From Thermoflexus sp. (GTDB taxonomy: Bacteria > Chloroflexota > Anaerolineae > Aggregatilineales > Aggregatilineaceae): DNA of 64,000 bases. Position 1 is the stretch's first letter, and each line of letters starts with the position of its first letter. Made by a program: the position numbers and the translations under genes. The notes beneath the pieces are model-generated. The model was not told the origin of the DNA and did not search any database. It worked only from the letters and a program-made list of their open reading frames with translations. Shown piece by piece: positions 1-64,000 of this stretch. The stretch lies in assembly GCA_020724465.1 (NCBI GenBank), contig DYGX01000009.1, positions 1-64,000 of the forward strand, written 5' to 3'.

Positions 1-2
1 AG

Positions 3-113
3 GACACCACCGCCTTCAAGAGTGTGGTCTATAGCGAACTCATTGTGCGCGAATCCTGCGGGTCGTCCGGGCGAAGGCTCGAGACGCCTGTGAAACCTGA
101 AAACGCCCGATGA
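3..113 (+). CDS. LacI-family regulator, C-terminal fragment (cut by window start)
   Basis: Only the last 36 codons are present. They read through FKSVVYSELIVRESCG and end with a TGA at 111-113. A strand plus the ELIVRESCG segment near the C-terminus is typical of the last beta strand of LacI/GalR ligand-binding domains; the complete LacI gene that follows ends in the similar ELVRRESCGG. The family is inferred from this short tail only. The DNA-binding domain lies outside the window, so operator and ligand cannot be judged. It is separated from the next gene by about 490 bases, so it probably belongs to a different transcription unit. Confidence 0.6.
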   Translation, partial: DTTAFKSVVYSELIVRESCGSSGRRLETPVKPENAR

Positions 114-506
114 CCAGTGACCTGCTCCCAGAGACTGTACCACCCGTCAAGTTAGACTCCGGGCGTGGGTGGTGAGTGGTGACCGGTGTAGCCTCCGGAG
201 CCGGGGGCGATAGTTAGGGCTGTGTCATTCACCGCCTCACCCGCCCCGTCATTGGCCCAAACCTCCGGCGCTGCAGCACACCAGACACTGCCAGTAAACC
301 ACTCGTCCGCAACACGCCCTCTGGCCGCACGACGAGCAGGGTGGTGCAACAACCGGTGACTGTGGTCCGAGAACGCCGAACGAAAAGCCCCTTGCGCAGC
401 ACGGCAATACGCCAGACCCACACCCGCTGAAGCATCGCCTGCTCCCACCGGCTGCCCAATCTCAGCCTCCTAATCCCCCCACCTCAGGCGGCCTCTTGCG
501 CGGTTA
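114..506. other. Intergenic stretch with no recognisable gene
   Basis: About 390 bases between the end of the partial LacI gene and the promoter of the next LacI gene. Two overlapping minus-strand open frames of 98 and 76 codons exist here, but their predicted products are rich in Arg, Trp, Ser and Ala, have no recognisable domain and no good ribosome binding site, so I do not call them genes. The base composition is like the flanks. It could hold a decayed gene; nothing else is seen. Confidence 0.4.
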
Positions 507-535
507 TTGACAGCATCCCCAAACCGTCATATTAT
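507..535 (+). promoter_or_regulatory. Sigma-70 type promoter of lacI-sugar operon 1
   Basis: TTGACA at 507-512 and TATTAT at 530-535 are separated by 17 bases: a perfect -35 and a 5/6 match to the -10. Transcription would start near 542, just before the palindrome at 546-557, and the LacI gene starts at 607. This is one of the best consensus promoters in the window. Being directly followed by an operator-like palindrome, it is likely autorepressed. Confidence 0.75.
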
Positions 536-545
536 GAGAAGAAAT

Positions 546-569
546 GTGACCGGTCACGGGAACGGTCAC
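546..569. promoter_or_regulatory. LacI-type operator overlapping the transcription start
   Basis: A perfect 12-base palindrome GTGACCGGTCAC at 546-557 is followed by another half-site GGTCAC at 564-569. The central CCGG with flanking inverted half-sites is the usual form of a LacI/GalR-family operator. It lies just downstream of the -10 box of the promoter at 507-535, where a bound repressor would block initiation. The natural ligand-controlled binder is the LacI protein encoded at 607-1626; this pairing is inferred from position. Confidence 0.65.
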
Positions 570-606
570 ACCGCCTTGCTTTCCCGATTCTGGGGGATGC
601 ACCAAG

Positions 607-1626
607 GTGACCAAGAAAGTAACCATTCGTGATGTCGCGAGCCGGGCAGGCGTGTCCTATCAGACTGTATCGCGCGTGATCAACGGTCGTCCGGACGTGG
701 CCGACGAAACCCGGCAGCGTGTCCAGGAGGTGATCAAGGCGCTCGGTTACCGTCCGAGCGCCATTGCGCGCAGCCTAACCTCCAAACGGACATACACACT
801 TGGACTTATCACCGCCGATTTCAGCGACTACTTTTTCACACAAGTCATCGTCGGGGCGGAAGCCGAAGCGCGACGGCACGGCTACTTTTTCATGTTGTGC
901 AGCACAGAGCGCAACGAAGCCGACGAGCCTGAGTATTTTCGACTGCTCACCGAGCGCAACGTTGACGGCGTCTTGTTCGCCCGCCCGAGCACCGAAAATG
1001 ACAACCGTCATATCGTCTCGCTGCTCCGTCAGGGGATGCCGCTCGTGACTACCGCCTATCACGTGCCCGGAGAAGAGCTAACCGTCGTTGACATCGACAA
1101 CGTGAGCGGAGGCTTCGACGCGACACAACACCTGCTGGACGCCGGGCACCGCCACATCGCCATGGTCACCGGGCCGAAAGGGTGGAAATCCGTCGCCGAT
1201 CGCGAGGAGGGATATCGCCGCGCCTTGGAGCAAGCCGGCATCGACTACGATGAACGGTTGGTTGCCTCGGGCGACTGGTCGTACGCCAGCGGCTACCGGG
1301 CTATGCAAAGCTTGATAGAGCGCAGGGCGCGGTTCACGGCCGTATTCGTACAGAGCGACACCATGGCGATCGGCGCGATCCGCGCGCTGCAAGAAGCAGG
1401 GCGGTCGATTCCCAAAGACGTGGCGATCATCGGCTACGACGATATTCCGGCTGCTGCCTACTGCGTCCCGGCGCTGAGCACGATTCGCCAGCCTATGCAG
1501 CAGGTGGGCCAGATCGCGACACGTCTGCTGATTGATGCCATCAATGGTTTGATGCCCGCCAAACGCGAAGTTTTATTGAAACCAGAGTTGGTTCGTCGGG
1601 AGTCGTGCGGCGGCTCATTCTCCTGA
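607..1626 (+). CDS. LacI-family transcriptional regulator
   Basis: 339 residues, the normal length for LacI/GalR repressors. An N-terminal helix-turn-helix (about residues 5-25, TIRDVASRAGVSYQTVSRVI) is followed by the hinge helix region (RPSAIARSL, about 51-59) and a periplasmic-binding-protein-like sugar sensor up to RRESCGG at the C-terminus. The start is GTG at 607, preceded by GGGGGA. It heads a run of same-strand genes for a sugar ABC importer, a GH42 beta-galactosidase and an oxidoreductase, so it most likely represses that operon and itself through the palindrome at 546-569. The effector is unknown; a galactoside or its product is the obvious candidate from context. Confidence 0.93.
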   Translation: MTKKVTIRDVASRAGVSYQTVSRVINGRPDVADETRQRVQEVIKALGYRPSAIARSLTSKRTYTLGLITADFSDYFFTQVIVGAEAEARRHGYFFMLCSTERNEADEPEYFRLLTERNVDGVLFARPSTENDNRHIVSLLRQGMPLVTTAYHVPGEELTVVDIDNVSGGFDATQHLLDAGHRHIAMVTGPKGWKSVADREEGYRRALEQAGIDYDERLVASGDWSYASGYRAMQSLIERRARFTAVFVQSDTMAIGAIRALQEAGRSIPKDVAIIGYDDIPAAAYCVPALSTIRQPMQQVGQIATRLLIDAINGLMPAKREVLLKPELVRRESCGGSFS

Positions 1627-1764
1627 GTGAGCGGAAAGGAGGTTTCGATTCGCACAAATCGTCCGGCCCGCAGGGCGGTGCACGTTCGCTCTATTCCGCT
1701 GGGGCACCTCAACCGGTGAATAGTTGATCAGACCTTTGGTTGCAGCTTATTAAGGAGATGTGCG

Positions 1765-3075
1765 ATGTCAAAGAAAATACTGGGCCTCACGATCCTCCTC
1801 ATAGTCGCACTGGCTCTGCCCACGATCCCTTCCGTTTCGACGCATGCCCAAGGCGCACCCTCTGGCAAAATCGTGGTCTGGGGCTGGAAAGCAGCCATGA
1901 CCGACACCCTCGTCGCCAGCGGCGTTCTCGATGATTTCAAAGCCGCTTACCCCGATGTCGAAGTGGAAATCCAGGAATACGCGCCCTCGGATGTTTACGT
2001 CAACTTCCCGCTGGCGCTCACCGCCGGAGAGAAAGACCCAGACGTTGTGCTGATTGAGAGCAGCCACCTGTCCGAGATCGTGGCGCTCGGTGGCCTGTTG
2101 GACCTAACGGAGAAGGTCCAGCCATATATTGACGACGTGAACGACTACCGGTGGCCCGATGCAACCCTGGATGGCAAGATTTACGCGATGCCCTGGGATT
2201 CGGGGCCCGTCGTACTGTACTACCGCCGCGATGTATTCGAGAAGGCGGGCCTGCCCACCGAGCCCGAACAGGTGAATGAGCTCGTCTCGACCTGGGACGG
2301 CTACCTGGACGTATGCCGCACCATCAAAGAAGAGACGGGGCTCTATTGCTTCGCACATAACAAGGCCAACAACTACGGCCGGCTATACGAGATGGTGCTC
2401 TGGGAACAGGGCCTTGGTTACTACGATGCCGAGACCGGTGAGATCACAATCGACAGCCCTGAGAACATCGCCACCTTGGAGATGTTGGGGCGGTTCTGGG
2501 AGGAGGATCTCGTATCGGATAACCTGGAATGGACCGATCCCTGGTATGCCGAGTTTGCTTCGCTCGATGAGCCGGTCGCCACGCTGATCGAAGCCTCGTG
2601 GATGGAAGTCTTCTTCAAGTCGTGGATCGCGCCCGGCACCGAAGGCCTATGGGGCGTCGCTCGCATGCCCGCCGGACCGTACGGCGGCGCTCGTGCTGCC
2701 AACGACGGCGGCTCAACCTTCGTCATTAACGGCAAGACGGACAATCCAGAGGCCGCATGGGCGTTTGTCGAATTCACCTTGGCTCGTCCCGAAAGTCAGC
2801 TTAAGCTGTTCGAGATCAGCGGCTTCATCCCCGCACTTGAGACCACCTACAACGATCCCATTTTCGACGAGGGCGATCCCTTCTTCGCTGGGCAAAAGGC
2901 ACGCCGGCTTTATGCCGAAGTCGTATCAGACATCCCTAGCGCGACGGTGTATGGTCCGCACTACGGCGAGATGAATGGCGCCGTCTCGTTGGCAATTCAG
3001 CAGTATGCGGCGGGCATGTCCGCCCAGGAAGCCCTGGAGGAAGCTGCGGACGAGGTCCGGGCTAGCGTGGAGTAA
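1765..3075 (+). CDS. ABC sugar transporter, extracellular substrate-binding protein
   Basis: 436 residues, typical of the family 1 (MalE/UgpB-like) solute-binding proteins. An N-terminal hydrophobic signal (about residues 5-28, ending near STHAQ) directs export; in a monoderm-like cell it would stay tethered or associated outside. The mature part opens with KIVVWGWKA, the first strand of this fold, and contains a FVINGKTDNPEAAWAFVEF segment typical of the group. AAGGAG at about 1752 precedes the ATG. It delivers a sugar, probably an oligosaccharide, to the two permeases downstream. No ATPase gene is in this operon, so a shared MsmK/UgpC-type ATPase encoded elsewhere is expected. The specificity cannot be read from sequence; the GH42 gene suggests a beta-galactoside. 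Confidence 0.93.
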   Translation: MSKKILGLTILLIVALALPTIPSVSTHAQGAPSGKIVVWGWKAAMTDTLVASGVLDDFKAAYPDVEVEIQEYAPSDVYVNFPLALTAGEKDPDVVLIESSHLSEIVALGGLLDLTEKVQPYIDDVNDYRWPDATLDGKIYAMPWDSGPVVLYYRRDVFEKAGLPTEPEQVNELVSTWDGYLDVCRTIKEETGLYCFAHNKANNYGRLYEMVLWEQGLGYYDAETGEITIDSPENIATLEMLGRFWEEDLVSDNLEWTDPWYAEFASLDEPVATLIEASWMEVFFKSWIAPGTEGLWGVARMPAGPYGGARAANDGGSTFVINGKTDNPEAAWAFVEFTLARPESQLKLFEISGFIPALETTYNDPIFDEGDPFFAGQKARRLYAEVVSDIPSATVYGPHYGEMNGAVSLAIQQYAAGMSAQEALEEAADEVRASVE

Positions 3076-3096
3076 TCGGCACACACAACGGCGGAG

Positions 3097-3130
3097 GGCA
3101 TGGGGAGAACCGGACGGTTCTCTCTATGCC
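3097..3130 (+). promoter_or_regulatory. Intercistronic stem-loop between binding protein and permease
   Basis: A 15-bp stem (3097-3111 with 3116-3130, two G-U pairs) closes a GGAC tetraloop, 22 bases after the stop of the binding-protein gene and 25 bases before the permease start. There is no T-run after it, so it looks more like an mRNA-stabilising or partially attenuating hairpin than a full terminator. In maltose-type operons such hairpins keep the binding protein in excess over the permeases; applying that here is inference. Confidence 0.6.
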
Positions 3131-3154
3131 ACCTCGCCGAGAAAGGCGCAGATC

Positions 3155-4096
3155 ATGGCGTATCCATCCGTGGCGTTGGCTCGGCCGGCCAGACGCCGGC
3201 ACACGCTGCTGCACGAGATCATCCGCAACCGCTGGGCCTATCTCTTTATTTCGCCTTTCTTCATCCTCTTTCTCATCTTCCAGGCATTCCCGGTCGCGTA
3301 CTCGATTTACATCAGTCTACACGACTGGAGAGGTCTGGGTCCGATGGACTACGTGGGCCTGGAGAACTACAAATTTCTTCTCGGCGCCGGGGGCAGAGCC
3401 TTTCGCCAGTCGCTGATGAACGGCGTCATCCTGTTCTTCATGTACGTGCCTGTCATGACCTTCCTGGCGATCGTCCTGGCCGTGCTGCTGAATTCAAAGT
3501 ATGTGCGCGGCTACCGGATCTACCGCACCGTGTTGTTCATGCCCTATATCACGTCCATGATCGCGGCAGGAATCACTTTCCAACTTCTGCTTCAGCAGGA
3601 CAATGGGCTGTTCAACATCATCCTGCAGGCGGTGGGAGCATCTCCCCAACCATGGCTGGAGACCAAGTGGCTGGCTCGCTTCTCGCTGTGCCTGCTGATC
3701 GTGTGGGGCTGGCTGGGCTACAACATGGTGATCATGCTGGCCGGCTTACAGACGATCCCGCACGAGCTGACAGAGGCGGCGCGCATCGATGGAGCCAATG
3801 CGGTGCAGGCGTTCTTCCGTATCACAATCCCGCTGCTGCGACCGGTGATCGTGTTCTCTGTGATCCTCTCCACGATCGGCAGCTTCGGGCTTTTCAGTGA
3901 GACGCAAGCTCTTTTCCGTTCCACTGGCGGAGCCGGTCCGCTACGCTCCACTCTGACGCCGCTGGTCTACATCTACGATCAGGCGTTCGGCCGTTTCCGG
4001 CTGGGTCGGGCAGCGGCCGCCGGCTACGTGTATTTCGCGTTCATTTTTGTCCTTACGTTGGTCCAACTGAAGTACTTCGGCCGAGAGGAAGAGTAG
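3155..4096 (+). CDS. ABC sugar transporter permease, MalF/UgpA type
   Basis: 313 residues. About six membrane segments are visible, the first starting at WAYLFISPFFILFLIF. The cytoplasmic EAA loop (about residues 204-226, ELTEAARIDGANAVQAFF, then P.LRP) contacts the ATPase and defines the binding-protein-dependent transporter permease family. The open frame extends upstream into the binding-protein gene, but ATG at 3155 (MAYPSVAL) gives the normal family N-terminus. It ends one base before the start of the second permease gene, so the two are translated together. It forms the membrane channel as a heterodimer with the next gene product. Confidence 0.92.
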   Translation: MAYPSVALARPARRRHTLLHEIIRNRWAYLFISPFFILFLIFQAFPVAYSIYISLHDWRGLGPMDYVGLENYKFLLGAGGRAFRQSLMNGVILFFMYVPVMTFLAIVLAVLLNSKYVRGYRIYRTVLFMPYITSMIAAGITFQLLLQQDNGLFNIILQAVGASPQPWLETKWLARFSLCLLIVWGWLGYNMVIMLAGLQTIPHELTEAARIDGANAVQAFFRITIPLLRPVIVFSVILSTIGSFGLFSETQALFRSTGGAGPLRSTLTPLVYIYDQAFGRFRLGRAAAAGYVYFAFIFVLTLVQLKYFGREEE

Positions 4097-4097
4097 C

Positions 4098-4994
4098 ATG
4101 GCGACGCAGATCAGAGAGGAAAGACGGTTCGAGACGGCGCGGTCTGACCTGCAGCGCCGACTGCTGCGGGTGGGTGCCCTTGGCCTGATGCACGCGCTGC
4201 TGATCTCGGTGTCGCTGTTCATGATCCTGCCATTCATCTGGATGCTCAGCACATCCTTCAAGCCCCAAACAGAGATTTTCGCGCGGCCGCCTATCCTGGT
4301 TTCATCCAACATGAGCCTGGAAGGCTATCGCTACATCTACGAGTACAAGCAGACCGGCGGCGTTCTGAACGTCGTGAAGAACACGGTGATCATCTCCACC
4401 AGCTACACGCTGCTGGCCCTGTTCTTTTGCGCGCTAGGGGGCTATGGGTTTGCCAAATACCGCTTTCCGGGCCGCAAGTTTCTTTTCAGCTTCCTGCTGG
4501 CGACAATGATCGTCCCTCAGGCAGTCACGATGGTGCCAACCTACGCCATGATGGTCAAGTTTGGCTGGGTGAACACCTTCTTACCGCTCATCGTCCCGGG
4601 TGTCGCAAATGCGTTCGGCATATTCTTCATGCGCCAGTATATCTCGACCCTCTCCACCGAGCTGCTGGACGCGGGTCGTATTGACGGATGCACCGAATTC
4701 GGCCTGTTCTGGCGGATCGTGCTGCCTATCGTCCTGCCCGGCCTTACCAGCCTCGGCTTGATCTTCTTCATGTCGTCCTGGAACAACTACCTTCTTCCGG
4801 TCATCTATCTCAAGACCCCCACCCTGCACACCCTCCCGTTAATGATGTTGCAGATGACCGGACCAATGGGTTTCTCGCTCTACCGGGAGCAAATGGGCGT
4901 GGCGGTGATCAGTACCATTCCGCTCCTGATCATTTTTCTGGTGTTTCAGCGCCGGTTTGTCGAGGGAATTACGTCCGGGGCACTCAAGGGGTAG
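4098..4994 (+). CDS. ABC sugar transporter permease, MalG/UgpE type
   Basis: 298 residues with six predicted membrane segments, starting with LISVSLFMILPFIWMLSTSF, the usual first helix plus S-F-K motif of MalG-like permeases. The EAA loop is at about residues 188-212 (ELLDAGRIDGCTEFGLFW). The C-terminus FQRRFVEGITSGALKG is the characteristic end of this family. It begins one base after the preceding permease stop and precedes the GH42 gene by 74 bases. Partner of the upstream permease; the ATPase is not in the operon. Confidence 0.92.
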   Translation: MATQIREERRFETARSDLQRRLLRVGALGLMHALLISVSLFMILPFIWMLSTSFKPQTEIFARPPILVSSNMSLEGYRYIYEYKQTGGVLNVVKNTVIISTSYTLLALFFCALGGYGFAKYRFPGRKFLFSFLLATMIVPQAVTMVPTYAMMVKFGWVNTFLPLIVPGVANAFGIFFMRQYISTLSTELLDAGRIDGCTEFGLFWRIVLPIVLPGLTSLGLIFFMSSWNNYLLPVIYLKTPTLHTLPLMMLQMTGPMGFSLYREQMGVAVISTIPLLIIFLVFQRRFVEGITSGALKG

Positions 4995-5068
4995 GCGCGG
5001 CCGACCTTTCAGCGCGCATGCCTGCCGGAGGTGTCCTTTCCCTGACTCTGCCGATCATGGGGTGAGCA

Positions 5069-7081
5069 ATGTTCTACTTTGGTGTGGACTACTATCCTGA
5101 ACACTGGCCCGAAGCTCGTTGGGCAGAGGACGCCCGCCTGATGGCCGAGGCGGGCTTTACCGTCGTACGGCTAGCCGAGTTTGCATGGAGCAAGATAGAG
5201 CCGCGGCCTGGCGACTATGATTTCGAGTGGCTAGACCGCGCCATTGACATTCTGGCCGCGCATGGCATCCAGGTGGTGCTGGGCACGCCGACGGCCTCGC
5301 CCCCACCCTGGTTGATGGCCCGCGATCCCACGCTATTCCGCGTATTGCTGGACGGGCGGCGCGTCGCCTTCGGTCTACGCCGCGAATACTGCCCCAATCA
5401 CCCAGGCTACCGCAGGGCTGCGCAGGACATCGTGTCGTGCATGGCGGAGCACTACGGCCAACACCCAAACGTGATCGGTTGGCAGATCGATAACGAATTT
5501 GGAGATCGCTGCTACTGTCCGATCTGTACCACGGCGTTCCACGCCTGGCTACAGGAGCGCTACGGTACGCTCGACGAAGTAAACCAACGGTGGGGCACCG
5601 TCTTCTGGAGCCACCACTATACAGCCTGGGACCAGATCCCCGCCCCATCTTCGACCGCGTGGCCGCCCAACCCGGGCCTTGGCCTGGACTACTCCCGTTT
5701 CTGCTCCGACTCATACGTTACATTCCAACAGCAGCAGATCGACATACTGCGTGAGAAGTCGCCCGGTCGCTTCATTACACACAACTTCATGGGCTTTCAT
5801 TACGACCAGATCAATTACTTCGACCTGGCCGCACGGCTCGACCTGGTCGCGTGGGACAATTACCCCAGCTTTCAGTGGAACATGGACGCGCCCCTCGACC
5901 CCACGCTGCCTGCTCTTAGCCACGACACGATGCGTAGCCTGAAGCAGCAGCCCTTCTGGGTGATGGAACAACAGGCGGGACCCGCCGGCTGGGATATGCT
6001 TGGCCCGACGCCACGCCCAGGAAAACTGCGGCTGTGGGCATATCAGGCCATTGCGCACGGCGCCGATGGCGTCGTATTTTTCCGCTGGCGAACCGCCACG
6101 GTAGGCGCCGAACAGAACTGGCATGGCATCTTGGACCACCATGGGCGCCCCGGGCGCCGCTATGAGGAAATTCGCAGGATGGGAGCCGAGATCAAGACGC
6201 TGAGCCGGTATTTGGAGGCCGCACAGCCGGCGGCACGCGTTGGCATCCTGCTATCGTATGACTCGCGGTTCTCCCTTCAGCTCCAGCGGTACAACCCAAA
6301 CCTGGACTACACGGCGATCGTGCGGGAGATATACCGCGTGCTACACCGCTTGCACGTCACAGTCGATCTCGTCGCACCGGATGGTGACTTATCCCCCTAC
6401 CGGCTGGTGATCGCGCCGGTGCTGCACGTGGTGAGCGAAACCGTCGCCGAGAATCTGCGGCGCTTCGCCGAACAGGGCGGCGTGCTGCTCGTCACGGCGC
6501 GCAGCGGGGTGAAAGACGACGCCAACCGTGTTGTCCAACAGCCGCTCCCCGGGTTGCTCGCGGAACTCTGTGGCATCGAAATCGAGGAGTACGACTCGCT
6601 CCCGCCGGGCGCGACCAACTCAGTGCGGTTTGTCTCGCCCTGGTTGGCCAACGGGCAGACGGCAGAGGCACACACCTGGTGCGAGGTCCTGCAACCCAAC
6701 GGCGCGGAGGTGCTGGCGGAATACCAGCAGGATTACTACGCCGGACGACCGGCCATCACGATGAATCATCTTGGGGCGGGCCATGTCATCTATTGTGGTG
6801 CCTTGGGTGGGCATGACCTGTTTCAGCCGTTGTTGCGGTCGCTGCTCGAAACTGCCGGGGTGGCCCCCGTTGCTGTGGGGTCAGAAGACCTCGAGATCGT
6901 AGAGCGGCGCCAGGGCGATCGCAGCCTGTTGTTTGTGCTCAATCATCACGACGAAGCGAAAGACTTCGCCTTGCAGTCCGACTACATCAACCTGCTAGAC
7001 GGCGCGCCGGTGAAGGGCACGGTGCAAATCGGACCGAACGATCTCGTCATTCTTGCCGGGCAGAACAACCACGAGGGGTAG
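5069..7081 (+). CDS. Beta-galactosidase, glycoside hydrolase family 42
   Basis: 670 residues, the standard GH42 length with A (TIM barrel), B (trimerisation) and C domains. It starts FYFGVDYYPEHWPE, the family signature. The acid/base Glu143 is in QIDNEFG and the nucleophile Glu300 is in WVMEQQAG. A cysteine cluster (EYCPNHP and CYCPICTTAF) matches the zinc site of the Thermus A4 enzyme. The second half contains the glutamine-amidotransferase-like B domain (DLVAPDGDLSPYRLVIAP). There is no signal peptide, so it acts in the cytoplasm on the disaccharide or short galactoside imported by the adjacent ABC transporter. Overlap with neighbours is absent, but the following gene starts three bases after the stop. 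Confidence 0.95.
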   Translation: MFYFGVDYYPEHWPEARWAEDARLMAEAGFTVVRLAEFAWSKIEPRPGDYDFEWLDRAIDILAAHGIQVVLGTPTASPPPWLMARDPTLFRVLLDGRRVAFGLRREYCPNHPGYRRAAQDIVSCMAEHYGQHPNVIGWQIDNEFGDRCYCPICTTAFHAWLQERYGTLDEVNQRWGTVFWSHHYTAWDQIPAPSSTAWPPNPGLGLDYSRFCSDSYVTFQQQQIDILREKSPGRFITHNFMGFHYDQINYFDLAARLDLVAWDNYPSFQWNMDAPLDPTLPALSHDTMRSLKQQPFWVMEQQAGPAGWDMLGPTPRPGKLRLWAYQAIAHGADGVVFFRWRTATVGAEQNWHGILDHHGRPGRRYEEIRRMGAEIKTLSRYLEAAQPAARVGILLSYDSRFSLQLQRYNPNLDYTAIVREIYRVLHRLHVTVDLVAPDGDLSPYRLVIAPVLHVVSETVAENLRRFAEQGGVLLVTARSGVKDDANRVVQQPLPGLLAELCGIEIEEYDSLPPGATNSVRFVSPWLANGQTAEAHTWCEVLQPNGAEVLAEYQQDYYAGRPAITMNHLGAGHVIYCGALGGHDLFQPLLRSLLETAGVAPVAVGSEDLEIVERRQGDRSLLFVLNHHDEAKDFALQSDYINLLDGAPVKGTVQIGPNDLVILAGQNNHEG

Positions 7082-7083
7082 CT

Positions 7084-8232
7084 ATGACAGATCCCATCCG
7101 AGTCGCCATCATCGGCACCGCCCCGCGGGCTGAATATATGTATGGTCCCGTGCTGCAAGGTCTCAAGGCCGATGTCGAGTTAGTCGCCGTATGGGGACGC
7201 CGAGAGGAGTCGGCGGCGCGGATCGGCCACGCCCTGGGCGTTCCCTGGTACGTTGACCTCGAACGCCTCATCCGCGAGACGGCGCCGACGATCGGCATCG
7301 TCCTGGTTAATTACTGGGCCAACGGGGAAGTCGGGCTGATGGCGGTCGAGGCCGGCCTCCACGTGCTGTTGGAAACCCCGATTGCCCACGACTTGCGCGA
7401 GGCAGACACGATTATCAACGCGGCGCGAGAGCGTGGGTTAAAGATCGAGGTGGCCGAGCAGTTCCACCGGCGTCCGCTGGAGCAGCTCAAGTTGAAGCTG
7501 CTTGAAACCGGCTTGTTCGGCCGGGTATATTCCTCTTTCAGCGACTTTGCGGGGCACGGCTACCACGGCGTCAGTGTGATGCGCAGCTACCTGGGCTTCG
7601 ATTCTGTTCCTGTTCGCGTTGTCGGGTCAGTCCATGAGTACGAACTGGCCCCTCACTGGTCGCGACTGGCCGATACCCGAGGGCCACGCACAGAGACACA
7701 GGAACATGGAATAATCGAGTTTCGTGATGGTCAGGTGGGCATCTTCCACTGGTCCAGTGTCGCCTACGATTCACCCTTGCGTTGGTGGCGCAGCAGTCGC
7801 TTCCTGGCCGAAAAAGGCATGGGCATCACCATCAGTCGCGGGCTCGAGGTGCAAGAATGGCTGACGCTGCTGGCGCCAGGGGGCGAGGCACCTCGTTTTA
7901 TTACCATCGAACGACGGTGGGAGCGGATCGACGGCGGGCGGCTTGAGGCTTTAGTGGCCCACACTGGCGATCCAGATATTCCAGTGGTGTCCTGGACGAA
8001 CCCGTACCATTTACCAGGAAACACACACCAGCCTCAATGGCACGACGACGAAATCGGAGTGGCGAGCTGCGTCATGAGCCTGGTCAAGGCGGTACGAGAG
8101 GACACGGCCCCCAGCTATGGCGCGCAACAAGCACGGCTTGACCAAGAGATCATCTTGGCGATCCGGGAGTCGGCTGCCCAGGGAGGCAAACAGGTCGATC
8201 TGCCGTTGGACCCGGCCGCTCAGACCTTGTAG
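7084..8232 (+). CDS. Gfo/Idh/MocA-family oxidoreductase
   Basis: 382 residues, a usual length. The N-terminal half is a Rossmann fold (IRVAIIGTAPRAEYMYGPVL at residues 5-24) followed by the GLHVLLETPIAH segment, which corresponds to the E-K-P motif of the family with Thr in place of Lys. The C-terminal half is the alpha/beta substrate domain. Two oddities: the usual G-x-G-x-x-G dinucleotide loop reads GTAPRA here, and the E-K-P lysine is absent. Either it still binds NAD(P) in a modified way or it has lost catalysis. It is the last gene of the beta-galactosidase operon, so a role in oxidising or epimerising the sugar released is likely, but unproven. Confidence 0.8.
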   Translation: MTDPIRVAIIGTAPRAEYMYGPVLQGLKADVELVAVWGRREESAARIGHALGVPWYVDLERLIRETAPTIGIVLVNYWANGEVGLMAVEAGLHVLLETPIAHDLREADTIINAARERGLKIEVAEQFHRRPLEQLKLKLLETGLFGRVYSSFSDFAGHGYHGVSVMRSYLGFDSVPVRVVGSVHEYELAPHWSRLADTRGPRTETQEHGIIEFRDGQVGIFHWSSVAYDSPLRWWRSSRFLAEKGMGITISRGLEVQEWLTLLAPGGEAPRFITIERRWERIDGGRLEALVAHTGDPDIPVVSWTNPYHLPGNTHQPQWHDDEIGVASCVMSLVKAVREDTAPSYGAQQARLDQEIILAIRESAAQGGKQVDLPLDPAAQTL

Positions 8233-8373
8233 TAGAAGCTATCCTGAACATCGAGAGCGGCCATCGTCTTCACGCGTTGGGTTGGACGCTCAAATTCGTC
8301 GACCGCTCACGCCGGTCGAGGCACTGCACTTCCAACCCCAGGCAACTCTCAAGCTCGATCTTCCCACCAGCTT

Positions 8374-9285
8374 CTAAAGGTGGCGGAGAAGAAACTCACA
8401 TTGCGCGCGGCTAGCCTGAGTGAATAATTCGCCTGGGTAATAGAGGAGACCGAAGTGCCCGCCATCCAGTTCGATCAATTCCTTTGGCTGCGGGCAAGCA
8501 TCAAAGACCATGCGCGCAATACTCGACACGGCACCCGGCATCTCATCGTGGTGAGCAATCAGCATTAGCAGGGGTGCTTGTAAATGCGGCGCACAAAGCC
8601 CCGGATGCAACGGCGCAGGCGTCTTCGGTGTAATTACGGCGGCCCGGTTCTCCCAATTCGTTCCATACTGCGCGCCATATTCAATGAACCAACGAAAGGC
8701 CGTTAACGGTGTGAGCAGGGAAGGCGTACCAACTTGGTCAAATGATACGACCGGCATCGGTCCAATTACGTCCTCAGCAGCGGTCCCGAAATCGCCCGAT
8801 TGGAGAGTGTCTTGAATGGCTTGGAACAGCGAACCATCTCGATCGTCTGGCGGGGGTTCATGCCCACAAGCCGGGACCTGTGCGACAACCGCTTTGACAC
8901 GCCGATCAATTGCGCCGACAACGATAACCTCGCTCCCGCTCAAGCTGTCACCCCAGATGGCAATTCGATTGGAATCAATTTCAGCAAGCGTCGTCACAAA
9001 GTCTATCGCGTCACAATATCCCCGCGTCTGAATCCACTTGTTGATGTGCTGGCGCGGCTCACCGTCACTGAGGCCAAAACTAAGGTGATCGTACAGCAGG
9101 ACCGCAAGACCGGCCTCATAGAAAATTTGCGCGTAACGATCGGCAACCATGCCGTCAATGGTCGCTGAGAAGCCATGTGCCATGATGACAATAGGTAAGG
9201 GCCGGGCAGCGTTCTGCGGAAGATATAATCGCCCTCGAAGCATCGCATTCTGGGAAGGAAAGGCTACCATCTTGTACATAGACAT
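8374..9285 (-). CDS. Alpha/beta hydrolase, dienelactone-hydrolase/esterase-like
   Basis: 303 residues. The oxyanion region IVIMAHGFSA (about 32-41) and the nucleophile elbow IWGDSLSG (110-117, Ser114) mark the alpha/beta hydrolase fold. A late Asp in LIAHHDEMP and the His of LDGGHFGLLYY complete a plausible triad. No signal peptide, so cytoplasmic. The pattern resembles the X-Pro dipeptidyl-peptidase/dienelactone hydrolase-like group, whose members hydrolyse diverse esters, so the substrate is not predictable. It is convergent with the beta-galactosidase operon and lies downstream of the cupin gene with a 93-base gap. Confidence 0.8.
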   Translation of the reverse strand: MSMYKMVAFPSQNAMLRGRLYLPQNAARPLPIVIMAHGFSATIDGMVADRYAQIFYEAGLAVLLYDHLSFGLSDGEPRQHINKWIQTRGYCDAIDFVTTLAEIDSNRIAIWGDSLSGSEVIVVGAIDRRVKAVVAQVPACGHEPPPDDRDGSLFQAIQDTLQSGDFGTAAEDVIGPMPVVSFDQVGTPSLLTPLTAFRWFIEYGAQYGTNWENRAAVITPKTPAPLHPGLCAPHLQAPLLMLIAHHDEMPGAVSSIARMVFDACPQPKELIELDGGHFGLLYYPGELFTQASRAQCEFLLRHL

Positions 9286-9378
9286 GATCCTTGTTAACGA
9301 GTTGCGGGATAATCGAAGAGAGGTGACACGCCTCGAACACGGGGCGCATCACCTTTGTGGACTCTAACCACGCTGTGA

Positions 9379-10122
9379 TCAGCCTTCCTGGGTCGTCGTG
9401 GCCTCTGCGCCCTCCGGCACCAAGACCGTGACCGCCACCTGGACAGGTGCATCGCCGCTGTTGAAGACTTCGTAGACGCTGCCGGGCATTTCGGTCCAGC
9501 TTTCGCCGGCCCCGTACTCCCGCTCTTCGCCGTTTTCGCGGAGCGTGATCGCGCCTTCGAGCACCATGACAAGAGCCGGTCCACCGTGCTCACGGCGTGG
9601 CATCCCCGCGCCGGGCGCAAATTCCTGCACGGTTTGATCGATACGGAACCGGCCGTTCATCGTAATGTCGGGGAAAGAAGCCCGGTAAGTGATCACAGGC
9701 CCTATGGGGGGCACTTCGGCATCAGGTTCCGGTGTCGTGGCGGCAGCCCCCGGCGGCAGGAGAAAGGTTGCCAGGACGCGCGCCGGAACATCCGTGGCAT
9801 TATACGCCGAATGAATATTGGCAGGCGTTTCTGTCCAACTTTCACCGGCTTTGAAGACCGTTTCCGCATCATCCTGCACCCGCACAATTTCACCATCGAG
9901 CACCAGCGCGAGGGTTGGCCCTCCGTGATGATGCAAGGGGAACGCTGCGCCCGGCTCCAGGTCAATGACGACCTGAACCTCGGTAAAGGTCATCTGGATA
10001 TCCGGGTAAGTGGCCTGATAGAGGGTTGTCGGTTCTGGGGACTGACCTTGCACCGTCGCGGCCAGACCGATTGTGGCCGCGACCAACAGCAAGACCGCGA
10101 TCTTGATGATCCGCTGGGACAT
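9379..10122 (-). CDS. Secreted two-cupin protein
   Basis: 247 residues. An N-terminal signal (about residues 7-26, IAVLLLVAATIGLAATVQG) is followed by two similar cupin barrels. Both have the metal/sugar-binding type motif: FPLHHHGGPTLALVLDGEI in the first and MPRREHGGPALVMVLEGAI in the second, and each has a ESWTE(T/M)P segment later in the barrel. The duplication is clear at the protein level. The role is unknown; extracytoplasmic bicupins of this form are often annotated only as cupin domain protein. The second barrel keeps fewer of the histidines of the first (HHH versus REH), so only the first may bind metal. Confidence 0.8.
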   Translation of the reverse strand: MSQRIIKIAVLLLVAATIGLAATVQGQSPEPTTLYQATYPDIQMTFTEVQVVIDLEPGAAFPLHHHGGPTLALVLDGEIVRVQDDAETVFKAGESWTETPANIHSAYNATDVPARVLATFLLPPGAAATTPEPDAEVPPIGPVITYRASFPDITMNGRFRIDQTVQEFAPGAGMPRREHGGPALVMVLEGAITLRENGEEREYGAGESWTEMPGSVYEVFNSGDAPVQVAVTVLVPEGAEATTTQEG

Positions 10123-10244
10123 ATTTTTCTCCTCTCAGCATAGAACTCTGCTTCAAGCCAGGTTGATACTGCTACTCTAGCCGAATGCCTGTCCCACACA
10201 CGAGAGGCCAGTGTCCCTATTTTGTCCCTATTGAGGCGATACCA

Positions 10245-11336
10245 TCACCCAAACCCACTTTCCTTCGCCAGGACGATCGCTTCGCCCCGACTGGAGACGT
10301 CCAGTTTGTCAAAGATCCGGGACACATAATTACGGACGGTCTTGGCGCTGAGAACCAACGTGGCGGCGATTTCGTCGTTTCGATAGCCTCTGGCCAGCAG
10401 GTGAAGCACCTCCCGTTCTCGCAGCGTCAGTCCGGCGAAACGGGATAGAGTAGACGTCGCCGATGCGCGGTCTAGACTGTCTCGATACATCACCTCAGGA
10501 ACACCCAAAAAGGCGTAGAAATGATGCCAGAACTGCTGCCAGGCACCTTCAGATGGCAGCAAGATGTGATTCTTGCTTTCCAGAGGAACAAAGCGTGCGC
10601 CCGGAATCGATGTGGCAAGCCTGCGCCCGCGTTCGAAACTGACCGTCATGTCATTTCTGGCATGCAGGACAAGGGTGGGCACAGCTAGGTGCGCCGCTTC
10701 TTCGGGCACATTGATCTGGCTGTAGCCTTCGCGCAGTCGGGCCGCATTCTCTCCGGTGGTGGAGATACGCTGCAAATCGGTCAGCCACTTGATTTGTTCC
10801 ATTGTGCCATCGGGTATGAGTTCGGTGGCAAAAACCTGGTGGTAAAGGGGATGGTCTACAGCCCAGGCCAACTTAAATAATCGCTGCCTGACTTCGTACT
10901 CCTCGTAGCGTGTAGAATCCCGATCGGCATAGTATGACCCCTGGAGATAGCCGCCTAGAACAATGACGTGGGTGACTCGTTCTTGATGCTGAGCCGCATA
11001 CCTAACAGCCGCACCGCCGCCCTGCGACATGCCGAAAAGAGCAAAACGGTCCAGACCGGCGGCATCAACAACCGTTTCAATATCGCGCAGAAGCGCATCG
11101 AGCGAGAAATCCTCCACTTCCCAGTCCGACAGTCCGCAGCCCCGCACATCATAGCGATATAAGGTATGGAAGCGCGATAAATTATCCAACCAGGGTCGCC
11201 AGATCGGACTCTGCCAGTCATATTCCAGATGCGTCAGAAAGGTGCCCACCCGGACAACAGGCGGACCAGTACCGATCGCGGTGTATGCAATGCGCACCCC
11301 GTCAAAAGATGAGCAAAAGCGAATTTCTTGCTGCAC
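10245..11336 (-). CDS. Alpha/beta hydrolase fused to a LuxR-type DNA-binding domain
   Basis: 363 residues. Residues 1-275 form an alpha/beta hydrolase with the nucleophile elbow FGMSQGG (Ser104), the upstream RYDVRGCGLSDW segment and a late VPLESKNHILLPSE His region. Residues about 295-360 are a LuxR/NarL helix-turn-helix (LTLREREVLHLLARGY then AKTVRNYVSRIFDKL). The protein is a one-component regulator whose sensor is a hydrolase domain that may bind or cleave a small ligand. The fusion is known from actinobacteria and Chloroflexota, but the ligand and targets are not. Neighbouring genes (cupin, hydrolase) may be its targets; this is inference only. Confidence 0.85.
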   Translation of the reverse strand: MQQEIRFCSSFDGVRIAYTAIGTGPPVVRVGTFLTHLEYDWQSPIWRPWLDNLSRFHTLYRYDVRGCGLSDWEVEDFSLDALLRDIETVVDAAGLDRFALFGMSQGGGAAVRYAAQHQERVTHVIVLGGYLQGSYYADRDSTRYEEYEVRQRLFKLAWAVDHPLYHQVFATELIPDGTMEQIKWLTDLQRISTTGENAARLREGYSQINVPEEAAHLAVPTLVLHARNDMTVSFERGRRLATSIPGARFVPLESKNHILLPSEGAWQQFWHHFYAFLGVPEVMYRDSLDRASATSTLSRFAGLTLREREVLHLLARGYRNDEIAATLVLSAKTVRNYVSRIFDKLDVSSRGEAIVLAKESGFG

Positions 11337-11561
11337 CTGCCAGTTCTCGATGATGGCTCGAAATCGGTTACTTCAAGTTTATCAGGCGAGCAATCGCGCG
11401 CCCAATCTCGGCCAGGACGTGTCGCTTGCGTCCGCGCACCCCGCCACGATCTATGCTCTCTGTGATCTTCATGTGATCGCCTTTCTCCAAGCCTACAACG
11501 TCGTCAGCCAACTCAAGGTCAACTGCACACCTGCCCCGCTTTCCAGCTCACCATACCGTCT

Positions 11562-12740
11562 TCATTCCCATCGGACACTGACATTGAACCCGCGCTCGCG
11601 CACCTTCTCCATGAACACACCGGCGGGCACCGCGCGCTCCATCGGCCACACGCCAGGCGGCACCACCCCACGCGCGATGAACTCCGCCATAATACCCGCG
11701 TGCCAGCCCGTGATACGCTCCATCGCGGTAAAACCGGTGACCTCATCGTAATAGTCCACCAGGTCAATAATCACTGCGCGCTCCCTGCCGTCAGCATCCA
11801 CGCCCACGCCTTTCGCTCGCATGACGCACACATCTTTGATGACCGGCGCGCTGATTTGCGGCTCGAGCAGCGCATGAAACACATCACGGGGAACCACACG
11901 CTGCCCCTTAACCTCGATTGGTTCCAGTTCGAACAGGCCAAGCTGCTGAAACGCCTTGAACTGCGCAAAGTGACCCGGCCAGCGGCAGGTCTTGTTCTGA
12001 TAGGTCCGCAGCCTGCCTTCAAACGTATAGGGCGCCGTACTGGTGCCGCCTGTGGTGATGAACGCTTCCAACTCGCCTACCCCCTCGAAGACGAGCGTCT
12101 CCAACTCTTCGAAGGCTCCGATCATCGTCAGTCGGCCCTCGCGCAGCACGGCGACCTGTCCATAGTATTCATTCGTCAGACCGTTGATGTTGAACGCACA
12201 CTGGTAGTTCCAGGGTGGGGTCGGGTTCTGAGGGATGCCGCCGTCCCACAGATACACATCGCGCGGCGTCAGCCCCGCCTGCTCCAGCAGTTCAACCGCA
12301 TAGGCGCCCAGCGTGTTATTCATGCCGGGACCCATCCCACAGTCGGGCACCACCGCGATGCCGGCGGCCTTCGCTTCTGCATCGCGCTCAAGCTGTTGCA
12401 GCACAGTCGGCGTATGCCCCCCATAATCGACCATGCTGACTCGCGCGCGCACAGCCGCTTCGGTCGCCGTCGGTATGAAACCGAACGGCGTGCCACACAG
12501 GAACACGTCCAGCCCATCCAGCGCCGCGGCCAGCGCGTCGACATTGCCCGCGTCCACCTGCGCCCAGGTCGCCGCTTCACGACCGATCAGACGGTTGATG
12601 CGCGCTGCCGCCTGCTGGGCCACCTCCGCGTTCACATCCGCCAGCAGCACGCCGGCTCCGTCCCCGAGTCGCAACATGTCATAGGCGGTTGCCACACCTT
12701 GCCGGCCCGCGCCGACCACGCCATAACGAAACCCTGCCAT
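11562..12740 (-). CDS. Saccharopine dehydrogenase-family protein
   Basis: 392 residues. The N-terminus FRYGVVGAGRQGVATAYDML contains the dinucleotide motif G-A-G-R-Q-G (about residues 10-15) of the saccharopine dehydrogenase NAD(P)-binding domain, followed by VDYGGHTPTVLQQL and PDCGMGPGMNNTLGAYA, typical of the lysine 6-dehydrogenase/saccharopine reductase-like subgroup. A C-terminal alpha/beta domain completes it. Enzymes of this group act on lysine, carboxynorspermidine or related amino acid imines; which one here is open. It is the first gene of the minus-strand block ending at 8374, although gaps of 100-225 bases make a single operon doubtful. Confidence 0.85.
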   Translation of the reverse strand: MAGFRYGVVGAGRQGVATAYDMLRLGDGAGVLLADVNAEVAQQAAARINRLIGREAATWAQVDAGNVDALAAALDGLDVFLCGTPFGFIPTATEAAVRARVSMVDYGGHTPTVLQQLERDAEAKAAGIAVVPDCGMGPGMNNTLGAYAVELLEQAGLTPRDVYLWDGGIPQNPTPPWNYQCAFNINGLTNEYYGQVAVLREGRLTMIGAFEELETLVFEGVGELEAFITTGGTSTAPYTFEGRLRTYQNKTCRWPGHFAQFKAFQQLGLFELEPIEVKGQRVVPRDVFHALLEPQISAPVIKDVCVMRAKGVGVDADGRERAVIIDLVDYYDEVTGFTAMERITGWHAGIMAEFIARGVVPPGVWPMERAVPAGVFMEKVRERGFNVSVRWE

Positions 12741-12925
12741 GGGAGAATCCTTTCAGGCCATCTTTGACGGCTTGATTGCGAATAATACATTTTTCGGAGA
12801 AGGCTGGTCACACTCTATTACAACTGAAGGCTGACCGCAAACAGCGCGCCGAAAGAAAGCCCCGCCGGGGAGAAATGTCTGATTAAGCGCGTTCGAATCT
12901 CATCGCTTCGCGAGCGTGTAATTAA

Positions 12926-12955
12926 ACGGGCCGGCCGGGATTTCGGCTGGCCCGT
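12926..12955 (-). terminator. Terminator of the formate dehydrogenase operon
   Basis: An 11-bp stem (ACGGGCCGGCC at 12926-12936 with GGCTGGCCCGT at 12945-12955, one G-U pair) and an 8-base loop. On the minus strand it is followed by TTTAATTA, a modest U-rich tail. It lies about 80 bases after the stop of the last fdh-operon gene at 13037. The rest of 12741-13036 shows no gene. Confidence 0.6.
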
Positions 12956-13036
12956 CTGGTTTGATTGCCCGGAACGATACGGCAGCCCGCCCCGGGTGTT
13001 GCCGGGAGCTGGTGCCCGGCGTTCAAGCCCCTGCCG

Positions 13037-13711
13037 CTACTCAGAACGTTTGTCGAAGAACTGTCCTTGCTCCAGCGAATACTCGATTTTCGGCTTCAGG
13101 GCATTGGTCGGGCATACGCCGACGCATTGACCGCAAAACACACACACCGTTTCGAGCATGGGCGCTTCAAATGCCGTCGAAACATGGGTATGGAAACCCC
13201 GCCCGGCCAGTGTCAGCGCAAACGTATATTGCGCATCTACCCCGCACATCTGCACGCAGCGCCAGCAGAGCACGCACTTGCTGTAGTCTCGCACATAGAA
13301 CGGATTGTCATCGTACAGCGGATAGCGGCGACGTGCAGCCTCCGGAAACCGCGCCGTGTCCGCCTGATAGTCGTCCAGCAAACTCTGAATGTCAGGGGCC
13401 TCACTCAAGTCTACGGATGCGCTCAGCATTTCGAGGATAGTCCGGCGACTGCGCACGACCCGTTCAGAGCGCGTCTCGACGACCATTCCGTCCTGGCAGA
13501 CAACGCTACAGGCTGGCTGTAACAGGCGCCTCCCGTTGACGTCAACCACACAGATGCGACAGTTTCCCTGCGCCGTTGTCGCTTGATGGTGGCAGATCAC
13601 CGGAATATCAATCCCGGCCTGGCGGGCTGCCGCAAGTATCGTCGTCCCTTCGGGGACTGCGATTTCGCGATCATCGATGATGAGCCTAACGGTTTGAGGT
13701 GAATCAGTCAT
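13037..13711 (-). CDS. HoxU/NuoG-N-like iron-sulfur subunit of formate dehydrogenase
   Basis: 224 residues from the ATG at 13711; an alternative start eight codons upstream overlaps the previous gene. Residues 1-80 are a [2Fe-2S] ferredoxin fold with the C-x10-C-x2-C-x13-C pattern (CHH..., GNCRIC, PAC). Two [4Fe-4S] clusters follow ([13 protein letters not shown] and [12 protein letters not shown]), the last ending CPTNAL. The His/Cys cluster segment that usually sits between these domains in NuoG and HoxU is not visible: the corresponding region (about 90-120) has no Cys. It would carry electrons between the catalytic subunit and the NuoE-NuoF fusion, whose gene ends 10 bases upstream. Confidence 0.85.
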
Positions 13712-13721
13712 GATGAACTCT

Positions 13722-15422
13722 CTACGACGTTCCAACCAGTTCAGGCCACTTTCTTAGCGCGCTCAGAACGGCGGCGGCGGCGGTCTGCCCCAGGCCACAC
13801 AGAGACGCTTCCGACATGGTCAGGCCAATGTCCCGCAGCCGCTCGTAATCGCCGGACAGAGGTCTGTCCATACGTTCCACGATCTCCAGTTGGCGCTGCG
13901 TGCCAAGCTGGCAGGGGAAACACTTGCCGCAGCTCTCATGCTGGAAGAAGCGCGCCAGGCGCCGCAGCACGTCTCGGAGATCGACAGTCTCGTTGAAGAC
14001 CATCACCGCGCCAGACCCGAACGTGCCGCCAATGGCCTGCAGATCCTCAAAGGTCAACCGCACGTCAATCTCGTCGGGCTTGAGGAACGTGCCTGCTGCT
14101 CCCCCCATCAGGACGGCCTGAAGCGTTCCCGTGACGCCCCCGCAGTATTCCTCGAGCAACCTGCGCAGTGTGAGGCCAGGCACGATCTCATAAACCCCCG
14201 GACGCTGCACATGCCCGCTGACAGACACCAGTTTTGTGCCGCTGCTTTTCTCCGTCCCAAACTGCCGGAACCAGTCTGCGCCGTAACGCACGATGCCCGT
14301 CACGGCGCACAGGGTTTCAACATTATTGATGGCGGTCGGCTTGCCGAAAAGCCCCTGGCTGGTTGGAAAGGGAGGCTTCATGCGTGGATAGCCGCGTTTT
14401 CCTTCAATGGCTTCGAACAGGGCCGTCTCTTCCCCGCAAATGTAAGCCCCTGCACTGCGCCGCAGTTCGATGTCGAAGGAAAACTCACTCCCCATAATCC
14501 GTTTGCCCAGCAGATTCGCGGCTTGTGCTTCGGCAAGCGCGTCTTGGAGCGTACGGTACGCTTCCGGGTACTCGCCGCGCACAAACAGGTATCCCTTCGA
14601 TGCGCCGATGGCATACGCACATAAGGCCATGCCTTCCAGCACAAGGTGCGGGCGTGTTTCGAGCAGCACCCGATCCTTGAACGTCCCAGGCTCGCTCTCG
14701 TCGGCATTGCAGACGACATAGTGCGGCTGTTCGCTCGCCTGGCGTGTGAAGCGCCATTTCTGGCCTGTGGGAAAGGCTGCCCCACCGCGGCCAACCAGGC
14801 CCGACTTTTCGACCTCGCTGATGACGCGGTCAGGGTCGAGGTGCTGAAGAGCGTGCCGCAGCGCCGCATAGTCTCCGTACTCATCCAACATCTGGCACTG
14901 TTCGCCGGCAAGCAAGACGCGCACTTCCCCGCCGATTACGGTTGGGCGCGGGCCAGCATCACCGGCCAGAAGCCGATCGACGTCGCCAACCGGCGCAACC
15001 GACCTGACGTCCGCGCCTCGCCGGCTGATCTGGGCGGCAGGCGCGTGCTCGCAAAGCCCCAGACAAGAGCTGCGGACGATGGTGTGACCGCCGTCAGGGC
15101 TGGTCTCGCCGGGCTGGATCCCCAGCCGCGCACAGGCCGCTCTCAGCAGATCATCTGCACCCTTGAGTCCGCAAGCTGGATCGGTGCAGATGTGAACGAC
15201 CTGCTGCCCGGTCGGCTCCTGATGAAACATCGAATAAAAGCTGACAACGCCGTAAATCTCTGCCTCAGGGATCCGGAGCGTGCGTGAGATCGCGCGCACA
15301 GCAAGCGGAGAGATATACCCGTAGGCGGTCTGTATCTCCCACAGCGCCGGTAGCAGCGCGTCGCGCTGGAGTTCGACGTACGGCGCGAGCAGGGCGTCCA
15401 GAGTCACCGTCGCATCAGGCAT
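13722..15422 (-). CDS. NuoE-NuoF fusion, NAD(H)-binding diaphorase subunit
   Basis: 566 residues, the sum of two subunits. Residues 1-155 are the thioredoxin-like [2Fe-2S] NuoE domain with Cys79, Cys84, Cys120 and Cys124 (CTDPAC...SSCLGLC). Residues about 175-566 are NuoF, with the glycine-rich FMN/NADH site ([13 protein letters not shown] and [17 protein letters not shown]) and the [4Fe-4S] Cys498, Cys501, Cys504 and Cys542 (ESCGKCFPC...SLCG). It exchanges electrons with NAD(H). The gene overlaps the catalytic-subunit gene by eight bases and is followed by the HoxU-like gene, so the three form one cytoplasmic NAD-linked formate dehydrogenase. Fused E-F subunits also occur in soluble hydrogenases, but no hydrogenase subunit is in the window. 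Confidence 0.92.
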
Positions 15423-17505
15423 GAGTCCTATCCTCCGGCGGATAGGCTCGTTCGACCTTCACCGCACACACCTTATATTCGGGAACCTTGGCGATAGGAT
15501 CCAGGGCATTATTGGTCAGCACGTTACTCAACGCCTCGACGAAGTGGAACGTCATGAACACCAACCCGCGGCGCGGACGCTCGCAGACACGCGCCCGCAC
15601 GGTCACCACACCGCGCCGCGACGCGATGCGTATCCAGTCGCCATCGGCGATGCCCAATTCGGCGGCATCCAGCGTGTTGATTTCGGCCCGCTCTTCCGGT
15701 GCAAGGATGTTAAGTCCGCTGACACGACGCGTCATCGTGCCCGTATGGTAGTGCTGAAGGATGCGCCCGGTGGTCAACATGAGCGGATACTCGTCGTCGG
15801 GCAGTTCGGCTGCCGGCTGGTGATGCACCGGGTGAAAGCGCCCCCGCCCTCGAGGAAATTTGCCGACATGCAAGATCGGCGTTCCGTTGTGATCGCGGCT
15901 TGGACAGGGCCACTGCAGGCCATCCCCCTCCAGCCGGTCATAATGTATTCCCCCATAAGGCGGAGTGATCTGGGCAATTTCCTCCATGATTTCCGATGGG
16001 CTTGTATAGTCCCAGCCACGGGCGCCCATGCGCCTGGCGAGCTGGCACAGAATCTGCCAGTCGGCGCGGGCTTCGCCTGGCGGATCGAACACCTGGCGCA
16101 CCCGCTGGACACGGCGCTCGGTGTTGGTAAATGTCCCGTCTTTTTCGGCAAAGGCCGCGGCTGGAAAGACGACATCGGCCAGCGCCGCGGTCTCGGTCAA
16201 GAAAAGGTCCTGAACGATCAGGAGATCTAGCTTTTCCAGGCAATCACGGACGTGGTTGGTGTTCGGATCACTCATCATCGGATTTTCGCCCATGATGTAC
16301 AGGGCGCGGATCCGATGCTCCCCGGCTGCTTGAATCAGCTCGCCCATGGTCAGGCCGGGTGTCGCGGGTGGCTGTTCGACACCGTAGAAGGCTGTCATTT
16401 TCTCGCGAACGGCCGGGTCGGTTACCGGCTGGTAACCCGGATAGTAGTTCGGCAGCCCGCCCATGTCGCACGCCCCCTGGACGTTGTTCTGCCCGCGGAT
16501 TGGGTTCAGGCCGCCTCCGCGGATGCCCAGGTTTCCCGTGAGCAGCGCCAGGTTGGCGAGCGCCAGTACGTTTTGATGTCCGACTGTGTGCTCGGTGATC
16601 CCCAGACAGTAGAAGATGCTGGCCGGTCGCGCCCCGCCGTAGATGCGCGCTGCCCGGACCAGATCATCGACGGGCACCCCGGTGATGGCGCTTACCCGGT
16701 CGGGCGTGTACTCGTCAACGACCGCCTTCCACGCCTCAAAGTTTTCCGTCCGCTCGGTGATGAAAGCCGAATCATGGAGATTTTCGTTAAGAATAATATG
16801 GGCCAGTCCGTTGAGTAAAGCCAGATCGGTGCCCGCTTCGAGGCGGAGATGAACGGTGGCGAAATCGACCAGTTCGATACGGCGTGGATCGGCGACGATC
16901 AGCGAGGCGCCGTGCTGCCTGACCGCTTTCTTGATCTGCAGACTCAGTACGGGATGGGCTTCCGTCGTGTTGGTCCCGATTGCCAGAATCGCCTTTGCTT
17001 CGACGATGTCCGCAATCGAGTTTGTCATTGCACCGCTGCCGAAGGCCTGCACGAGGCCTGATATCGTAGGGCTGTGTCAGAGGCGAGCGCAGTTGTCGAC
17101 GTTGTGTGTGCCGATCACTTGCCGGGCAAACTTCTGCATCAGGTAATTTTCTTCGTTCGTACACCTGGAGCCGCCCAGAGCGCCAATGGCGCCAGGTCCG
17201 CTTTCCGACTTGATAGCTGCCAGCCTGTCCGCGACGAAGCCCAATGCCTCATCCCACCCCACCGGCACAAGCTGACCGTTGCGGCGCAGCAGCGGTACCG
17301 TCAGGCGATCGGGGTGCCACAGATAGTCGTGGCCGAAGCGCCCCTTGACGCATAGTTTCCCCTGATTCGGTTGGGCGTCAAACGGCGCACTGACTCGATA
17401 AACCACGCCGCCTTTGGTATGCAACTCGATTTGGCAGCCTACGCCACAATAGGGACATGTGGTGCGAGCAACACGGTCAGGGGAGAGTGTGGGTGCATAG
17501 GCCAT
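15415..17505 (-). CDS. fdhA: Formate dehydrogenase catalytic subunit, selenoprotein with in-frame TGA (Sec143)
   Basis: 696 residues if the TGA at 17077-17079 is read as selenocysteine 143; otherwise the frame breaks there. Upstream it reads NVDNCARL and downstream, in the same frame, HSPTISGLVQAFGSGAMTN, which matches NVDCCARV-U-HGPSVAGL of E. coli FdhF around Sec140. The first 60 residues hold the [4Fe-4S] site (CPYCGVGCQ then KLCVKG). GLNPIRGQNNVQGACDMGG is the molybdopterin/active-site loop, and the C-terminal MopB dinucleotide-binding domain ends near residue 690. It oxidises formate or reduces CO2 at a Mo/W-bis-MGD centre. AAGGAATT precedes ATG 17505. The Sec reading is inference from frame, position and the hairpin at 17043-17059; the selA/B/C/D genes are not in the window. 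Confidence 0.9.
17043..17079 (-). promoter_or_regulatory. Candidate bacterial SECIS element after the fdhA UGA codon
   Basis: On the minus strand the UGA (17079-17077) is followed by 17 bases and then a 6-bp stem AGGCCU/AGGCCU (17059-17054 with 17048-17043) closing the 5-base loop CGUGC. The apical loop begins 23 bases after the UGA and has G in its second position. Known bacterial SECIS hairpins have a 4-16 bp upper stem, G among the first two loop bases and a UGA-to-loop distance of about 16-37 bases, so this fits. Folding energy was not computed. Confidence 0.65.
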
Positions 17506-17929
17506 TTGAGCAATTCCTTTTTGTCATTTGTCAGGAATACTACTTCTAGAGCTTTCGGGATAACCGCGGATTGCCTGATCAATTCGCGGTGCAGCGCGCT
17601 TCTGACGCTATAGAAACCGATGGCTCGCGGGCTTGATGCATCTGAGCGTCGATGCAGGCCGTTTTCGAGGCAAAGCGCTGACGGCAAGCAACTGACTTGT
17701 ACATTTCATAAGCAAAAAAGTATCAACCGGTTTCTGCCAGTTTGTGTCCAAATATATGCGATCTAAAAGTGTCATTTCTCACTGAATCCCTCTTCATCTT
17801 ATACATCTTCAAGGCTTTAACCACGGTGTGAGAGCAGCAGAACACATTAACCCAAACCCGCTCAAGCGAGGCGCTCGTCTGGGCCAGTTTGCCATTGTGG
17901 ACAAGAACGCCCACCGCGTGCCTTGCCGC
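17506..17929 (-). other. Leader/upstream region of the formate dehydrogenase operon, no gene
   Basis: 424 bases. The ribosome binding site AAGGAATT lies just upstream of ATG 17505. A 9-bp stem (CCGCGGATT at 17564-17572 with AATTCGCGG at 17581-17589, one G-U) with an 8-base loop sits about 60 bases before the start and could be a leader hairpin. The part at 17690-17810 is AT-rich compared with the flanks and is the likely promoter area, but I see no convincing -35/-10 pair on the minus strand. No known riboswitch was recognised. Confidence 0.4.
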
Positions 17930-18859
17930 TCAGGTGCCGCAGCTCCCGCCTCGAACCGGGGCGCCGGGGATCGGGCCAACGGACACCGCGATCTGGCGTG
18001 CCCCCTGAATACTGGAATACCGGTCACCCAGTATTTCTTGGGCGGGCAGGTCGGCCCACGACACGCCTTGCAGCGTCAGGTAGGCTGCCAGGGTGACATA
18101 CGTATCCGAAAACGCGTAGGCGTTGAAGACCAGCGCAGCTTGATACAACTCGTCCTCGCCCGCGCCTTGAGACGCGAGCAGTTCGAGCAGGCCCAGCACG
18201 GCCATCCCGTGGTTGCAGTCCGGAAAGGCCGTCGAATTGCCGCAACATGGGCGGAAGATATGCTCCGCCACGTGATAGACCATCTCATCCTGTTCAGGCG
18301 TCAGCGCCACCAGACGCGTGCTGCTATACAGTTCCGTTGCCGGCTTGCTGCCGAGCGTCCAGCCACCTGTGGACGCGTAATTGCCCAGCGGCCATTGGGC
18401 TTCGTTTTGCCGCATCGGCCCCGCGTCCAGGACCCGGCTCTGCTGTGCCAGCCCCAGCGCCCAAAGCACATTGGTCCAGAACTGAATGTTATCGGCGTTC
18501 AACGTGATCTCGCCAAGGTCGTCACCCAGAAGGATGGCTTGTTGCTCCTCTGTCAGGCCGCCGTAATGCGCCTCGAGCCGGCCGAGATCGATCGCGCCTG
18601 CGGCGATCAACCTCTGCCCCATATCGCCCCAGTGGACCGGGATGGTCCGCCCACTGAGCGGAGCGACCTGCTCGACCAACGTGTCGTAATCCAGATGGCT
18701 CGCACGCGGCTCCACCGTCGGCAGAACCGGTGGCGTTCGGGGCGGGTTCACCTGCTCTGGAAGCGGCTCGGGCCGTAATTCGTGGGCGAGGCCGTAGAAG
18801 CCCCCCAAGAACAGCACGACAACCAGCAGCACAAGGGCAACTATGGGTTTCAGACGCAT
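17930..18859 (-). CDS. Hypothetical membrane-anchored or secreted protein of the metal cluster
   Basis: 309 residues from ATG 18859 (MRLKPIVALVLLVVVLFLGG). An upstream extension of the frame covers other genes and is not credible. The N-terminus is one hydrophobic anchor or signal (about 5-25), and the rest is soluble. The only distinctive stretch is HIFRPCCGNSTAFPDCNHGMAVLG (given here in part: a CC pair, then C-N-H), suggesting metal binding or disulfides, followed by helical repeats rich in Leu and Ala. I do not recognise the family. It is last in a minus-strand group with HMA, YHS and DUF302-like genes, so a link to copper or heavy-metal handling is inferred from context only. Confidence 0.7.
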   Translation of the reverse strand: MRLKPIVALVLLVVVLFLGGFYGLAHELRPEPLPEQVNPPRTPPVLPTVEPRASHLDYDTLVEQVAPLSGRTIPVHWGDMGQRLIAAGAIDLGRLEAHYGGLTEEQQAILLGDDLGEITLNADNIQFWTNVLWALGLAQQSRVLDAGPMRQNEAQWPLGNYASTGGWTLGSKPATELYSSTRLVALTPEQDEMVYHVAEHIFRPCCGNSTAFPDCNHGMAVLGLLELLASQGAGEDELYQAALVFNAYAFSDTYVTLAAYLTLQGVSWADLPAQEILGDRYSSIQGARQIAVSVGPIPGAPVRGGSCGT

Positions 18860-18893
18860 TGAAGATCCTCTAAGCAGGTAACCAGGCAGCTTC

Positions 18894-19112
18894 TCACACC
18901 AGCGGCGGCCCGGGCGGGTACCCGTTGGCGTCGAGCTGCCGCTCAATCTCGCGCCAGCTTGTGGGCGCGCGCCACCGGACCGTAATGCGCCGGGCCGGCA
19001 CAGCGATCTGAACCGATAGCACGCCGGACAGCATAAACAGACTCTGGCGAACCAGAGCCGCGCACGTATGGCAGCACAGGTTCGGAACGCCAAATGTTCG
19101 CTGCTCAACCAT
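18894..19112 (-). CDS. Small heavy-metal-associated (HMA) domain protein
   Basis: 72 residues from ATG 19112. The sequence VPNLCCHTCAALVRQSL has the C-x-x-C metal-binding loop (Cys14, Cys17) after the first strand, followed by a beta strand (VLSVQIAVPARRITVRW) and a second helix, as in CopZ-like chaperones and the MerP fold, of usual size. It would bind a soft metal such as Cu(I) and pass it on. It lies upstream of the 17930-18859 gene and downstream of the YHS gene on the same strand, and faces copA in the same island. The first glycine of the usual GMxCxxC loop is replaced (PNLCCHTC). Confidence 0.75.
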   Translation of the reverse strand: MVEQRTFGVPNLCCHTCAALVRQSLFMLSGVLSVQIAVPARRITVRWRAPTSWREIERQLDANGYPPGPPLV

Positions 19113-19227
19113 GCCACGCCTCTCAGAACACCTGGAGATCCACAAGCGCGCAGAGGCGCGCCTGCCGGGATCATCCCGGTCATCGGGACCGGTGGCCCCT
19201 CGCGCGCAAGGGGCCACCGGATGCGAG

Positions 19228-19419
19228 CTAGTGAGGGTGACCGCTGTGCTCCGAGTGGTCTGTCTGTTCGCCCTGGCCGCCCACGTACTGCTCCGGGTTC
19301 TGGTCAAACGCCCGCTTGCAACCAGGGGAACAGAAATAGTAGGTCACGCCGCGATATTCGGATTTGCCAGCGGCTGTCTCTTCGTTCACTTCCATACCAC
19401 ATACCGGATCAATAGCCAT
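19228..19419 (-). CDS. YHS-domain protein
   Basis: 63 residues from ATG 19419, chosen because AAGGAG precedes it at the right distance; a non-ATG start ten codons upstream is possible. It reads IDPVCGMEV...YRGVTYYFCSPGCKRAFDQNPEQY, the complete YHS domain with Cys7, and the later C-x3-C of CSPGC. The C-terminus is His-rich (TDHSEHSGHPH) and may bind metal. YHS domains commonly occur in copper P-type ATPases and as small proteins near them. Here it lies among HMA and DUF302-like genes, and copA is encoded divergently 1.9 kb away. Confidence 0.88.
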   Translation of the reverse strand: MAIDPVCGMEVNEETAAGKSEYRGVTYYFCSPGCKRAFDQNPEQYVGGQGEQTDHSEHSGHPH

Positions 19420-19445
19420 TTCAGGTACTCCTTCCACTTGAACAC

Positions 19446-19832
19446 TCAACGAGCCGTCTGCGCTTGCTGCGAGTTATTGAGAAGCAACGCCGCCAGGGCT
19501 TGCGTGATTTGGGCCGTCAGCTCGGCTATCGCGCCCGCGCCGGAATAGTCGGCGAGCGCAATCCAGCAGCGGTCATCGTGACCGTGTACGATCACGCTGA
19601 CCGGCATACTGGCGTGGCCGTATACGAGCAGGACGTTGTACTGGCAATCGCAACGCGCCGTCCCGTGATGGGGGCATGTGCACGCCGGCACAGCGGCCAG
19701 CGCCGAACGCAGATCGAAGGACTGCTCCACGCGCAGCCCCGCCGCTCTGAGCGCCCCCTGAAGAACGGGGATGACCTCGTGACAAGCCCGGTTGACGGCC
19801 AGCTCATACCCCACGTTGGCGGCTCCTCTCAC
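19446..19832 (-). CDS. DUF302-like small protein
   Basis: 128 residues. The pattern of an N-terminal helix plus RVEQSFDLRSAL, then CTCPHHGTARCDCQYNVLLVYG and a C-terminal VIVHGHDDRCWIAL resembles DUF302 domain proteins, with extra Cys-His residues (C-x-C-x2-HH and C-D-C) that could bind metal. No signal peptide. The start may be downstream, since residues 1-6 add little. It precedes the YHS gene on the same strand. Function unknown; its position in the copper cluster and its Cys/His content suggest a metal-related role. Confidence 0.6.
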   Translation of the reverse strand: MRGAANVGYELAVNRACHEVIPVLQGALRAAGLRVEQSFDLRSALAAVPACTCPHHGTARCDCQYNVLLVYGHASMPVSVIVHGHDDRCWIALADYSGAGAIAELTAQITQALAALLLNNSQQAQTAR

Positions 19833-20038
19833 TCCGACGTGTCCCTCAGTATAGATACCGGTACCCGTTGCCTGAAAGCGCCGGCTGTCGCATTTCAGAC
19901 CGGGCCAGTTGGCGGGGAGACGCTCCGACGGCGATGTGCCGCGAACCAGCCGGTCTTGTTCTGCCGCAGACGACCGGCACCGCTCACGACCCGACTGCGG
20001 CGAGACGGGCCGGCTCAGCCGCGCTGCTGCGACGCGGG

Positions 20039-20533
20039 TTAGCTGGCGGGCTTGAGCGCCCAGACAAAGACGCGCTCCGGCACATCGATGTTGCGCAGTG
20101 TCAGCGTCAGCTCTGTGACGCCGTCCATCACCACGGCACCGTCAACTTCAGCCGGAAAACTGAGCGTCCCCGAGACATGGTGTCCCCCTGAGGGCGCATC
20201 CCACCTGACAGGCGAAATGGTCAGGCCGGTATCGGTAGACAGCGTGGCCTGCTCGGCCAGGTTCATATCCAGTTCAACGGAATGCGTGTTCATAGCCACT
20301 CTGAAGTCAAGCGTCTGCCCCAGCCCGCCGAGGTTCAGTGGCAGCACCTCGACGGACACCGCCCCCTGCTTATCGGTCAGCGGCATTTTCGGGAAACCCT
20401 CGCCAGCGCGGGCCTCGACCACCGCCGACGTGTCTTTCGATTCGGCGAGCGCAGTCGCCAGCAGCAGGACAGCTCCGGCCAGAACGATCAGCGCCACAAC
20501 AGGCACGACAACCCGCAGACTTTTGCCGCTCAT
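20039..20533 (-). CDS. Hypothetical membrane-anchored protein with one N-terminal segment
   Basis: 164 residues. One hydrophobic segment (about 7-30, LRVVVPVVALIVLAGAVLLLAT) anchors a beta-rich extracytoplasmic domain of about 125 residues (VEVLPLNLGGLGQTLDFRVAMNTHSVELDMNL). The family is not recognised with confidence. The pattern of this domain with the GGHHVSGTLSFPA loop looks like small secreted metal-stress proteins seen near copper genes, but that is impressionistic. The start codon overlaps the stop of the next gene upstream (20530-20533, ATGA), so the pair is translationally coupled. Confidence 0.6.
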   Translation of the reverse strand: MSGKSLRVVVPVVALIVLAGAVLLLATALAESKDTSAVVEARAGEGFPKMPLTDKQGAVSVEVLPLNLGGLGQTLDFRVAMNTHSVELDMNLAEQATLSTDTGLTISPVRWDAPSGGHHVSGTLSFPAEVDGAVVMDGVTELTLTLRNIDVPERVFVWALKPAS

Positions 20534-21021
20534 ACTCCCCTCGCAGAGAACTCCATCGCACGCAGCGCCCTGCGCCGCTCTCGAACCAGAATCACCATCA
20601 TGAAACCGATCCCAAACAGCGTCATGCTCAACCCGATTACCATGAAAGCAAGGCGGTATTCAGCCAGAAACGCGGTTGCCGCCGTCAAACCGAGGACGGG
20701 CAGCACATCCGTGACGTGATGGGCGCAGCAAGCCACCATCGCGATAGTCGAGGTTGTTCCGCTTGCCCCGGCCAGTGTCCCGGACGGGCCGGTGTATACG
20801 ACCGGCACAAACAGCCGTTTCTTCAAGATCACATACAGCGCCATCTGGACGCCGAATCCCACAACGATCGGGACGACGATCAGGCGGTCTTCCCAGAACA
20901 GGTCGACGGCGTGCCGCGGGCTTTCGGCGATGGAGACGATGCCCACATAGAGCGCCACCAGGAACCCGGCCCCCAGCAGGCCGGCTCCGATGGGCCACCC
21001 AATGCGCTGTCGGGCAGTCAT
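20530..21021 (-). CDS. Four-helix membrane protein of unknown function
   Basis: 163 residues from ATG 21021 (MTARQRIGWPIG). Four hydrophobic segments are visible (about 8-28, 47-63, 90-112 and 125-145 in this numbering). Between the second and third lies a TLAGASGTTSTIAMVACCAHHVTDVLPVLG stretch (Cys-Cys-Ala-His-His) that could be a metal site. It overlaps the following gene by four bases. It could be a heavy-metal transport or assembly protein by analogy with MerC/MerT-like small membrane proteins, but I cannot assign it. It is the first gene of the minus-strand group and is divergent from copA. Confidence 0.6.
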   Translation of the reverse strand: MTARQRIGWPIGAGLLGAGFLVALYVGIVSIAESPRHAVDLFWEDRLIVVPIVVGFGVQMALYVILKKRLFVPVVYTGPSGTLAGASGTTSTIAMVACCAHHVTDVLPVLGLTAATAFLAEYRLAFMVIGLSMTLFGIGFMMVILVRERRRALRAMEFSARGV

Positions 21022-21107
21022 GCGCGCGGTCCTTTCCTCTCCAGACGTTTCGTGCACAGCTTATCAGGTTCTGCTGCGCCGCAAGAGCGTCATATGGCGC
21101 TTCTTGA

Positions 21108-21121
21108 TTGCGCCGAATGGC
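21108..21121. promoter_or_regulatory. Copper-island operator variant upstream of copA (site 1)
   Basis: TTGCGCCGAATGGC, read on the minus strand as GCCATTCGGCGCAA, matches 12 of 14 bases of the GCCATTTGGCGCAT palindrome at 25589-25602 in front of the PCYCGC gene. It lies in the divergent gap between copA and the 20530-21021 gene. Regulator unknown. Confidence 0.45.
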
Positions 21122-21160
21122 TTACTCCAGGCCACCGCTGCGCCAGATCGCGCAGACAGA

Positions 21161-21176
21161 GGCACGCCATTTTGCC
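21161..21176. promoter_or_regulatory. Copper-island operator variant upstream of copA (site 2)
   Basis: GGCACGCCATTTTGCC shares ACGCCATTT and the following GC with the palindrome ACGCCATTTGGCG found between the DUF305 and PCYCGC genes, and it forms its own short inverted repeat (GGCA...TGCC). It is 106 bases before the copA start. Proposed as a weaker copy of the same operator. Confidence 0.4.
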
Positions 21177-21281
21177 TATCCGCTCTGCGCACGATCACCC
21201 TTCCGCCATCGCAGCAGGGCGCGCTACGCTGGATGCATCTGATTGCCGTCCAGACAGCAGACAGAAGTGAGGAACCACATT

Positions 21282-23720
21282 ATGAGTGAGAAGGCTATCA
21301 CGCTGCCGGTGACCGGGATGACGTGCGCCAACTGCGCGGCGACCATCGAACGCAGCCTGCGCAAGCTTGACGGCGTAAAAGAAGCAACCGTGAACCTTGC
21401 CAGCGAGCGGGTCAGCGTGATCTATGACGCCGGACTGCTGGCGGAGAACGACATCATCGGGCGCATCCGCCATGCCGGCTACAACGTGCCGCAGCAAACT
21501 ATGGAGATGGCGATCACCGGGATGACGTGCGCCAACTGCGCGGCGACGGTCACGCGCGCGCTGCGCAAAGTGGACGGCGTGCTGGATGCGAGTGTCAACT
21601 TCGCCAGCGAGCGCGCCACCGTGACGGTCGTGCCGGGCACCTCGCGTGAGGCGCTCTCAGCCGCCGTCGAGAAGGCCGGGTATGGCGTGGTGACGGCAGA
21701 AACAGAGGACGAGCTGATCGACGCGGAGCAGGCCGCACGCGAAGCGGATATCCGGCATCAGGTGCGGCGGCTGGGGATCGGCGCGCTGTTCACGATCCCG
21801 CTGTTTCTGCTAACCATGACGCGCGATTTTGGCTTGCTCGGCATGTGGGCGCACGAGCTGTGGTTCAACGGGTTGCTAATGGCGCTGGCGACACCGGTGC
21901 AGTTCTACGTCGGTTGGGATTATTACACCGGCAGCTATAAGGCGCTGCGCAACGGCACAGCCAATATGGACGTGCTGGTAGCGCTTGGCACCAGCGTCGC
22001 GTACTTCTACAGCGTCGCCGTCATGCTCGGGGTGCTACCCGGTCATGTCTACTTTGAAACCGCTGCCGTCATCATTGTCCTGATCGTGCTGGGCAAGCTG
22101 CTCGAAGCGCGCGCCAAAGGCCGCGCCAGCGAAGCCATCAAGCGGTTGATGGGCTTGCAGGCCAAGTCCGCCCGCGTGGAACGGGATGGCGTCGAGCTAG
22201 ACATCCCGGTGGAGCAGGTGCGCGTCGGCGACATCGTCATCGTCCGCCCGGGCGAGAAAGTTCCGGTCGATGGCGTGATCCTTGAAGGGCACAGCGCCTT
22301 TGACGAGAGCATGATCACGGGCGAGAGTCTGCCCGTTGACAAGCAGCCCGGCGATATGGTGATCGGCGCGACCCTGAACAAGCAGGGGCTGGTGAAGTTC
22401 AAGGCCACACAGGTCGGGCGCGAAACGGCGCTGGCCCAGATCATCCGGCTGGTGGAGCAGGCTCAGGGCAGCAAAGCCCCGATCCAGAAGCTGGTGGACC
22501 GGGTTTCGTCCGTGTTTGTGCCCGCGGTGATCGTCGTGGCGATCGGCGCGTTTGCCGTGTGGATGCTCGCAACAGGGGACTCGACCGCCGCTACGGTGCG
22601 GCTGATTACAATTCTGGTCATTGCCTGCCCATGCGCGATGGGCCTCGCCACACCGACCGCGATCATGGTTGGAATGGGCAAAGGCGCCGAGAACGGCATC
22701 CTGTTCAAGAACAGCGAAGCGCTTGAGCGCGCGCACAAGCTCACCGCGATCGTGCTTGACAAGACCGGCACGCTGACACGCGGCGAACCGAGCGTCACGG
22801 ATCTGGCGGTGAGCGAGAGCGCGGCCTCGGACGCGGCGCGGCTGCTCGCGCTGGCGGCCAGCGCCGAGCGCGGCAGCGAACACCCGCTCGGCGCGGCGAT
22901 CGTTCGCGCGGCACAAGAGCGAGGAATCGCCCTCAGCGCCCCGCACGATTTCGAAGCTATCACCGGCCAGGGCATCCGCGCCACCGTGGACGGGCGAACC
23001 GTGCTCGTGGGAAACCTCGCGCTGATGGTCAGCAACGGCGTGCATCTGAACGGGTTGGAGCCAGAAGCAGAGCGGCTGCAGCGCGAGGCTAAAACCGCGA
23101 TGTGGCTGGCGGTGGATGGGCAGGCCAGCGCAATTATCGCCGTCGCCGACACGATCAAGGACGGCTCGATTGAGGCCGTGCGCCGCCTGCACGAACTCGG
23201 CCTGACGGTTGTGATGATGACCGGTGACAACCGGGCCACCGCGCACGCGATCGCCGCCAAGGTCGGCATCGATCGCGTCTTCGCCGAAGTCAAGCCCGGC
23301 GACAAGGCGGCTTATGTCCGGCAGTTGCAGGACGAAGGGTACCTCGTCGGCATGGTCGGCGACGGGATCAACGATGCGCCGGCGCTGGCCCAGGCAGATG
23401 TTGGTTTCGCGATTGGCACGGGCACCGATGTGGCGATGGAAGCGTCCGATGTGACGTTGATCAGCGGCGATCTGCGGGGCATTCCCCGCGCCATTGCACT
23501 CAGCAAGAGTACAATGCGCACAATTAAGGAGAATCTGTTCTGGGCATTCGGCTATAACACGGTGCTGATCCCCGTGGCAGCGGGCGCCCTCGCCCCGTTT
23601 AACTGGGCGCCGTCGTTCCTGCAGCAGCTCAGCCCGATCCTGGCGGCGGGGGCGATGGCCTTCAGTTCCGTCAGCGTGGTCACGAACAGTCTGCGGCTGC
23701 GACGAGTGAAGCTCCGCTGA
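21282..23720 (+). CDS. copA: Cu(I)-exporting P1B-type ATPase CopA
   Basis: 812 residues from ATG 21282 (GAGG upstream). Two N-terminal HMA domains have identical loops GMTCANCAA (Cys15/Cys18 and Cys83/Cys86). Membrane segments follow, then CPC in the sixth segment (Cys449-Pro-Cys451), the phosphorylation motif DKTGT (Asp493), the SEHPLG nucleotide-binding motif and GDGINDAP (Asp694). The last two membrane segments carry YN (GYNTVLIP) and M-x-x-SS (MAFSSVSV), the P1B-1 signature for Cu(I)/Ag(I). It exports cytoplasmic Cu(I). It faces a group of small metal-binding genes, and two operator-like repeats sit upstream. Confidence 0.97.
21312..21343 (+). repeat. 32-bp direct repeat in copA, copy 1 (HMA domain 1 loop)
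   Basis: A 32-base identical stretch beginning ACCGGGATGACG and ending GCGCGGCGAC occurs here and again at 21516-21547, exactly 204 bases (68 codons) downstream and in the same frame. It encodes the [10 protein letters not shown] metal-binding loop of the first HMA domain. DNA-level identity beyond protein need suggests a recent duplication or gene conversion between the domains. Confidence 0.85.
21516..21547 (+). repeat. 32-bp direct repeat in copA, copy 2 (HMA domain 2 loop)
   Basis: Second identical copy of the 32-base stretch at 21312-21343, encoding the [10 protein letters not shown] loop of the second HMA domain. Outside it the two domains diverge. Confidence 0.85.
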
Positions 23721-23791
23721 GTCGTCGAGAGTCAAAGTAGAGGGCCGGGCAGGTGAAGACTATCTGCCCGGCACACACTAAGGAAGCAGCC

Positions 23792-24595
23792 ATGCCAACT
23801 ACCGGCCCATCCTCTTCACGCTCGTTGACCATTGTGCAAAGTGTAATGCGACATTGGCTGACGATTTTTCTCGTCGGTTACGGCATTTTCAACGCCTTGC
23901 CGTTTGCCGCGCCGGTGTTCATGCGGCTTGGATGGTCCGGCCCTGCCGATGCGATCTACACCGGCTATTCGCTGCTCTGCCACCAGATGGCGCAGCGTTC
24001 GTTCTTTCTATTTGGCGACCGCCTGATGTACGCGCCCGACGAGCTGCCGCTGGCGCTCACAGGCAGCACCGGAACCGACACGCTGCTGCTGAGGAACTTC
24101 CGTGGCAGCCAGGCGCTCGGCTGGAAGGTGGCGTGGTCAGATCGGATGGTGTCTCTTTATGGCGGGGTGTGGCTGGCAGGTCTTGTCTATTGGGCCGTGG
24201 CGCGCGTTCGAGCCGTGAAGCCACTCCCCATCAGCGTGTTCGTACTGCTTCTATTGCCACTGGCCATCGACGGCGGCACGCACATGCTCAGCGACAGCCT
24301 GGGTGGGTTAACCGCCGGTTTTCGCTATCACAATGACTGGCTGGCTGCTCTGACCGGCAACAAACTGCCCGTTACGTTTTACAGCGGCGACGCCCTCGGC
24401 TCGTTCAACTCGATGATGCGCCTGCTCACCGGTGTGCTGGCAGCAGCGGGGGTCGTGTGGCTTGCGTTTCCCATCATCGATCAGTCGGCTCGAAAGACGG
24501 TCGAGCGGATCGATCGGGTGGCGGAACTGCGCCGCTCAGCGTTTCTGCAACCCGGACGCGCAAACCCTGGCAGCCGCGATCAGGGGCGGGTTTAG
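23792..24595 (+). CDS. DUF2085-domain membrane protein
   Basis: 267 residues from ATG 23792 (AAGGAAG ten bases upstream). Several hydrophobic segments are visible (WLTIFLVGYGIFNALPFAAPVF; VWLAGLVYWAVARV; ISVFVLLLLPLAIDGGTHML; LLTGVLAAAGVVWLAFPII). The first loop contains TGYSLLCHQMAQRSFFLFG, the Cys-His-Gln motif of DUF2085, and DGGTHMLSDSLGG follows. The family is common in Chloroflexota and cyanobacteria and has no known function; the conserved Cys and His could bind a metal. It is 71 bases downstream of copA on the same strand, so the pair may be co-transcribed. Confidence 0.8.
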   Translation: MPTTGPSSSRSLTIVQSVMRHWLTIFLVGYGIFNALPFAAPVFMRLGWSGPADAIYTGYSLLCHQMAQRSFFLFGDRLMYAPDELPLALTGSTGTDTLLLRNFRGSQALGWKVAWSDRMVSLYGGVWLAGLVYWAVARVRAVKPLPISVFVLLLLPLAIDGGTHMLSDSLGGLTAGFRYHNDWLAALTGNKLPVTFYSGDALGSFNSMMRLLTGVLAAAGVVWLAFPIIDQSARKTVERIDRVAELRRSAFLQPGRANPGSRDQGRV

Positions 24596-24599
24596 TTTT

Positions 24600-24742
24600 C
24601 AGCGTTTCCGCCGGAGACGCTGCCCTGGCCCCACGCGCCGCGCAGGTCTGAGGGCCAGCCTTCGCGGGTTCGGTGCCGGCGGGCGTAATGCGCCGTGACG
24701 AAACGAGTCTGGACCGGAGCACGACATCCCCGGCCCAGACTC
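24600..24742. other. Two inverted repeats between convergent genes
   Basis: CAGCGTTTCC/GGAGACGCTG (24600-24609 with 24613-24622, one G-U) forms a 10-bp hairpin right after the DUF2085 stop. A second inverted repeat GAGTCTGG...CCAGACTC (24705-24712 with 24735-24742) lies nearer the DUF305 gene end. Both could stop transcription from the two convergent genes, but neither has a T-run, so they are only terminator-like. Confidence 0.4.
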
Positions 24743-24777
24743 CTCGTATCCGGTACAGCCTGTGCGACGGTGAGTGG

Positions 24778-25407
24778 TTAGCCGGCAACCTCGTACTCCG
24801 CCAGCAACGATTCCATCAACTCGATTTCCGCGGTCTGATCGTCGATAATCTGCTGAGCCAGCGCGAGCAGCTCCTCATGCACTGCGTAGCGCAAAATGCG
24901 CTCGGACATATGCACCGCGTCGTCGTGGTGGTCGATCATCGCTTCCAGCCAGGCGGCCTCGTACTCAACCCCTTCGACGCGGTCAAGCCCGGCCATCATG
25001 CCCATCATCAGCGGCATATCGGTCATCGGGTTCGTGGTGTGATCGCCGTGCCCCATCTGCATTCCTGCGTCCGGAGCCAGGCCCATCAGCTCCATGAGCT
25101 GCGACATCGGCATCGGCGCATACTCAATCCCATACCACTCGCGCAGCCAGCCGCGTAGTGTCTCAATTTCCGGCGTCTGCGCGTCGATCACGCCCTGGCA
25201 GACCGATCGGAACGACTCCGTTTCAACCTTCGCCAGACAGTCTTCGGCCATATCCAGCGCCATCTGGTGATGGTCAATCATGCCTTCCATGTAGCGCACT
25301 TCCGCCCGCCCCGCGCGCCCGGCAGCCGGGCCGTCGGCAGCTACCGGCACCACAAACGCCACAACGGAAACCAGCACAACGAGCGTCACACTCATTCGCT
25401 TTAGCAT
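24778..25407 (-). CDS. DUF305-family secreted protein
   Basis: 209 residues from ATG 25407 (AGGAG upstream); a longer frame exists but covers the regulatory region. An N-terminal signal (about 3-24, RMSVTLVVLVSVVAFVVPVAA) leads to two DUF305 repeats with the His pairs YMEGMIDHHQMALDMAE and WLEAMIDHHDDAVHMSE. The linker is Met- and His-rich (MPMSQLMELMG; MQMGHGDHT; PLMMGMMAG), as in copper-binding proteins. Members such as CopM bind copper outside the membrane. It is divergent from the PCYCGC operon and shares its regulatory palindromes. Confidence 0.9.
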   Translation of the reverse strand: MLKRMSVTLVVLVSVVAFVVPVAADGPAAGRAGRAEVRYMEGMIDHHQMALDMAEDCLAKVETESFRSVCQGVIDAQTPEIETLRGWLREWYGIEYAPMPMSQLMELMGLAPDAGMQMGHGDHTTNPMTDMPLMMGMMAGLDRVEGVEYEAAWLEAMIDHHDDAVHMSERILRYAVHEELLALAQQIIDDQTAEIELMESLLAEYEVAG

Positions 25408-25477
25408 TTGCACACAACTCCTATTCTTCCAGCTCACCGAACAACGCGGTGATAATAATAGAATTGAGAGATCGCGG

Positions 25478-25495
25478 CATGCGCCATTTGGCGTG
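25478..25495. promoter_or_regulatory. Palindromic operator A between the DUF305 and PCYCGC genes
   Basis: CATGCGCCATTTGGCGTG has the core CGCCATTTGGCG (near-palindrome CGCCA/TGGCG). On the minus strand a -10-like TATTAT is at 25455-25460, so this site would overlap the -35 region of the DUF305 gene. The same core recurs 105 bases away. No known regulator motif was matched. Confidence 0.6.
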
Positions 25496-25582
25496 TTCTT
25501 GCCGCGCCTCGCCCAACCGCTGGCGCCATTCCCCGTCCTCCAACCGGCGCTGTGAAAAGAAGTGATAGATCGCGCACGCCTG

Positions 25583-25602
25583 CATACGCCATTTGGCGCA
25601 TG
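25583..25602. promoter_or_regulatory. Palindromic operator B upstream of the PCYCGC operon
   Basis: CATACGCCATTTGGCGCATG, the best copy of the island palindrome. A -10-like TATAGT lies at 25623-25628, so the site sits over the -35 region of the plus-strand operon starting at 25662. Two copies, one per divergent promoter, point to coordinate control. Confidence 0.6.
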
Positions 25603-25661
25603 TCGCGCCATCGGCTTTCCCGTATAGTTTCGGTAACCAGGCCCTTTTGTGGAGGGAACTC

Positions 25662-26102
25662 ATGAAGCTGCTCGTTCGATGCACTCTCTTGTTCGCGCTC
25701 CTGGCGGGCGCCGCGTCGCTGTCGGGCTGCGGAAGCAGCGGCGAACACCCATCGGCTTCGGTCAAGCTGCCGGAATGGATCAGCAACGCGCCCCCCCGCG
25801 TGCGCGAAGCCTACGACTATGCCATCTCGCACGGGGATGAGCTTCAGCACTATCCCTGCTACTGCGGGTGTGGCGCGATGGGTCACACCAGCAACCTGAG
25901 CTGCTACATCCGCGACGTGGCCGAAGACGGCACGATCACGTTTGACGCCCACGCGACCGGCTGCGGCATCTGTGTGGACATCACACAGGACGTGATGCGC
26001 CTGAAAGCCGACGGACGATCGTCGCCGGATGTGCGCGCCTACATCGACGCGCAGTACAGCCCGTTCGGTCCCGGCACCAACACGCCTCTGCCCCAGGGAT
26101 AG
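25662..26102 (+). CDS. PCYCGC-motif lipoprotein
   Basis: 146 residues from ATG 25662, with GGAGGG seven bases upstream. The signal ends in a lipobox (AASLSGC, Cys at about residue 24), so it is a lipid-anchored extracytoplasmic protein. The centre holds HYPCYCGCGAMGHTSNLSCYI and a later TGCGICVDITQDVM, the features of the PCYCGC-motif family (PF13798), whose function is unknown. The Cys pattern suggests metal binding. It is the first gene of an operon with cupredoxin, DUF1573-like, polyferredoxin and cytochrome c genes, seven bases before the next start. Confidence 0.9.
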   Translation: MKLLVRCTLLFALLAGAASLSGCGSSGEHPSASVKLPEWISNAPPRVREAYDYAISHGDELQHYPCYCGCGAMGHTSNLSCYIRDVAEDGTITFDAHATGCGICVDITQDVMRLKADGRSSPDVRAYIDAQYSPFGPGTNTPLPQG

Positions 26103-26108
26103 CGTCGC

Positions 26109-26612
26109 ATGACACGCCATGTGACCCGTCCCCGGCTGATCGCGGCGTCCTTCGGGCTGCTCGCACTTGTGATCTTCGCCGTGCCACCCGGCAGCGCGAC
26201 GCCACCTGTAGAACGTAGGGTGGAGATCGACGCGACGCAGTTTGAGTTCGCGCCAGGCCGGATCGTCGTGAACCGGGGCGACCACGTCACGATCCACCTC
26301 ACGGCGTCGGATGTGGTCCACGGCTTCTATCTGGACGGCTACGGGTTCGAGCAGCGTGTCGAGCCGGGTGTCGCGCAGGAACTCGCATTTGTGGCGGACC
26401 GGGCGGGCAAATTTCGCTACCGCTGTGCCGTGCCGTGCGGACCGCTACACCCATTCATGATCGGCGAGCTGGTAGTGAACGCCAACACCCCATACTGGCG
26501 CGCGATCGGCGTGGTGTTCAGCGCTGCGGCTGGGATGCTGATTTTTCTGTGGCAAGCAGGCAAGACCGAGTCCCTTGAGGAGAATACCCATGAAACCCAA
26601 CCACGTTTCTAA
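26109..26612 (+). CDS. CuA-type cupredoxin, COX2-like, membrane-attached
   Basis: 167 residues. A signal or anchor (about 8-30) precedes a cupredoxin domain with all CuA ligands of the cytochrome oxidase subunit II type: His71, Cys106, Cys110, His114 and Met117 (YRCAVPCGPLHPFM). A hydrophobic segment at about 131-149 (AIGVVFSAAAGMLIFLWQ) tethers the C-terminus. There is no subunit I gene nearby, so it is not clearly part of a haem-copper oxidase. It may be an electron carrier or copper acceptor working with the other redox genes of this operon. The stop overlaps the next gene by 23 bases. Confidence 0.88.
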   Translation: MTRHVTRPRLIAASFGLLALVIFAVPPGSATPPVERRVEIDATQFEFAPGRIVVNRGDHVTIHLTASDVVHGFYLDGYGFEQRVEPGVAQELAFVADRAGKFRYRCAVPCGPLHPFMIGELVVNANTPYWRAIGVVFSAAAGMLIFLWQAGKTESLEENTHETQPRF

Positions 26613-27114
26613 ACCGCGTCGAGCCAGGAAGCGCACCTGGCATAGTGCCGTGTGGATGCTGGGCGGCGCGATTGGGAGCATCCTGCTGATTGTCGCGGCG
26701 CTGGCGTTTACCTCGCGCGGGAAAGACCAGCCGGGCCAGACGGCGTTCGATCCCGATTTCAAGCCAAAGGTTAGCGGGGCGCCGCGTGTTGAGATCGTTC
26801 AGGGCGAGGTGCTGGATTACGGGAAGGTCAAGCTCAATACGGTGATCAACACTGTTTACACCGTGCGGAACGTCGGCGACAAGCCACTGCTGATTTACGG
26901 CGAGCCGCGTATTGAGGTCGTCCAGGGCTGCTGTCCGCCGCGCGCCGTCGTCAGCTCGATGGTCATTGATCCTGGGCACGAAGGCACCATCTCCATGACG
27001 TACTCGATGCATGAAGGGATGGGCGGCCCGCACGAGTTCCGCGTGCATCTGCGGACCAACGACCCGGCTGAGCCGACCAAATATCTGACGATTTATTCGG
27101 ACTGGGTGTCGTAG
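26590..27114 (+). CDS. DUF1573-like membrane-anchored Ig-fold protein
   Basis: 174 residues from ATG 26590, with GAGGAG before it and 23 bases of overlap with the cupredoxin gene. One membrane segment (about 22-41, VWMLGGAIGSILLIVAALAF) is followed by an extracytoplasmic domain with DYGKVKLNTVINTVYTVRNVGDKPLLIYG, the pattern of DUF1573, in which a beta sandwich carries a Cys. Here there is a Cys114-Cys115 pair (VQGCCPPRAVV) and Met/His-rich ends (MTYSMHEGMGG) that could bind copper. Function is unknown; coupling in the same operon suggests copper delivery or redox partner work. Confidence 0.75.
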   Translation: MKPNHVSKPRRARKRTWHSAVWMLGGAIGSILLIVAALAFTSRGKDQPGQTAFDPDFKPKVSGAPRVEIVQGEVLDYGKVKLNTVINTVYTVRNVGDKPLLIYGEPRIEVVQGCCPPRAVVSSMVIDPGHEGTISMTYSMHEGMGGPHEFRVHLRTNDPAEPTKYLTIYSDWVS

Positions 27115-27116
27115 CG

Positions 27117-28499
27117 ATGCTCAACCAGGGGCGCATCGACCTGCTGGAGCGCATGCCGCCGCTCAAGCGCGTTTTGAAGGCGCGCGCCTTCCAGCCGGCG
27201 ATGATGCTGCTGACGCTGGCGGTGTTCACGCTGGCGATTCTCGCCGGGCTAGCCGGCACGCCAGCCGGCAACCGCAACTTTGGCATTGTCTTCGTCTGGA
27301 TCGTCTGGTGGGCGCTGCTCATCGCCGTGCTCGTCCCGTTCTTCGGGCGGCTGTGGTGCACGGTCTGCCCCATTCCCGCGCCCGGCGAGTGGCTCCAGCG
27401 CCGCGCCATTGTGCAGCGCCGGCCGGGCAGGCTGTGGACGCGCGGCCTGCGCTGGCCCCGGCGCCTGAAGAACATCTGGCTTCAGAACCTCGGCTTTCTT
27501 GGTGTCGCGCTGTTCAGCACGATCATCCTCACCCGCCCAAACGTCAGCGCCTGGGTGCTGCTCAGCTTTCTGCTGGCCGGAGTGGTGCTGAGCGCGCTGT
27601 ACCGGAACCGCGTCTTCTGCCGCTATGTCTGCCCGGTCGGCGGGTTCATCGGCCTGTACTCGATGCTGGCACCGGTCGAGTTGCGCGTTGCCGATCCGGA
27701 CGTTTGCGTGGCGCATAAGACGAAAGATTGCCTCACCGGCAACGAATTCGGCTACGGCTGCCCGTGGATGACGTACCCCGGCAGCCTGCAGCGCAACGCG
27801 GCATGCGGCCTGTGCTTCGAGTGCCTGAAGACCTGCCCCAAGAACAATATCGTCCTTAACCTGCGCGCTCCCGGCGGCGACCTGCTGGTTGCGGATGAGC
27901 GCCGCCTGGATGAAGCGTACAAGGCGTTCATCATGCTCGGCTGCGCGCTGCTGTACTCGGCGGTGCTGCTCGGTCCGTGGGGCTGGCTCAAAGCGTGGGC
28001 GAACATGCACACGCTGCCTCACTGGGGGTTGTATGCGCTCGGCTTCGTCGTGCTGAATCTGGCGATCTTGCCGGGAACGTTTGGCGCGGCGGTATGGCTC
28101 GCGCGGCGGATCGCCCGCCAGCCTCAGCCGCTGCGCCGGCTGATCGTGGACTATGCCTACGCGCTGATCCCGTTGGGGCTTGCGGCGTGGATCGCGTTCA
28201 CGTTCGGATTCGTGCTGGTCAACGGCAGCTATGCGCTCGCGGCGCTGTCCGACCCGTTCGGGTGGGGCTGGGATCTGTTCGGTACGGCGAGCACGCCCTG
28301 GACGCCGCTAGGCGAGTCTGTTCTGCCCTTCTTGCAGGTCGGCGTCCTGACAGCAGGGCTGCTATTCGCTTTGCACACAACCTACAAGATCGCCCGGCAG
28401 AACAGCGCGCAGCACCGGGCTGCCTTTCTGGCGACGCTGCCGATCAGTGGCTTCGCGGTGCTCATCACGCTGGGCTTTCTGAGGCTTTACCTGGGTTAA
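27117..28499 (+). CDS. NapH/NosR-like membrane polyferredoxin
   Basis: 460 residues, starting two bases after the previous stop. Membrane segments include MMLLTLAVFTLAILAGLAG, FGIVFVWIVWWALLIAVLVPFFG and several after residue 260. Cytoplasmic or periplasmic Cys motifs are WCTVCPIP, CRYVCPVG and CGLCFECLKTCP, the latter a [4Fe-4S] ferredoxin motif, plus a Cys-rich insertion CVAHKTKDCLTGNEFGYGCPW. This pattern matches the C-terminal part of NosR, NapH and CcoG, which move electrons across the membrane to periplasmic copper or Mo enzymes. No nosZ or nap genes are in the window. It would take electrons from quinol or a soluble donor and pass them to the CuA/cytochrome partners. Confidence 0.85.
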   Translation: MLNQGRIDLLERMPPLKRVLKARAFQPAMMLLTLAVFTLAILAGLAGTPAGNRNFGIVFVWIVWWALLIAVLVPFFGRLWCTVCPIPAPGEWLQRRAIVQRRPGRLWTRGLRWPRRLKNIWLQNLGFLGVALFSTIILTRPNVSAWVLLSFLLAGVVLSALYRNRVFCRYVCPVGGFIGLYSMLAPVELRVADPDVCVAHKTKDCLTGNEFGYGCPWMTYPGSLQRNAACGLCFECLKTCPKNNIVLNLRAPGGDLLVADERRLDEAYKAFIMLGCALLYSAVLLGPWGWLKAWANMHTLPHWGLYALGFVVLNLAILPGTFGAAVWLARRIARQPQPLRRLIVDYAYALIPLGLAAWIAFTFGFVLVNGSYALAALSDPFGWGWDLFGTASTPWTPLGESVLPFLQVGVLTAGLLFALHTTYKIARQNSAQHRAAFLATLPISGFAVLITLGFLRLYLG

Positions 28500-28501
28500 G
28501 G

Positions 28502-29524
28502 ATGAAACAACGGGAGCTGCTGGCACTTTTTGCGCTGGGGCTGATCCTGCTCGGGCTGCCCCTGGCGGTGCTGGGTTATCAGTACTGGCTCAGGCCGGCG
28601 CTTTCGCCAAACCGTATCATTGACATTGCCGCCCGAGTGCCAGAGCAAGCCGGGTTCGCGCCGGATGCGATCCGCGTGGCCGTGGGCGAGACGGTCACGC
28701 TGCGCTTCGCGTCGATGGACGTGACGCATGGGGTTGCAATCGGGCCAGGATTAGGCGTGGATCTCGGTCCAATCGATCCTGGCCAGGTCAAAGAGATCAC
28801 GCTCAGCTTCGACCATCCCGGTATCTACACCTACTACTGCACGACCTGGTGCAGCCCGGATCACTGGCGCATGCGCGGCACGATCCAGGTAAGCGACCCG
28901 GCCAATCCCGATGTCGTGCCGGCTGCGCAGCCGGACCGGGTGATTGAAGCGTTGATCGCGGAAGGGATTGACATTGACGCGGCGCACACCCCCCCGGCCG
29001 AACACGCCGACATATCTATCCTGGCGTTCCAGCCATCGGCGCAGCGCGGTGAGTTGGTCATCGCGGGCGGGCTGGATGTTCCTGCCGAATTGCGCGACCC
29101 GGTATGGCGGCAGTCTCACACGCCAGCACAAGCTCTCGAACTGCTGACCGGCCAAAATCCGGCTACGTCCGAACGCGATCGGCTGGATGCGATCGCCTAT
29201 CTCTGGACGCAAGACACGGCAGACGAGGCCCTCGCAACCGGCAAGCGGTTCTATAACCAGAACTGTGCGGCGTGCCACGGGCAGTCCGGCGGCGGTGACG
29301 GCCCGGCGGCGGCGACCACTGCCGAAGAGCCGGTCGCGTTTTCGGACCCCGGCTACATGTTCGAGCGGCGGAGCGACGTGCTCTACGCCAAGATCCGGCG
29401 CGGAGGCATGGGCACGGGCATGCCGAACTTTGGCACGTTGTTCACCCCCGAGGAAACCTGGGCGCTCGTGCGCTATCTGTGGACGCTGACTTTTGGGACA
29501 CCACCCCGCACACACACCGGATAA
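28502..29524 (+). CDS. CuA cupredoxin-cytochrome c fusion
   Basis: 340 residues from ATG 28502. An upstream extension of the frame lies inside the polyferredoxin gene and is spurious. An N-terminal anchor (about 6-29) is followed by a cupredoxin with His76, Cys113, Cys117, His121 and Met124 (YYCTTWCSPDHWRM), the complete CuA set, then a linker and a monohaem cytochrome c domain with CAACH (Cys255, Cys258, His259) and the likely axial Met307 in GMPNFG. The arrangement recalls caa3-type subunit II, but again without subunit I. It is the last gene of the PCYCGC operon and would receive or pass electrons in the extracytoplasmic space. Confidence 0.92.
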   Translation: MKQRELLALFALGLILLGLPLAVLGYQYWLRPALSPNRIIDIAARVPEQAGFAPDAIRVAVGETVTLRFASMDVTHGVAIGPGLGVDLGPIDPGQVKEITLSFDHPGIYTYYCTTWCSPDHWRMRGTIQVSDPANPDVVPAAQPDRVIEALIAEGIDIDAAHTPPAEHADISILAFQPSAQRGELVIAGGLDVPAELRDPVWRQSHTPAQALELLTGQNPATSERDRLDAIAYLWTQDTADEALATGKRFYNQNCAACHGQSGGGDGPAAATTAEEPVAFSDPGYMFERRSDVLYAKIRRGGMGTGMPNFGTLFTPEETWALVRYLWTLTFGTPPRTHTG

Positions 29525-29617
29525 CGCCCGGCAATCCTTTCAGGATGGCACTCGCATCCTGTTCATTCCCAGGCTGAAAAAGGTTACAATCTCCAGGTAC
29601 AGGCAGGATGGTGCACC
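29525..29617 (+). promoter_or_regulatory. Gap with weak terminator-like hairpin and candidate promoter
   Basis: AGGATG...CATCCT (29542-29547 with 29555-29560) is a 6-bp hairpin that may end the upstream operon. A candidate promoter follows: TTCATT at 29562-29567 (3/6), 17 bases, then TACAAT at 29585-29590 (5/6), giving a start near 29597 for the response regulator gene at 29618. Both are modest matches. Confidence 0.4.
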
Positions 29618-30295
29618 ATGGCAGCAGAGCAACCGATTCGCGTGATTCTGGCAGATGACCATCAGGTCGTGCGGCACGGGATCCACCAGTTCTTGACAAC
29701 AGCCGGAATCGAGGTGCTCGCCGAGGCAAGCGACGGCGCCCAGGCGCTGTACCTGATCGAGCAGCACCAGCCGGATGTAGCAGTCCTTGACATTCAGATG
29801 CCGGAGTTCAGCGGCATCGAAGTTGCGCGCCGCGTGCGGGCCAGGGGCTGGCCGGTGGGTATTCTGATTCTCACCGCGTTCGATGACGATCCGTTTATTA
29901 TGGCGGCCCTGGAAGCGGGCGCGAACGGCTTCGTGCTCAAGACCGCCGATATTGAAGCCATTATTGAGGCCGTGCGCGCCGTGAACGAGGGGCGCTCTGT
30001 GCTCGACCCGCAGATCATCCCCAAACTGATGCACGCGGTGACCGCTGCGCGGCACGAGACGGTGCCCTATGAGCCGTTGACCGCTCGCGAGCTGGAAGTT
30101 CTCCAGGCCGCTGCGCGAGGGTTGACCAACAAGGCGATCGGGCTGATGCTCGACATCAGCGATCGCACCGTGCAAGGGCATTTGCGCCGCATCTTCGAAA
30201 AGCTCAACGTGGCAAACCGCACCGAAGCGGTGGTGAAAGCCACGCAACTCGGGCTGCTTGACTTGCCCGCATCGGACATCCATGCGACTGACTAG
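29618..30295 (+). CDS. NarL/FixJ-family response regulator
   Basis: 225 residues. The receiver domain (residues 5-122) has the acidic pair Asp13-Asp14, the phospho-acceptor Asp58 (VAVLDIQMP) and a late Lys (GFVLKTAD). The C-terminal LuxR helix-turn-helix covers about 150-215 (LTARELEVLQAAARG then DRTVQGHLRRIFEKL). It overlaps the sensor kinase gene by 14 bases, so they are a pair. It is on the same strand as, and directly downstream of, the redox/copper operon, so it might control it, but the gap holds its own candidate promoter. Target genes are unknown. Confidence 0.93.
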   Translation: MAAEQPIRVILADDHQVVRHGIHQFLTTAGIEVLAEASDGAQALYLIEQHQPDVAVLDIQMPEFSGIEVARRVRARGWPVGILILTAFDDDPFIMAALEAGANGFVLKTADIEAIIEAVRAVNEGRSVLDPQIIPKLMHAVTAARHETVPYEPLTARELEVLQAAARGLTNKAIGLMLDISDRTVQGHLRRIFEKLNVANRTEAVVKATQLGLLDLPASDIHATD

Positions 30296-31991
30296 CCTGC
30301 CTCTTCAACTGCTGGCGCTGCTGGTCCTGCCGCTGCTCGCGCTGCTTGTGCTCGTCGCATTTGGGGGTGTGGCGGTGCACCAGGCGGAGATGCGCGATCT
30401 GCTGGTCAACCACAACCGGCAGCTCACCGCCGCCGCCGCAGTCGCTCTCTCCGGCCAGTTGGAGCAGCGCCAAAACGTGGCGCTGAGTCTGGCGCGCGTC
30501 GCAGAACGGATCGGCCCCGATGAAGTCCTGAACCAGGCCGGGCCGCTCGCCGCTTTGTTTGACAGAGGCATCGCGATCCACACGGCGGATGGGCAACTGC
30601 TGGCCGCTGCTATGCCAGCGCACAGCAGCCAGGTTATTGTGGATCAGGCCCTCGATATTTCCCCGCCCGGCATCCTGGCTCAACTGGAACGTGACGGAAA
30701 CGGCACCCGGACACTGCTGCTCAATGTGGCTTCGGGCGAGCAGGGGCTACGGGTTACCGGTCTCAGCTCGCTTGACCTCGTCGCCGAGGCTGCGGGGCTG
30801 GGCAGCCACCCCGAAGCTGTAACGCTTGGTGCGCTGCTGCTGGATCGCGACGGGACCATCCTGCTGAGCAGCGATCCGGCGCAGGTCGGCACCCTCTTTG
30901 ACGGCGCACCCCAGATCACGGCGAGCGAGCGCACCGCGGCATTCGAGCGGATCGACACCCAGGGGCACGATGTCATCACCACAGCCGCGCCGATTCCCCT
31001 GGCTGGCTGGACGCTGGTATACGAGGAACGCTGGCACGAAACCCTTAGCCCGATTGCCCAGTACTCGCAGGCGGCACCGCTGATACTGGTGCCCGGCCTG
31101 CTGATCGCGCTCGGCACGGTCTGGTTTGGCATCCGGCGCGTGGTGCTGCCGCTGCGCAAGCTGGAAGCGCAGGCGAACGAGCTGGCCTGGGGGAACTACG
31201 CCGCGATCGAGCAGCAGGTCGGCGGGATCGAGGAGATCCGGCACCTGCAAGAGACGCTCCAGCAGATGTCGAAGCGGGTCCAGGCGGCACAGGCGAGCAT
31301 GCACGATTACATTGGCGCCATCACCCGTGCTCAGGAAGACGAGCGGCGGCGCCTCGCCCACGAACTGCACGACCAGACCGCGCAGGCGCTGGTTGCGCTC
31401 GATCATCGCCAGCAGATGTTAAAGCCCTATCTTCGCGACGATCCGGCGGCAGCCGCCCGGCTGGCCGAGATTCGCGAGATGATCGCCGCCACGATGGGCG
31501 ATCTGCGGCGCATCGTGCGCGCGCTGAGACCCGCCTACCTGGAAGAACTTGGGCTTGCCCCGGCCCTCGAGATGCTGGCACGCGATCTCCAGCGAGACGA
31601 CCGGCTCGCCATCCACTTCGAGAAGCACGGCACTCCCCAACGGCTGGCGCCGGAGCGCGAAATGGCCCTCTACCGTATCGCGCAAGAAGCCCTGAACAAC
31701 GCCTGGCAGCACAGCGGCGGGTCCGATATCTGGCTTGCGGTGCGTTTTGAGCCTGACCAGGTCACCGTCACGGTGCGCGACAACGGCAAAGGCTTTGCCG
31801 CGCCGCAGCACGCGGCAGACCTGGGCACGTCAGGGATGCAGCACTTCGGGCTAATGGGGATGTACGAGCGCGCCTCGCTGATCGGCGCGCATCTGCAGAT
31901 TCGGTCGGAACCCGGCAGCGGCACTACCGTAAGCGTCGGGGTGCCGACGAACGCAGTTTCGAGCGAGCCGGCCCGCTCTGCGTCGGCCTGA
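30282..31991 (+). CDS. NarX-type sensor histidine kinase
   Basis: 569 residues from ATG 30282. A first membrane segment (about 8-27), an extracytoplasmic sensor of about 230 residues with a Cache-like LGALLLDRDGTILLSSDP stretch, a second membrane segment (about 268-283) and a HAMP-like linker precede the HisKA_3 dimerisation domain with ERRRLAHELHD (His363) and an HATPase_c domain (IAQEALNNAWQHS, DNGKGF, FGLMGMYER). It autophosphorylates and passes phosphate to the regulator at 29618-30295. The ligand is not known; an aerobic/anaerobic or metal signal would be consistent with the neighbouring redox genes. Confidence 0.92.
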   Translation: MRLTSLPLQLLALLVLPLLALLVLVAFGGVAVHQAEMRDLLVNHNRQLTAAAAVALSGQLEQRQNVALSLARVAERIGPDEVLNQAGPLAALFDRGIAIHTADGQLLAAAMPAHSSQVIVDQALDISPPGILAQLERDGNGTRTLLLNVASGEQGLRVTGLSSLDLVAEAAGLGSHPEAVTLGALLLDRDGTILLSSDPAQVGTLFDGAPQITASERTAAFERIDTQGHDVITTAAPIPLAGWTLVYEERWHETLSPIAQYSQAAPLILVPGLLIALGTVWFGIRRVVLPLRKLEAQANELAWGNYAAIEQQVGGIEEIRHLQETLQQMSKRVQAAQASMHDYIGAITRAQEDERRRLAHELHDQTAQALVALDHRQQMLKPYLRDDPAAAARLAEIREMIAATMGDLRRIVRALRPAYLEELGLAPALEMLARDLQRDDRLAIHFEKHGTPQRLAPEREMALYRIAQEALNNAWQHSGGSDIWLAVRFEPDQVTVTVRDNGKGFAAPQHAADLGTSGMQHFGLMGMYERASLIGAHLQIRSEPGSGTTVSVGVPTNAVSSEPARSASA

Positions 31992-32016
31992 GAATCTCCG
32001 TGCACCGGGGCGCGGC

Positions 32017-32716
<700 letters not shown>

Positions 32717-32724
<8 letters not shown>

Positions 32725-33487
32725 AGGTTCCCACTCCCAGGTAGGCCTCAATCACGCGCGGGTTATTCTGGATGGTGGCGGGCGGCCCTTCGGCGATGAT
32801 CTCGCCGTAATCAATGACAATGATGCGCGGGCAGATGCCCATCACCACGCGCATCTGGTGTTCGATCAGGAAGATGGTGAGCTTGAAGTGTTCCAGAATG
32901 TGCTGGATGAAAGCCATCAGCTCCTCTGCTTCGGCCGTGTTCATACCGGCTGCCGGCTCGTCCAGCAACAACAACTTGGGGTTGCTCGCCAGGGCGCGCG
33001 CGATCTCCAGCTTGCGCTGCTGGCCGTACGGCAGAGCGGTTGCCTTCTCATGAGCCAGATGCGCCAGGTTGAGCGCCTCGAGCAGCTCCTGCGCCCGGCG
33101 CTGCATTGCCCGCTCTTCGCGCAGATAGTGCGGCAGCCGCAGCACCGCCGAGGCCGGGTCCGACTTGAGCCGCAGATGCTGCCCAACCATCACATTGCCC
33201 AGCACATCCAGGCCGCTGAACAGACGGATATTCTGGAAGGTCCGGGCAATCCCCAGGCGGGTGATCTGATCCGGGCGCCGCCCGGTGATGTTGTGCCCGT
33301 CAAACCAGATTTCGCCCTCGGTGGGCCGGTAGATCCCGGTGATCAGATTGAAAATCGTCGTCTTGCCGGAGCCGTTCGGTCCGATCAGCGCGCACAACTC
33401 ACCCGCCTGCAATTCGGTCGAGAAGTTGTTGACCGCCACCAACCCGCCGAACCGTTTGCTCACGTGTCGGAGTTGGAGCAAAGCCAT
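32717..33487 (-). CDS. livG: Branched-chain amino acid ABC transporter ATP-binding protein LivG
   Basis: 256 residues. The Walker A motif is GPNGSGKTT. The switch-region LPYGQQRKLEIARAL replaces the usual LSGGQ, as in LivG. Walker B is KLLLLDEPAAGM, followed by NTAEAEELM. The C-terminal IAEGPPATIQNNPRVIEAYLG is the LivG tail. It starts immediately after the livM stop and overlaps livF. It works as a heterodimer with LivF. Confidence 0.94.
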
Positions 33488-34591
33488 CTACTGCTCCCCC
33501 TTTTCCACCGTCGAAGGCGGCGGAGTTCTGCCCCACAGCCCGGTCACCCGCCGGTGCAGGCGGGCGAGCGTATTCAGCAACCCATCCCAGCTAAATTCCC
33601 GCTGGCCGAACAATCCCTGGCGATAGAAGAGGATCACCAACAGCAGCAGCGTCGAGAACAAGACCATGCGCATCCCAGGGATGCCAGGGATATGCAGCGG
33701 TCCCAGATCGAAGGGCGACTCGATCGGCCGCAGCACTTCCAGAAACACCGTATACAGAACGGCAGCGACCAGGCTGCCGGTCAGGCTGCTCATGCCGCCC
33801 ATCACCGTGATACCCACGATCTGGTAGGTCAGGAAGAACATAAAGACCTTGGGGTCGATCGTGCTGATCAGGTTCGCCATCAGCCCGCCGGCGACGCCAA
33901 CGAAGAACGATGACAGCATGAAGGCCATCATCTTGTGGGTGAACAGCCGCACGCCCAGCGCCTGGGCAGCCACCTCATCGTCGCGCACGGCGCGCAACGC
34001 GCGCCCATAGCTGGAGTCCACCAGCCGCTTGACGACGAAGATCGTCACCAGCGCCGCGCCCCAGCTCCAATACACGTTGGTGTGATCCGGAATCCCCTTG
34101 AGGCCGAGCGAGCCGTTCGTGATTCGCTGCCAGTTGACAAACAGCACGCGGATGATCTCGCTGAAGCCCAGCGTGGCGATCGCCAGATAGTCACCGCGCA
34201 GGCGCAGCGCGGGCCAGCCGATCAACAGGCTGGCCAGAGCCGCCAGCGTGCCGCCTACCAGCAGGGCGGGCAGAAACGGCCATTCGACGTCGCGCAGCAA
34301 GGGGATGATCGGCGCCAGGAAGAAATTGGCGGCTTTCTGCTCCGGCGACATGGTCAGCAGGGCCGCCGCATAGGCTCCGATGGCGGCAAAACCGGCATGG
34401 CCCAGCGAGAACTGGCCGGTATAGCCGTAGATCAGGTTGAAGGTGACGGCGAAGATGGTGTAGACAGCGCACAGGTTCAAGATACGCAGGCGGTAGGCGT
34501 CCCAGTTGGTCTGCGCATAGACCAAAAAGACGACAAAGCCGGCCAGCGCGAGAACGGTCAGGATACGATTGCGGGTAATGGATGTCCTCAT
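33488..34591 (-). CDS. livM: Branched-chain amino acid ABC transporter permease LivM
   Basis: 367 residues with about ten hydrophobic segments. The stretches NLIYGYTGQFSLGHAGFAAIGAYAAALL and LRLRGDYLAIATLGFSEIIRV are highly characteristic of LivM. It is longer than LivH because of an N-terminal helix and a C-terminal tail (HRRVTGLWGRTPPPSTVEKGEQ). It forms the membrane pore with LivH. It adjoins livG without a gap and livH with four bases. Confidence 0.93.
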   Translation of the reverse strand: MRTSITRNRILTVLALAGFVVFLVYAQTNWDAYRLRILNLCAVYTIFAVTFNLIYGYTGQFSLGHAGFAAIGAYAAALLTMSPEQKAANFFLAPIIPLLRDVEWPFLPALLVGGTLAALASLLIGWPALRLRGDYLAIATLGFSEIIRVLFVNWQRITNGSLGLKGIPDHTNVYWSWGAALVTIFVVKRLVDSSYGRALRAVRDDEVAAQALGVRLFTHKMMAFMLSSFFVGVAGGLMANLISTIDPKVFMFFLTYQIVGITVMGGMSSLTGSLVAAVLYTVFLEVLRPIESPFDLGPLHIPGIPGMRMVLFSTLLLLVILFYRQGLFGQREFSWDGLLNTLARLHRRVTGLWGRTPPPSTVEKGEQ

Positions 34592-34595
34592 GGCC

Positions 34596-35489
34596 CTAAG
34601 CCTTTTCTGGCTCCACTTCGCCCATGAGGCCCGTTGGCCGGAACAAGAGCAGTGCGATCAAAATGGTGTAGGCAAAAGCATCGCGGTAGCCCGCCAGTTG
34701 GGGGAAGAAAGCCACAATCATGATCTCCGCGATGCCCAGCAAGAAGCCGCCGATCATAGCGCCTGTGATGTTGCCGATGCCACCCAGCACGGCGGCGATA
34801 AACGCCTTCAAACCCGGCACCACGCCCATCAACGGATTGATCTGCGGAAACTTGATCGCCAGCAGGATCCCCCCCGCCGCGGCCAGCGCCGAACCGATGG
34901 CGAAGGCAATCATGATCACGCGGTCCGTGTCAACGCCCATCAGGCCCGTAGTCTCGATGTCCTTGGACAGCGCGCGCATCGCCATGCCGACTTTGGTGCG
35001 GTGGACGATGTACAACAGCCCGCCAAAGAGAATCAGCGCGACTGCGACGGCCACCGGCGTGTAGCTGATGATGATCACGTCTCCGACGTGCAGCGGCTTG
35101 TCGAGGAAGGCCGGACGGGGAAACGCCTTGGGGCGCCCACTGAACACAACGATGCCCAGGTTTTCCAGCAGGAAAGACACCGCCACTGCAGACGTGAAAA
35201 GCTGGATGCGTGGCACGCCGCGCAGCGGGCGGTAAGCGGCCCGCTCGATAATCATGCCCAGACCTGCCGTCAGCAGAATCGCCAGCGGGAAGGCGAGCCA
35301 CCAGGGCAGCGCGTACATGGCGGCGCCGTAGAAGGCGACATACGCCGCCACCATCACAATATCGCCATGAGCGAAATTGATCAGCCGCAGAATGCCATAG
35401 ACCATCGTATAGCCGATGGCGATTAGCGCGTACAGCGCTCCCAGCGAGATTCCATTAGCCAGGTGTTGGAAGAAAAGCGAGACCGTCAT
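34596..35489 (-). CDS. livH: Branched-chain amino acid ABC transporter permease LivH
   Basis: 297 residues. The N-terminus LANGISLGALYALIAIGYTMVYGIL is the first-helix signature of LivH, followed by INFAHGDIVMVAAYVAF. The later FKAFIAAVLGGIGNITGAMIGGFLLG-like region (VPGLKAFIAAVLGGIGN) is also typical. It lies between the binding-protein gene and livM. A stem-loop is found in the 129-base gap upstream. Confidence 0.94.
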   Translation of the reverse strand: MTVSLFFQHLANGISLGALYALIAIGYTMVYGILRLINFAHGDIVMVAAYVAFYGAAMYALPWWLAFPLAILLTAGLGMIIERAAYRPLRGVPRIQLFTSAVAVSFLLENLGIVVFSGRPKAFPRPAFLDKPLHVGDVIIISYTPVAVAVALILFGGLLYIVHRTKVGMAMRALSKDIETTGLMGVDTDRVIMIAFAIGSALAAAGGILLAIKFPQINPLMGVVPGLKAFIAAVLGGIGNITGAMIGGFLLGIAEIMIVAFFPQLAGYRDAFAYTILIALLLFRPTGLMGEVEPEKA

Positions 35490-35570
35490 GATGTCTCCGT
35501 TCTACGTGACCGGGAACTCCACCCGGCACGTGTCAGGGCCACGACAGGTAGAAGCAGGCATCGGTCAAAA

Positions 35571-35598
35571 GGGGGAGTGCCTGACCGGCATCTCCCCC
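35571..35598 (-). promoter_or_regulatory. Intercistronic stem-loop between the Liv binding protein and livH
   Basis: GGGGGAG-TGCC at 35571-35581 pairs with GGCA-CTCCCCC at 35587-35598, with one bulged T: 11 bp and a short loop. It lies 21 bases after the end of the binding-protein gene. It resembles the hairpins at the two other binding-protein/permease junctions in this window. No T-run, so it is an attenuator or 3'-end protector rather than a full stop. Confidence 0.6.
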
Positions 35599-35618
35599 TG
35601 CGCGTGACCGTGCGCGCG

Positions 35619-36764
35619 CTACGGTTTGACCGTCCCTACGTACTTGAACTCGCCATCCTCGACTTTGAGAATGACCGCATCCTTCACGGCGTCGCCATTC
35701 TTGTCGAGGGTGATCGTGCCGGTAACGGCTTCGTAGTCCTTGGTCTCGGCCATCGCGTCGCGGATCGCCTTGGGGTCGTCGGTACCCGCGCGCTCGATGG
35801 CATCCACCACCAGCATGTACGCGTCGTAGCCCAACGCGGCGAAGGCGCTCGGACGCTCGCCATACTTTTCCATAAAGAGTTCGACAAACGGCTGAGAGGC
35901 CGGGCTGAGTTCAGCCTCAGGATGGTAGTGCGAGGTGATCAGGATGCCTTCCGCTGCCGAGCCGCCAATCTCGATCAGCTCGGGCGCTTCCCAGGCATCC
36001 GCGCCGAGGATATACCCCTGGTAGCCCATCTCACGCGCCTGGCGGGCCAGCAGCGCCCCATCGCCGAAGTAGCCGGGGGCGTAAATCGCGTCCGGGTTCT
36101 TGGCCATCACCGAGGCGAGCTGTGCGGTGAAATCCTGATCGCCGGTCTGGTAGGCAGTAAAGGCCACGATGCCTTTTGCATCGCCCGTCAGCTCGATGAA
36201 CGCCTCGCGGAAGAAGGCTGCCAGACCCACCGAGTAGTCCTGCGCCACATCCTGAATGATGGCGACCTTCTCGACTCCCAGTTCCTCAACAGCATACTTG
36301 GCCATCACGCGACCCTGGAAGGGGTCGATGAAGCAGGCGCGGAAGTAGTAGTCCTTGCCTTCGGTGACGAGAGGATTGGTCGGAGAGCAGCCCATGACGG
36401 GGACACCGGCCCGCTCGGCCACCTCGCCCCCGGCCATCGAGTTCGAGCTGCCATAGCTGCCGATAATCGCGACGGCTCCTTCCTGCTCGATCAGGCGCTG
36501 GACCGCCGTCGCGGACTCCGCTTTATCGCTCCGGTTGTCGACCAGCACCAGGCGAATTGGCCGCCCCAGCACCTCGGGCCGCACCTCGTGGGCCAGGTAC
36601 ACCCCCTGCATGGTCAATTCGCCGCCTGCCGCCTGAGGGCCGGTCATTGGCTCGTAGACCCCGATGACGATCTCGTCTTCCTGCCCCGCCACCGGCCCCG
36701 CTGCCACCAATGACAGCAGCAGGCTCAGCGTGAGCCATACCAGCAACACTTTCTTTCGAGACAT
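35619..36764 (-). CDS. Branched-chain amino acid ABC transporter substrate-binding protein
   Basis: 381 residues from ATG 36764 (GGAGG upstream; a start 12 codons further up lacks a site). A signal peptide (about 5-28, VLLVWLTLSLLLSLVAAGPVAG) precedes EDEIVIGVYEPMTGPQAAGG, the typical N-terminal strand of the LivJ/LivK family. IIGSYGSSNSMAGGEVAERAGVPVMG and the C-terminal GYDAYMLVVDAIERAG also match. It captures an amino acid or related compound outside the membrane. It is the first gene of the liv operon, with the permease and ATPase genes following. The ligand could be branched-chain amino acids, but also amides or aromatic compounds. Confidence 0.93.
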   Translation of the reverse strand: MSRKKVLLVWLTLSLLLSLVAAGPVAGQEDEIVIGVYEPMTGPQAAGGELTMQGVYLAHEVRPEVLGRPIRLVLVDNRSDKAESATAVQRLIEQEGAVAIIGSYGSSNSMAGGEVAERAGVPVMGCSPTNPLVTEGKDYYFRACFIDPFQGRVMAKYAVEELGVEKVAIIQDVAQDYSVGLAAFFREAFIELTGDAKGIVAFTAYQTGDQDFTAQLASVMAKNPDAIYAPGYFGDGALLARQAREMGYQGYILGADAWEAPELIEIGGSAAEGILITSHYHPEAELSPASQPFVELFMEKYGERPSAFAALGYDAYMLVVDAIERAGTDDPKAIRDAMAETKDYEAVTGTITLDKNGDAVKDAVILKVEDGEFKYVGTVKP

Positions 36765-37290
36765 TGCACACGCCTCCTGAGTAAAAAAAATAGGGAACAC
36801 AAGGGTGTGAGTACAGGATTGAGGGGAAGGACACGTTTAATCACTGCGCGCACCACATCAGCGAGGTTATGGCAGACAGTTCAATGCCATGTTGCAGTGC
36901 CGCAATCAAACGCCAGAACCAAGCGATATAAGTAAACGAAAGTCTTAGAAAGCTGAGGGGATAACCTGGCAATAAGCATGCTCCCTCTGAGAGCACGATA
37001 TCACGGCTGGTTCGACGCTGTCAGTGATTGTGGTCATTAGATCGGCGTGTCAGAAATCACGGCCCGTCACGCGGCAATGCGCGGTGGTCGCGCCCGCCTC
37101 ATCGCGCCCAGGCCAACAACCGCTGCCCCGGAGTTCGCCCCACCCAGATCATCAGCACCGGCGTACCAGATCGCTCACGGCCAAGGCGTCTGTTCGATAT
37201 AGTCCCGATCGCCGCGGCACCAGGCTCGTACTGAACGCACAGCCAAAAACGGGGGCAGCGGCACGGCGGTGATCGCTCAATTCAGGTGAA
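36765..37290. other. Intergenic region between divergent liv operon and beta-helix gene
   Basis: About 525 bases with no credible gene. It must hold the liv promoter on the minus strand, but I see no clear -35/-10 pair; a run of eight T on the minus strand (36782-36789) lies just before the liv ribosome binding site. Two plus-strand frames of 68 and 82 codons near 37024-37272 have no recognisable product. Confidence 0.4.
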
Positions 37291-37319
37291 TTGTCTTGCA
37301 GTCGACCTTGCTGTATAAT
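37291..37319 (+). promoter_or_regulatory. Promoter of the beta-helix/SH3 protein gene
   Basis: TTGTCT at 37291-37296 (4/6) and a perfect TATAAT at 37314-37319 are separated by 17 bases. Transcription would start near 37326, leaving a 100-base leader before ATG 37427. No operator-like repeat was noticed in the leader. Confidence 0.65.
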
Positions 37320-37426
37320 GCCGGCCTTACACGGCACACCATCATCCCAAACTGGCCCGCCCGCATCGCAGCACGACCTTAACTTACCGGCTGCCTTACG
37401 GCTCCACGCTCCGATGGGGGAACAGC

Positions 37427-40400
37427 ATGTCCTCTCATTTACGTGTGCTGCGGCGGGTGTTGGCCGTCGCACTGATCATCACCTTCATTGTGTCTATCGT
37501 CCCGCCCCGTGTTCATGCCGCGAGCTACACCGTAACCAACTGCAACCCCTCTGGAGCGGGAAGCCTGCGCCAGGCCATCGTCGACGCCAATGGGCACGCT
37601 GGCCCGGACGAGATCACCTTCAACATCACCTGTAACCGGATCACGCTATCCTCGCCGATATTTCCGAACATCACCGGTGACCTGACGATTACCGGCCCCG
37701 GCGCGGACAGCCTCACCATCGACGGCGCAGGCCAGTATCGCGTATTTGTCATCACCAGCGGGGTGAACGTCACGATTTCGGGCCTGACCATCCAGAACGC
37801 CGGCAACAGCGGCGCCAGTCCGGTTCGCAGCTCCGGCGGCGCGCTCACGGTGCAGGACACCGTGTTCAGGGATAATAAGGCAGGCACCGGGGGCGCCATC
37901 TACAATAACAACGGCACGCTCACGGTCAGCAACAGCGCCTTCATCAACAACAAAGCGACCTACGACAGCGGCGCGATCCACAACTACGGAATGCTGTCGG
38001 TGTCCAACAGCACTTTCTCCGGCAACTCCAGCAGCGCCAATGGCGGCGCCATCCTTCATGCCGGCTCAGGCAACACAGCCACAATCACGAACAGCACCTT
38101 CTTTGGCAACTTTAGCGGCAATGGCCGCGGCGGTGGCAATGCCGGTGCCATCTACAACGCCGCCACGCTGACGCTGATTCACGGCACCGTGTCCGGCAAC
38201 TCAACCGAAGTCTACGGCGGGGGGATCTACACCATCGGGACGCTATACATCCGTAACTCGATTGTGGACGGGAACTCGGCACAGAACGGCTTCAATATCC
38301 ATGGATCCTACATTGGCACGAACAATCTAATCGACACCGATCCGCAGCTCGGTCCGCTGCAGGACAACGGCGGCCCGACGCAGACCATGATGCCCCTGCC
38401 CGGCAGCCCGGCTATTGACAGAGCGAACGCAGCGTACTGCCCGTCCACCGACCAGCGCGGCGTCGCCCGGCCGGTCGACGGGGATGGGGACGGCACACCG
38501 GCGTGCGATATCGGCGCAGTCGAGGCACCGGGGATCACCCCCGTCCGGGTGCAGTCCATCACGCGGGGCGATCCCAGCCCGACCAACGCAGCCAATGTCG
38601 GTTTTACCGTGACGTTTGACGCGGCGGTGACGGGCGTGAGCGCAGGCAATTTCGCGCTGGTGGCCGGCGGCCCATCGGGCGCGTCGATCACCGGCGTGAG
38701 CGGCAGCGGCACAACCTGGACGGTGGCGGCGAATACCGGCACCGGCGATGGCACGCTGCGGCTGGACATGGACAACGCGACCGGTGTCAGCGGCCCTGGC
38801 GACGCGCCGGTCGCGAATGTGCCGTTTGCCACTGGCGAGCCGTATACGATCGACAAGACCGCGCCCACGGTGTCATTGAGCAGCCTCAACGCCGACCCGA
38901 CGAACACCAATATCTCCGTCACTGTCACCTTCAGCGAAGGGATAACCGGCTTTGACGCGAGCGATGTCGTGGTGGGTAACGGGACGATCAGCCACTTCGC
39001 CGGCACGGGGACTAGCTACACCGTCGTTGTGGTGCCCGGCGTGGACGGGCTGGTGTCGGTGGATATTCCGGCCGGGGCCGCGCACGATGCAGCGGGCAAC
39101 CCCACCCTCGCGGCCCGGCTGGAGCGGACATACGACGGCACGCCGCCAGCGGTAACCGTCGAGCAAGCTGCCGCGCAAAGCGACCCGACCCGAACCTCGC
39201 CCATCGTCTTCACGGTGACGTTCAGCGAGGATGTGACCGGCTTCGACGCGAGCGACGTTCAACTGAGCGGCACGGCAGGCGCGACGACCGCTGCCGTCAG
39301 CGGCGGTCCGGCGGTCTACACCGTCGAGGTCAGCGGCATGACGGCTGACGGCACGGTCAGTGCCGCGCTGCTCGCCGGAGCCGCCGTCGACCGCGCGGGC
39401 AATCACAGCGCGGCCTCGACCAGCACGGACAACACAGTGACATACATCGACGGCAACGCGCCCGGCGTGCTGGTCGATCCCCTGGCCCTGAGCGTGCTCG
39501 AAGGCGGCCCGGCGCAGCCCTACACCGTGCGGCTCGCGTCGTGCCCACTGGCAGGGGAAATCGTGACGGTTACGATCGCGCCTGCTGCCGGCGTCAGCAC
39601 CGATCGCACCACGCTCACCTTTGACCAGACAACCTGGAACACACCGCAGGCGGTCAGCGTGAGCGCCCCTGACAATGCCGTTGCCGACGGCAGCCGTATC
39701 TCGTCCATCGCGCACGCCGTCAGCAGCAGCGATCCGTCCACGCCCTACGGCGACGGCAGCGTATCGGCACCCCCGGTCGCGATCACGATTCAGGATGATG
39801 ACGCGCCGGGGATAATCATTATCGAGACAGAGGGCCGAACCGCCGTCCTCCCCGGCGGACCGGCAGACACCTACACCGTGGCGCTTGCCATGCAGCCCGC
39901 CGCAGGGGACACGGTAACGATCGCGCTGGCATATGACAGCACACGCCTGGACGTCACCCCCACAAGCCTGGATTTCGACGACGCGACCTGGAACACGCCG
40001 CAGACCGTGGCGGTCCAGGCGATCCACACAGGCGGGAGCAGCCCCGGCGCGCCCACCAGCCCGATTGTCCACACCGCCAGCAGCTCGTCCGGCTCGCCCT
40101 ACGCTGGTGTCACGGCGACCGTCATAGTGCACCTGACAAGCGCCGACCCCGCGCCAGCCGGCTCCACCGCTGCGGATCATGCCCGCGCCCAGGCGCCGCT
40201 GTGCGCGAACCTCGACGGCTCGACGACCGACCTCGTGCGGGCGGATGTCCCCTCCGACACAGTCGCCCAGGGCAGCGTCTTCTGCCGCGCCCTGGTCGAG
40301 AACGGGGCGCTCCGCAGCGGTGAGAATCTGGCGGAGATCGGCGTGCCGGCGGTGCTTGCGCGCGGAGTACTTCAGGCAGTGGATGTCTTCGGTCTGGATC

Positions 40401-40840
40401 ACAGCGGGCATTCCGTGTCGCATTTCACCGCGCCGGTCCGCGTGTGCCTGCGTGGTGATGGCGCGCTGCTCTATCTCGACGCGACCACGGCCCCGCGCCA
40501 GATGCGGGAACTCGTCGCCGTCCTGGCAGAGGGCTACACTTGCGCCACGATCCCGAATGCGGGCACGGTCGTGCTGGTTGAGCGCGGCCCCGCCAGCTAT
40601 CCCCCGGCCGATGCGCCAGAGTCCCCAATCGTGCCGGGTGGCTGCATGGTTCGCACCCTGCGCATCCTCAATCTCCGGGCCGCGCCGGACGTGAGCAGCG
40701 AGGTGCTTGCGCTCGTCCCCTACGACGTCACGCTCTCTGTGACCGGACGCCAGGGGGAGTGGTTCCAAGTGGATTATCTCGGCGTGCGGGGGTGGCTGAG
40801 CGCGGCTTACGTGGCTCCGCGCGGCGCTTGCGAGCCATGA
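37427..40840 (+). CDS. Secreted beta-helix, Ig-like and SH3-domain protein
   Basis: 1137 residues. A signal peptide (about 8-32, to VHAAS) precedes a right-handed beta-helix (about 40-330) of repeated asparagine/serine/glycine turns such as GGAIYNNNGTLTVSNSAFINN. A choice-of-anchor-like DGTPACDIGAVEAPG motif ends it. Two Ig-like repeats share VTFSE.(I/V)TGFDASDV (about 480-680). Two further VLEGGP/TWNTPQ(A/T)V repeats follow (about 690-900). Near the C-terminus a bacterial SH3 domain (LNLRAAPDVSSEVLALVPYD) may bind peptidoglycan. It probably acts at the cell surface, in adhesion or polysaccharide binding. GGGGGA precedes the ATG. It has its own promoter and terminator and no functional partner next to it. 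Confidence 0.9.
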   Translation: MSSHLRVLRRVLAVALIITFIVSIVPPRVHAASYTVTNCNPSGAGSLRQAIVDANGHAGPDEITFNITCNRITLSSPIFPNITGDLTITGPGADSLTIDGAGQYRVFVITSGVNVTISGLTIQNAGNSGASPVRSSGGALTVQDTVFRDNKAGTGGAIYNNNGTLTVSNSAFINNKATYDSGAIHNYGMLSVSNSTFSGNSSSANGGAILHAGSGNTATITNSTFFGNFSGNGRGGGNAGAIYNAATLTLIHGTVSGNSTEVYGGGIYTIGTLYIRNSIVDGNSAQNGFNIHGSYIGTNNLIDTDPQLGPLQDNGGPTQTMMPLPGSPAIDRANAAYCPSTDQRGVARPVDGDGDGTPACDIGAVEAPGITPVRVQSITRGDPSPTNAANVGFTVTFDAAVTGVSAGNFALVAGGPSGASITGVSGSGTTWTVAANTGTGDGTLRLDMDNATGVSGPGDAPVANVPFATGEPYTIDKTAPTVSLSSLNADPTNTNISVTVTFSEGITGFDASDVVVGNGTISHFAGTGTSYTVVVVPGVDGLVSVDIPAGAAHDAAGNPTLAARLERTYDGTPPAVTVEQAAAQSDPTRTSPIVFTVTFSEDVTGFDASDVQLSGTAGATTAAVSGGPAVYTVEVSGMTADGTVSAALLAGAAVDRAGNHSAASTSTDNTVTYIDGNAPGVLVDPLALSVLEGGPAQPYTVRLASCPLAGEIVTVTIAPAAGVSTDRTTLTFDQTTWNTPQAVSVSAPDNAVADGSRISSIAHAVSSSDPSTPYGDGSVSAPPVAITIQDDDAPGIIIIETEGRTAVLPGGPADTYTVALAMQPAAGDTVTIALAYDSTRLDVTPTSLDFDDATWNTPQTVAVQAIHTGGSSPGAPTSPIVHTASSSSGSPYAGVTATVIVHLTSADPAPAGSTAADHARAQAPLCANLDGSTTDLVRADVPSDTVAQGSVFCRALVENGALRSGENLAEIGVPAVLARGVLQAVDVFGLDHSGHSVSHFTAPVRVCLRGDGALLYLDATTAPRQMRELVAVLAEGYTCATIPNAGTVVLVERGPASYPPADAPESPIVPGGCMVRTLRILNLRAAPDVSSEVLALVPYDVTLSVTGRQGEWFQVDYLGVRGWLSAAYVAPRGACEP

Positions 40841-40848
40841 CAGGGAAC

Positions 40849-40886
40849 GGCCCCGCCTGGGATGATGCCCGGCAGGGCCTCTTTTT
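40849..40886 (+). terminator. Rho-independent terminator after the beta-helix gene
   Basis: GGCCCCGCCTGGG at 40849-40861 pairs with GCCCGGCAGGGCC at 40867-40879 (three mismatches in 13 positions) around an ATGAT loop, followed by TCTTTTT at 40880-40886. It begins nine bases after the stop codon at 40838-40840. The best terminator in the window. Confidence 0.85.
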
Positions 40887-40931
40887 CACGGTGGACTATC
40901 CGCTTCAGCGCCGGGCGTTGCGGGCAACCGA

Positions 40932-42764
40932 TCAGGGGACCGGTATCATACGCAGCCGCACCCGCCCGGTTCGGGCCGGGGATGCCAGCGCGAAAATCAC
41001 GCGCGTGATATCGCGCGGGCCGGTCGCCAGGTCAACATCTCTCACCGCCTCTGCCCGTGCGGTGACGGTGGCGGGGTCGAACTGCACATCCAGCGCGGCG
41101 CCGCCATCCTCGATGCGGACTGTATCCGGCCCAATCGCCGCGCCGCCGAACGTGATCAGAACCGACTCGAAGGTGCCATCTGCCGTCTGGAAGGTCACGT
41201 CATCGATCAGTTCGACCCAGCCACGCGGGGCCTCGCGGTGCAGCGTCAGCGTGCGCGTCAACGTCGCCAGGTCCGCCTCGGGTGGATAGGCGTCTTTCAA
41301 TTCCAGGCAGAGCCGGTCGCTGCTGTGATCCGCCCGGTGGTCCAGCACCCGCGCGGCGTACGCACGGCCCGGTGGTTGCGCGCAACCATTCGGCACGGGC
41401 ACCGAGTGGGCCAGGGAGGTGTTGACGAACACCTCATAGCGCCGATCGGAGAAATACTGCCGCGTATAGCGCCCGCGCCCCAGGTCCGCCACCAGGGAAA
41501 CCCGGTTGTGATGCACGATAACCGTGCCCACATCGTTCTGGTTGTGCATCTCGTCGTTGTGCCCGCCTTTTACCGCCAGCACCAGCGCGTCGGGATCCGC
41601 CGGATCAAAACGCGCGATCATCCACTGCATTTCAGGGTACCAGTCGTGCCTGGCCGGAATCGCTGGCCGGTCGAACGCCGGATCGGGGCGCCAGAACAGC
41701 TCGCGCAGCTTCCACGGCAGCGGGCTGTGGTTGCGGTGCGGTGGCACGGCGTGCTGGCTATTCGCCAGCCGCATCAAGTCACCCAGGCGGTAGTGCTGCG
41801 CCAGAAACGCCAGCAGCGGCAGCGGGAGTGTGATGTCTGGTTCGCAATCTGAGAAATTGGCGAAGCGGTTCGGGCTGAGCAGTGTCCGCAGGGGGAACAC
41901 AGCCGCCTTGCGAACCAGGTCGTCTGCAAAGAAGTCGATGCGCCCATTGGTCCGCTGGTAGATCAGATGTCCCGCGAGCACGTAATTCCCAAAGCCAAAA
42001 CCCCAATAGCTCGGCCCTTCGGTGCTGCCGCCCTCGGAGTCGAACGTCGCCAGATAGTCATCCAGCGAGCGCGCCGCCCGCGCGATGATTTCCGCCAGCC
42101 GCGCCAGATCAGACTCCAGATACAGCGCCGCCGCCAGGATATTGCCGGAGCACACCGCCGTCCAGTTGCAGGGGGTGTGGCCCGGCGTTGGGTGCAGCCA
42201 CCAGTGATCGTGGCGGGTCAGAAAAGGTGTCAGGATGCGGCGATCGATCTCATGCCGGATCCGCTTCACCAGCAGGGGATGGAGCCGGGGACCGAGCAAA
42301 TGCACCAGCTCGGCCAGGTGTGTCCCGGTCAGAGCCGCGAACAGGCCGACTACCGGATATTCGACATCCGGCAGATCGTCATGGTGGGCGGGGAACTCCC
42401 AGCCGCTTTCCTCGCAGATCGCCCAGGCCACATCCAGCAGCGGGTCCAGAAACCGGCCCTCGCACTCCAGACATTCCGCCAGGGTCAGGTCCGCCAGGAT
42501 ATCGCGCCGGACAAACCAGGGCGCTTCGTATTCCTGGCGGCTGCCGCTGCGGAAGAACTCCAGGAACAGGGTGGCGGGAAGCGGCGGGATCGGCTCCTGG
42601 GCGGCGCGCTCGCCCGCTTCGATCAGCGCGCGGACTCGCTCGGAGCCAAGTGCGTCCTTCAGGCTGGTCCACGCGGCGCGATCGGCGGCAGGTGGAAACG
42701 GGGGCGGTGCCGTTTCTTCGCGCAGGATGAGTTCGACCTTAATCGGATCGTATTGGCACAGCAT
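40932..42764 (-). CDS. Heparinase II/III-like protein
   Basis: 610 residues without a signal peptide, so cytoplasmic as predicted. The N-terminal half (about 60-370) is an alpha/alpha toroid with WWLHPTPGHTPCNWTAVCSG and FDSEGGSTEGPSYWGFGFGNY, the polysaccharide-lyase type active-site region. The C-terminal half is the beta-sandwich heparinase II/III domain with VKGGHNDEMHNQNDVGTVIVH. These families cleave heparin, alginate or similar polyuronides by beta-elimination. It is the last gene of an operon with a beta-glucuronidase and GH88 enzyme, so it likely works on an imported uronic-acid-containing oligosaccharide. The substrate is inferred only. Confidence 0.85.
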   Translation of the reverse strand: MLCQYDPIKVELILREETAPPPFPPAADRAAWTSLKDALGSERVRALIEAGERAAQEPIPPLPATLFLEFFRSGSRQEYEAPWFVRRDILADLTLAECLECEGRFLDPLLDVAWAICEESGWEFPAHHDDLPDVEYPVVGLFAALTGTHLAELVHLLGPRLHPLLVKRIRHEIDRRILTPFLTRHDHWWLHPTPGHTPCNWTAVCSGNILAAALYLESDLARLAEIIARAARSLDDYLATFDSEGGSTEGPSYWGFGFGNYVLAGHLIYQRTNGRIDFFADDLVRKAAVFPLRTLLSPNRFANFSDCEPDITLPLPLLAFLAQHYRLGDLMRLANSQHAVPPHRNHSPLPWKLRELFWRPDPAFDRPAIPARHDWYPEMQWMIARFDPADPDALVLAVKGGHNDEMHNQNDVGTVIVHHNRVSLVADLGRGRYTRQYFSDRRYEVFVNTSLAHSVPVPNGCAQPPGRAYAARVLDHRADHSSDRLCLELKDAYPPEADLATLTRTLTLHREAPRGWVELIDDVTFQTADGTFESVLITFGGAAIGPDTVRIEDGGAALDVQFDPATVTARAEAVRDVDLATGPRDITRVIFALASPARTGRVRLRMIPVP

Positions 42765-42779
42765 AGCGACGCCTCGCGC

Positions 42780-43895
42780 CTACCAGAAAAACACCGTGCG
42801 GCCTTGCGCGCGCAGCAGTGCCTCGATCAGAAAATAGTCGCCGTAGGGCAGCATGTTGTTAGCGTATCCCTGCGCCACATGACTCGCCCCTTGCGTCAGC
42901 AGCCCTTCAGCCTGGGGATGGTCGAACGTGGTATATCCGGCCAGCAGGCTATCCAGGATCGCGCGCGCCGCCTGGCGGTAGAGCGCTGCCTCAGCGCCGC
43001 TGCCGAGCAGATCGGCCAGCAGGAATAACCCGGCTGCCATGATCGCGCCCGCCGAGCTGTCCCGATAGCGGGGCGCCCCATCCGGCAAGAGATAGTCCCA
43101 GTATGGGACCCGGTCGTCGGGCAGATGCGCCAGCGCGTAGTCCGCCAGCCGGACCGCCGTAGCGCGAAACTGCTCGTCGCCGGTGTAGCAATAGGCCAGC
43201 GCAAAACCGTGAATCCCCCACGATTGACCGCGACTCCAGCACGATTCGTCCGCATACCCCTGCACCGTCTCGCCGCGCACAGGGGTGCCGGTCTGTGGAT
43301 CGAACACAAACGAGTGATAAGTCGAACCATCGGCCCGGACGATGGTGTTGATCGTGGTCTGGGCGTGCGCGACGGCGATATCTCGGTAGCGCGGTTGGCC
43401 GGCTTGCTGCGCCGCCCAGAATAGCAGCCCGAGGTTTTCCATGCTGTCGATGATGATCCGTCCCCGGTTGTGTTCGCCATTCGCCCACGAGTTCCAGGCG
43501 CGGATGAAGCGGCCCCGGACGTTATAGCGCCGCGCCAGAGAGTCGGCAGCGCGCAGCGCGCCCAGACGGGCATCCTGGTCGCCGGTGAGTTTGTATTCGG
43601 CCACCAGTGAGAGCGAGTACAGGAAGCCCAGGTCGTGATCATGCGATTCCGGGCGGTCCAGACGTGCGATGAAGTACGGGCGCTGCAGCCGCGCGGCTTC
43701 CAGAAAAACCTCGTCACCGGTTTCGGCATAGGCCAGCCACAGTTGGCCGCTCCAAAACCCGTCGACCCAGTGGCTATCGTGGCAGCGCTCGTAGGTCAGA
43801 TCGCTGCGGCCAATCGCCGGCCGGTCGGTGCCCATCTTGGGGATCGTGCGCCGGATGATATCGAACGCTTGCGCAAGAGCCTGCGAGTAGGTCAC
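42780..43895 (-). CDS. Unsaturated glucuronyl/rhamnogalacturonyl hydrolase, GH88-like
   Basis: 371 residues from GTG 43895, which overlaps the stop of the beta-glucuronidase gene by four bases; longer readings run into that gene. An alpha/alpha toroid with the HDLGF motif (Asp88) and IIIDSMENLGLLFW (Asp150) matches the two essential Asp residues (88 and 149) of the Bacillus GL1 enzyme. ESCWSRGQSWGIHGFALAY follows. GH88 enzymes hydrate the double bond left by polysaccharide lyases and so release unsaturated glucuronic acid. No signal, so it acts in the cytoplasm. Position beside a heparinase-like gene supports this pathway. Confidence 0.92.
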   Translation of the reverse strand: MTYSQALAQAFDIIRRTIPKMGTDRPAIGRSDLTYERCHDSHWVDGFWSGQLWLAYAETGDEVFLEAARLQRPYFIARLDRPESHDHDLGFLYSLSLVAEYKLTGDQDARLGALRAADSLARRYNVRGRFIRAWNSWANGEHNRGRIIIDSMENLGLLFWAAQQAGQPRYRDIAVAHAQTTINTIVRADGSTYHSFVFDPQTGTPVRGETVQGYADESCWSRGQSWGIHGFALAYCYTGDEQFRATAVRLADYALAHLPDDRVPYWDYLLPDGAPRYRDSSAGAIMAAGLFLLADLLGSGAEAALYRQAARAILDSLLAGYTTFDHPQAEGLLTQGASHVAQGYANNMLPYGDYFLIEALLRAQGRTVFFW

Positions 43896-45703
43896 GTTGC
43901 ATCCTCGCCGTGCCACAACGCCCGCACACGGTGCGCCGCCAGCTTGGGACGCCGGTCGCGCGTGAAGATCCCCTTGTAGTTGGTTGCCCCGACGCGATGA
44001 ACCGCTTGCGAGGTCTTGAAATCGCACAGGTTCCAGATATGCTGGCCGACAACAAATGGTTTCGCGTTGGTGAGTTGAATCTGCTTGGTGAGAAATTCGG
44101 CCTGGTACTCCTCGCTGAACATCTCGGGCGGCTGCGCGTGGTGACCGGGGATGGCGTCCGTTCCGAATTCGGAGAGGATGAACGGCTTCGGATAGAGCCG
44201 ATGAATCAGCTCAATTTCCGCATCTAGACGCTCCAGGCCGTGGTCGATCTGGCCGGACAGTGAATACCAGCCGTGGTAGCGATTCAGGCAGATCACATCC
44301 ATGAACTCAAACGCTTCTTCGAGCGCGCCTTCGTGGCTGACCAGCGTCACGGGGCGCGTGGGATCAAGCTCGCGCACCAGCTCCGCCTGCGCCTTGAAAG
44401 CCGCGACCGCTTCCGGGCGGCTGGGGTGGTCGACGACGGTCAGATCGCGGTAGTAGGCTTCGCGCGCTTCGAGGTAGGCGGTGTGCGGCTCGTTGGCGAT
44501 CGACCACATGATGACGCTGGGATGGTTTTTGTCGCGGTCGATCATCTCGCGGATCATCTGCTGGCACAGGCGGTTGCGCTTTTCGAGACCCTCCTCAAAG
44601 AAGAACAGGCCAACAGCGGGCGTTTCATCGATCACCAGGAACCCCAGGCGATCGGCCAGATCCATCATCTGCTCCGAGTAGGGATAGTGCGAGGTGCGGA
44701 ACGAGTTGGCCCCGATCCAGCGCATGAGCGCATAGTCTTTGACGATCAGCGCCGGCAGCAGTCCTTTGCCGACGACAGGGAAGTCCTCATGGCGGCCAAA
44801 GCCGACCAGCTTCAGCGGCTCGCCGTTGAGCAGCAGCCGGTCGCCCTCGACCGCGATCGTGCGGATGCCGATCGCCAGCGTGTAGCGATCGACGACGGCG
44901 CCGTCACGCAGCAACTCGACGCGTAGATCGTAGAGATTGGGCGTATCCGGCGACCACAAGGCGGCATCGCGCACGATCAGCGTCGCCTCGGTGCCAGTCC
45001 CTTCGATGCGGCGCTCTGTTGAACTCTCCGCCCCATGCCCGGCCAGCGTCACGCGCGCAGTCAGCGGCGCCTCGCCCGGCGTGCTGCGCTCGATCCGCAC
45101 CCGCACCACGCCATCCGTGCCGTCAAGCTCGGTGATGACGGTCAGGTCGGTGATCGCGTCGGGCGGCTGGGTGTAGAGGATGACCGGGCGCTGGATACCG
45201 CAGTAAGGGAAGAAGTCGTAGCTGGTATCGGGGAAGTTGACCGTCGGGAAGGCAGCCCCCGGCAACCCGCCCAGCTTTCCGGGCGGCACGCGGTCCGGCG
45301 CCAGATCGCCGTCGACGCGCACAACCAGCCGGTTGCCCTCAGCCTTGACGCGGTCCGTGATGTCGAACACAAACGGCAGATAGCCCCCCTCGTGTTCGCC
45401 AAGGCACTCGCCATTAAGCCACACACGGGCCAGATAGCTCACCGCGTTGAAACGCACAAAGATCTTCTGCCCGTGCCAGCCCCACGGCAGATCGAACGTG
45501 GTCTGGTACCACGCCACGCCGGTGTAATCGCGCCAGTCGACAAACTGGTCATTCCAACTGGCGGGCACCGCGATGATCTCGCCTGGATCAAAACCGGCGC
45601 CCCACCCCTGCTCTACCCCCTGATCAGCAGGATCAAAGCGAAAATCCCAAAACCCGGATAGATCGGTCATCTGGCGGCACGTGTTGGATTGAGGATAAAG
45701 CAT
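43892..45703 (-). CDS. uidA: Beta-glucuronidase, glycoside hydrolase family 2
   Basis: 603 residues from ATG 45703 (AGAAGGG upstream). Sugar-binding N-domain (MTDLSGFWDFRFDPAD), Ig-like middle domain and a TIM barrel with the acid/base Glu405 (WSIANEPH) and nucleophile Glu512 (FILSEFGTDA). QIQLTNAKPFVVGQHIWNLCDFKT and the later NYKGIFTRDRRPKLAAH are typical beta-glucuronidase segments; the length equals E. coli GUS (603). It removes terminal glucuronic acid. No signal peptide, so intracellular. It shares the operon with a sugar ABC importer, the GH88 enzyme and a LacI regulator. The residue choice among GH2 members favours glucuronidase over galactosidase. Confidence 0.93.
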   Translation of the reverse strand: MLYPQSNTCRQMTDLSGFWDFRFDPADQGVEQGWGAGFDPGEIIAVPASWNDQFVDWRDYTGVAWYQTTFDLPWGWHGQKIFVRFNAVSYLARVWLNGECLGEHEGGYLPFVFDITDRVKAEGNRLVVRVDGDLAPDRVPPGKLGGLPGAAFPTVNFPDTSYDFFPYCGIQRPVILYTQPPDAITDLTVITELDGTDGVVRVRIERSTPGEAPLTARVTLAGHGAESSTERRIEGTGTEATLIVRDAALWSPDTPNLYDLRVELLRDGAVVDRYTLAIGIRTIAVEGDRLLLNGEPLKLVGFGRHEDFPVVGKGLLPALIVKDYALMRWIGANSFRTSHYPYSEQMMDLADRLGFLVIDETPAVGLFFFEEGLEKRNRLCQQMIREMIDRDKNHPSVIMWSIANEPHTAYLEAREAYYRDLTVVDHPSRPEAVAAFKAQAELVRELDPTRPVTLVSHEGALEEAFEFMDVICLNRYHGWYSLSGQIDHGLERLDAEIELIHRLYPKPFILSEFGTDAIPGHHAQPPEMFSEEYQAEFLTKQIQLTNAKPFVVGQHIWNLCDFKTSQAVHRVGATNYKGIFTRDRRPKLAAHRVRALWHGEDAT

Positions 45704-45811
45704 ACTCGTCAGCACCCTTCTGAGATGCACAGAACGCAAGCACAACAAGCCCGCCGGCTCGGGCGATACACGCACGGCGATCCGGCGTCCTTTCAAGCAG
45801 GATGAAGCCAG

Positions 45812-45841
45812 GCGCACCCGGCCTGCTCCGTCCGGGCGCGC
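45812..45841 (-). promoter_or_regulatory. Intercistronic inverted repeat after the second permease gene
   Basis: GCGCACCCGG at 45812-45821 pairs with CCGGGCGCGC at 45832-45841 (one A-C mismatch) around a 10-base loop. It begins one base after the permease stop at 45843 on the minus strand and precedes the beta-glucuronidase gene by about 110 bases. No T-run follows, so it may only reduce read-through into the enzyme genes. Confidence 0.45.
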
Positions 45842-45842
45842 A

Positions 45843-46697
45843 TCAGCCTTTGATCCCGGTCGTTCCAATACCTTCCACGAAGAAACGCTGGAAAGCGAAG
45901 AACAGCGCCATCACCGGAATCAGGGAGATGAGCGAGGCGGCCATGATCAGGGCGTAGTCGGTGGAATATTGCTGGATGAACATGCGCAGCCCCAACTGGA
46001 TGGTCTTCAGCGATTCCGAGTGTAGGTAGATCAACGGCCCCATGAAGTCATTCCATACAAACACAGCGGAGAAGATGGTCAGCGTCGCCAGCGCAGGCTT
46101 GGACAGCGGCAGCATGATCCGGAAGTAAATGCCATATTCGCTCAGGCCGTCGATGCGGGCCGCGTCCAGAATCTCGTTGGGGATACTGATAAAGAACTGG
46201 CGCAGCAGGAACACGCCGAACGCCGTGAACGCCTGCAGCAGGATCAGGGAAAGATGGGTGTCGACCAGCCCCAGCTCGCGCATCAGGATGAACTGCGGGA
46301 TCATGTACACCTGCCAGGGAATAGCAATGCTCCCCAGGTAGGCCAGAAACAGAAAATCCCGGCCCTTGAATTCCAGTTTGGCGAAGGCATAGGCGGCAAA
46401 GCTGCTGGTCGCCACTTGAAGGAACGTGATGATCGTCGTTAACTTCAGCGTATTGAGAATAAACGTCAGGAATGGGATCCGCGTCCAAATAGTCGTGTAG
46501 TTGCTCCACTGTGGATCTCGGGGAATCCACTCGATCGGAAAGCGGAAAACATCTTTGTCCAGCTTCAACGACGCCGAGGCCATCCAGATGAAAGGCAGAA
46601 GCATGAGCATTGCCAGCGCGATCAGAAGCACGTAGGTCAGGCTCCGGGCGATGACACTGCGCCCAAGCCCGCGCTGCCGGACGCGCACCGCGCTCAT
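45843..46697 (-). CDS. ABC sugar transporter permease, MalG/UgpE type
   Basis: 284 residues from ATG 46697 (TAGGAGCC upstream; a start 11 codons earlier lacks a good site). Six membrane segments are seen, the first TYVLLIALAMLMLLPFIWMASASL. The EAA loop (EILDAARIDGLSEYGIYFRI) and the C-terminal FQRFFVEGIGTTGIKG are characteristic. It is partner to the permease encoded just upstream. No ATPase is in the operon. Confidence 0.92.
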   Translation of the reverse strand: MSAVRVRQRGLGRSVIARSLTYVLLIALAMLMLLPFIWMASASLKLDKDVFRFPIEWIPRDPQWSNYTTIWTRIPFLTFILNTLKLTTIITFLQVATSSFAAYAFAKLEFKGRDFLFLAYLGSIAIPWQVYMIPQFILMRELGLVDTHLSLILLQAFTAFGVFLLRQFFISIPNEILDAARIDGLSEYGIYFRIMLPLSKPALATLTIFSAVFVWNDFMGPLIYLHSESLKTIQLGLRMFIQQYSTDYALIMAASLISLIPVMALFFAFQRFFVEGIGTTGIKG

Positions 46698-46744
46698 GCT
46701 GAGGCTCCTATGCGTGGGTAAACCGGTCATCTCCGCTGTCTCCT

Positions 46745-47674
46745 CTACACCTGAGAGTACTCGACCCAGCGGCGCTCCATGTAGAACTGGACGAGGGTGA
46801 TAACCATCACCAGGGCAAACAGCACCATCGCGATGGCGCTGGAATATCCAAATCGAAACTGTCGGAACGCCGTGTTATAGGTGTGCAGAACCAGCACGTT
46901 CGTCGCGCGCCCCGGCCCGCCGTTGGTCATCACCAGAATCAGATCGAAGACCTTGAAGGATGTGATCGTGAGCATGATGCTGATAAAGAACGTCGCGGGG
47001 GTCAGCATCGGCACGGTGATATACCGGAATTTCTGCCAGGCGTTCGCCCCGTCGATGGCTGCCGACTCGTACAGGATGCGCGGGATACCCTGCAAAGCGG
47101 CCAGGTAGATGATCATGTAGTATCCCATGTTGCGCCAGATGCTCGCCATGACGACGGTCGGCATCGCCCAATCGACCGAGGCAGACCAGCGCGGCGGGTT
47201 GTCCACACCGAGCGCCCTGAGGAACTCGTTGACGGGACCTGCCGAGGGAAAGAAAAGCATGTTCCAGACAACGGCGACCGCGACCAGCGACGCGACATAG
47301 GGGAAGAAGTAGATCGTCCGAAAGATGTTTCTACCCCGCAGAGGTTGGTTAAGCAGGACCGCCAGCCCCAGCGAGCACACCATTGTCAGCGGCACAGTTC
47401 CACCCACATACCACAGTGTGTTTTTCAGGGCGATCTTGAAGGTGTCGTCGTCCAGCAGCCGTTTGAAGTTGTCCAGACCGGCCCAACTGATCTGGTTTGC
47501 CCCGTCCCAGTTCATGAAAGCAAGCCCCAGCGAGAACACTATGGGAACGAGCGTGAAGACGGCGAAACCCAGCAGGTTGGGGAGTACAAAGGAGTACGCA
47601 ACCAGGTTCTTGGTGAGCTGCCTTCGGCCTCTGGTCGGACTCGTGGTGTGGATGCTCAGTCTCATGATTCCCAT
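46745..47674 (-). CDS. ABC sugar transporter permease, MalF/UgpA type
   Basis: 309 residues from ATG 47674 (AAAAGGA upstream; a further ATG at 47665 and GTG at 47698 are alternatives). Six membrane segments, starting LVAYSFVLPNLLGFAVFTLVP. The EAA loop (ESAAIDGANAWQKFRYITVP) is present. It forms the channel with the MalG-type partner, 47 bases downstream. A 9-bp stem-loop separates it from the binding-protein gene. Confidence 0.92.
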   Translation of the reverse strand: MGIMRLSIHTTSPTRGRRQLTKNLVAYSFVLPNLLGFAVFTLVPIVFSLGLAFMNWDGANQISWAGLDNFKRLLDDDTFKIALKNTLWYVGGTVPLTMVCSLGLAVLLNQPLRGRNIFRTIYFFPYVASLVAVAVVWNMLFFPSAGPVNEFLRALGVDNPPRWSASVDWAMPTVVMASIWRNMGYYMIIYLAALQGIPRILYESAAIDGANAWQKFRYITVPMLTPATFFISIMLTITSFKVFDLILVMTNGGPGRATNVLVLHTYNTAFRQFRFGYSSAIAMVLFALVMVITLVQFYMERRWVEYSQV

Positions 47675-47786
47675 AGCAAACAATTGTCCTTTTCTCACAT
47701 CTGGAACGGCGCCCTGACACAGGTTGTTGGGTGAGCGCCAGTATCCGCTTTTCCGCGCCGGCTGGCGGAGGTGAAGAGGTGTGCGT

Positions 47787-47816
47787 GGGGATGCTCACGG
47801 TTGCGCAAGCATCCCC
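47787..47816 (-). promoter_or_regulatory. Intercistronic stem-loop between binding protein and permease
   Basis: GGGGATGCT at 47787-47795 pairs perfectly with AGCATCCCC at 47808-47816, loop of 12 bases, 31 bases after the binding-protein stop (47847) and 113 bases before the permease start. The loop contains TTGCGCAA, the centre of the LacI palindrome near 50398. It may be an attenuator, a 3'-end protector or an extra operator. Confidence 0.55.
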
Positions 47817-47846
47817 CTCACTGACGTGGAAGTACGAGTCCGATGC

Positions 47847-49130
47847 CTACCCCAACACGTCGCGGATGCGGCTGGTCGCCTCTTCGAGACCTTCCTGAAC
47901 CGAGACGGAGTTGGTCATGATCAGGTCGTGCTGCTCGTTGAGGATCTGCTCAACCTCACCCACGTGCGGATGCATGGGCAGCTCCAGGCGAACGGTGGTG
48001 GTTTGCAGGGCCTCGGTGGCCTCGGCGGGAATCCCGTCCAGCGAGGCAAAGATCTCCAGCACTTCAGGGGTGCGGAGCGCGGGCAGATTGCCCAGGCTTG
48101 CCAGCACTTTAGCCCCCTCGGGGCCGGAGTAGAACTTGATGAAGTCCCACGCGGCATCTTTGTTATCCGACCGCGCGTTGATCGCCAGAGACGTCAGCGT
48201 GCCGGCAGTCGTTCCGGGCGCCACACCCTCTGGATGCGGGAAAGCGGCCACGCCCCAGTCGAAGTCGAAGATACCCGCGGCCTGATCCGCCACCAGCCGA
48301 CCGATAAACCAGGACCCCATCGGGAGCATCGCCACCTGCCCATTGATGAAGGGTCCGGAATAGTGGATGTTGCCCGCCCTCAACTCGCCGTAGTCCATGA
48401 CGATACCGTCTTTCTGCATCGCCGTGACCATCTCATACATGGGCGCCATGAAGCTGTAGTCGTCGGCGATGATGGTGTGCAGGCCGTCCTGCACGGTCGC
48501 CAACTGAACGCAGGAACGCCACACGTGGAAATGCGCGCCGTAGATCTTGTCGGCGCCGCTGCCGCTGGTGAGCTGGCGCGCCAGAGCATCAAACTCCGCC
48601 CAGGTCATGTCATTGGTCGGGTAATCCACGCCGGCTGCGTCAAAGATGTCCTTGTTGTAGAACAGAATCCAGATGTCGCTGCGGAACGGGAGCGCGTAAA
48701 TCGACCCCTCGTACGTCAGTTCTTCGGCGGCGCCGCTGTACACGCTCAGGTCGAGGGCGTCACGCTCGACGTACTCGTTCAGCGGGATGATCTGGTTTCG
48801 GGTCAGCATCGCGGCATAGCCGGGGATATCCTTGACGGTGATGATGTCGGTATCGTCGCCGCCGGAGAGCCGGATGTTCATCACATCCTGATACTCAGCC
48901 GACGAAATATCGACGAGTTCAACGGTGACGTTCGGGTTTGCAGCTTCATAGGCATCAATCACCGCCTGCCAATAGGGGGTGGTGGCGACGTCCCACGCAG
49001 ACATGGTGAGCGTGATGCGCTCGCCCTGGGCAGACACTCTACCGGAAAGGAAGCCGCCACTCACCACGAGCGCGACCACGACAAGCGCCACGAGGGTGTT
49101 CACAGCGCGCCGGTTTGACCATGTAGCCAT
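47847..49130 (-). CDS. ABC sugar transporter, extracellular substrate-binding protein
   Basis: 427 residues, family 1 (MalE/UgpB-like). The signal covers about residues 12-34 (TLVALVVVALVVSGGFLSGRVSA). The mature start ITLTMSAWDVATTPYWQAVIDAYEAANP is typical. Motifs such as NARSDNKDAAWDFIKFYSG and a C-terminal EQILNEQHDLIM support the fold. AAGGAGC precedes the ATG. First structural gene of the uronide operon after the LacI gene; its ligand is probably a glucuronic-acid-containing oligosaccharide, by analogy with the enzymes downstream. Confidence 0.93.
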   Translation of the reverse strand: MATWSNRRAVNTLVALVVVALVVSGGFLSGRVSAQGERITLTMSAWDVATTPYWQAVIDAYEAANPNVTVELVDISSAEYQDVMNIRLSGGDDTDIITVKDIPGYAAMLTRNQIIPLNEYVERDALDLSVYSGAAEELTYEGSIYALPFRSDIWILFYNKDIFDAAGVDYPTNDMTWAEFDALARQLTSGSGADKIYGAHFHVWRSCVQLATVQDGLHTIIADDYSFMAPMYEMVTAMQKDGIVMDYGELRAGNIHYSGPFINGQVAMLPMGSWFIGRLVADQAAGIFDFDWGVAAFPHPEGVAPGTTAGTLTSLAINARSDNKDAAWDFIKFYSGPEGAKVLASLGNLPALRTPEVLEIFASLDGIPAEATEALQTTTVRLELPMHPHVGEVEQILNEQHDLIMTNSVSVQEGLEEATSRIRDVLG

Positions 49131-49228
49131 TTTAGGTGCTCCTTATATAATCTAGGGTGGCGATTGGGACAGGTGAGCGTGTGTTTCTAATCGATCGACC
49201 GGACATACCTCCTTGTCTCAATGTGTTA

Positions 49229-49265
49229 ACGGGAAAGTGCGTCGGGCTAGGGCGCACTTTCCCGT
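49229..49265 (-). terminator. Hairpin at the end of the LacI gene, upstream of the binding-protein gene
   Basis: ACGGGAAAGTGCG (49229-49241) pairs perfectly with CGCACTTTCCCGT (49253-49265): a 13-bp stem with an 11-base loop. On the minus strand it spans the LacI stop codon (49247-49249) and is followed by TAACAC, not a T-run. It may partially end transcription before the structural genes, leaving LacI and transporter levels unequal. Confidence 0.5.
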
Positions 49266-50263
49266 ATGATCAATCTCTGGTGAATGATGATCGTCTCGTG
49301 CTTGCGCTGGCCACCGATACGTTCGAGCAGCATCTTGACTGCCAGCGCCCCGATCTCGTGTTTGGGAGTTTGCAAAGTCGTCAGCTGAGGATGGACAAGC
49401 GTGGCAAGCTGAATATCATCGCACCCGGTGATCGCGATGTCGTCCGGCACGCGAATACCCAGCTCGGCGCAAGCCCGCAACGCGCCAGCCGCCACCAAAT
49501 CGTTGAAACACACCAGTCCGTCGATTTCGTGAAGGACGTGCTTCAACTGCCTGACAGCCTGATAGCCACCGTTCAGGTCGGCGGGGTGACAGGTGGTGTG
49601 CCAGGCAGGGTTAGGCGCGTAGCCCGCCGCTTCAAGCGCATTGACAAAACCTAGATACCGCTCGGTGCTAACCCGCGCGTCTGGCGGGCCGCCCACATAG
49701 GTCAGGTTCCGGCGCCCGGACGCAAGCAAATGATTGACGGCGAGCTGCATCCCTTCCGCGTCAGCGGTCTCAATGGCGCCCGCCAGCTCGCGCCAGGCGA
49801 TACCCTGGCCGTTGACGACCACCACATTCTGAAACTGCTCGACCAGCGGCATCAGCCGGTCTTCCGGCAGGCGTGGGGAACAAACGACAATACCATCGGC
49901 CTGAATGTCCTCTAAAAAGAGGAACATCCCCTCTTCCCGGTCCCAATCCCCTTCCGTGTTGCACAGCAGAATCTTGTACTCGTTTTCCCAGGCCGCGTCC
50001 TCGGCGCCGCGCGCGATCTCGGTGAAGAACTCGCTGGAAATGCTGGGAACAATCAGGCCCAGAAGAAACGTCTGGTCGGTGGCGAGGCTGCGCGCGATGC
50101 GGCTGCGCCGGTAGCCCAGGTGCTCAACTGCCTGCAACACTCTGGCGCGCGTCTCAGGGCTAAGCTCGCCTTTGTTGTTCAGCACGCGCGACACCGTGGT
50201 CTTCGTCACTCCCGCATAGGAAGCAACATCCGCAATGGTCACGCGTCGAGTAGGTCGGGACAC
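49247..50263 (-). CDS. LacI-family transcriptional regulator
   Basis: 338 residues. N-terminal helix-turn-helix (about 8-28, VTIADVASYAGVTKTTVSRV), hinge helix with RSRIARSLATDQ (about 52-63) and a sugar-binding domain ending RLIIRESAP. It leads an operon for a sugar importer and glucuronide-acting enzymes. Upstream, on the minus strand, a promoter (50414-50443) is followed by a perfect 24-base palindrome (50387-50410), the probable operator for this repressor. The inducer is probably the imported uronide or its product. Confidence 0.94.
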   Translation of the reverse strand: MSRPTRRVTIADVASYAGVTKTTVSRVLNNKGELSPETRARVLQAVEHLGYRRSRIARSLATDQTFLLGLIVPSISSEFFTEIARGAEDAAWENEYKILLCNTEGDWDREEGMFLFLEDIQADGIVVCSPRLPEDRLMPLVEQFQNVVVVNGQGIAWRELAGAIETADAEGMQLAVNHLLASGRRNLTYVGGPPDARVSTERYLGFVNALEAAGYAPNPAWHTTCHPADLNGGYQAVRQLKHVLHEIDGLVCFNDLVAAGALRACAELGIRVPDDIAITGCDDIQLATLVHPQLTTLQTPKHEIGALAVKMLLERIGGQRKHETIIIHQRLIIRESAP

Positions 50264-50386
50264 CGGGCTATCCTCAAGACGATTTCGTTCAAGACACTAA
50301 TCCGGACGTCGCGCTGAGGTCCGAATGTCGCTGCGCGTGGATCGTAGGCGACGAAGGCAAGGAGAACAGCAACACTAATAATCGCC

Positions 50387-50410
50387 GTTACCGGTTGCGC
50401 AACCGGTAAC
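50387..50410. promoter_or_regulatory. Perfect 24-base palindrome: LacI operator of the uronide operon
   Basis: GTTACCGGTTGC is followed directly by its reverse complement GCAACCGGTAAC. Two ACCGGT cores lie 12 bases apart (50390-50395 and 50402-50407), so there may be two overlapping LacI sites or one extended one. It spans about -3 to +21 of the promoter at 50414-50443. It shares the ACCGGT core with the operator of the first LacI operon at 546-557. Confidence 0.75.
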
Positions 50411-50413
50411 ATC

Positions 50414-50443
50414 ACAATATCACACCTGAATTCGAAAAGTCAA
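50414..50443 (-). promoter_or_regulatory. Sigma-70 type promoter of the lacI-uronide operon
   Basis: On the minus strand TTGACT (5/6, at 50443-50438) and TATTGT (4/6, at 50419-50414) are 18 bases apart. The start site near 50407 falls within the palindrome. Together with the palindrome this gives a repressible promoter for the LacI gene and, by read-through, the seven-gene operon. The remaining bases of 50264-50614 hold no other feature I can support. Confidence 0.6.
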
Positions 50444-50614
50444 GTAGGCAGCGTCAACGAGCACAAAAGGCTTCTGGCACGGCTGTGCAGAGCAACCGCA
50501 CCGCGCAGGCACCGCCCTACAGGGCGGAAAAGAGACGCTTGCCTTACGGAGCGTGGGCGAAGGGTGGATTTGCGGTATCATGACATTAAAACGTTGGACT
50601 GCACTGGAGCTGGT

Positions 50615-51682
50615 ATGTTTGGCGCTCGTGTGTTCTTGCTGGCAGTAACCGTGACGATGCTTCTGACGGATCTCACGCCGGCCCAGGCCGTGCCGGCAGA
50701 ACCGGCTGCGCCTCTGGCAGTCGCCCAGGGGCACCCCGGCTGCGCGGGCATCACCCGCGACGTCCTGCAAACGCCGGAATGTGATGCCGTCATGGCGGCC
50801 CAGCCCTACCCCGATGTGACGCGCATCCCCTACGATCTGGGCGTCATCGCAGGGCGGGATTTCGTCTACTTCGACGCTGACCAGGTGCCGCTATTTGACG
50901 CGCCCAACGGGAAAATCGTCGAGATATTCACGGCCGGGCGCAGCAGCTACGTCAATGTGCTGCAGCGGTCGGGGAACTGGGCGGAGATCCGCCCCGGCCG
51001 TTGGGCGTCGCTCAGAAACGCGCACTTCGCCGAACCCTCGACCTTCACCGGTGTGCTGATCAACCGGATGGAGATGCCCTTCGCCTGGGCGATCTACAAT
51101 CACTGCACATCCCTGGTGCCGGGCGGCCCGCCCAACTGCCAGCAGTCTGGCCGGTTCCGCCGCTACGATCTGATGAACATCTACGCCACCGTGCAGGTCG
51201 GCGAATGGGACTGGCATCTCGTCGGGCCGAACCGCTGGACGGTGCAGACCAACCTCAGCATTGTGCATCCCACACCCCCCGCCACCTTCAACTGGCGCTG
51301 GGTCGCCGTCAGCACGTATGAGCAGAACCTGGTCGCCTACGAGGGCACTCGCCCCGTGATGGCGACCCTGGTCTCGACCGGCGACATGGACGAAGAGAAG
51401 TGGCGCACCGATCCGGGCGTGTGGAAGGTCGAGCTGTTCTGGGAAGTCGGCCCGATGTCGGGCGCCGCGGGCAGCGACGATTTCTACGCGCTCGACCAGG
51501 TGCCATACCACATGTACTTCAACTGGCGCGAGGCGCTTCACGGCGTCTACTGGCACGACAACTTCGGCTTCTGGTGGTCGCACGGCTGCGTCAACCTGAC
51601 CGTCAGCGACGCCAAGTGGCTGTGGGACAACTGGGTGGTGATGGGCACGCGCGTCTATGTCTATGACGAGAAGCCGGGGTAG
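50615..51682 (+). CDS. Secreted L,D-transpeptidase (YkuD domain)
   Basis: 355 residues from ATG 50615. A signal peptide (about 5-24, VFLLAVTVTMLLTDLTPAQA) is followed by an SH3-like module (GRDFVYFDADQVPLFDAPNG) and the C-terminal YkuD domain with HGVYWHDNFGFWWSHGCVNL, the HxxxxHxxxxxSHGC(V/I) motif with catalytic Cys325 and His323. Such enzymes cross-link peptidoglycan (3-3 links) or attach proteins to it. This one may also be a structural variant; family members with an N-terminal extension are common in Chloroflexota. It is divergent from the uronide operon and convergent with the KdpE-like gene. Confidence 0.9.
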   Translation: MFGARVFLLAVTVTMLLTDLTPAQAVPAEPAAPLAVAQGHPGCAGITRDVLQTPECDAVMAAQPYPDVTRIPYDLGVIAGRDFVYFDADQVPLFDAPNGKIVEIFTAGRSSYVNVLQRSGNWAEIRPGRWASLRNAHFAEPSTFTGVLINRMEMPFAWAIYNHCTSLVPGGPPNCQQSGRFRRYDLMNIYATVQVGEWDWHLVGPNRWTVQTNLSIVHPTPPATFNWRWVAVSTYEQNLVAYEGTRPVMATLVSTGDMDEEKWRTDPGVWKVELFWEVGPMSGAAGSDDFYALDQVPYHMYFNWREALHGVYWHDNFGFWWSHGCVNLTVSDAKWLWDNWVVMGTRVYVYDEKPG

Positions 51683-51687
51683 CGCGG

Positions 51688-52383
51688 TCAGTCAATCGCG
51701 CGGAAGCGATAGCCGATCGCCGGTTCGGTGATGATATAGACCGGGCGCGAGGGGTCCGGCTCGATCTTCTGCCGCAAATTGCTGATGTTGACGCGCAGCA
51801 GGTGCGTCTCCCCCTCGTACATCTCGCCCCACACCTCGCGCAGCAGACGCTGGTGAGTCATCACGCGGCCCGCGTTGCGAGCCAGCAGGCGCAGCAAATC
51901 GTATTCGGTGGGCGTCAGGCGGACGGGCTCGCCGGCCACCGTCACCCGGCGCTCGGCAAAATCGATCTGCAAATCGCCAACGGCCAGGTGTGCCGCCTCG
52001 ACAACCGGCTGCGCGACGGGGCGCAACGCCACCCGCAGCCGCGCCAGCAGTTCGCCCGCGCTGAAGGGCTTGGTGAGGTAATCGTTGGCGCCCGAATCCA
52101 ACGCCGTGATCTTGTCGGACTCCTGATCGCGCACGGACAAGACGACGATCGGCGTCACCGACCACTCGCGCAGCCGCCGGATCACCTCGACGCCGTCCAG
52201 GTCTGGCAGCCCCAGATCGAGGATGATCACGTTCGGATTGTCACTGGCGGCGCGTTCTAACGCTTCCGCGCCGCTCGCCGCCTCGCTCACCGCGTAGTGC
52301 TGCCCGCGCAGGATTGTGCGCAAATAGCGGCGAAGCGCCTCTTCATCGTCCACAATCAGGATGCGTGCTTTTTCTCCGCTCAT
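51688..52383 (-). CDS. KdpE-like response regulator (OmpR family)
   Basis: 231 residues. Receiver domain with acidic Asp12-Asp13, phospho-acceptor Asp56 (VIILDLGLPDLDG) and Lys of YLTKPF. The C-terminal winged helix (about 135-228, LTPTEYDLLRLLARNAGRVMTH) is of the OmpR type, closest in pattern to KdpE. The start codon overlaps the kinase stop by four bases (ATGA). No kdpFABC potassium pump genes are in the window, so its target may be elsewhere or unrelated to potassium. Confidence 0.93.
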   Translation of the reverse strand: MSGEKARILIVDDEEALRRYLRTILRGQHYAVSEAASGAEALERAASDNPNVIILDLGLPDLDGVEVIRRLREWSVTPIVVLSVRDQESDKITALDSGANDYLTKPFSAGELLARLRVALRPVAQPVVEAAHLAVGDLQIDFAERRVTVAGEPVRLTPTEYDLLRLLARNAGRVMTHQRLLREVWGEMYEGETHLLRVNISNLRQKIEPDPSRPVYIITEPAIGYRFRAID

Positions 52384-53867
52384 CGCTGTCCGTCTGGCGT
52401 CCGGTCGAGCGGCAGATCGATCTGAATCATCGCGCCGCCGCCCGGCCGCGGGAGAGCCTCGATCTTCCCGCCGTGCAGCTCCACAATCCCCTTGCAGATC
52501 GCCAGTCCCAGCCCGGCGCCATCAATTGTACTGGCCTCGCGCGTGCGATAAAACCGCTCGAAGACCTTCTCGCGCTCTTCCGGGGGGATGCCCGGCCCCC
52601 GATCCGCGACCAGCACGCGAACCCACCGACCCTCTCGCCGCACCGACAGCTCGACCGGCGCATCCGGCGGCGAGTACTTGAACGCGTTGTCGAGCACGTT
52701 GACCAGCACGCGCTCGAACAGCGTGAAGTCGAGCCGGACAAGCGGGACGTTGTCATCCACCTGGACGGTGATACGCCGCTGCTCGCTCCCGTTCTCGACA
52801 TTCGACAGCACGACGCCGATCAGGTCCTGCAGATCGCAGTAATCGAACGAGGTCTTGATCGCGCCGCTGTCCAGCCGGCTCATGTCCAGCAGGTTGGCGA
52901 CCAGCCGGTTGAGCCGCCGGGCCTCGGCCCACGCGCTGCGCAACAGTTCGTCCTGGCTGGCCGGGTCGAGCGTGCTGCGGTGCTCCAGCATGCTGCTGAG
53001 CACCCCGGTAATGGAAGCCAGCGGCGTCCGCAGGTCGTGCGAGATCGACGAGAGAATCGCCGCCTGCAAACGCTCTTTTTCTTGGAGCAACTCGGCCTGT
53101 TTCGCCTTGTCCACGAACTGAATCCGCTCGATAGCCAGCGCGATCAGGTTGGCGTAGGCCGCCAGCAAGCGTTGCTGCGCCGGAGCAAGCGGCGCGGCAT
53201 CGTCCCGGAGCGAGAGCACCATCACGCCCAGCGTGGTGTGGAGCGTCTTCAGCGGGTGATAGTGGGCGCCGGACGCCGCGAAATGCGGTGTGCCGCGCCC
53301 GGCCGCCGCACCCCTCTGGTACACCCATCGCACGATCTCGGCGTCGGGGCGGGCGCGCAACGCCTCAAACCCGCCCGGCAGGATGATCTCCACCCGGCCC
53401 GGCAGGGCGCGGTTGATATGCGCCGACGCAGCGCGAACGAGATCGTCCAACTCGGTCACGACCGTCAGCTCCTGGCTCAAGGCATACAAAGCGGCGGTCT
53501 CGTCCTCACGGTGGCGGGCCGTCTCGGCCTGGTTGCGCATGTTGACCGCCATGGCGCTCAGGATGCTGCCCACCGCCAGCAGCCCCACAAAAGCCAGAGA
53601 ATATTCCGGATCGGTCAAGGCGAAGACAAAATAGGGAGGGACGAAAAACAGGTTGAAGGCAAAGGCGCTACAGGCCGCCGCAACCACCGCCGGACCCAAC
53701 CCCCAGCGCAGCGCGATGAACACAATCACCATCAGGTAGAACATCACCATGTTGGCGGGATGGACCGACGAGCGCAGCGGCTGCCCCACCACCGAGACGG
53801 CCAGCACCAGCGCCACACCCGCCGCATAGGGAAGATACCCCTTCGTTCGCGCCCACAGTCCGCGCAT
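52380..53867 (-). CDS. KdpD-like sensor histidine kinase lacking the cytoplasmic N-terminal sensor
   Basis: 495 residues from ATG 53867 (an ATG 7 codons upstream and a longer frame also exist). The DUF4118 membrane region (about 12-110, GYLPYAAGVALVLAVSVVG and FNLFFVPPYFVFALTDPEY) is followed by a GAF-like domain, then HisKA with ISHDLRTPLASITG (His277) and HATPase_c with NVLDNAFKYSP, DRGPGIP and GLGLAICKGIV. The N-terminal KdpD/USP domain that senses K+ in E. coli is missing. It pairs with the KdpE-like regulator, with four bases of overlap. Confidence 0.9.
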   Translation of the reverse strand: MRGLWARTKGYLPYAAGVALVLAVSVVGQPLRSSVHPANMVMFYLMVIVFIALRWGLGPAVVAAACSAFAFNLFFVPPYFVFALTDPEYSLAFVGLLAVGSILSAMAVNMRNQAETARHREDETAALYALSQELTVVTELDDLVRAASAHINRALPGRVEIILPGGFEALRARPDAEIVRWVYQRGAAAGRGTPHFAASGAHYHPLKTLHTTLGVMVLSLRDDAAPLAPAQQRLLAAYANLIALAIERIQFVDKAKQAELLQEKERLQAAILSSISHDLRTPLASITGVLSSMLEHRSTLDPASQDELLRSAWAEARRLNRLVANLLDMSRLDSGAIKTSFDYCDLQDLIGVVLSNVENGSEQRRITVQVDDNVPLVRLDFTLFERVLVNVLDNAFKYSPPDAPVELSVRREGRWVRVLVADRGPGIPPEEREKVFERFYRTREASTIDGAGLGLAICKGIVELHGGKIEALPRPGGGAMIQIDLPLDRTPDGQR

Positions 53868-54081
53868 CGCACCGCCTGCTTTCCGCATCAAGAAAACATC
53901 AAGATTATCCCACGCGGCCGATCTGCACCCATATAATGCTTCTGGTTGGGGCGCCGGGCGCATTTTCGCCCGCTACCCGACCGCACGCGAGCGCCGCACG
54001 GGGACGCGCGCCCGGCCGCGCCTTGTGTCTCGATCAGCTCCCCGCCCGACTCGATTGACGACGTCGAGGAAGGAGAACAGG

Positions 54082-54996
54082 ATGATCAGTGTCCGAAATA
54101 TATCGAAGTCGTATGGCGAAGTTCAAGCGTTAAAGAACGTCGATTTTGAGGTCGCTGAAGGCGAGATCGTCGGCCTGCTGGGGCCAAACGGCGCCGGGAA
54201 GTCTACCACAATCAAGATCCTGACCGGCTACCTGCACCCCGACAGCGGCAGCGTGGAGATCGACGGCCTGGACGTGGTCGCGCAGACGCGCGAGGTCCAG
54301 GCGCGGATCGGCTACCTGCCGGAGACCACCCCGCTGTATCCGAACCTGTCCGTTCAGTCCTATCTGAAGCTGATCGCCGATATGCGTGCGCTGGACCCCG
54401 TCCAACAGCCCGCCCTGATCTCCGAGGCGCTGGCCGCGACGGGGCTGGTTGAGCACCGGGCCAGGCTGATCGGACACCTCAGCAAAGGTCTGCGGCAGCG
54501 CGTCGGGCTGGCCCAGGCGATCTTGCACAGGCCGAAGCTGCTGATCCTCGACGAGCCGACCATCGGCCTCGACCCGACCCAGGTGGTCGAGGTCCGCGCG
54601 CTGATCAAGCGGCTGGCGCAGAACAGCACCATCCTTTTCTCGTCGCACATTCTGTCCGAGGTCGAAGCCATCTGCGACCGCGTGATCATCATCATGAACG
54701 GCGAAGTCAAGGCGGATGCCCGGCTGGTGGACCTCACCGCGACATCCGACGCCATCCTGGTGCTGCAAACCCCCGCCGGCGGCGTGGCCGAGCGCCTGAT
54801 GGCGATGGGCCAGATCGAGCGCGTGGAGAGCTTCACCACGCCGGACGGCTACCCGGCATACCGCATCCGCAGCGAGCGCGACATCACACCCGTGATCTAC
54901 GAAGTGGCACGGCAGGAAAACTGGCACGTGCGCGAGCTGCGCCGCGAAACGATGACGCTGGAAGCAACCTTCAACCGGCTGGCGACGGCTGCATAA
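54082..54996 (+). CDS. ABC transporter ATP-binding protein (GldA/CcmA-like)
   Basis: 304 residues from ATG 54082 with AGGAGAAC upstream. ISVRNISKSYGEVQALKNVDF leads to Walker A GPNGAGKST, the signature LSKGLRQRVGLAQAILH and Walker B LLILDEPTIGLDPTQ. The C-terminal half (about 220-304) is an accessory domain seen in gliding-type (GldA) and related ABC-2 ATPases. It starts the operon with the GldF-GldG fusion 18 bases downstream and powers that transporter. Confidence 0.92.
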   Translation: MISVRNISKSYGEVQALKNVDFEVAEGEIVGLLGPNGAGKSTTIKILTGYLHPDSGSVEIDGLDVVAQTREVQARIGYLPETTPLYPNLSVQSYLKLIADMRALDPVQQPALISEALAATGLVEHRARLIGHLSKGLRQRVGLAQAILHRPKLLILDEPTIGLDPTQVVEVRALIKRLAQNSTILFSSHILSEVEAICDRVIIIMNGEVKADARLVDLTATSDAILVLQTPAGGVAERLMAMGQIERVESFTTPDGYPAYRIRSERDITPVIYEVARQENWHVRELRRETMTLEATFNRLATAA

Positions 54997-55014
54997 GGTG
55001 AGGAGTACGACGCG

Positions 55015-57945
55015 ATGAGACAGATACTCGCGCTGGCTCGCAAAGAGCTGGATGGTTATTTCAGTTCTTTGATGGCGCTGATCTTCGTGGGGGTGTTTCT
55101 GGCCGTCACACTGTTCACCTTCTTCTGGGTAGCGGATTTCTGGGCGCGCGGGCTGGCCGACATTCGCCCACTGTTCCGCTGGATCCCGCTGCTGATGGTG
55201 TTCCTGGTGGCGGCCCTGACCATGCGCCAGTGGAGCGAAGAACAGCAGACCGGCACGCTGGAGATCCTGCTGACCATGCCGGTGCGGCTGGCGCAACTGG
55301 TGCTGGGCAAGTTTATCGCGGTGCTGGCGCTGGTGGCTGTCGCGCTGGCGCTGACGCTGTTCCTACCGCTCACGATCTCGACGCTGGGCGATCTGGACTG
55401 GGGTCCGGTAGTCGGCGGCTATCTGGCGGCGATCCTGATGGCGGCGGCGTATGTGGCGATCGGTCTGTTTATCTCGTCGCGCACGGATAACCAGATCGTC
55501 GCGCTGATCGTCACCGTTCTGGTCGCCGGGGCGCTGCACATGCTCGGCGAGCCTGCGATCACCGGCCTGTTCGGCAGCCGGACCGGCGAATGGCTGCGCA
55601 GCCTGAGCACCAGCGGGCGTTTTCAGAGCATCGAGCGCGGCGTCATCGACCTGCACGACCTGCTCTACTACGTCTCCCTGACCGCGATCTTCCTCGGGCT
55701 GAACATCCTCTCGCTGACAGCGCGGCGCTGGGGGCGCGGGATGCAGACCCGTTCTCTGCGTCTGAACACCAGCCTGACGGCGCTCTTGAGCGTGCTGAAC
55801 ATCATCGCCCTGAACGTCGTGCTGTTCCCGGTCAACGTGGGCCGCTTCGACCTGACCGAAGACCGGCTGTATACGCTCTCGCCCGTGACGCTTGAGCTGC
55901 TCGACAACCTGCAAGAGCCGCTTCTGATCCGCGGCTATTTCAGCGAGCGCAACCACCCCCTGCTGGAACCGCTCATCCCGCAGGTTCGGGATACGCTTGA
56001 GGAATACGCCGTCGCGGCAAACGATAACCTTGAAGTGGAATTCGTCGATCCCATCCGCAACCCGGAGCTGGAAGCCGAAGCCAACCAGACCTACGGAATC
56101 CGCCCGGTGGCGCTGATGGCTGCGGACCGCACCGGGCAATCGGTGCTGAACGTGTATTTCCATATCCTGGTGCGCTATGGTGATCAGAGCGAGGTTTTGG
56201 ATTTCAACGACCTGATCACCATCGAGCAGTTCGGCAGCGATTTCGAAGTCCGGCTGCGCAATCTGGAGTATGACCTGACCAGCGCGATCAAGCATGTGGT
56301 CGAAGGGTTCCAGAGTGTAGACAGCGTGCTGGCCTCGCTGCCGGAACCGGCGGAACTGACGCTGTACTACACGCCGAGCACGCTGCCGCAGGCCCTCGCC
56401 GAAGTGCCGGAGCGCATCCAGACGGTCGCCAGTGCGATTCAGGACGAATCGCAGGGGAAGCTGGTGTTTGAAATGGTCGACGTCGATGCAGACGACAGCC
56501 CGGTCACGCGCGAATCGCTTTACCAGCAGTACCAGATCCAGCCGATCGCGTCCGGGTTCTTCTCGACGCAGACATACCTGCTGCACATGGTGCTGCGGGT
56601 AGGCGACCGGGGCCAGGTTTTGTACCCGTCGGGCGACCTCAGCGAAGCGGGAATCCGCTCCGCCATCGAGTCTGCGCTCCAGCGCGCCGCGCCGGGCTTC
56701 CTGAAAGTGGTCGGCGTGTGGACCCCGCCGGCAACCGGCCAGACGGACCCCTTCGGCCAGCCGATCGCCAGTCTGCAGCAGTACCAGACGATCCGGCAGG
56801 CGCTGCGCCGCAGCTACGAGGTCCGCTCCGTCAACCTGCGGTCCGGGCAGGTTCCGCCCGATGTGGATGTGCTGTTCGTGATCGCGCCGCAAGGGCTGAC
56901 CGAGCGCGAGCAGTATGCCATCGACCAGTACCTGATGCGCGGCGGGTCGGTCTTTCTGGCGGTCAGCCCCTACCGGCTGACGCAGGATCCGGCCGCCGGG
57001 TCGCTGATGTTGGAGCCGGTGGACGGCAACCTGCTCGATCTGCTGGCGAGCTACGGCGTGACGGTCGAGCAGGGGCTGGTGTTGGACCCGCAGAACGAGC
57101 CGTTCGCGGTTCCCATCCAGCGCAACATCGGCGGCGTCATGATCACCGAGATCCAGGCAATCAGTTACCCGCCGTTTGTGGATGTGCGCGCCGACGGGAT
57201 GGATCGCGACAACCCCAGCCTGAGCAACCTGCCCGCCGTCACCGTCAACTGGGCGTCGCCGATCACCCTGGACCCCGAGCTGAACGCGGAGCGCCAGGTG
57301 TCCGAACTGCTGAAATCCAGCGCGAACTCGTGGCATACGCTCAGCACGTCGATCCAGCCACAGCCGGAGCTGTACCGCGAGTTCGGTTTTCCGGTTGGGG
57401 AGCCGCGGCAGCGCTATACCCTGGCCGTGGCCATCCAGGGAAGTTTCGAGAGCTACTTTAAGGACAAGGACATTCCGGTCGAAGAAGAAACGGCGGGCCA
57501 AGGCGCAACGGAAAACACCGGCGAGGCATCCGACGAGGTCGATCCGCTGCTTGCCGCCGGCAAGCTGGAACGCTCGCCTGAAACGGCCCGGCTGGTCGTG
57601 GTGGGCAGCGCCGAGTTTCTCAACGATGCCGTGTTCCAGATCTCCGGCAACCTGAGCAACGAGCGGTATCTGAACAGCATTCAGTTCGTCCAGAACATGA
57701 TCGACTGGTTCAACGAGGATACGGAGCTGGCCGCCATCCGCTCGAAGGCAACCGGCGTGCGGCTGCTCAAACCGATCACCGAGAGCGAGCAGACACGTTG
57801 GGAGATCATCAACTACGCGCTGGCGCTGATCTCTTTGGGCGTGATCGGTGTGATCTGGCGGCTGAGAAAACGCGCCGAAAAGCCGATGCCGCTCACCATG
57901 CCGGACACCGCGCCCGACCAGGTTCAGCCGTCGGCGGCAGCGTAG
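55015..57945 (+). CDS. GldF-GldG-type fusion: ABC-2 permease plus periplasmic domain
   Basis: 976 residues. Residues 1-245 are an ABC-2 permease of six helices (FSSLMALIFVGVFLAVTLFTFF; QWSEEQQTGTLEILLTMPV). After a further TM (about 252-272) a large extracytoplasmic GldG-like part (about 285-930; DUF7088-like, ABC-type_uncharacterised) includes RGYFSERNHPLLEPLIPQV and DVLFVIAPQGLTEREQYAIDQYL. A final membrane helix (about 930-947) ends it. In Bacteroidetes gliding bacteria GldF and GldG are separate; here they are one protein. The stop is 12 bases before the DUF4340 gene. The function in a non-gliding relative is unknown. Confidence 0.88.
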   Translation: MRQILALARKELDGYFSSLMALIFVGVFLAVTLFTFFWVADFWARGLADIRPLFRWIPLLMVFLVAALTMRQWSEEQQTGTLEILLTMPVRLAQLVLGKFIAVLALVAVALALTLFLPLTISTLGDLDWGPVVGGYLAAILMAAAYVAIGLFISSRTDNQIVALIVTVLVAGALHMLGEPAITGLFGSRTGEWLRSLSTSGRFQSIERGVIDLHDLLYYVSLTAIFLGLNILSLTARRWGRGMQTRSLRLNTSLTALLSVLNIIALNVVLFPVNVGRFDLTEDRLYTLSPVTLELLDNLQEPLLIRGYFSERNHPLLEPLIPQVRDTLEEYAVAANDNLEVEFVDPIRNPELEAEANQTYGIRPVALMAADRTGQSVLNVYFHILVRYGDQSEVLDFNDLITIEQFGSDFEVRLRNLEYDLTSAIKHVVEGFQSVDSVLASLPEPAELTLYYTPSTLPQALAEVPERIQTVASAIQDESQGKLVFEMVDVDADDSPVTRESLYQQYQIQPIASGFFSTQTYLLHMVLRVGDRGQVLYPSGDLSEAGIRSAIESALQRAAPGFLKVVGVWTPPATGQTDPFGQPIASLQQYQTIRQALRRSYEVRSVNLRSGQVPPDVDVLFVIAPQGLTEREQYAIDQYLMRGGSVFLAVSPYRLTQDPAAGSLMLEPVDGNLLDLLASYGVTVEQGLVLDPQNEPFAVPIQRNIGGVMITEIQAISYPPFVDVRADGMDRDNPSLSNLPAVTVNWASPITLDPELNAERQVSELLKSSANSWHTLSTSIQPQPELYREFGFPVGEPRQRYTLAVAIQGSFESYFKDKDIPVEEETAGQGATENTGEASDEVDPLLAAGKLERSPETARLVVVGSAEFLNDAVFQISGNLSNERYLNSIQFVQNMIDWFNEDTELAAIRSKATGVRLLKPITESEQTRWEIINYALALISLGVIGVIWRLRKRAEKPMPLTMPDTAPDQVQPSAAA

Positions 57946-57957
57946 GAGGATTGAACC

Positions 57958-59127
57958 ATGACCAGGACCAATCAGGTGCTGTCTGTACTGCTGATCGCTC
58001 AGATCATCCTCGCGATCTTTCTCCTGACACCGGACGATGCCGGGTCGATCCAGGCCGCCGGTCCGCTGCTGGCCGGGTTCGAGCCGGAGAGTGCGGTCAA
58101 AATCACGGTTGAAGACGGGACCGGCAGCAGCGTCGTCGTGCAGAAGTCCGAGCAGGATGAGTGGGTGCTGCCCGACAAGGACAACTACCCCGTCCAGATA
58201 TCGCGCGTCCAGGACCTGCTGAACGGGCTGAAGGGCATCAACCGGAACCGGCTGATCGCCCGCAACCCGGCCAACCACAGCCGGTTGCGCGTCGCCAGCA
58301 ACGACTACGAGCGTCTGATCACGGTCGAGCTGGCGGACGGCAGCAAGCAAACCGTTTATCTGGGGTCCGCTTCCGGGGCCAGCGCGGCGCACGTGCGCCT
58401 GGATGGGGAAGATACTGTCTACCTGACGAACGCGCTGGCATCCTGGCAGGTCCCGGCGCGGCTCACATCGTGGATCAACACCACCTACTTCACCGTCCCG
58501 CGCGACCGCATTGTGGCATTGCAAATCGAAAACGCCAACGGAGTCTTCCAGTTGCAGAAGGCGGACGACGGGTGGCAACTCGTCGGCCTGGCAGAAGGCG
58601 AGACCTTCGACCCGCAGAGCGTCGAACGGCTGCTCACCAGTGTGTCCACGATCCGTATGACCGAGCCGCTCGGCAAGGAACCCGATCCTGAGTGGAACAT
58701 GGACCAGCCAGCGGCGAGAATCCGGATCACGGTGCAGGAAACGGTGACGGCAGCCACCGAAGAAGCTGATGACAGCGAAGCGGCGCTGCCACCTGTCGAT
58801 AGCCTGCTGGTGGGCACGGCCACGCCCGAAGCCACCGAGGGCGCCGAGACAGACGCGGCGGCAGCAACGCCGACCGTCAAGACGGTTGAGAAAACCTACG
58901 AGATCAAGATCGGCCAGGTGCTGGCGGGCAGCAACTACCCGCTGATCTCGTCCGAGTCCGAATTCTACGTCCGTGTGTCGGCGGCGACCGCCCAAACCTT
59001 CGTCGATCTGAAGCGCGAGGACTTCCTGGTCACGCCGGAAGAGCAGGCCACGGAGACGCCTGCCGAAACCGCCACGCCGGAAGCCACCGCTACGCCTCAG
59101 GCCAGCGATGAGAACCAGGGAGGATAA
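57958..59127 (+). CDS. DUF4340-domain protein
   Basis: 389 residues. An N-terminal signal/anchor (about 6-24, QVLSVLLIAQIILAIFLL) precedes alternating strand/helix repeats with DEWVLPDKDNYPVQISRVQDLLNGL and DDGWQLVGLAEGETFDPQSVERLL, the usual DUF4340 features, where two copies of W.L....G..AD...V..LL occur. The C-terminal 40 residues are low-complexity Thr/Pro/Ala/Glu (TETPAETATPEATATPQ). Proteins of this type occur next to GldG-like transporters and are thought to work outside the membrane with them. The precise role is not known. Confidence 0.85.
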   Translation: MTRTNQVLSVLLIAQIILAIFLLTPDDAGSIQAAGPLLAGFEPESAVKITVEDGTGSSVVVQKSEQDEWVLPDKDNYPVQISRVQDLLNGLKGINRNRLIARNPANHSRLRVASNDYERLITVELADGSKQTVYLGSASGASAAHVRLDGEDTVYLTNALASWQVPARLTSWINTTYFTVPRDRIVALQIENANGVFQLQKADDGWQLVGLAEGETFDPQSVERLLTSVSTIRMTEPLGKEPDPEWNMDQPAARIRITVQETVTAATEEADDSEAALPPVDSLLVGTATPEATEGAETDAAAATPTVKTVEKTYEIKIGQVLAGSNYPLISSESEFYVRVSAATAQTFVDLKREDFLVTPEEQATETPAETATPEATATPQASDENQGG

Positions 59128-59622
59128 GCGCCGTTCTCCGGCGGCGGATTCGCTGCCTGAGCGGATCAGCACTCGGCGGTAGACTCGCCCCACTTCCTCC
59201 CCTTCTGGCAACAGGCCCTCACCGGCAGCCCGACATCGCACAGACGGGCTGCGCCCGCGGGGGCCTGTTGCTTTGTGCTACTACACTGGAATCCAAGAAA
59301 CCGCGCGCCGGGGTCGATCGTATTCTTTTTCAGACGCGGCGCAGGGGAAAACGGTGTATTCGGCGGTGCCGGGCGCCGATCCGCCGGTGAAGACACGCCC
59401 CAATTCCCGCGCCGAGATCGCCTGTTCGCGCCGCGTTCGCCGGGCTTCGAGTCACCCCCCCACGCTGTCCTCTGCGTCGATCTCGAAGCATCGCCGCCGG
59501 TCCGTGGCCCACGCCTGTGGCTCCGGTTGCCGCCAGGGTGGCGATCAGGTCATATTCTGGAGGGCCGGTCTGTTTTCAACCCCTCGCCAATTTAGGAGCA
59601 CAGTTTATCTGGAGGAGATGTG
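59128..59622. other. Intergenic region after the GldFG operon
   Basis: 495 bases between the DUF4340 stop and the serine-hydrolase start. It contains the terminator at 59208-59271 and the ribosome binding site GGAGGAG at 59611-59617. Plus-strand frames of about 100 codons near 59273-59623 look like chance, being Arg/Ser-rich and without domain. No clear promoter for the hydrolase is seen, though an AT-poor flank makes a weak one possible. Confidence 0.4.
59208..59271 (+). terminator. Branched hairpin terminator after the GldFG/DUF4340 operon
   Basis: GCAACAGGCCC (59208-59218) pairs perfectly with GGGCCTGTTGC (59261-59271). Inside it GCAGCCCG (59225-59232) pairs with CGGGCTGC (59245-59252). 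The structure is followed by TTTGTG. A strong stem with a weak T-tail. Confidence 0.65.
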
Positions 59623-62067
59623 ATGCACTTTGTGGCAAAGCCAACGATCATCCTGCTGGTGCTCGCTTTGGGACTGATGCTGCTGACGCCCGCTGCGGCG
59701 CAGGACGGCATCGATCTGGTTCCCTTCAGCAGCGATACGTTCGGCGTCGAAGGCGTTCTGCCCGCCGGGTGGAGCGAGGTTGGGCCGGGGGTCTATGCGC
59801 GGGGCGCCGGCGCCGCGGACCTGACCAGTCTCATCATCCAGGCCGCGCCGGGCATGACCGCAGAGGCCCTGACCAACGTGCTGTTGCGCCAACTGGGGAT
59901 CGCGTCGCTGCCGGACAGCACCGGGACGCTGGCGACAGAGGCCTATACCTGGACATTGTACGCCATCGACGTCGCGCAGGCGGGGCTGAACATCCGGGTC
60001 GATCTGGCGCTCGCGGAAGATGACAGGGGTGTGACGCTCGTCCTGCTGCAAACCCTGGCCGACGAATACAACACCCTGCACGATGCGGTCTTCCTTCCCG
60101 TAGTCGAGGCGCTGGCACCGCTTGGCGCAGGGGCAGGCGAAGCCGGGGCCGAGACCCCCGCCGAGGAATCCGTCTACCGGGACCCGGACGGGCGCTTCAG
60201 CGTGCCGATCCCGACCAACTGGCGCGTGGACGCGCGCGAGGGCTATGTCGTCCTGGCTTCGCCGGATGACTTGATCACGGTGTCGTTCGTGGTGGTCGAA
60301 ACCGACGACGTGGAAGAGGCGCTCGCACAAGCCTGGGCCGTCGTCGATGCCGATTTTGATAGAGCGGTGGCCGATACGCTGGATATCCCGGTTTCGGAGC
60401 TCGATCGCTTTGTCCTCTACACCTACGAAATGGCAGATGGAGACGACACCATCGTGCAGGCCGAGGTGCGCGTCCACCAGGGGGTGGCGTATGTTGGGCT
60501 CTTCAACGCCAACCTGACCGCCGCGCAGCAGCGCCAGGCGCAGATCCAGATCATCGACAGCGGCTTCAACATCGCGGCCATCGAAGCGACCGACCTGTCG
60601 GATGTCGAACCGCTGCCGCTCAGCGACGCGCTGATCGCCGAACTTGAGGCGTACATTCAGGCGGCGATGGAGTCCTACCAGACGCCGGGTGCGGCGGTTG
60701 CCATCGTGCGCGACGGCGAGATCGTGTACGCCAGCGGGTTCGGTGTCCGCAACCCGCAAGGCGACCCCGTCACGCCGGAGACACGCATGCTGATCGGCTC
60801 GACGACCAAAACCATGACCACGCTGCTGATGGCGCAGTTGGTGGACGAAGGGGTGATGGCGTGGGACACGCCGGTGATCGAGATCCTGCCGACCTTTCGC
60901 GTGGCCGACCCTGAGGCGACCGGGGTGATCAACATGGAGCACATGGTCTGTGCGTGCACGGGCGTGCCCCGCCGCGACCTGGAGCTGATCTTCAACTCGG
61001 ATGAACTTACCGCCGAAGGGATCATCGAGTCACTCTCGACCTTCACCTTCTTCACCGATTTTGGCGAGGCGTTCCAGTACAGTAACCAGATGGTCGCCGC
61101 GGCAGGCTATCTGGCGGCCCTGGCGGCGGGCGGCTCGTACGGGACGCTCTACAACGATTATGTGACCCTCGTCGAAACACGCATCTTCGAGCCGCTCGGC
61201 ATGGAGGGCACGACCTTCTCGTTCGACGAAGCGCTGGCAAGCGACAACTATGCCCTACCATACGGGTTGTATATGGACTTCACCTTCGAGCCGCTGCCGT
61301 TCGAAGTCGAACAAGCCTTCCTGATCCCGATCACACCGGCAGGCGCGGCCTGGTCCACCGCGCTGGATATGGCGCAGTACATGATCATGATGCTGAACGA
61401 GGGTGTGGCAGCCGATGGCACGCGGATTGTCTCCGCCGATAACCTGGCCCGGACCTGGGAGCCGCAGGTGGCGATCTCAGCCTCGGACGAATACGGCCTG
61501 GGCTGGATCGTCAGCGACTACCACGGCCTGACGATGCTCAGCCACGCGGGCAATACCCTCGGCTTCACGTCCGAGTTCGCCTTCCTGCCGGAGCGCGACC
61601 TGGGCATCGTGGTGCTCACCAACCAGCGCCTCTCGCCGCTGAACAGCGCCGTCCGGACGCGGCTGTTCGAGATGCTCTTCGAGCAGCCTCATTCCACGGA
61701 AGAGGTGCTCCAGTTTCAGCTTAACCTGATGCGCGATCAGTATGCGAAAATCCTCGAGCAGATCGAGCGGACGGCGGAGCCGGAAGCCATCGACATCGCG
61801 GTTGGCGCGTATACCAACGAGGCCCTGGGCGACGTGACGATTCGCCGGAGCGAGGACGGTGTGCTGATCTTCGACGCGGGCGAGTTCCGGTCCGAGCTGT
61901 GGCGCTACATGCCCGAAGATAAACCCGACACAGACACCATCCACTTTCTACTCTATGATCCGCCGCTAAATGGCCTGGGCGTCCGCTTTGAGGCGGGCGA
62001 CGACGGCGATTACCGGATGATCGTGGGCGAAGGCGTCAACGAGTACAGCTTCGAGCGCGCCGGTTAG
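59623..62067 (+). CDS. Secreted serine hydrolase, class C beta-lactamase-like, with N-terminal extra domains
   Basis: 814 residues from ATG 59623 (GGAGGAG upstream; a GTG directly before it is a possible start). Signal peptide about 5-26. Residues about 30-170 and 175-325 resemble one another (two beta-rich domains with FGVEGVLPAGWSEV and FSVPIPTNWRVDA, similar to DcrB/PsbP-like folds). Residues about 335-700 are the serine beta-lactamase-like domain with S-x-x-K (Ser393-Thr-Thr-Lys396), Y-S-N (Tyr486-Ser-Asn488) and HAG (His641). The C-terminus (about 715-814) is a DUF3471-like beta domain. Members act as peptidases or esterases on cell-wall or D-amino-acid substrates; no substrate can be assigned. 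Confidence 0.92.
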   Translation: MHFVAKPTIILLVLALGLMLLTPAAAQDGIDLVPFSSDTFGVEGVLPAGWSEVGPGVYARGAGAADLTSLIIQAAPGMTAEALTNVLLRQLGIASLPDSTGTLATEAYTWTLYAIDVAQAGLNIRVDLALAEDDRGVTLVLLQTLADEYNTLHDAVFLPVVEALAPLGAGAGEAGAETPAEESVYRDPDGRFSVPIPTNWRVDAREGYVVLASPDDLITVSFVVVETDDVEEALAQAWAVVDADFDRAVADTLDIPVSELDRFVLYTYEMADGDDTIVQAEVRVHQGVAYVGLFNANLTAAQQRQAQIQIIDSGFNIAAIEATDLSDVEPLPLSDALIAELEAYIQAAMESYQTPGAAVAIVRDGEIVYASGFGVRNPQGDPVTPETRMLIGSTTKTMTTLLMAQLVDEGVMAWDTPVIEILPTFRVADPEATGVINMEHMVCACTGVPRRDLELIFNSDELTAEGIIESLSTFTFFTDFGEAFQYSNQMVAAAGYLAALAAGGSYGTLYNDYVTLVETRIFEPLGMEGTTFSFDEALASDNYALPYGLYMDFTFEPLPFEVEQAFLIPITPAGAAWSTALDMAQYMIMMLNEGVAADGTRIVSADNLARTWEPQVAISASDEYGLGWIVSDYHGLTMLSHAGNTLGFTSEFAFLPERDLGIVVLTNQRLSPLNSAVRTRLFEMLFEQPHSTEEVLQFQLNLMRDQYAKILEQIERTAEPEAIDIAVGAYTNEALGDVTIRRSEDGVLIFDAGEFRSELWRYMPEDKPDTDTIHFLLYDPPLNGLGVRFEAGDDGDYRMIVGEGVNEYSFERAG

Positions 62068-62283
62068 CGCGTCCTCAAAGAACCGGCGCGGGCTGGCTCA
62101 TCGGGAGCGCCCGGCCTGCCAGGTGCCGATTCGCACCGTGCGCAGACCGGGCGCTGTTGTTCCTGTTGCGGTTCGCGCCTGAGTCAGCGTCATAAATCAT
62201 GGCAATCTGATGACAATCCGCAGTTGTGCGAAGGGCATGGCAGAGTAGACTGTATTCATGGTTTTGAATGTGAGGAAAAGGCC

Positions 62284-62628
62284 ATGACCGCTTACGAAGA
62301 ACTTGCCGCGCGCTTCAAAGCCCTGGCGCATCCGGTCCGCCTGCAAATCGTGGACATATTGCGGCGAGGCGATGCCTGTGTGTGTCATATGGAAACTGCT
62401 CTGGGCCGGCGGCAGGCGTACATCTCGCAGCAGCTCATGGTTCTGCGCGAAGCGGGCCTGGTGGACTCTCGCAAAGAGGGACTGCAAGTCTTCTATCGCC
62501 TGAGCGACCACGTCACAGAAGACCTGCTGAACACCGCTTTGGGAGCGGTTGGAGAAAGCCAGCAACCGGTGCTCACCGGCTGCCCGTGCCCGCACTGCTC
62601 GACATCCGCCGTGACAAGTGTTTCATAG
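62284..62628 (+). CDS. ArsR/SmtB-family metalloregulator
   Basis: 114 residues from ATG 62284 with GAGGAAAAGG upstream. Winged helix with RFKALAHPVRLQIVDILRRG and the recognition part RRQAYISQQLMVLREAGLV. The metal-sensing site ACVCHME (Cys32, Cys34) on the helix before the recognition helices is the ArsR alpha-3 type (ELCVCDL-like), which responds to As(III) or Cd/Zn. A further Cys group at the C-terminus (Cys100, Cys102, Cys105: TGCPCPHC) could be a second site. It is first in an operon with a thioredoxin-like protein and an ArsP-like permease, so it would repress them until metal or metalloid binds. Confidence 0.92.
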   Translation: MTAYEELAARFKALAHPVRLQIVDILRRGDACVCHMETALGRRQAYISQQLMVLREAGLVDSRKEGLQVFYRLSDHVTEDLLNTALGAVGESQQPVLTGCPCPHCSTSAVTSVS

Positions 62629-62652
62629 GCTGCAATTCTTCGGAGAAGAACC

Positions 62653-62907
62653 ATGCTCACCATCAAAGTGCTCGGACCTGGCTGTCCCAATTGCCGGAAG
62701 GTCGAAGCCCACACGCGCGAAGCGCTCGCCAGCTTCGATCCGCAGCCCGAATTTGAACTCATCAAAGTCACCGATCCGCTGGAAATCAGCCAATACATCC
62801 TGCGCACACCCGGCCTGGTGATCAACGAGAAGGTCGTGGCGGCGGCGCGCATCCCCAGCCCGGAGGAAATCAAGGGCTGGCTGCGCGAGGCCCTTGAGCC
62901 AGCCTGA
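62653..62907 (+). CDS. Small thioredoxin-fold redox protein
   Basis: 84 residues. LTIKVLGPGCPNCRKVEAH has the C-x-x-C redox site (Cys11, Cys14) after the first strand and TPGLVINEKVV the cis-proline-containing strand of a thioredoxin fold, as in the small redox-active disulfide protein 2 family. These commonly accompany DUF318/ArsP permeases and ArsR repressors and probably exchange disulfides or carry a metalloid to the permease. The ATG at 62653 has AGAAGAA upstream, 25 bases after the arsR stop. Confidence 0.9.
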   Translation: MLTIKVLGPGCPNCRKVEAHTREALASFDPQPEFELIKVTDPLEISQYILRTPGLVINEKVVAAARIPSPEEIKGWLREALEPA

Positions 62908-62920
62908 CACGGTGTTCTTG

Positions 62921-62950
62921 ATGCCTCACGCGGTGGTGAGGCATTTCTTG
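62921..62950 (+). terminator. Intercistronic hairpin between the redox protein and the permease
   Basis: ATGCCTCAC (62921-62929) pairs perfectly with GTGAGGCAT (62936-62944), loop GCGGTG, followed by TTCTTG. It lies 13 bases after the stop of the thioredoxin-like gene and 50 before the permease start. It looks like a weak terminator or attenuator inside the operon. Confidence 0.5.
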
Positions 62951-62994
62951 GGCACTTCTTTATTCAATTTCATGAATATTGCGGGGTGTGATTC

Positions 62995-64000
62995 ATGGCT
63001 CTCGTACTCGATCTGCTCAACGCCGGCTGGACCGGCCTGCTCGACTATCTGGCCGCGCACGTGCTGCTGTGTCTGGTGCCGGCTTTCTTCATCGCGGGCT
63101 ACCTCGGCGGCTTGATGCCTCAGGCGGTTGTCACGCGCTATCTGGGACCCAAAACGCCGAAATATATCAGCTATCCCGCTTCGGCCATTGGCGGCTTTAT
63201 TCTGGCGGTTTGCTCGTGCACCATCCTGCCGCTGTTCGCCGGCATCTGGAAGCGCGGGGCAGGGCTTGGCCCGGCCATCACGTTCCTGTTTGTCGGCCCG
63301 GCGGTGAATATCCTCGCCATCAGCTACACTGGGGCGGTGATCGGGATGGATATCGCGGTGGCGCGCATCGTGCTGGCGATCACCTTCGGGATTGTGATCG
63401 GCATGATCATGGCCGCGCTCTTCCGCCAGCCCGAAACCGCGCCGTCCGCCGCCGGGATGTTTGAGCAGACGGCCACGATGCGCCCTGCGCTGTGGGCGCT
63501 CTTCGGCCTGCTGCTCGCCGTGCTGATCGCAGGCACGCTGCAAATCGACCTGCTGACCGGCACCGTGTTCAGCCTGTCGCTGCCGGTGAACCTGTCACGC
63601 AGTGTGCAGGACGCGCTCGACGCGTTGAGCCTCACCTATCAGGGCGTGCTGTTGATCCTCATGCTGGTGGCGATCGCACCCGTGGCCTGGAAGGGCTTCA
63701 ACAACATTCTGACCGGCTTCAACCGCTGGACCTGGACGGCGTTGGGGATGGCGGCGTTCACGCTGCTGCTCGCCGCCCCGACGACCGGCACGGGCAGCGT
63801 GGTCATTCACTTCACCGGGCGCTTCTTCGCCGAACTGACCCTGCTGGGCGCGCTGGCCTATGTCGCCATAAAGCATCTTGAGCGCGACGAGCTGGCACAC
63901 TGGCTGTGGGAAACCTGGCGCTTCGTCAGGCAAATCTTCCCGCTGCTGATCGTGGGGGTTTTCGTGGCCGGCATGTTCCGCGAAATCACACCTGAGCAGT
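62995..64000 (+). CDS. ArsP-like (DUF318) permease, cut by window end
   Basis: 335 codons are present without a stop at the window end. From ATG 62995 it reads MALVLDLLNAGWTGLLDYLA, with membrane segments including LLCLVPAFFIAGYLGG, AIGGFILAVCSCTILPLFAG (Cys73, Cys75) and AITFLFVGPAVNILAIS, the hallmark of DUF318 permeases; the conserved Cys pair is needed for arsenical export in ArsP. It would export trivalent organoarsenicals or another metalloid, together with the thioredoxin-like protein and under the ArsR protein. Only a weak site (GGGG) precedes the start. Confidence 0.85.
   Translation, partial: MALVLDLLNAGWTGLLDYLAAHVLLCLVPAFFIAGYLGGLMPQAVVTRYLGPKTPKYISYPASAIGGFILAVCSCTILPLFAGIWKRGAGLGPAITFLFVGPAVNILAISYTGAVIGMDIAVARIVLAITFGIVIGMIMAALFRQPETAPSAAGMFEQTATMRPALWALFGLLLAVLIAGTLQIDLLTGTVFSLSLPVNLSRSVQDALDALSLTYQGVLLILMLVAIAPVAWKGFNNILTGFNRWTWTALGMAAFTLLLAAPTTGTGSVVIHFTGRFFAELTLLGALAYVAIKHLERDELAHWLWETWRFVRQIFPLLIVGVFVAGMFREITPEQ

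Follow-up and report, generated by a model that had tools for sequence, protein, structure and literature searches.

The CuA cassette and its neighbours

Between positions 25662 and 29524 of the window (the whole stretch of 64,000 nucleotides analysed) lie five genes, all on the + strand and tightly spaced or overlapping, in the order PCYCGC lipoprotein, small CuA protein (CuA-1), DUF1573 protein, NapH-like polyferredoxin and CuA-cytochrome c fusion. With the features that flank them they are:

21282..23720, +: CopA-type P-type ATPase for Cu+ export, bearing two HMA domains (TIGR01511, 618.6 bits, above the cut-off)
23789..24595, +: DUF2085 membrane protein, a recurrent neighbour of the cassette
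24778..25407, −: DUF305/CopM-like metallochaperone of the periplasm, oriented divergently from the cassette (start deduced from its signal peptide)
25482..25493, +: CGCCATTTGGCG, copy 1, in the divergent promoter region
25587..25598, +: CGCCATTTGGCG, copy 2, in the divergent promoter region
25662..26102, +: PCYCGC lipoprotein (PF13798, E 7e-31; lipobox Cys23)
26109..26612, +: CuA-1 (COX2, 2.5e-8), with a hydrophobic stretch at each end
about 26590..27114, +: DUF1573 protein (PF07610), with an N-terminal TM helix and the vicinal Cys motif GCCPP
27117..28499, +: NapH-like polyferredoxin (Fer4_5, 1.4e-9; NapH/MauN family, 5.5e-8)
28502..29524, +: CuA-cytochrome c fusion, with a TM anchor, a CuA domain and the haem site CAACH (29264-29278)
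29618..30295, +: NarL/LuxR-type response regulator, downstream of the cassette
30282..31991, +: NarX/NarQ-type histidine kinase with a Cache-like sensor, completing a two-component system downstream of the cassette

The ligands of CuA-1, whose top NCBIfam match is the C-terminal CuA domain of NosZ, are complete (H71-x34-C106-x3-C110-x3-H114-x2-M117; motif 26424-26459), as are those of the fusion protein (H76-x36-C113-x3-C117-x3-H121-x2-M124; motif 28838-28873), and both domains, carrying the cupredoxin His/Cys/Cys/His/Met set, are predicted CuA centres. A sequence-only reading had named two CuA-type domains with every ligand, one of them fused to cytochrome c, together with a NapH/NosR-like ferredoxin and a PCYCGC lipoprotein. 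All of this was borne out, the first part by both ligand sets and the CAACH site, the second by PF13798, Fer4_5 and a weak NapH/MauN match.

What manner of protein is the polyferredoxin? It has four TM helices, a ferredoxin-like domain that is probably cytoplasmic and then five more TM helices, its AlphaFold model (pLDDT 83) showing nine long membrane helices, and its cysteines are invariant among orthologs. With the NapH/NosR/MauN family, for which a quinol dehydrogenase role is presumed, it has in common the CxxCP and CxxxCP motifs, the ferredoxin-like cysteines and the N-terminal 4-TM part. However, at 32.6 bits against a cut-off of 213 (TIGR02163) it is a relative of NapH/MauN and not a member, and it differs from NapH in its five extra TM helices and in partnering CuA proteins instead of NapG. 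Search of the PDB by sequence and with the model's fold gave no credible match. Another membrane iron-sulfur protein found in a copper context, CcoG/RdxA, is a cupric reductase (PMC7558416); the window protein lacks its Ig-like domain. Identity with CcoG was considered and rejected, there being no TIGR02745 match at E 0.01 or in a genome search, and a separate true CcoG being encoded elsewhere in the genome (contig C19, 506 bits).

The PCYCGC lipoprotein has conserved Cys66/68/70/81/101/104 and His75/97 (37 orthologs compared). Its C-terminal half resembles CcmH, which acts on apocytochrome c thiols: there is a weak profile match to CcmH 2kw0 (E 0.0046), both solved CcmH structures rank first, again weakly (Z 5.1 and 4.7), in a fold search with its model (pLDDT 89), and a putative three-helix fold, a CxxC and the E-G-K-S and Y-x-x-F-G features are in common. 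Unlike CcmH it has an additional CYCGC motif, is a lipoprotein and has UxxC forms in relatives, and in the window it has no ccm gene next to it.

That the adjoining genes handle copper, as first proposed, is confirmed by CopA and the CopM-like DUF305 protein beside the cassette. Orthologs of the response regulator (50-98% identity) recur near the cassette in relatives. The two promoter copies of CGCCATTTGGCG are suggestive only, since the two other copies in the genome are apparently inside genes.

A conserved cassette around a general core

The cassette is conserved in 78 PCYCGC-bearing loci from several phyla, mostly in Anaerolineae and other Chloroflexota with further occurrences in Acidimicrobiia, Rokubacteria and Methylomirabilota. 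Relatives numbering 207 were found in all. It is not a chance assembly, since 93/93 CuA-1 orthologs and 87/89 CuA-cytochrome orthologs keep the full CuA ligand motif and the gene order is kept across dozens of genomes.

The textbook places for CuA centres are cytochrome oxidase and nitrous oxide reductase. The cassette proteins have the CuA fold and complete ligands of caa3 subunit II and the NosZ C-terminal domain, and in caa3 subunit II, as here, CuA is joined to cytochrome c; but they come without a catalytic subunit and are much smaller or differently arranged. The claim that no terminal oxidase or reductase is encoded with the operon has stood: the window genome has no NosZ, only partial CuA-domain matches to TIGR04246 and NF052460, and there is no COX1 on the window contig (C25), the genome's COX1 matches being on contigs C4, C19 and C23. 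Nor did a catalytic reductase recur near the cassette among 72 neighbour families scanned. A consistent association with nosZ or cox subunit I, which the sequence-only reading had set as counting against it, was looked for within 8 kb of the PCYCGC-bearing cassettes and not seen (NosZ near 0/78, cox1 near 1/78). Hence an accessory operon of nitrous oxide reductase or haem-copper oxidase, for which it can be said that the best match of the CuA domains is the C-terminal domain of NosZ and that NosZ adjoins the module in one PCYCGC-negative relative (L137, the only such case among the loci fetched), is rejected on the genome and neighbourhood searches as highly improbable.

CuA-NapH-CuA modules devoid of both PCYCGC and DUF1573 occur in Methanoperedens, Thermoflexus and the loci L126 and L137. 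In relatives without PCYCGC the core adjoins NosZ (L137), the Nar genes of Methanoperedens or the reductive dehalogenase RdhA (L131, L153), and since the core is thus paired with diverse reductases this supports its being, as far as gene content can tell, a general relay for outward electron flow, not one specific to copper; the outward direction would follow from the adjoining reductases. The Methanoperedens nar operon was described in 2015 as having an HCO II - NapH - HCO II triad (PMC4683180), whose three proteins are those of the core here, likewise ordered, with a nine-TM NapH-like protein (45% identity, L154). That triad adjoins NarGHJ and a haem-b protein and lacks PCYCGC, DUF1573, the CuA-fused cytochrome c and copper genes, whereas beside the window cassette no Nar gene was found, with copper genes there instead. 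For the core, therefore, the earlier epithet 'undescribed' was too strong. CuA centres here would serve as a stand-alone relay, which different lineages pair with nitrate reductase, NosZ, reductive dehalogenase or copper genes.

Selenocysteine forms in relatives

At the second vicinal cysteine of DUF1573, which is TGT in the window (26932..26934, +), 38 of 51 loci have an in-frame TGA. PCYCGC likewise has an in-frame TGA in 16 relatives, giving the motif UxxCVD, at the codon that is TGC (Cys101; 25962..25964, +) in the window. At both positions the stop is TGA only, never TAA or TAG, and in both families a SECIS-like hairpin follows, with 99.5% and 100% of cells paired and with compensatory changes. 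Sequencing error or pseudogene formation is rejected as the source of the TGA codons, since all 38 DUF1573 stops are TGA, fall on a single position and come with a covarying hairpin. tRNA-Sec or SelB is present in 41/43 genomes with TGA forms. This presence of Sec machinery was taken as evidence in place of a correlation between tRNA-Sec and the Sec form, which is not significant (p 0.27), most genomes of the group having tRNA-Sec. The position of the TGA, the hairpin and the machinery together identify DUF1573 and PCYCGC as predicted selenoproteins in relatives.

Although tRNA-Sec and SelB are both encoded in the window genome, its own DUF1573 and PCYCGC proteins are cysteine forms. Where the SECIS hairpin would lie (26947..26963, +) the sequence pairs partly via G-U and is no stabler than shuffles (z 0.31).

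Both domains belong to known selenoprotein families, OS_HP2 (DUF1573) and OS_HP4/CYCXC (PCYCGC), with selenocysteine reported in the motifs UGC/UxxC (PMC9312934, PMC13188914). The relatives considered here match these in having TGA and a SECIS-like hairpin; the window members, in contrast, are under the NCBIfam cut-offs (NF041425 in the case of DUF1573), and the window DUF1573 is a Cys form of OS_HP2. A CuA-NapH cassette as the setting of OS_HP2/OS_HP4 was not found described in the literature searched. In its copper-linked form the cassette gives two orphan selenoprotein families a common genomic setting and a testable role.

Copper, electrons and the competing readings

Copper-homeostasis genes (CopA, HMA, YHS, MCO, DUF305 and others being counted) lie within 8 kb in 37 of the 58 PCYCGC-bearing loci with enough flank, as against 0/8 loci lacking PCYCGC (p 7e-4, by a test that ignores shared ancestry and has just those 8 loci in its negative set); no copper gene is nearby in the other 21 of the 58. 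CopA is present in 23/78 PCYCGC-bearing loci.

The explanation that we tentatively prefer, while not confident of it, is that the cassette relays electrons outward and is specialised for reducing extracytoplasmic copper or handling it reductively. CcoG, as a membrane iron-sulfur protein that reduces Cu(II), is a precedent. In the mechanism that we infer, with its reaction, its direction of electron flow, copper as acceptor and its roles for PCYCGC and DUF1573, the NapH-like protein would draw electrons from menaquinol or a cytoplasmic reductant via iron-sulfur clusters and pass them to membrane-tethered CuA-1 and thence to the CuA-cytochrome c protein. Probable end users are extracytoplasmic copper and the Cys/Sec proteins: PCYCGC, the lipoprotein that resembles CcmH and bears two cysteine motifs, and DUF1573, whose vicinal pair is Cys-Cys or Cys-Sec. 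Cu(II) would become Cu(I), with thiolate or selenolate ligands holding it so that it can be captured or safely delivered, in parallel with export by CopA. CuA and haem c centres usually lie near +200 to +250 mV, which would allow the reduction of Cu(II) or of high-potential acceptors and not of disulfides, for which reason a thiol-reducing role fits poorly.

The stricter proposal, a dedicated extracytoplasmic copper-reducing and delivery system in which an FeS/CuA/haem c relay feeds two Cu(I)-capturing Cys/Sec proteins, is possible and somewhat doubtful. Were it true there would be a selenoprotein-using copper homeostasis pathway across several phyla, not described as such in the literature searched, and a reductive step outside the cytoplasm would be added to bacterial copper homeostasis, for which a review names CcoG as the sole specific bacterial cupric reductase. 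Against reading the cassette in terms of copper stand the 21 loci that have no copper gene nearby and the cytochrome c fusion, which points to a diffusible partner; the genome, too, already has its true CcoG. Of the original interpretation, then, a conserved, copper-linked unit without a catalytic subunit stands, copper specificity does not extend to the core, and Cu(II) reduction is a putative function of the unit.

A strong rival, itself rather doubtful, is a relay serving a distant acceptor: a general quinol:cytochrome c/cupredoxin oxidoreductase whose electrons go to a diffusible carrier in the periplasm and from this to a reductase or oxidase with its genes elsewhere. The assembly of the two CuA sites would then fall to PCYCGC and DUF1573 as Cu(I)-insertion or thiol-reduction factors, like Sco/TlpA for cytochrome oxidase. 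It draws on the NosZ, Nar and RdhA loci that the core serves in relatives, on the cytochrome c fused to the second CuA domain, on the TlpA- and CcdA-like genes that recur near cassettes and on the putative CcmH-like fold of PCYCGC, CcmH being a protein that acts on thiols. NosZ is present in 16 of the 50 genomes, mostly PCYCGC-bearing, that were scanned, nearly always away from the cassette, but 34/50 are without it and no partner reductase recurs nearby, while the modules that do without PCYCGC and DUF1573 imply that these two are not required for CuA assembly generally.

Might electrons flow the other way? The CuA and cytochrome c centres could take them from Cu(I), in a CueO-like oxidation, or from PCYCGC/DUF1573 thiols or selenols, and hand them on to the respiratory chain. 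The potentials of CuA are suited to accepting electrons, and CueO-like multicopper oxidases are near 8/78 cassettes; however, such a system would have no need of the membrane polyferredoxin, and the reductases adjoining the core in relatives imply outward supply, so that we consider it improbable.

Also considered was a role in detoxifying or respiring some other metal or metalloid (Hg, Se, As), the copper genes being there only by way of mixed resistance islands. This too is unlikely, the recurrent neighbours being of copper types (CopA, HMA, DUF305, YHS, MCO) and mercury and arsenic genes sporadic. Those seen, named from sequence alone, are a MerA-like gene and a MerR-like regulator upstream of the cassette in one locus (L050) and ArsR-like genes in a few loci.

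Composition and distribution of the cassette

The sequence-only reading had proposed a five-gene operon with complete CuA ligands in both cupredoxins and no catalytic subunit, and profile and whole-genome searches bear all of this out.

25662-29524, plus strand: the cassette, of PCYCGC lipoprotein, CuA-1, DUF1573, NapH-like polyferredoxin and CuA-cytochrome c fusion

Pfam and NCBIfam match these products to PCYCGC (PF13798), a COX2/NosZ-type CuA domain, DUF1573, a Fer4_5 polyferredoxin that is a distant NapH relative, and a CuA-cytochrome c fusion, with all five ligands present in each CuA domain. The source genome (4.4 Mb, 99% complete, the window being its contig C25) has its relatives in the Anaerolineae, the closest named one being an 'Anaerolinea sp.' MAG (93% in the NapH-like protein); a search of the whole genome found no NosZ, and its COX1 matches are all on contigs other than C25. 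Two short COX1-like matches (L003, L004) stand in tandem at G000:C4:139921-140702, one with a TAG inside.

Relatives of the NapH-like protein occur in 71 of the 400 Chloroflexota genomes searched; scanning named genomes yielded 207 relatives, and 80 of their loci were retrieved. A few loci represent one contig reached twice (L043/L113, L045/L158, L044/L134). Across the combined set, 78 loci have the NapH-like gene together with PCYCGC. CuA-1 and the CuA-cytochrome gene accompany the pair in nearly all of them, and DUF1573 is placed before, inside or after the cassette, or is absent. The CxxxCxxxHxxM motif is intact in 93/93 CuA-1 and 87/89 CuA-cytochrome proteins. PCYCGC-bearing modules cluster in the NapH-like protein tree, where the relevant support is moderate, and the few PCYCGC-negative exceptions within their group are mostly at contig ends.

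Six Cys and two His, the lipobox not counted, are common to PCYCGC orthologs. Their profile search gave ferredoxin first and CcmH, a weak match, second by E-value; two structure comparisons ranked both CcmH structures at the top, weakly each time. The model of the NapH-like protein shows nine long membrane helices, as many as are reported for the Methanoperedens protein, and places the iron-sulfur domain after the fourth; it resembles none of the solved structures searched convincingly. Residue 200 of this protein (27714-27716) belongs to a ferredoxin motif. It is His here and in most orthologs, while family f3 has Cys instead; a His-ligated iron-sulfur cluster is possible.

Selenocysteine in the relatives

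Translated DUF1573 orthologs show a stop, EGC*PP, that is TGA in 38/38, the other 13/51 having TGC or TGT; in PCYCGC, 16 loci carry TGA as the first codon of the [C/U]xxCVD motif. About 12-14 bases 3' of each TGA is a hairpin of 6-7 pairs with a 5-base loop. That of DUF1573 (99.5% of cells paired, 46 double-sided changes) scores above each of 500 shuffles and every slid control on three measures: paired cells, double-sided changes and covariation; that of PCYCGC has 100% of cells paired and one compensated pair. tRNA-Sec scores above 60 bits in 37 of the 43 genomes having such a TGA, and of the six without it, four have SelB above its cut-off and two are assemblies of ~2 Mb. At both positions the window itself has Cys, with only a weak hairpin remnant, despite adjacent tRNA-Sec and SelB on contig C24 of its genome. 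Centralia_MAG_208 has two cassettes, whose DUF1573 is a Sec form in one and a Cys form in the other (sites L086:5020-5061 and L089:9817-9858).

Relatives of the core, copper and electron flow

The CuA-NapH-CuA core is a module, whose relatives have varied neighbours.

L137:9367-14872 (Chloroflexota MAG): CuA-NapH relay without PCYCGC, adjoining full-length NosZ (854 bits)
L154: core without PCYCGC, in the Methanoperedens nar operon (PMC4683180)
L131:7698-11461 and L153:7418-11473: fused CuA-NapH, immediately preceded by genes for a reductive dehalogenase (TIGR02486, over cut-off) and a small membrane protein
L126:11327-13090 (core without PCYCGC) and L044:287-2143: GltD-like NAD(P)H flavoprotein gene adjoining a CuA-NapH relay

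That PCYCGC-negative cores adjoin NosZ, a nar operon, a reductive dehalogenase and a GltD-like flavoprotein argues for an outward electron flow, from quinol or a cytoplasmic donor. The fused CuA-NapH is possibly the dehalogenase's electron donor, and the flavoprotein suggests cytoplasmic electron entry in some lineages.

The copper context claimed for the operon recurs: among the 58 PCYCGC-bearing loci flanked by 10 kb or more, 37 have a copper-type gene no farther than 8 kb from the NapH-like gene, against 0/8 PCYCGC-negative modules (Fisher p 7e-4, uncorrected for ancestry). Over the same 8 kb, CopA is near 23/78 PCYCGC-bearing loci, COX1 near one and NosZ near none, so that consistent linkage to nosZ or cox subunit I is absent. 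NosZ is present in 16 of the 50 genomes scanned and, among fetched loci, adjoins the module only in L137. A related regulator of the NarL type stands close to 36 loci, and 72 other neighbour families scanned gave no recurrent reductase.

Since the Cys/Sec proteins are the sole constant partners of the core in its PCYCGC form, and the neighbourhood is copper-rich, the relay would there serve to reduce extracytoplasmic copper or to handle copper reductively. In the main rival reading the relay would pass electrons to a soluble carrier, and PCYCGC and DUF1573 would be assembly factors for the CuA sites. Some modules have neither protein, which speaks against CuA assembly requiring them in general and is compatible with a special need in this cassette.

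As to the system being undescribed, the core triad has a precedent in one archaeal operon, and the DUF1573 and PCYCGC domains are known, each singly, as selenoprotein families OS_HP2 and OS_HP4/CYCXC (PMC9312934, PMC13188914). The literature searched, with most subscription journals outside it, gave no description of these families inside such a cassette; against that literature, the conserved cassette joining them to the core appears new, as do its setting among copper genes and the pattern of selenocysteine use.

Between DUF305 and PCYCGC lie two copies of CGCCATTTGGCG (25482-25493 and 25587-25598), found four times only in the 4.4 Mb genome, a possible operator. Two proteins without a Pfam match (20039-21057, minus strand) recur as a pair near cassettes of other genomes, and one ORF of alignment A6, a neighbour of PCYCGC cassettes, matches HgcA (mercury methylation; NF040863, 2.7e-136).
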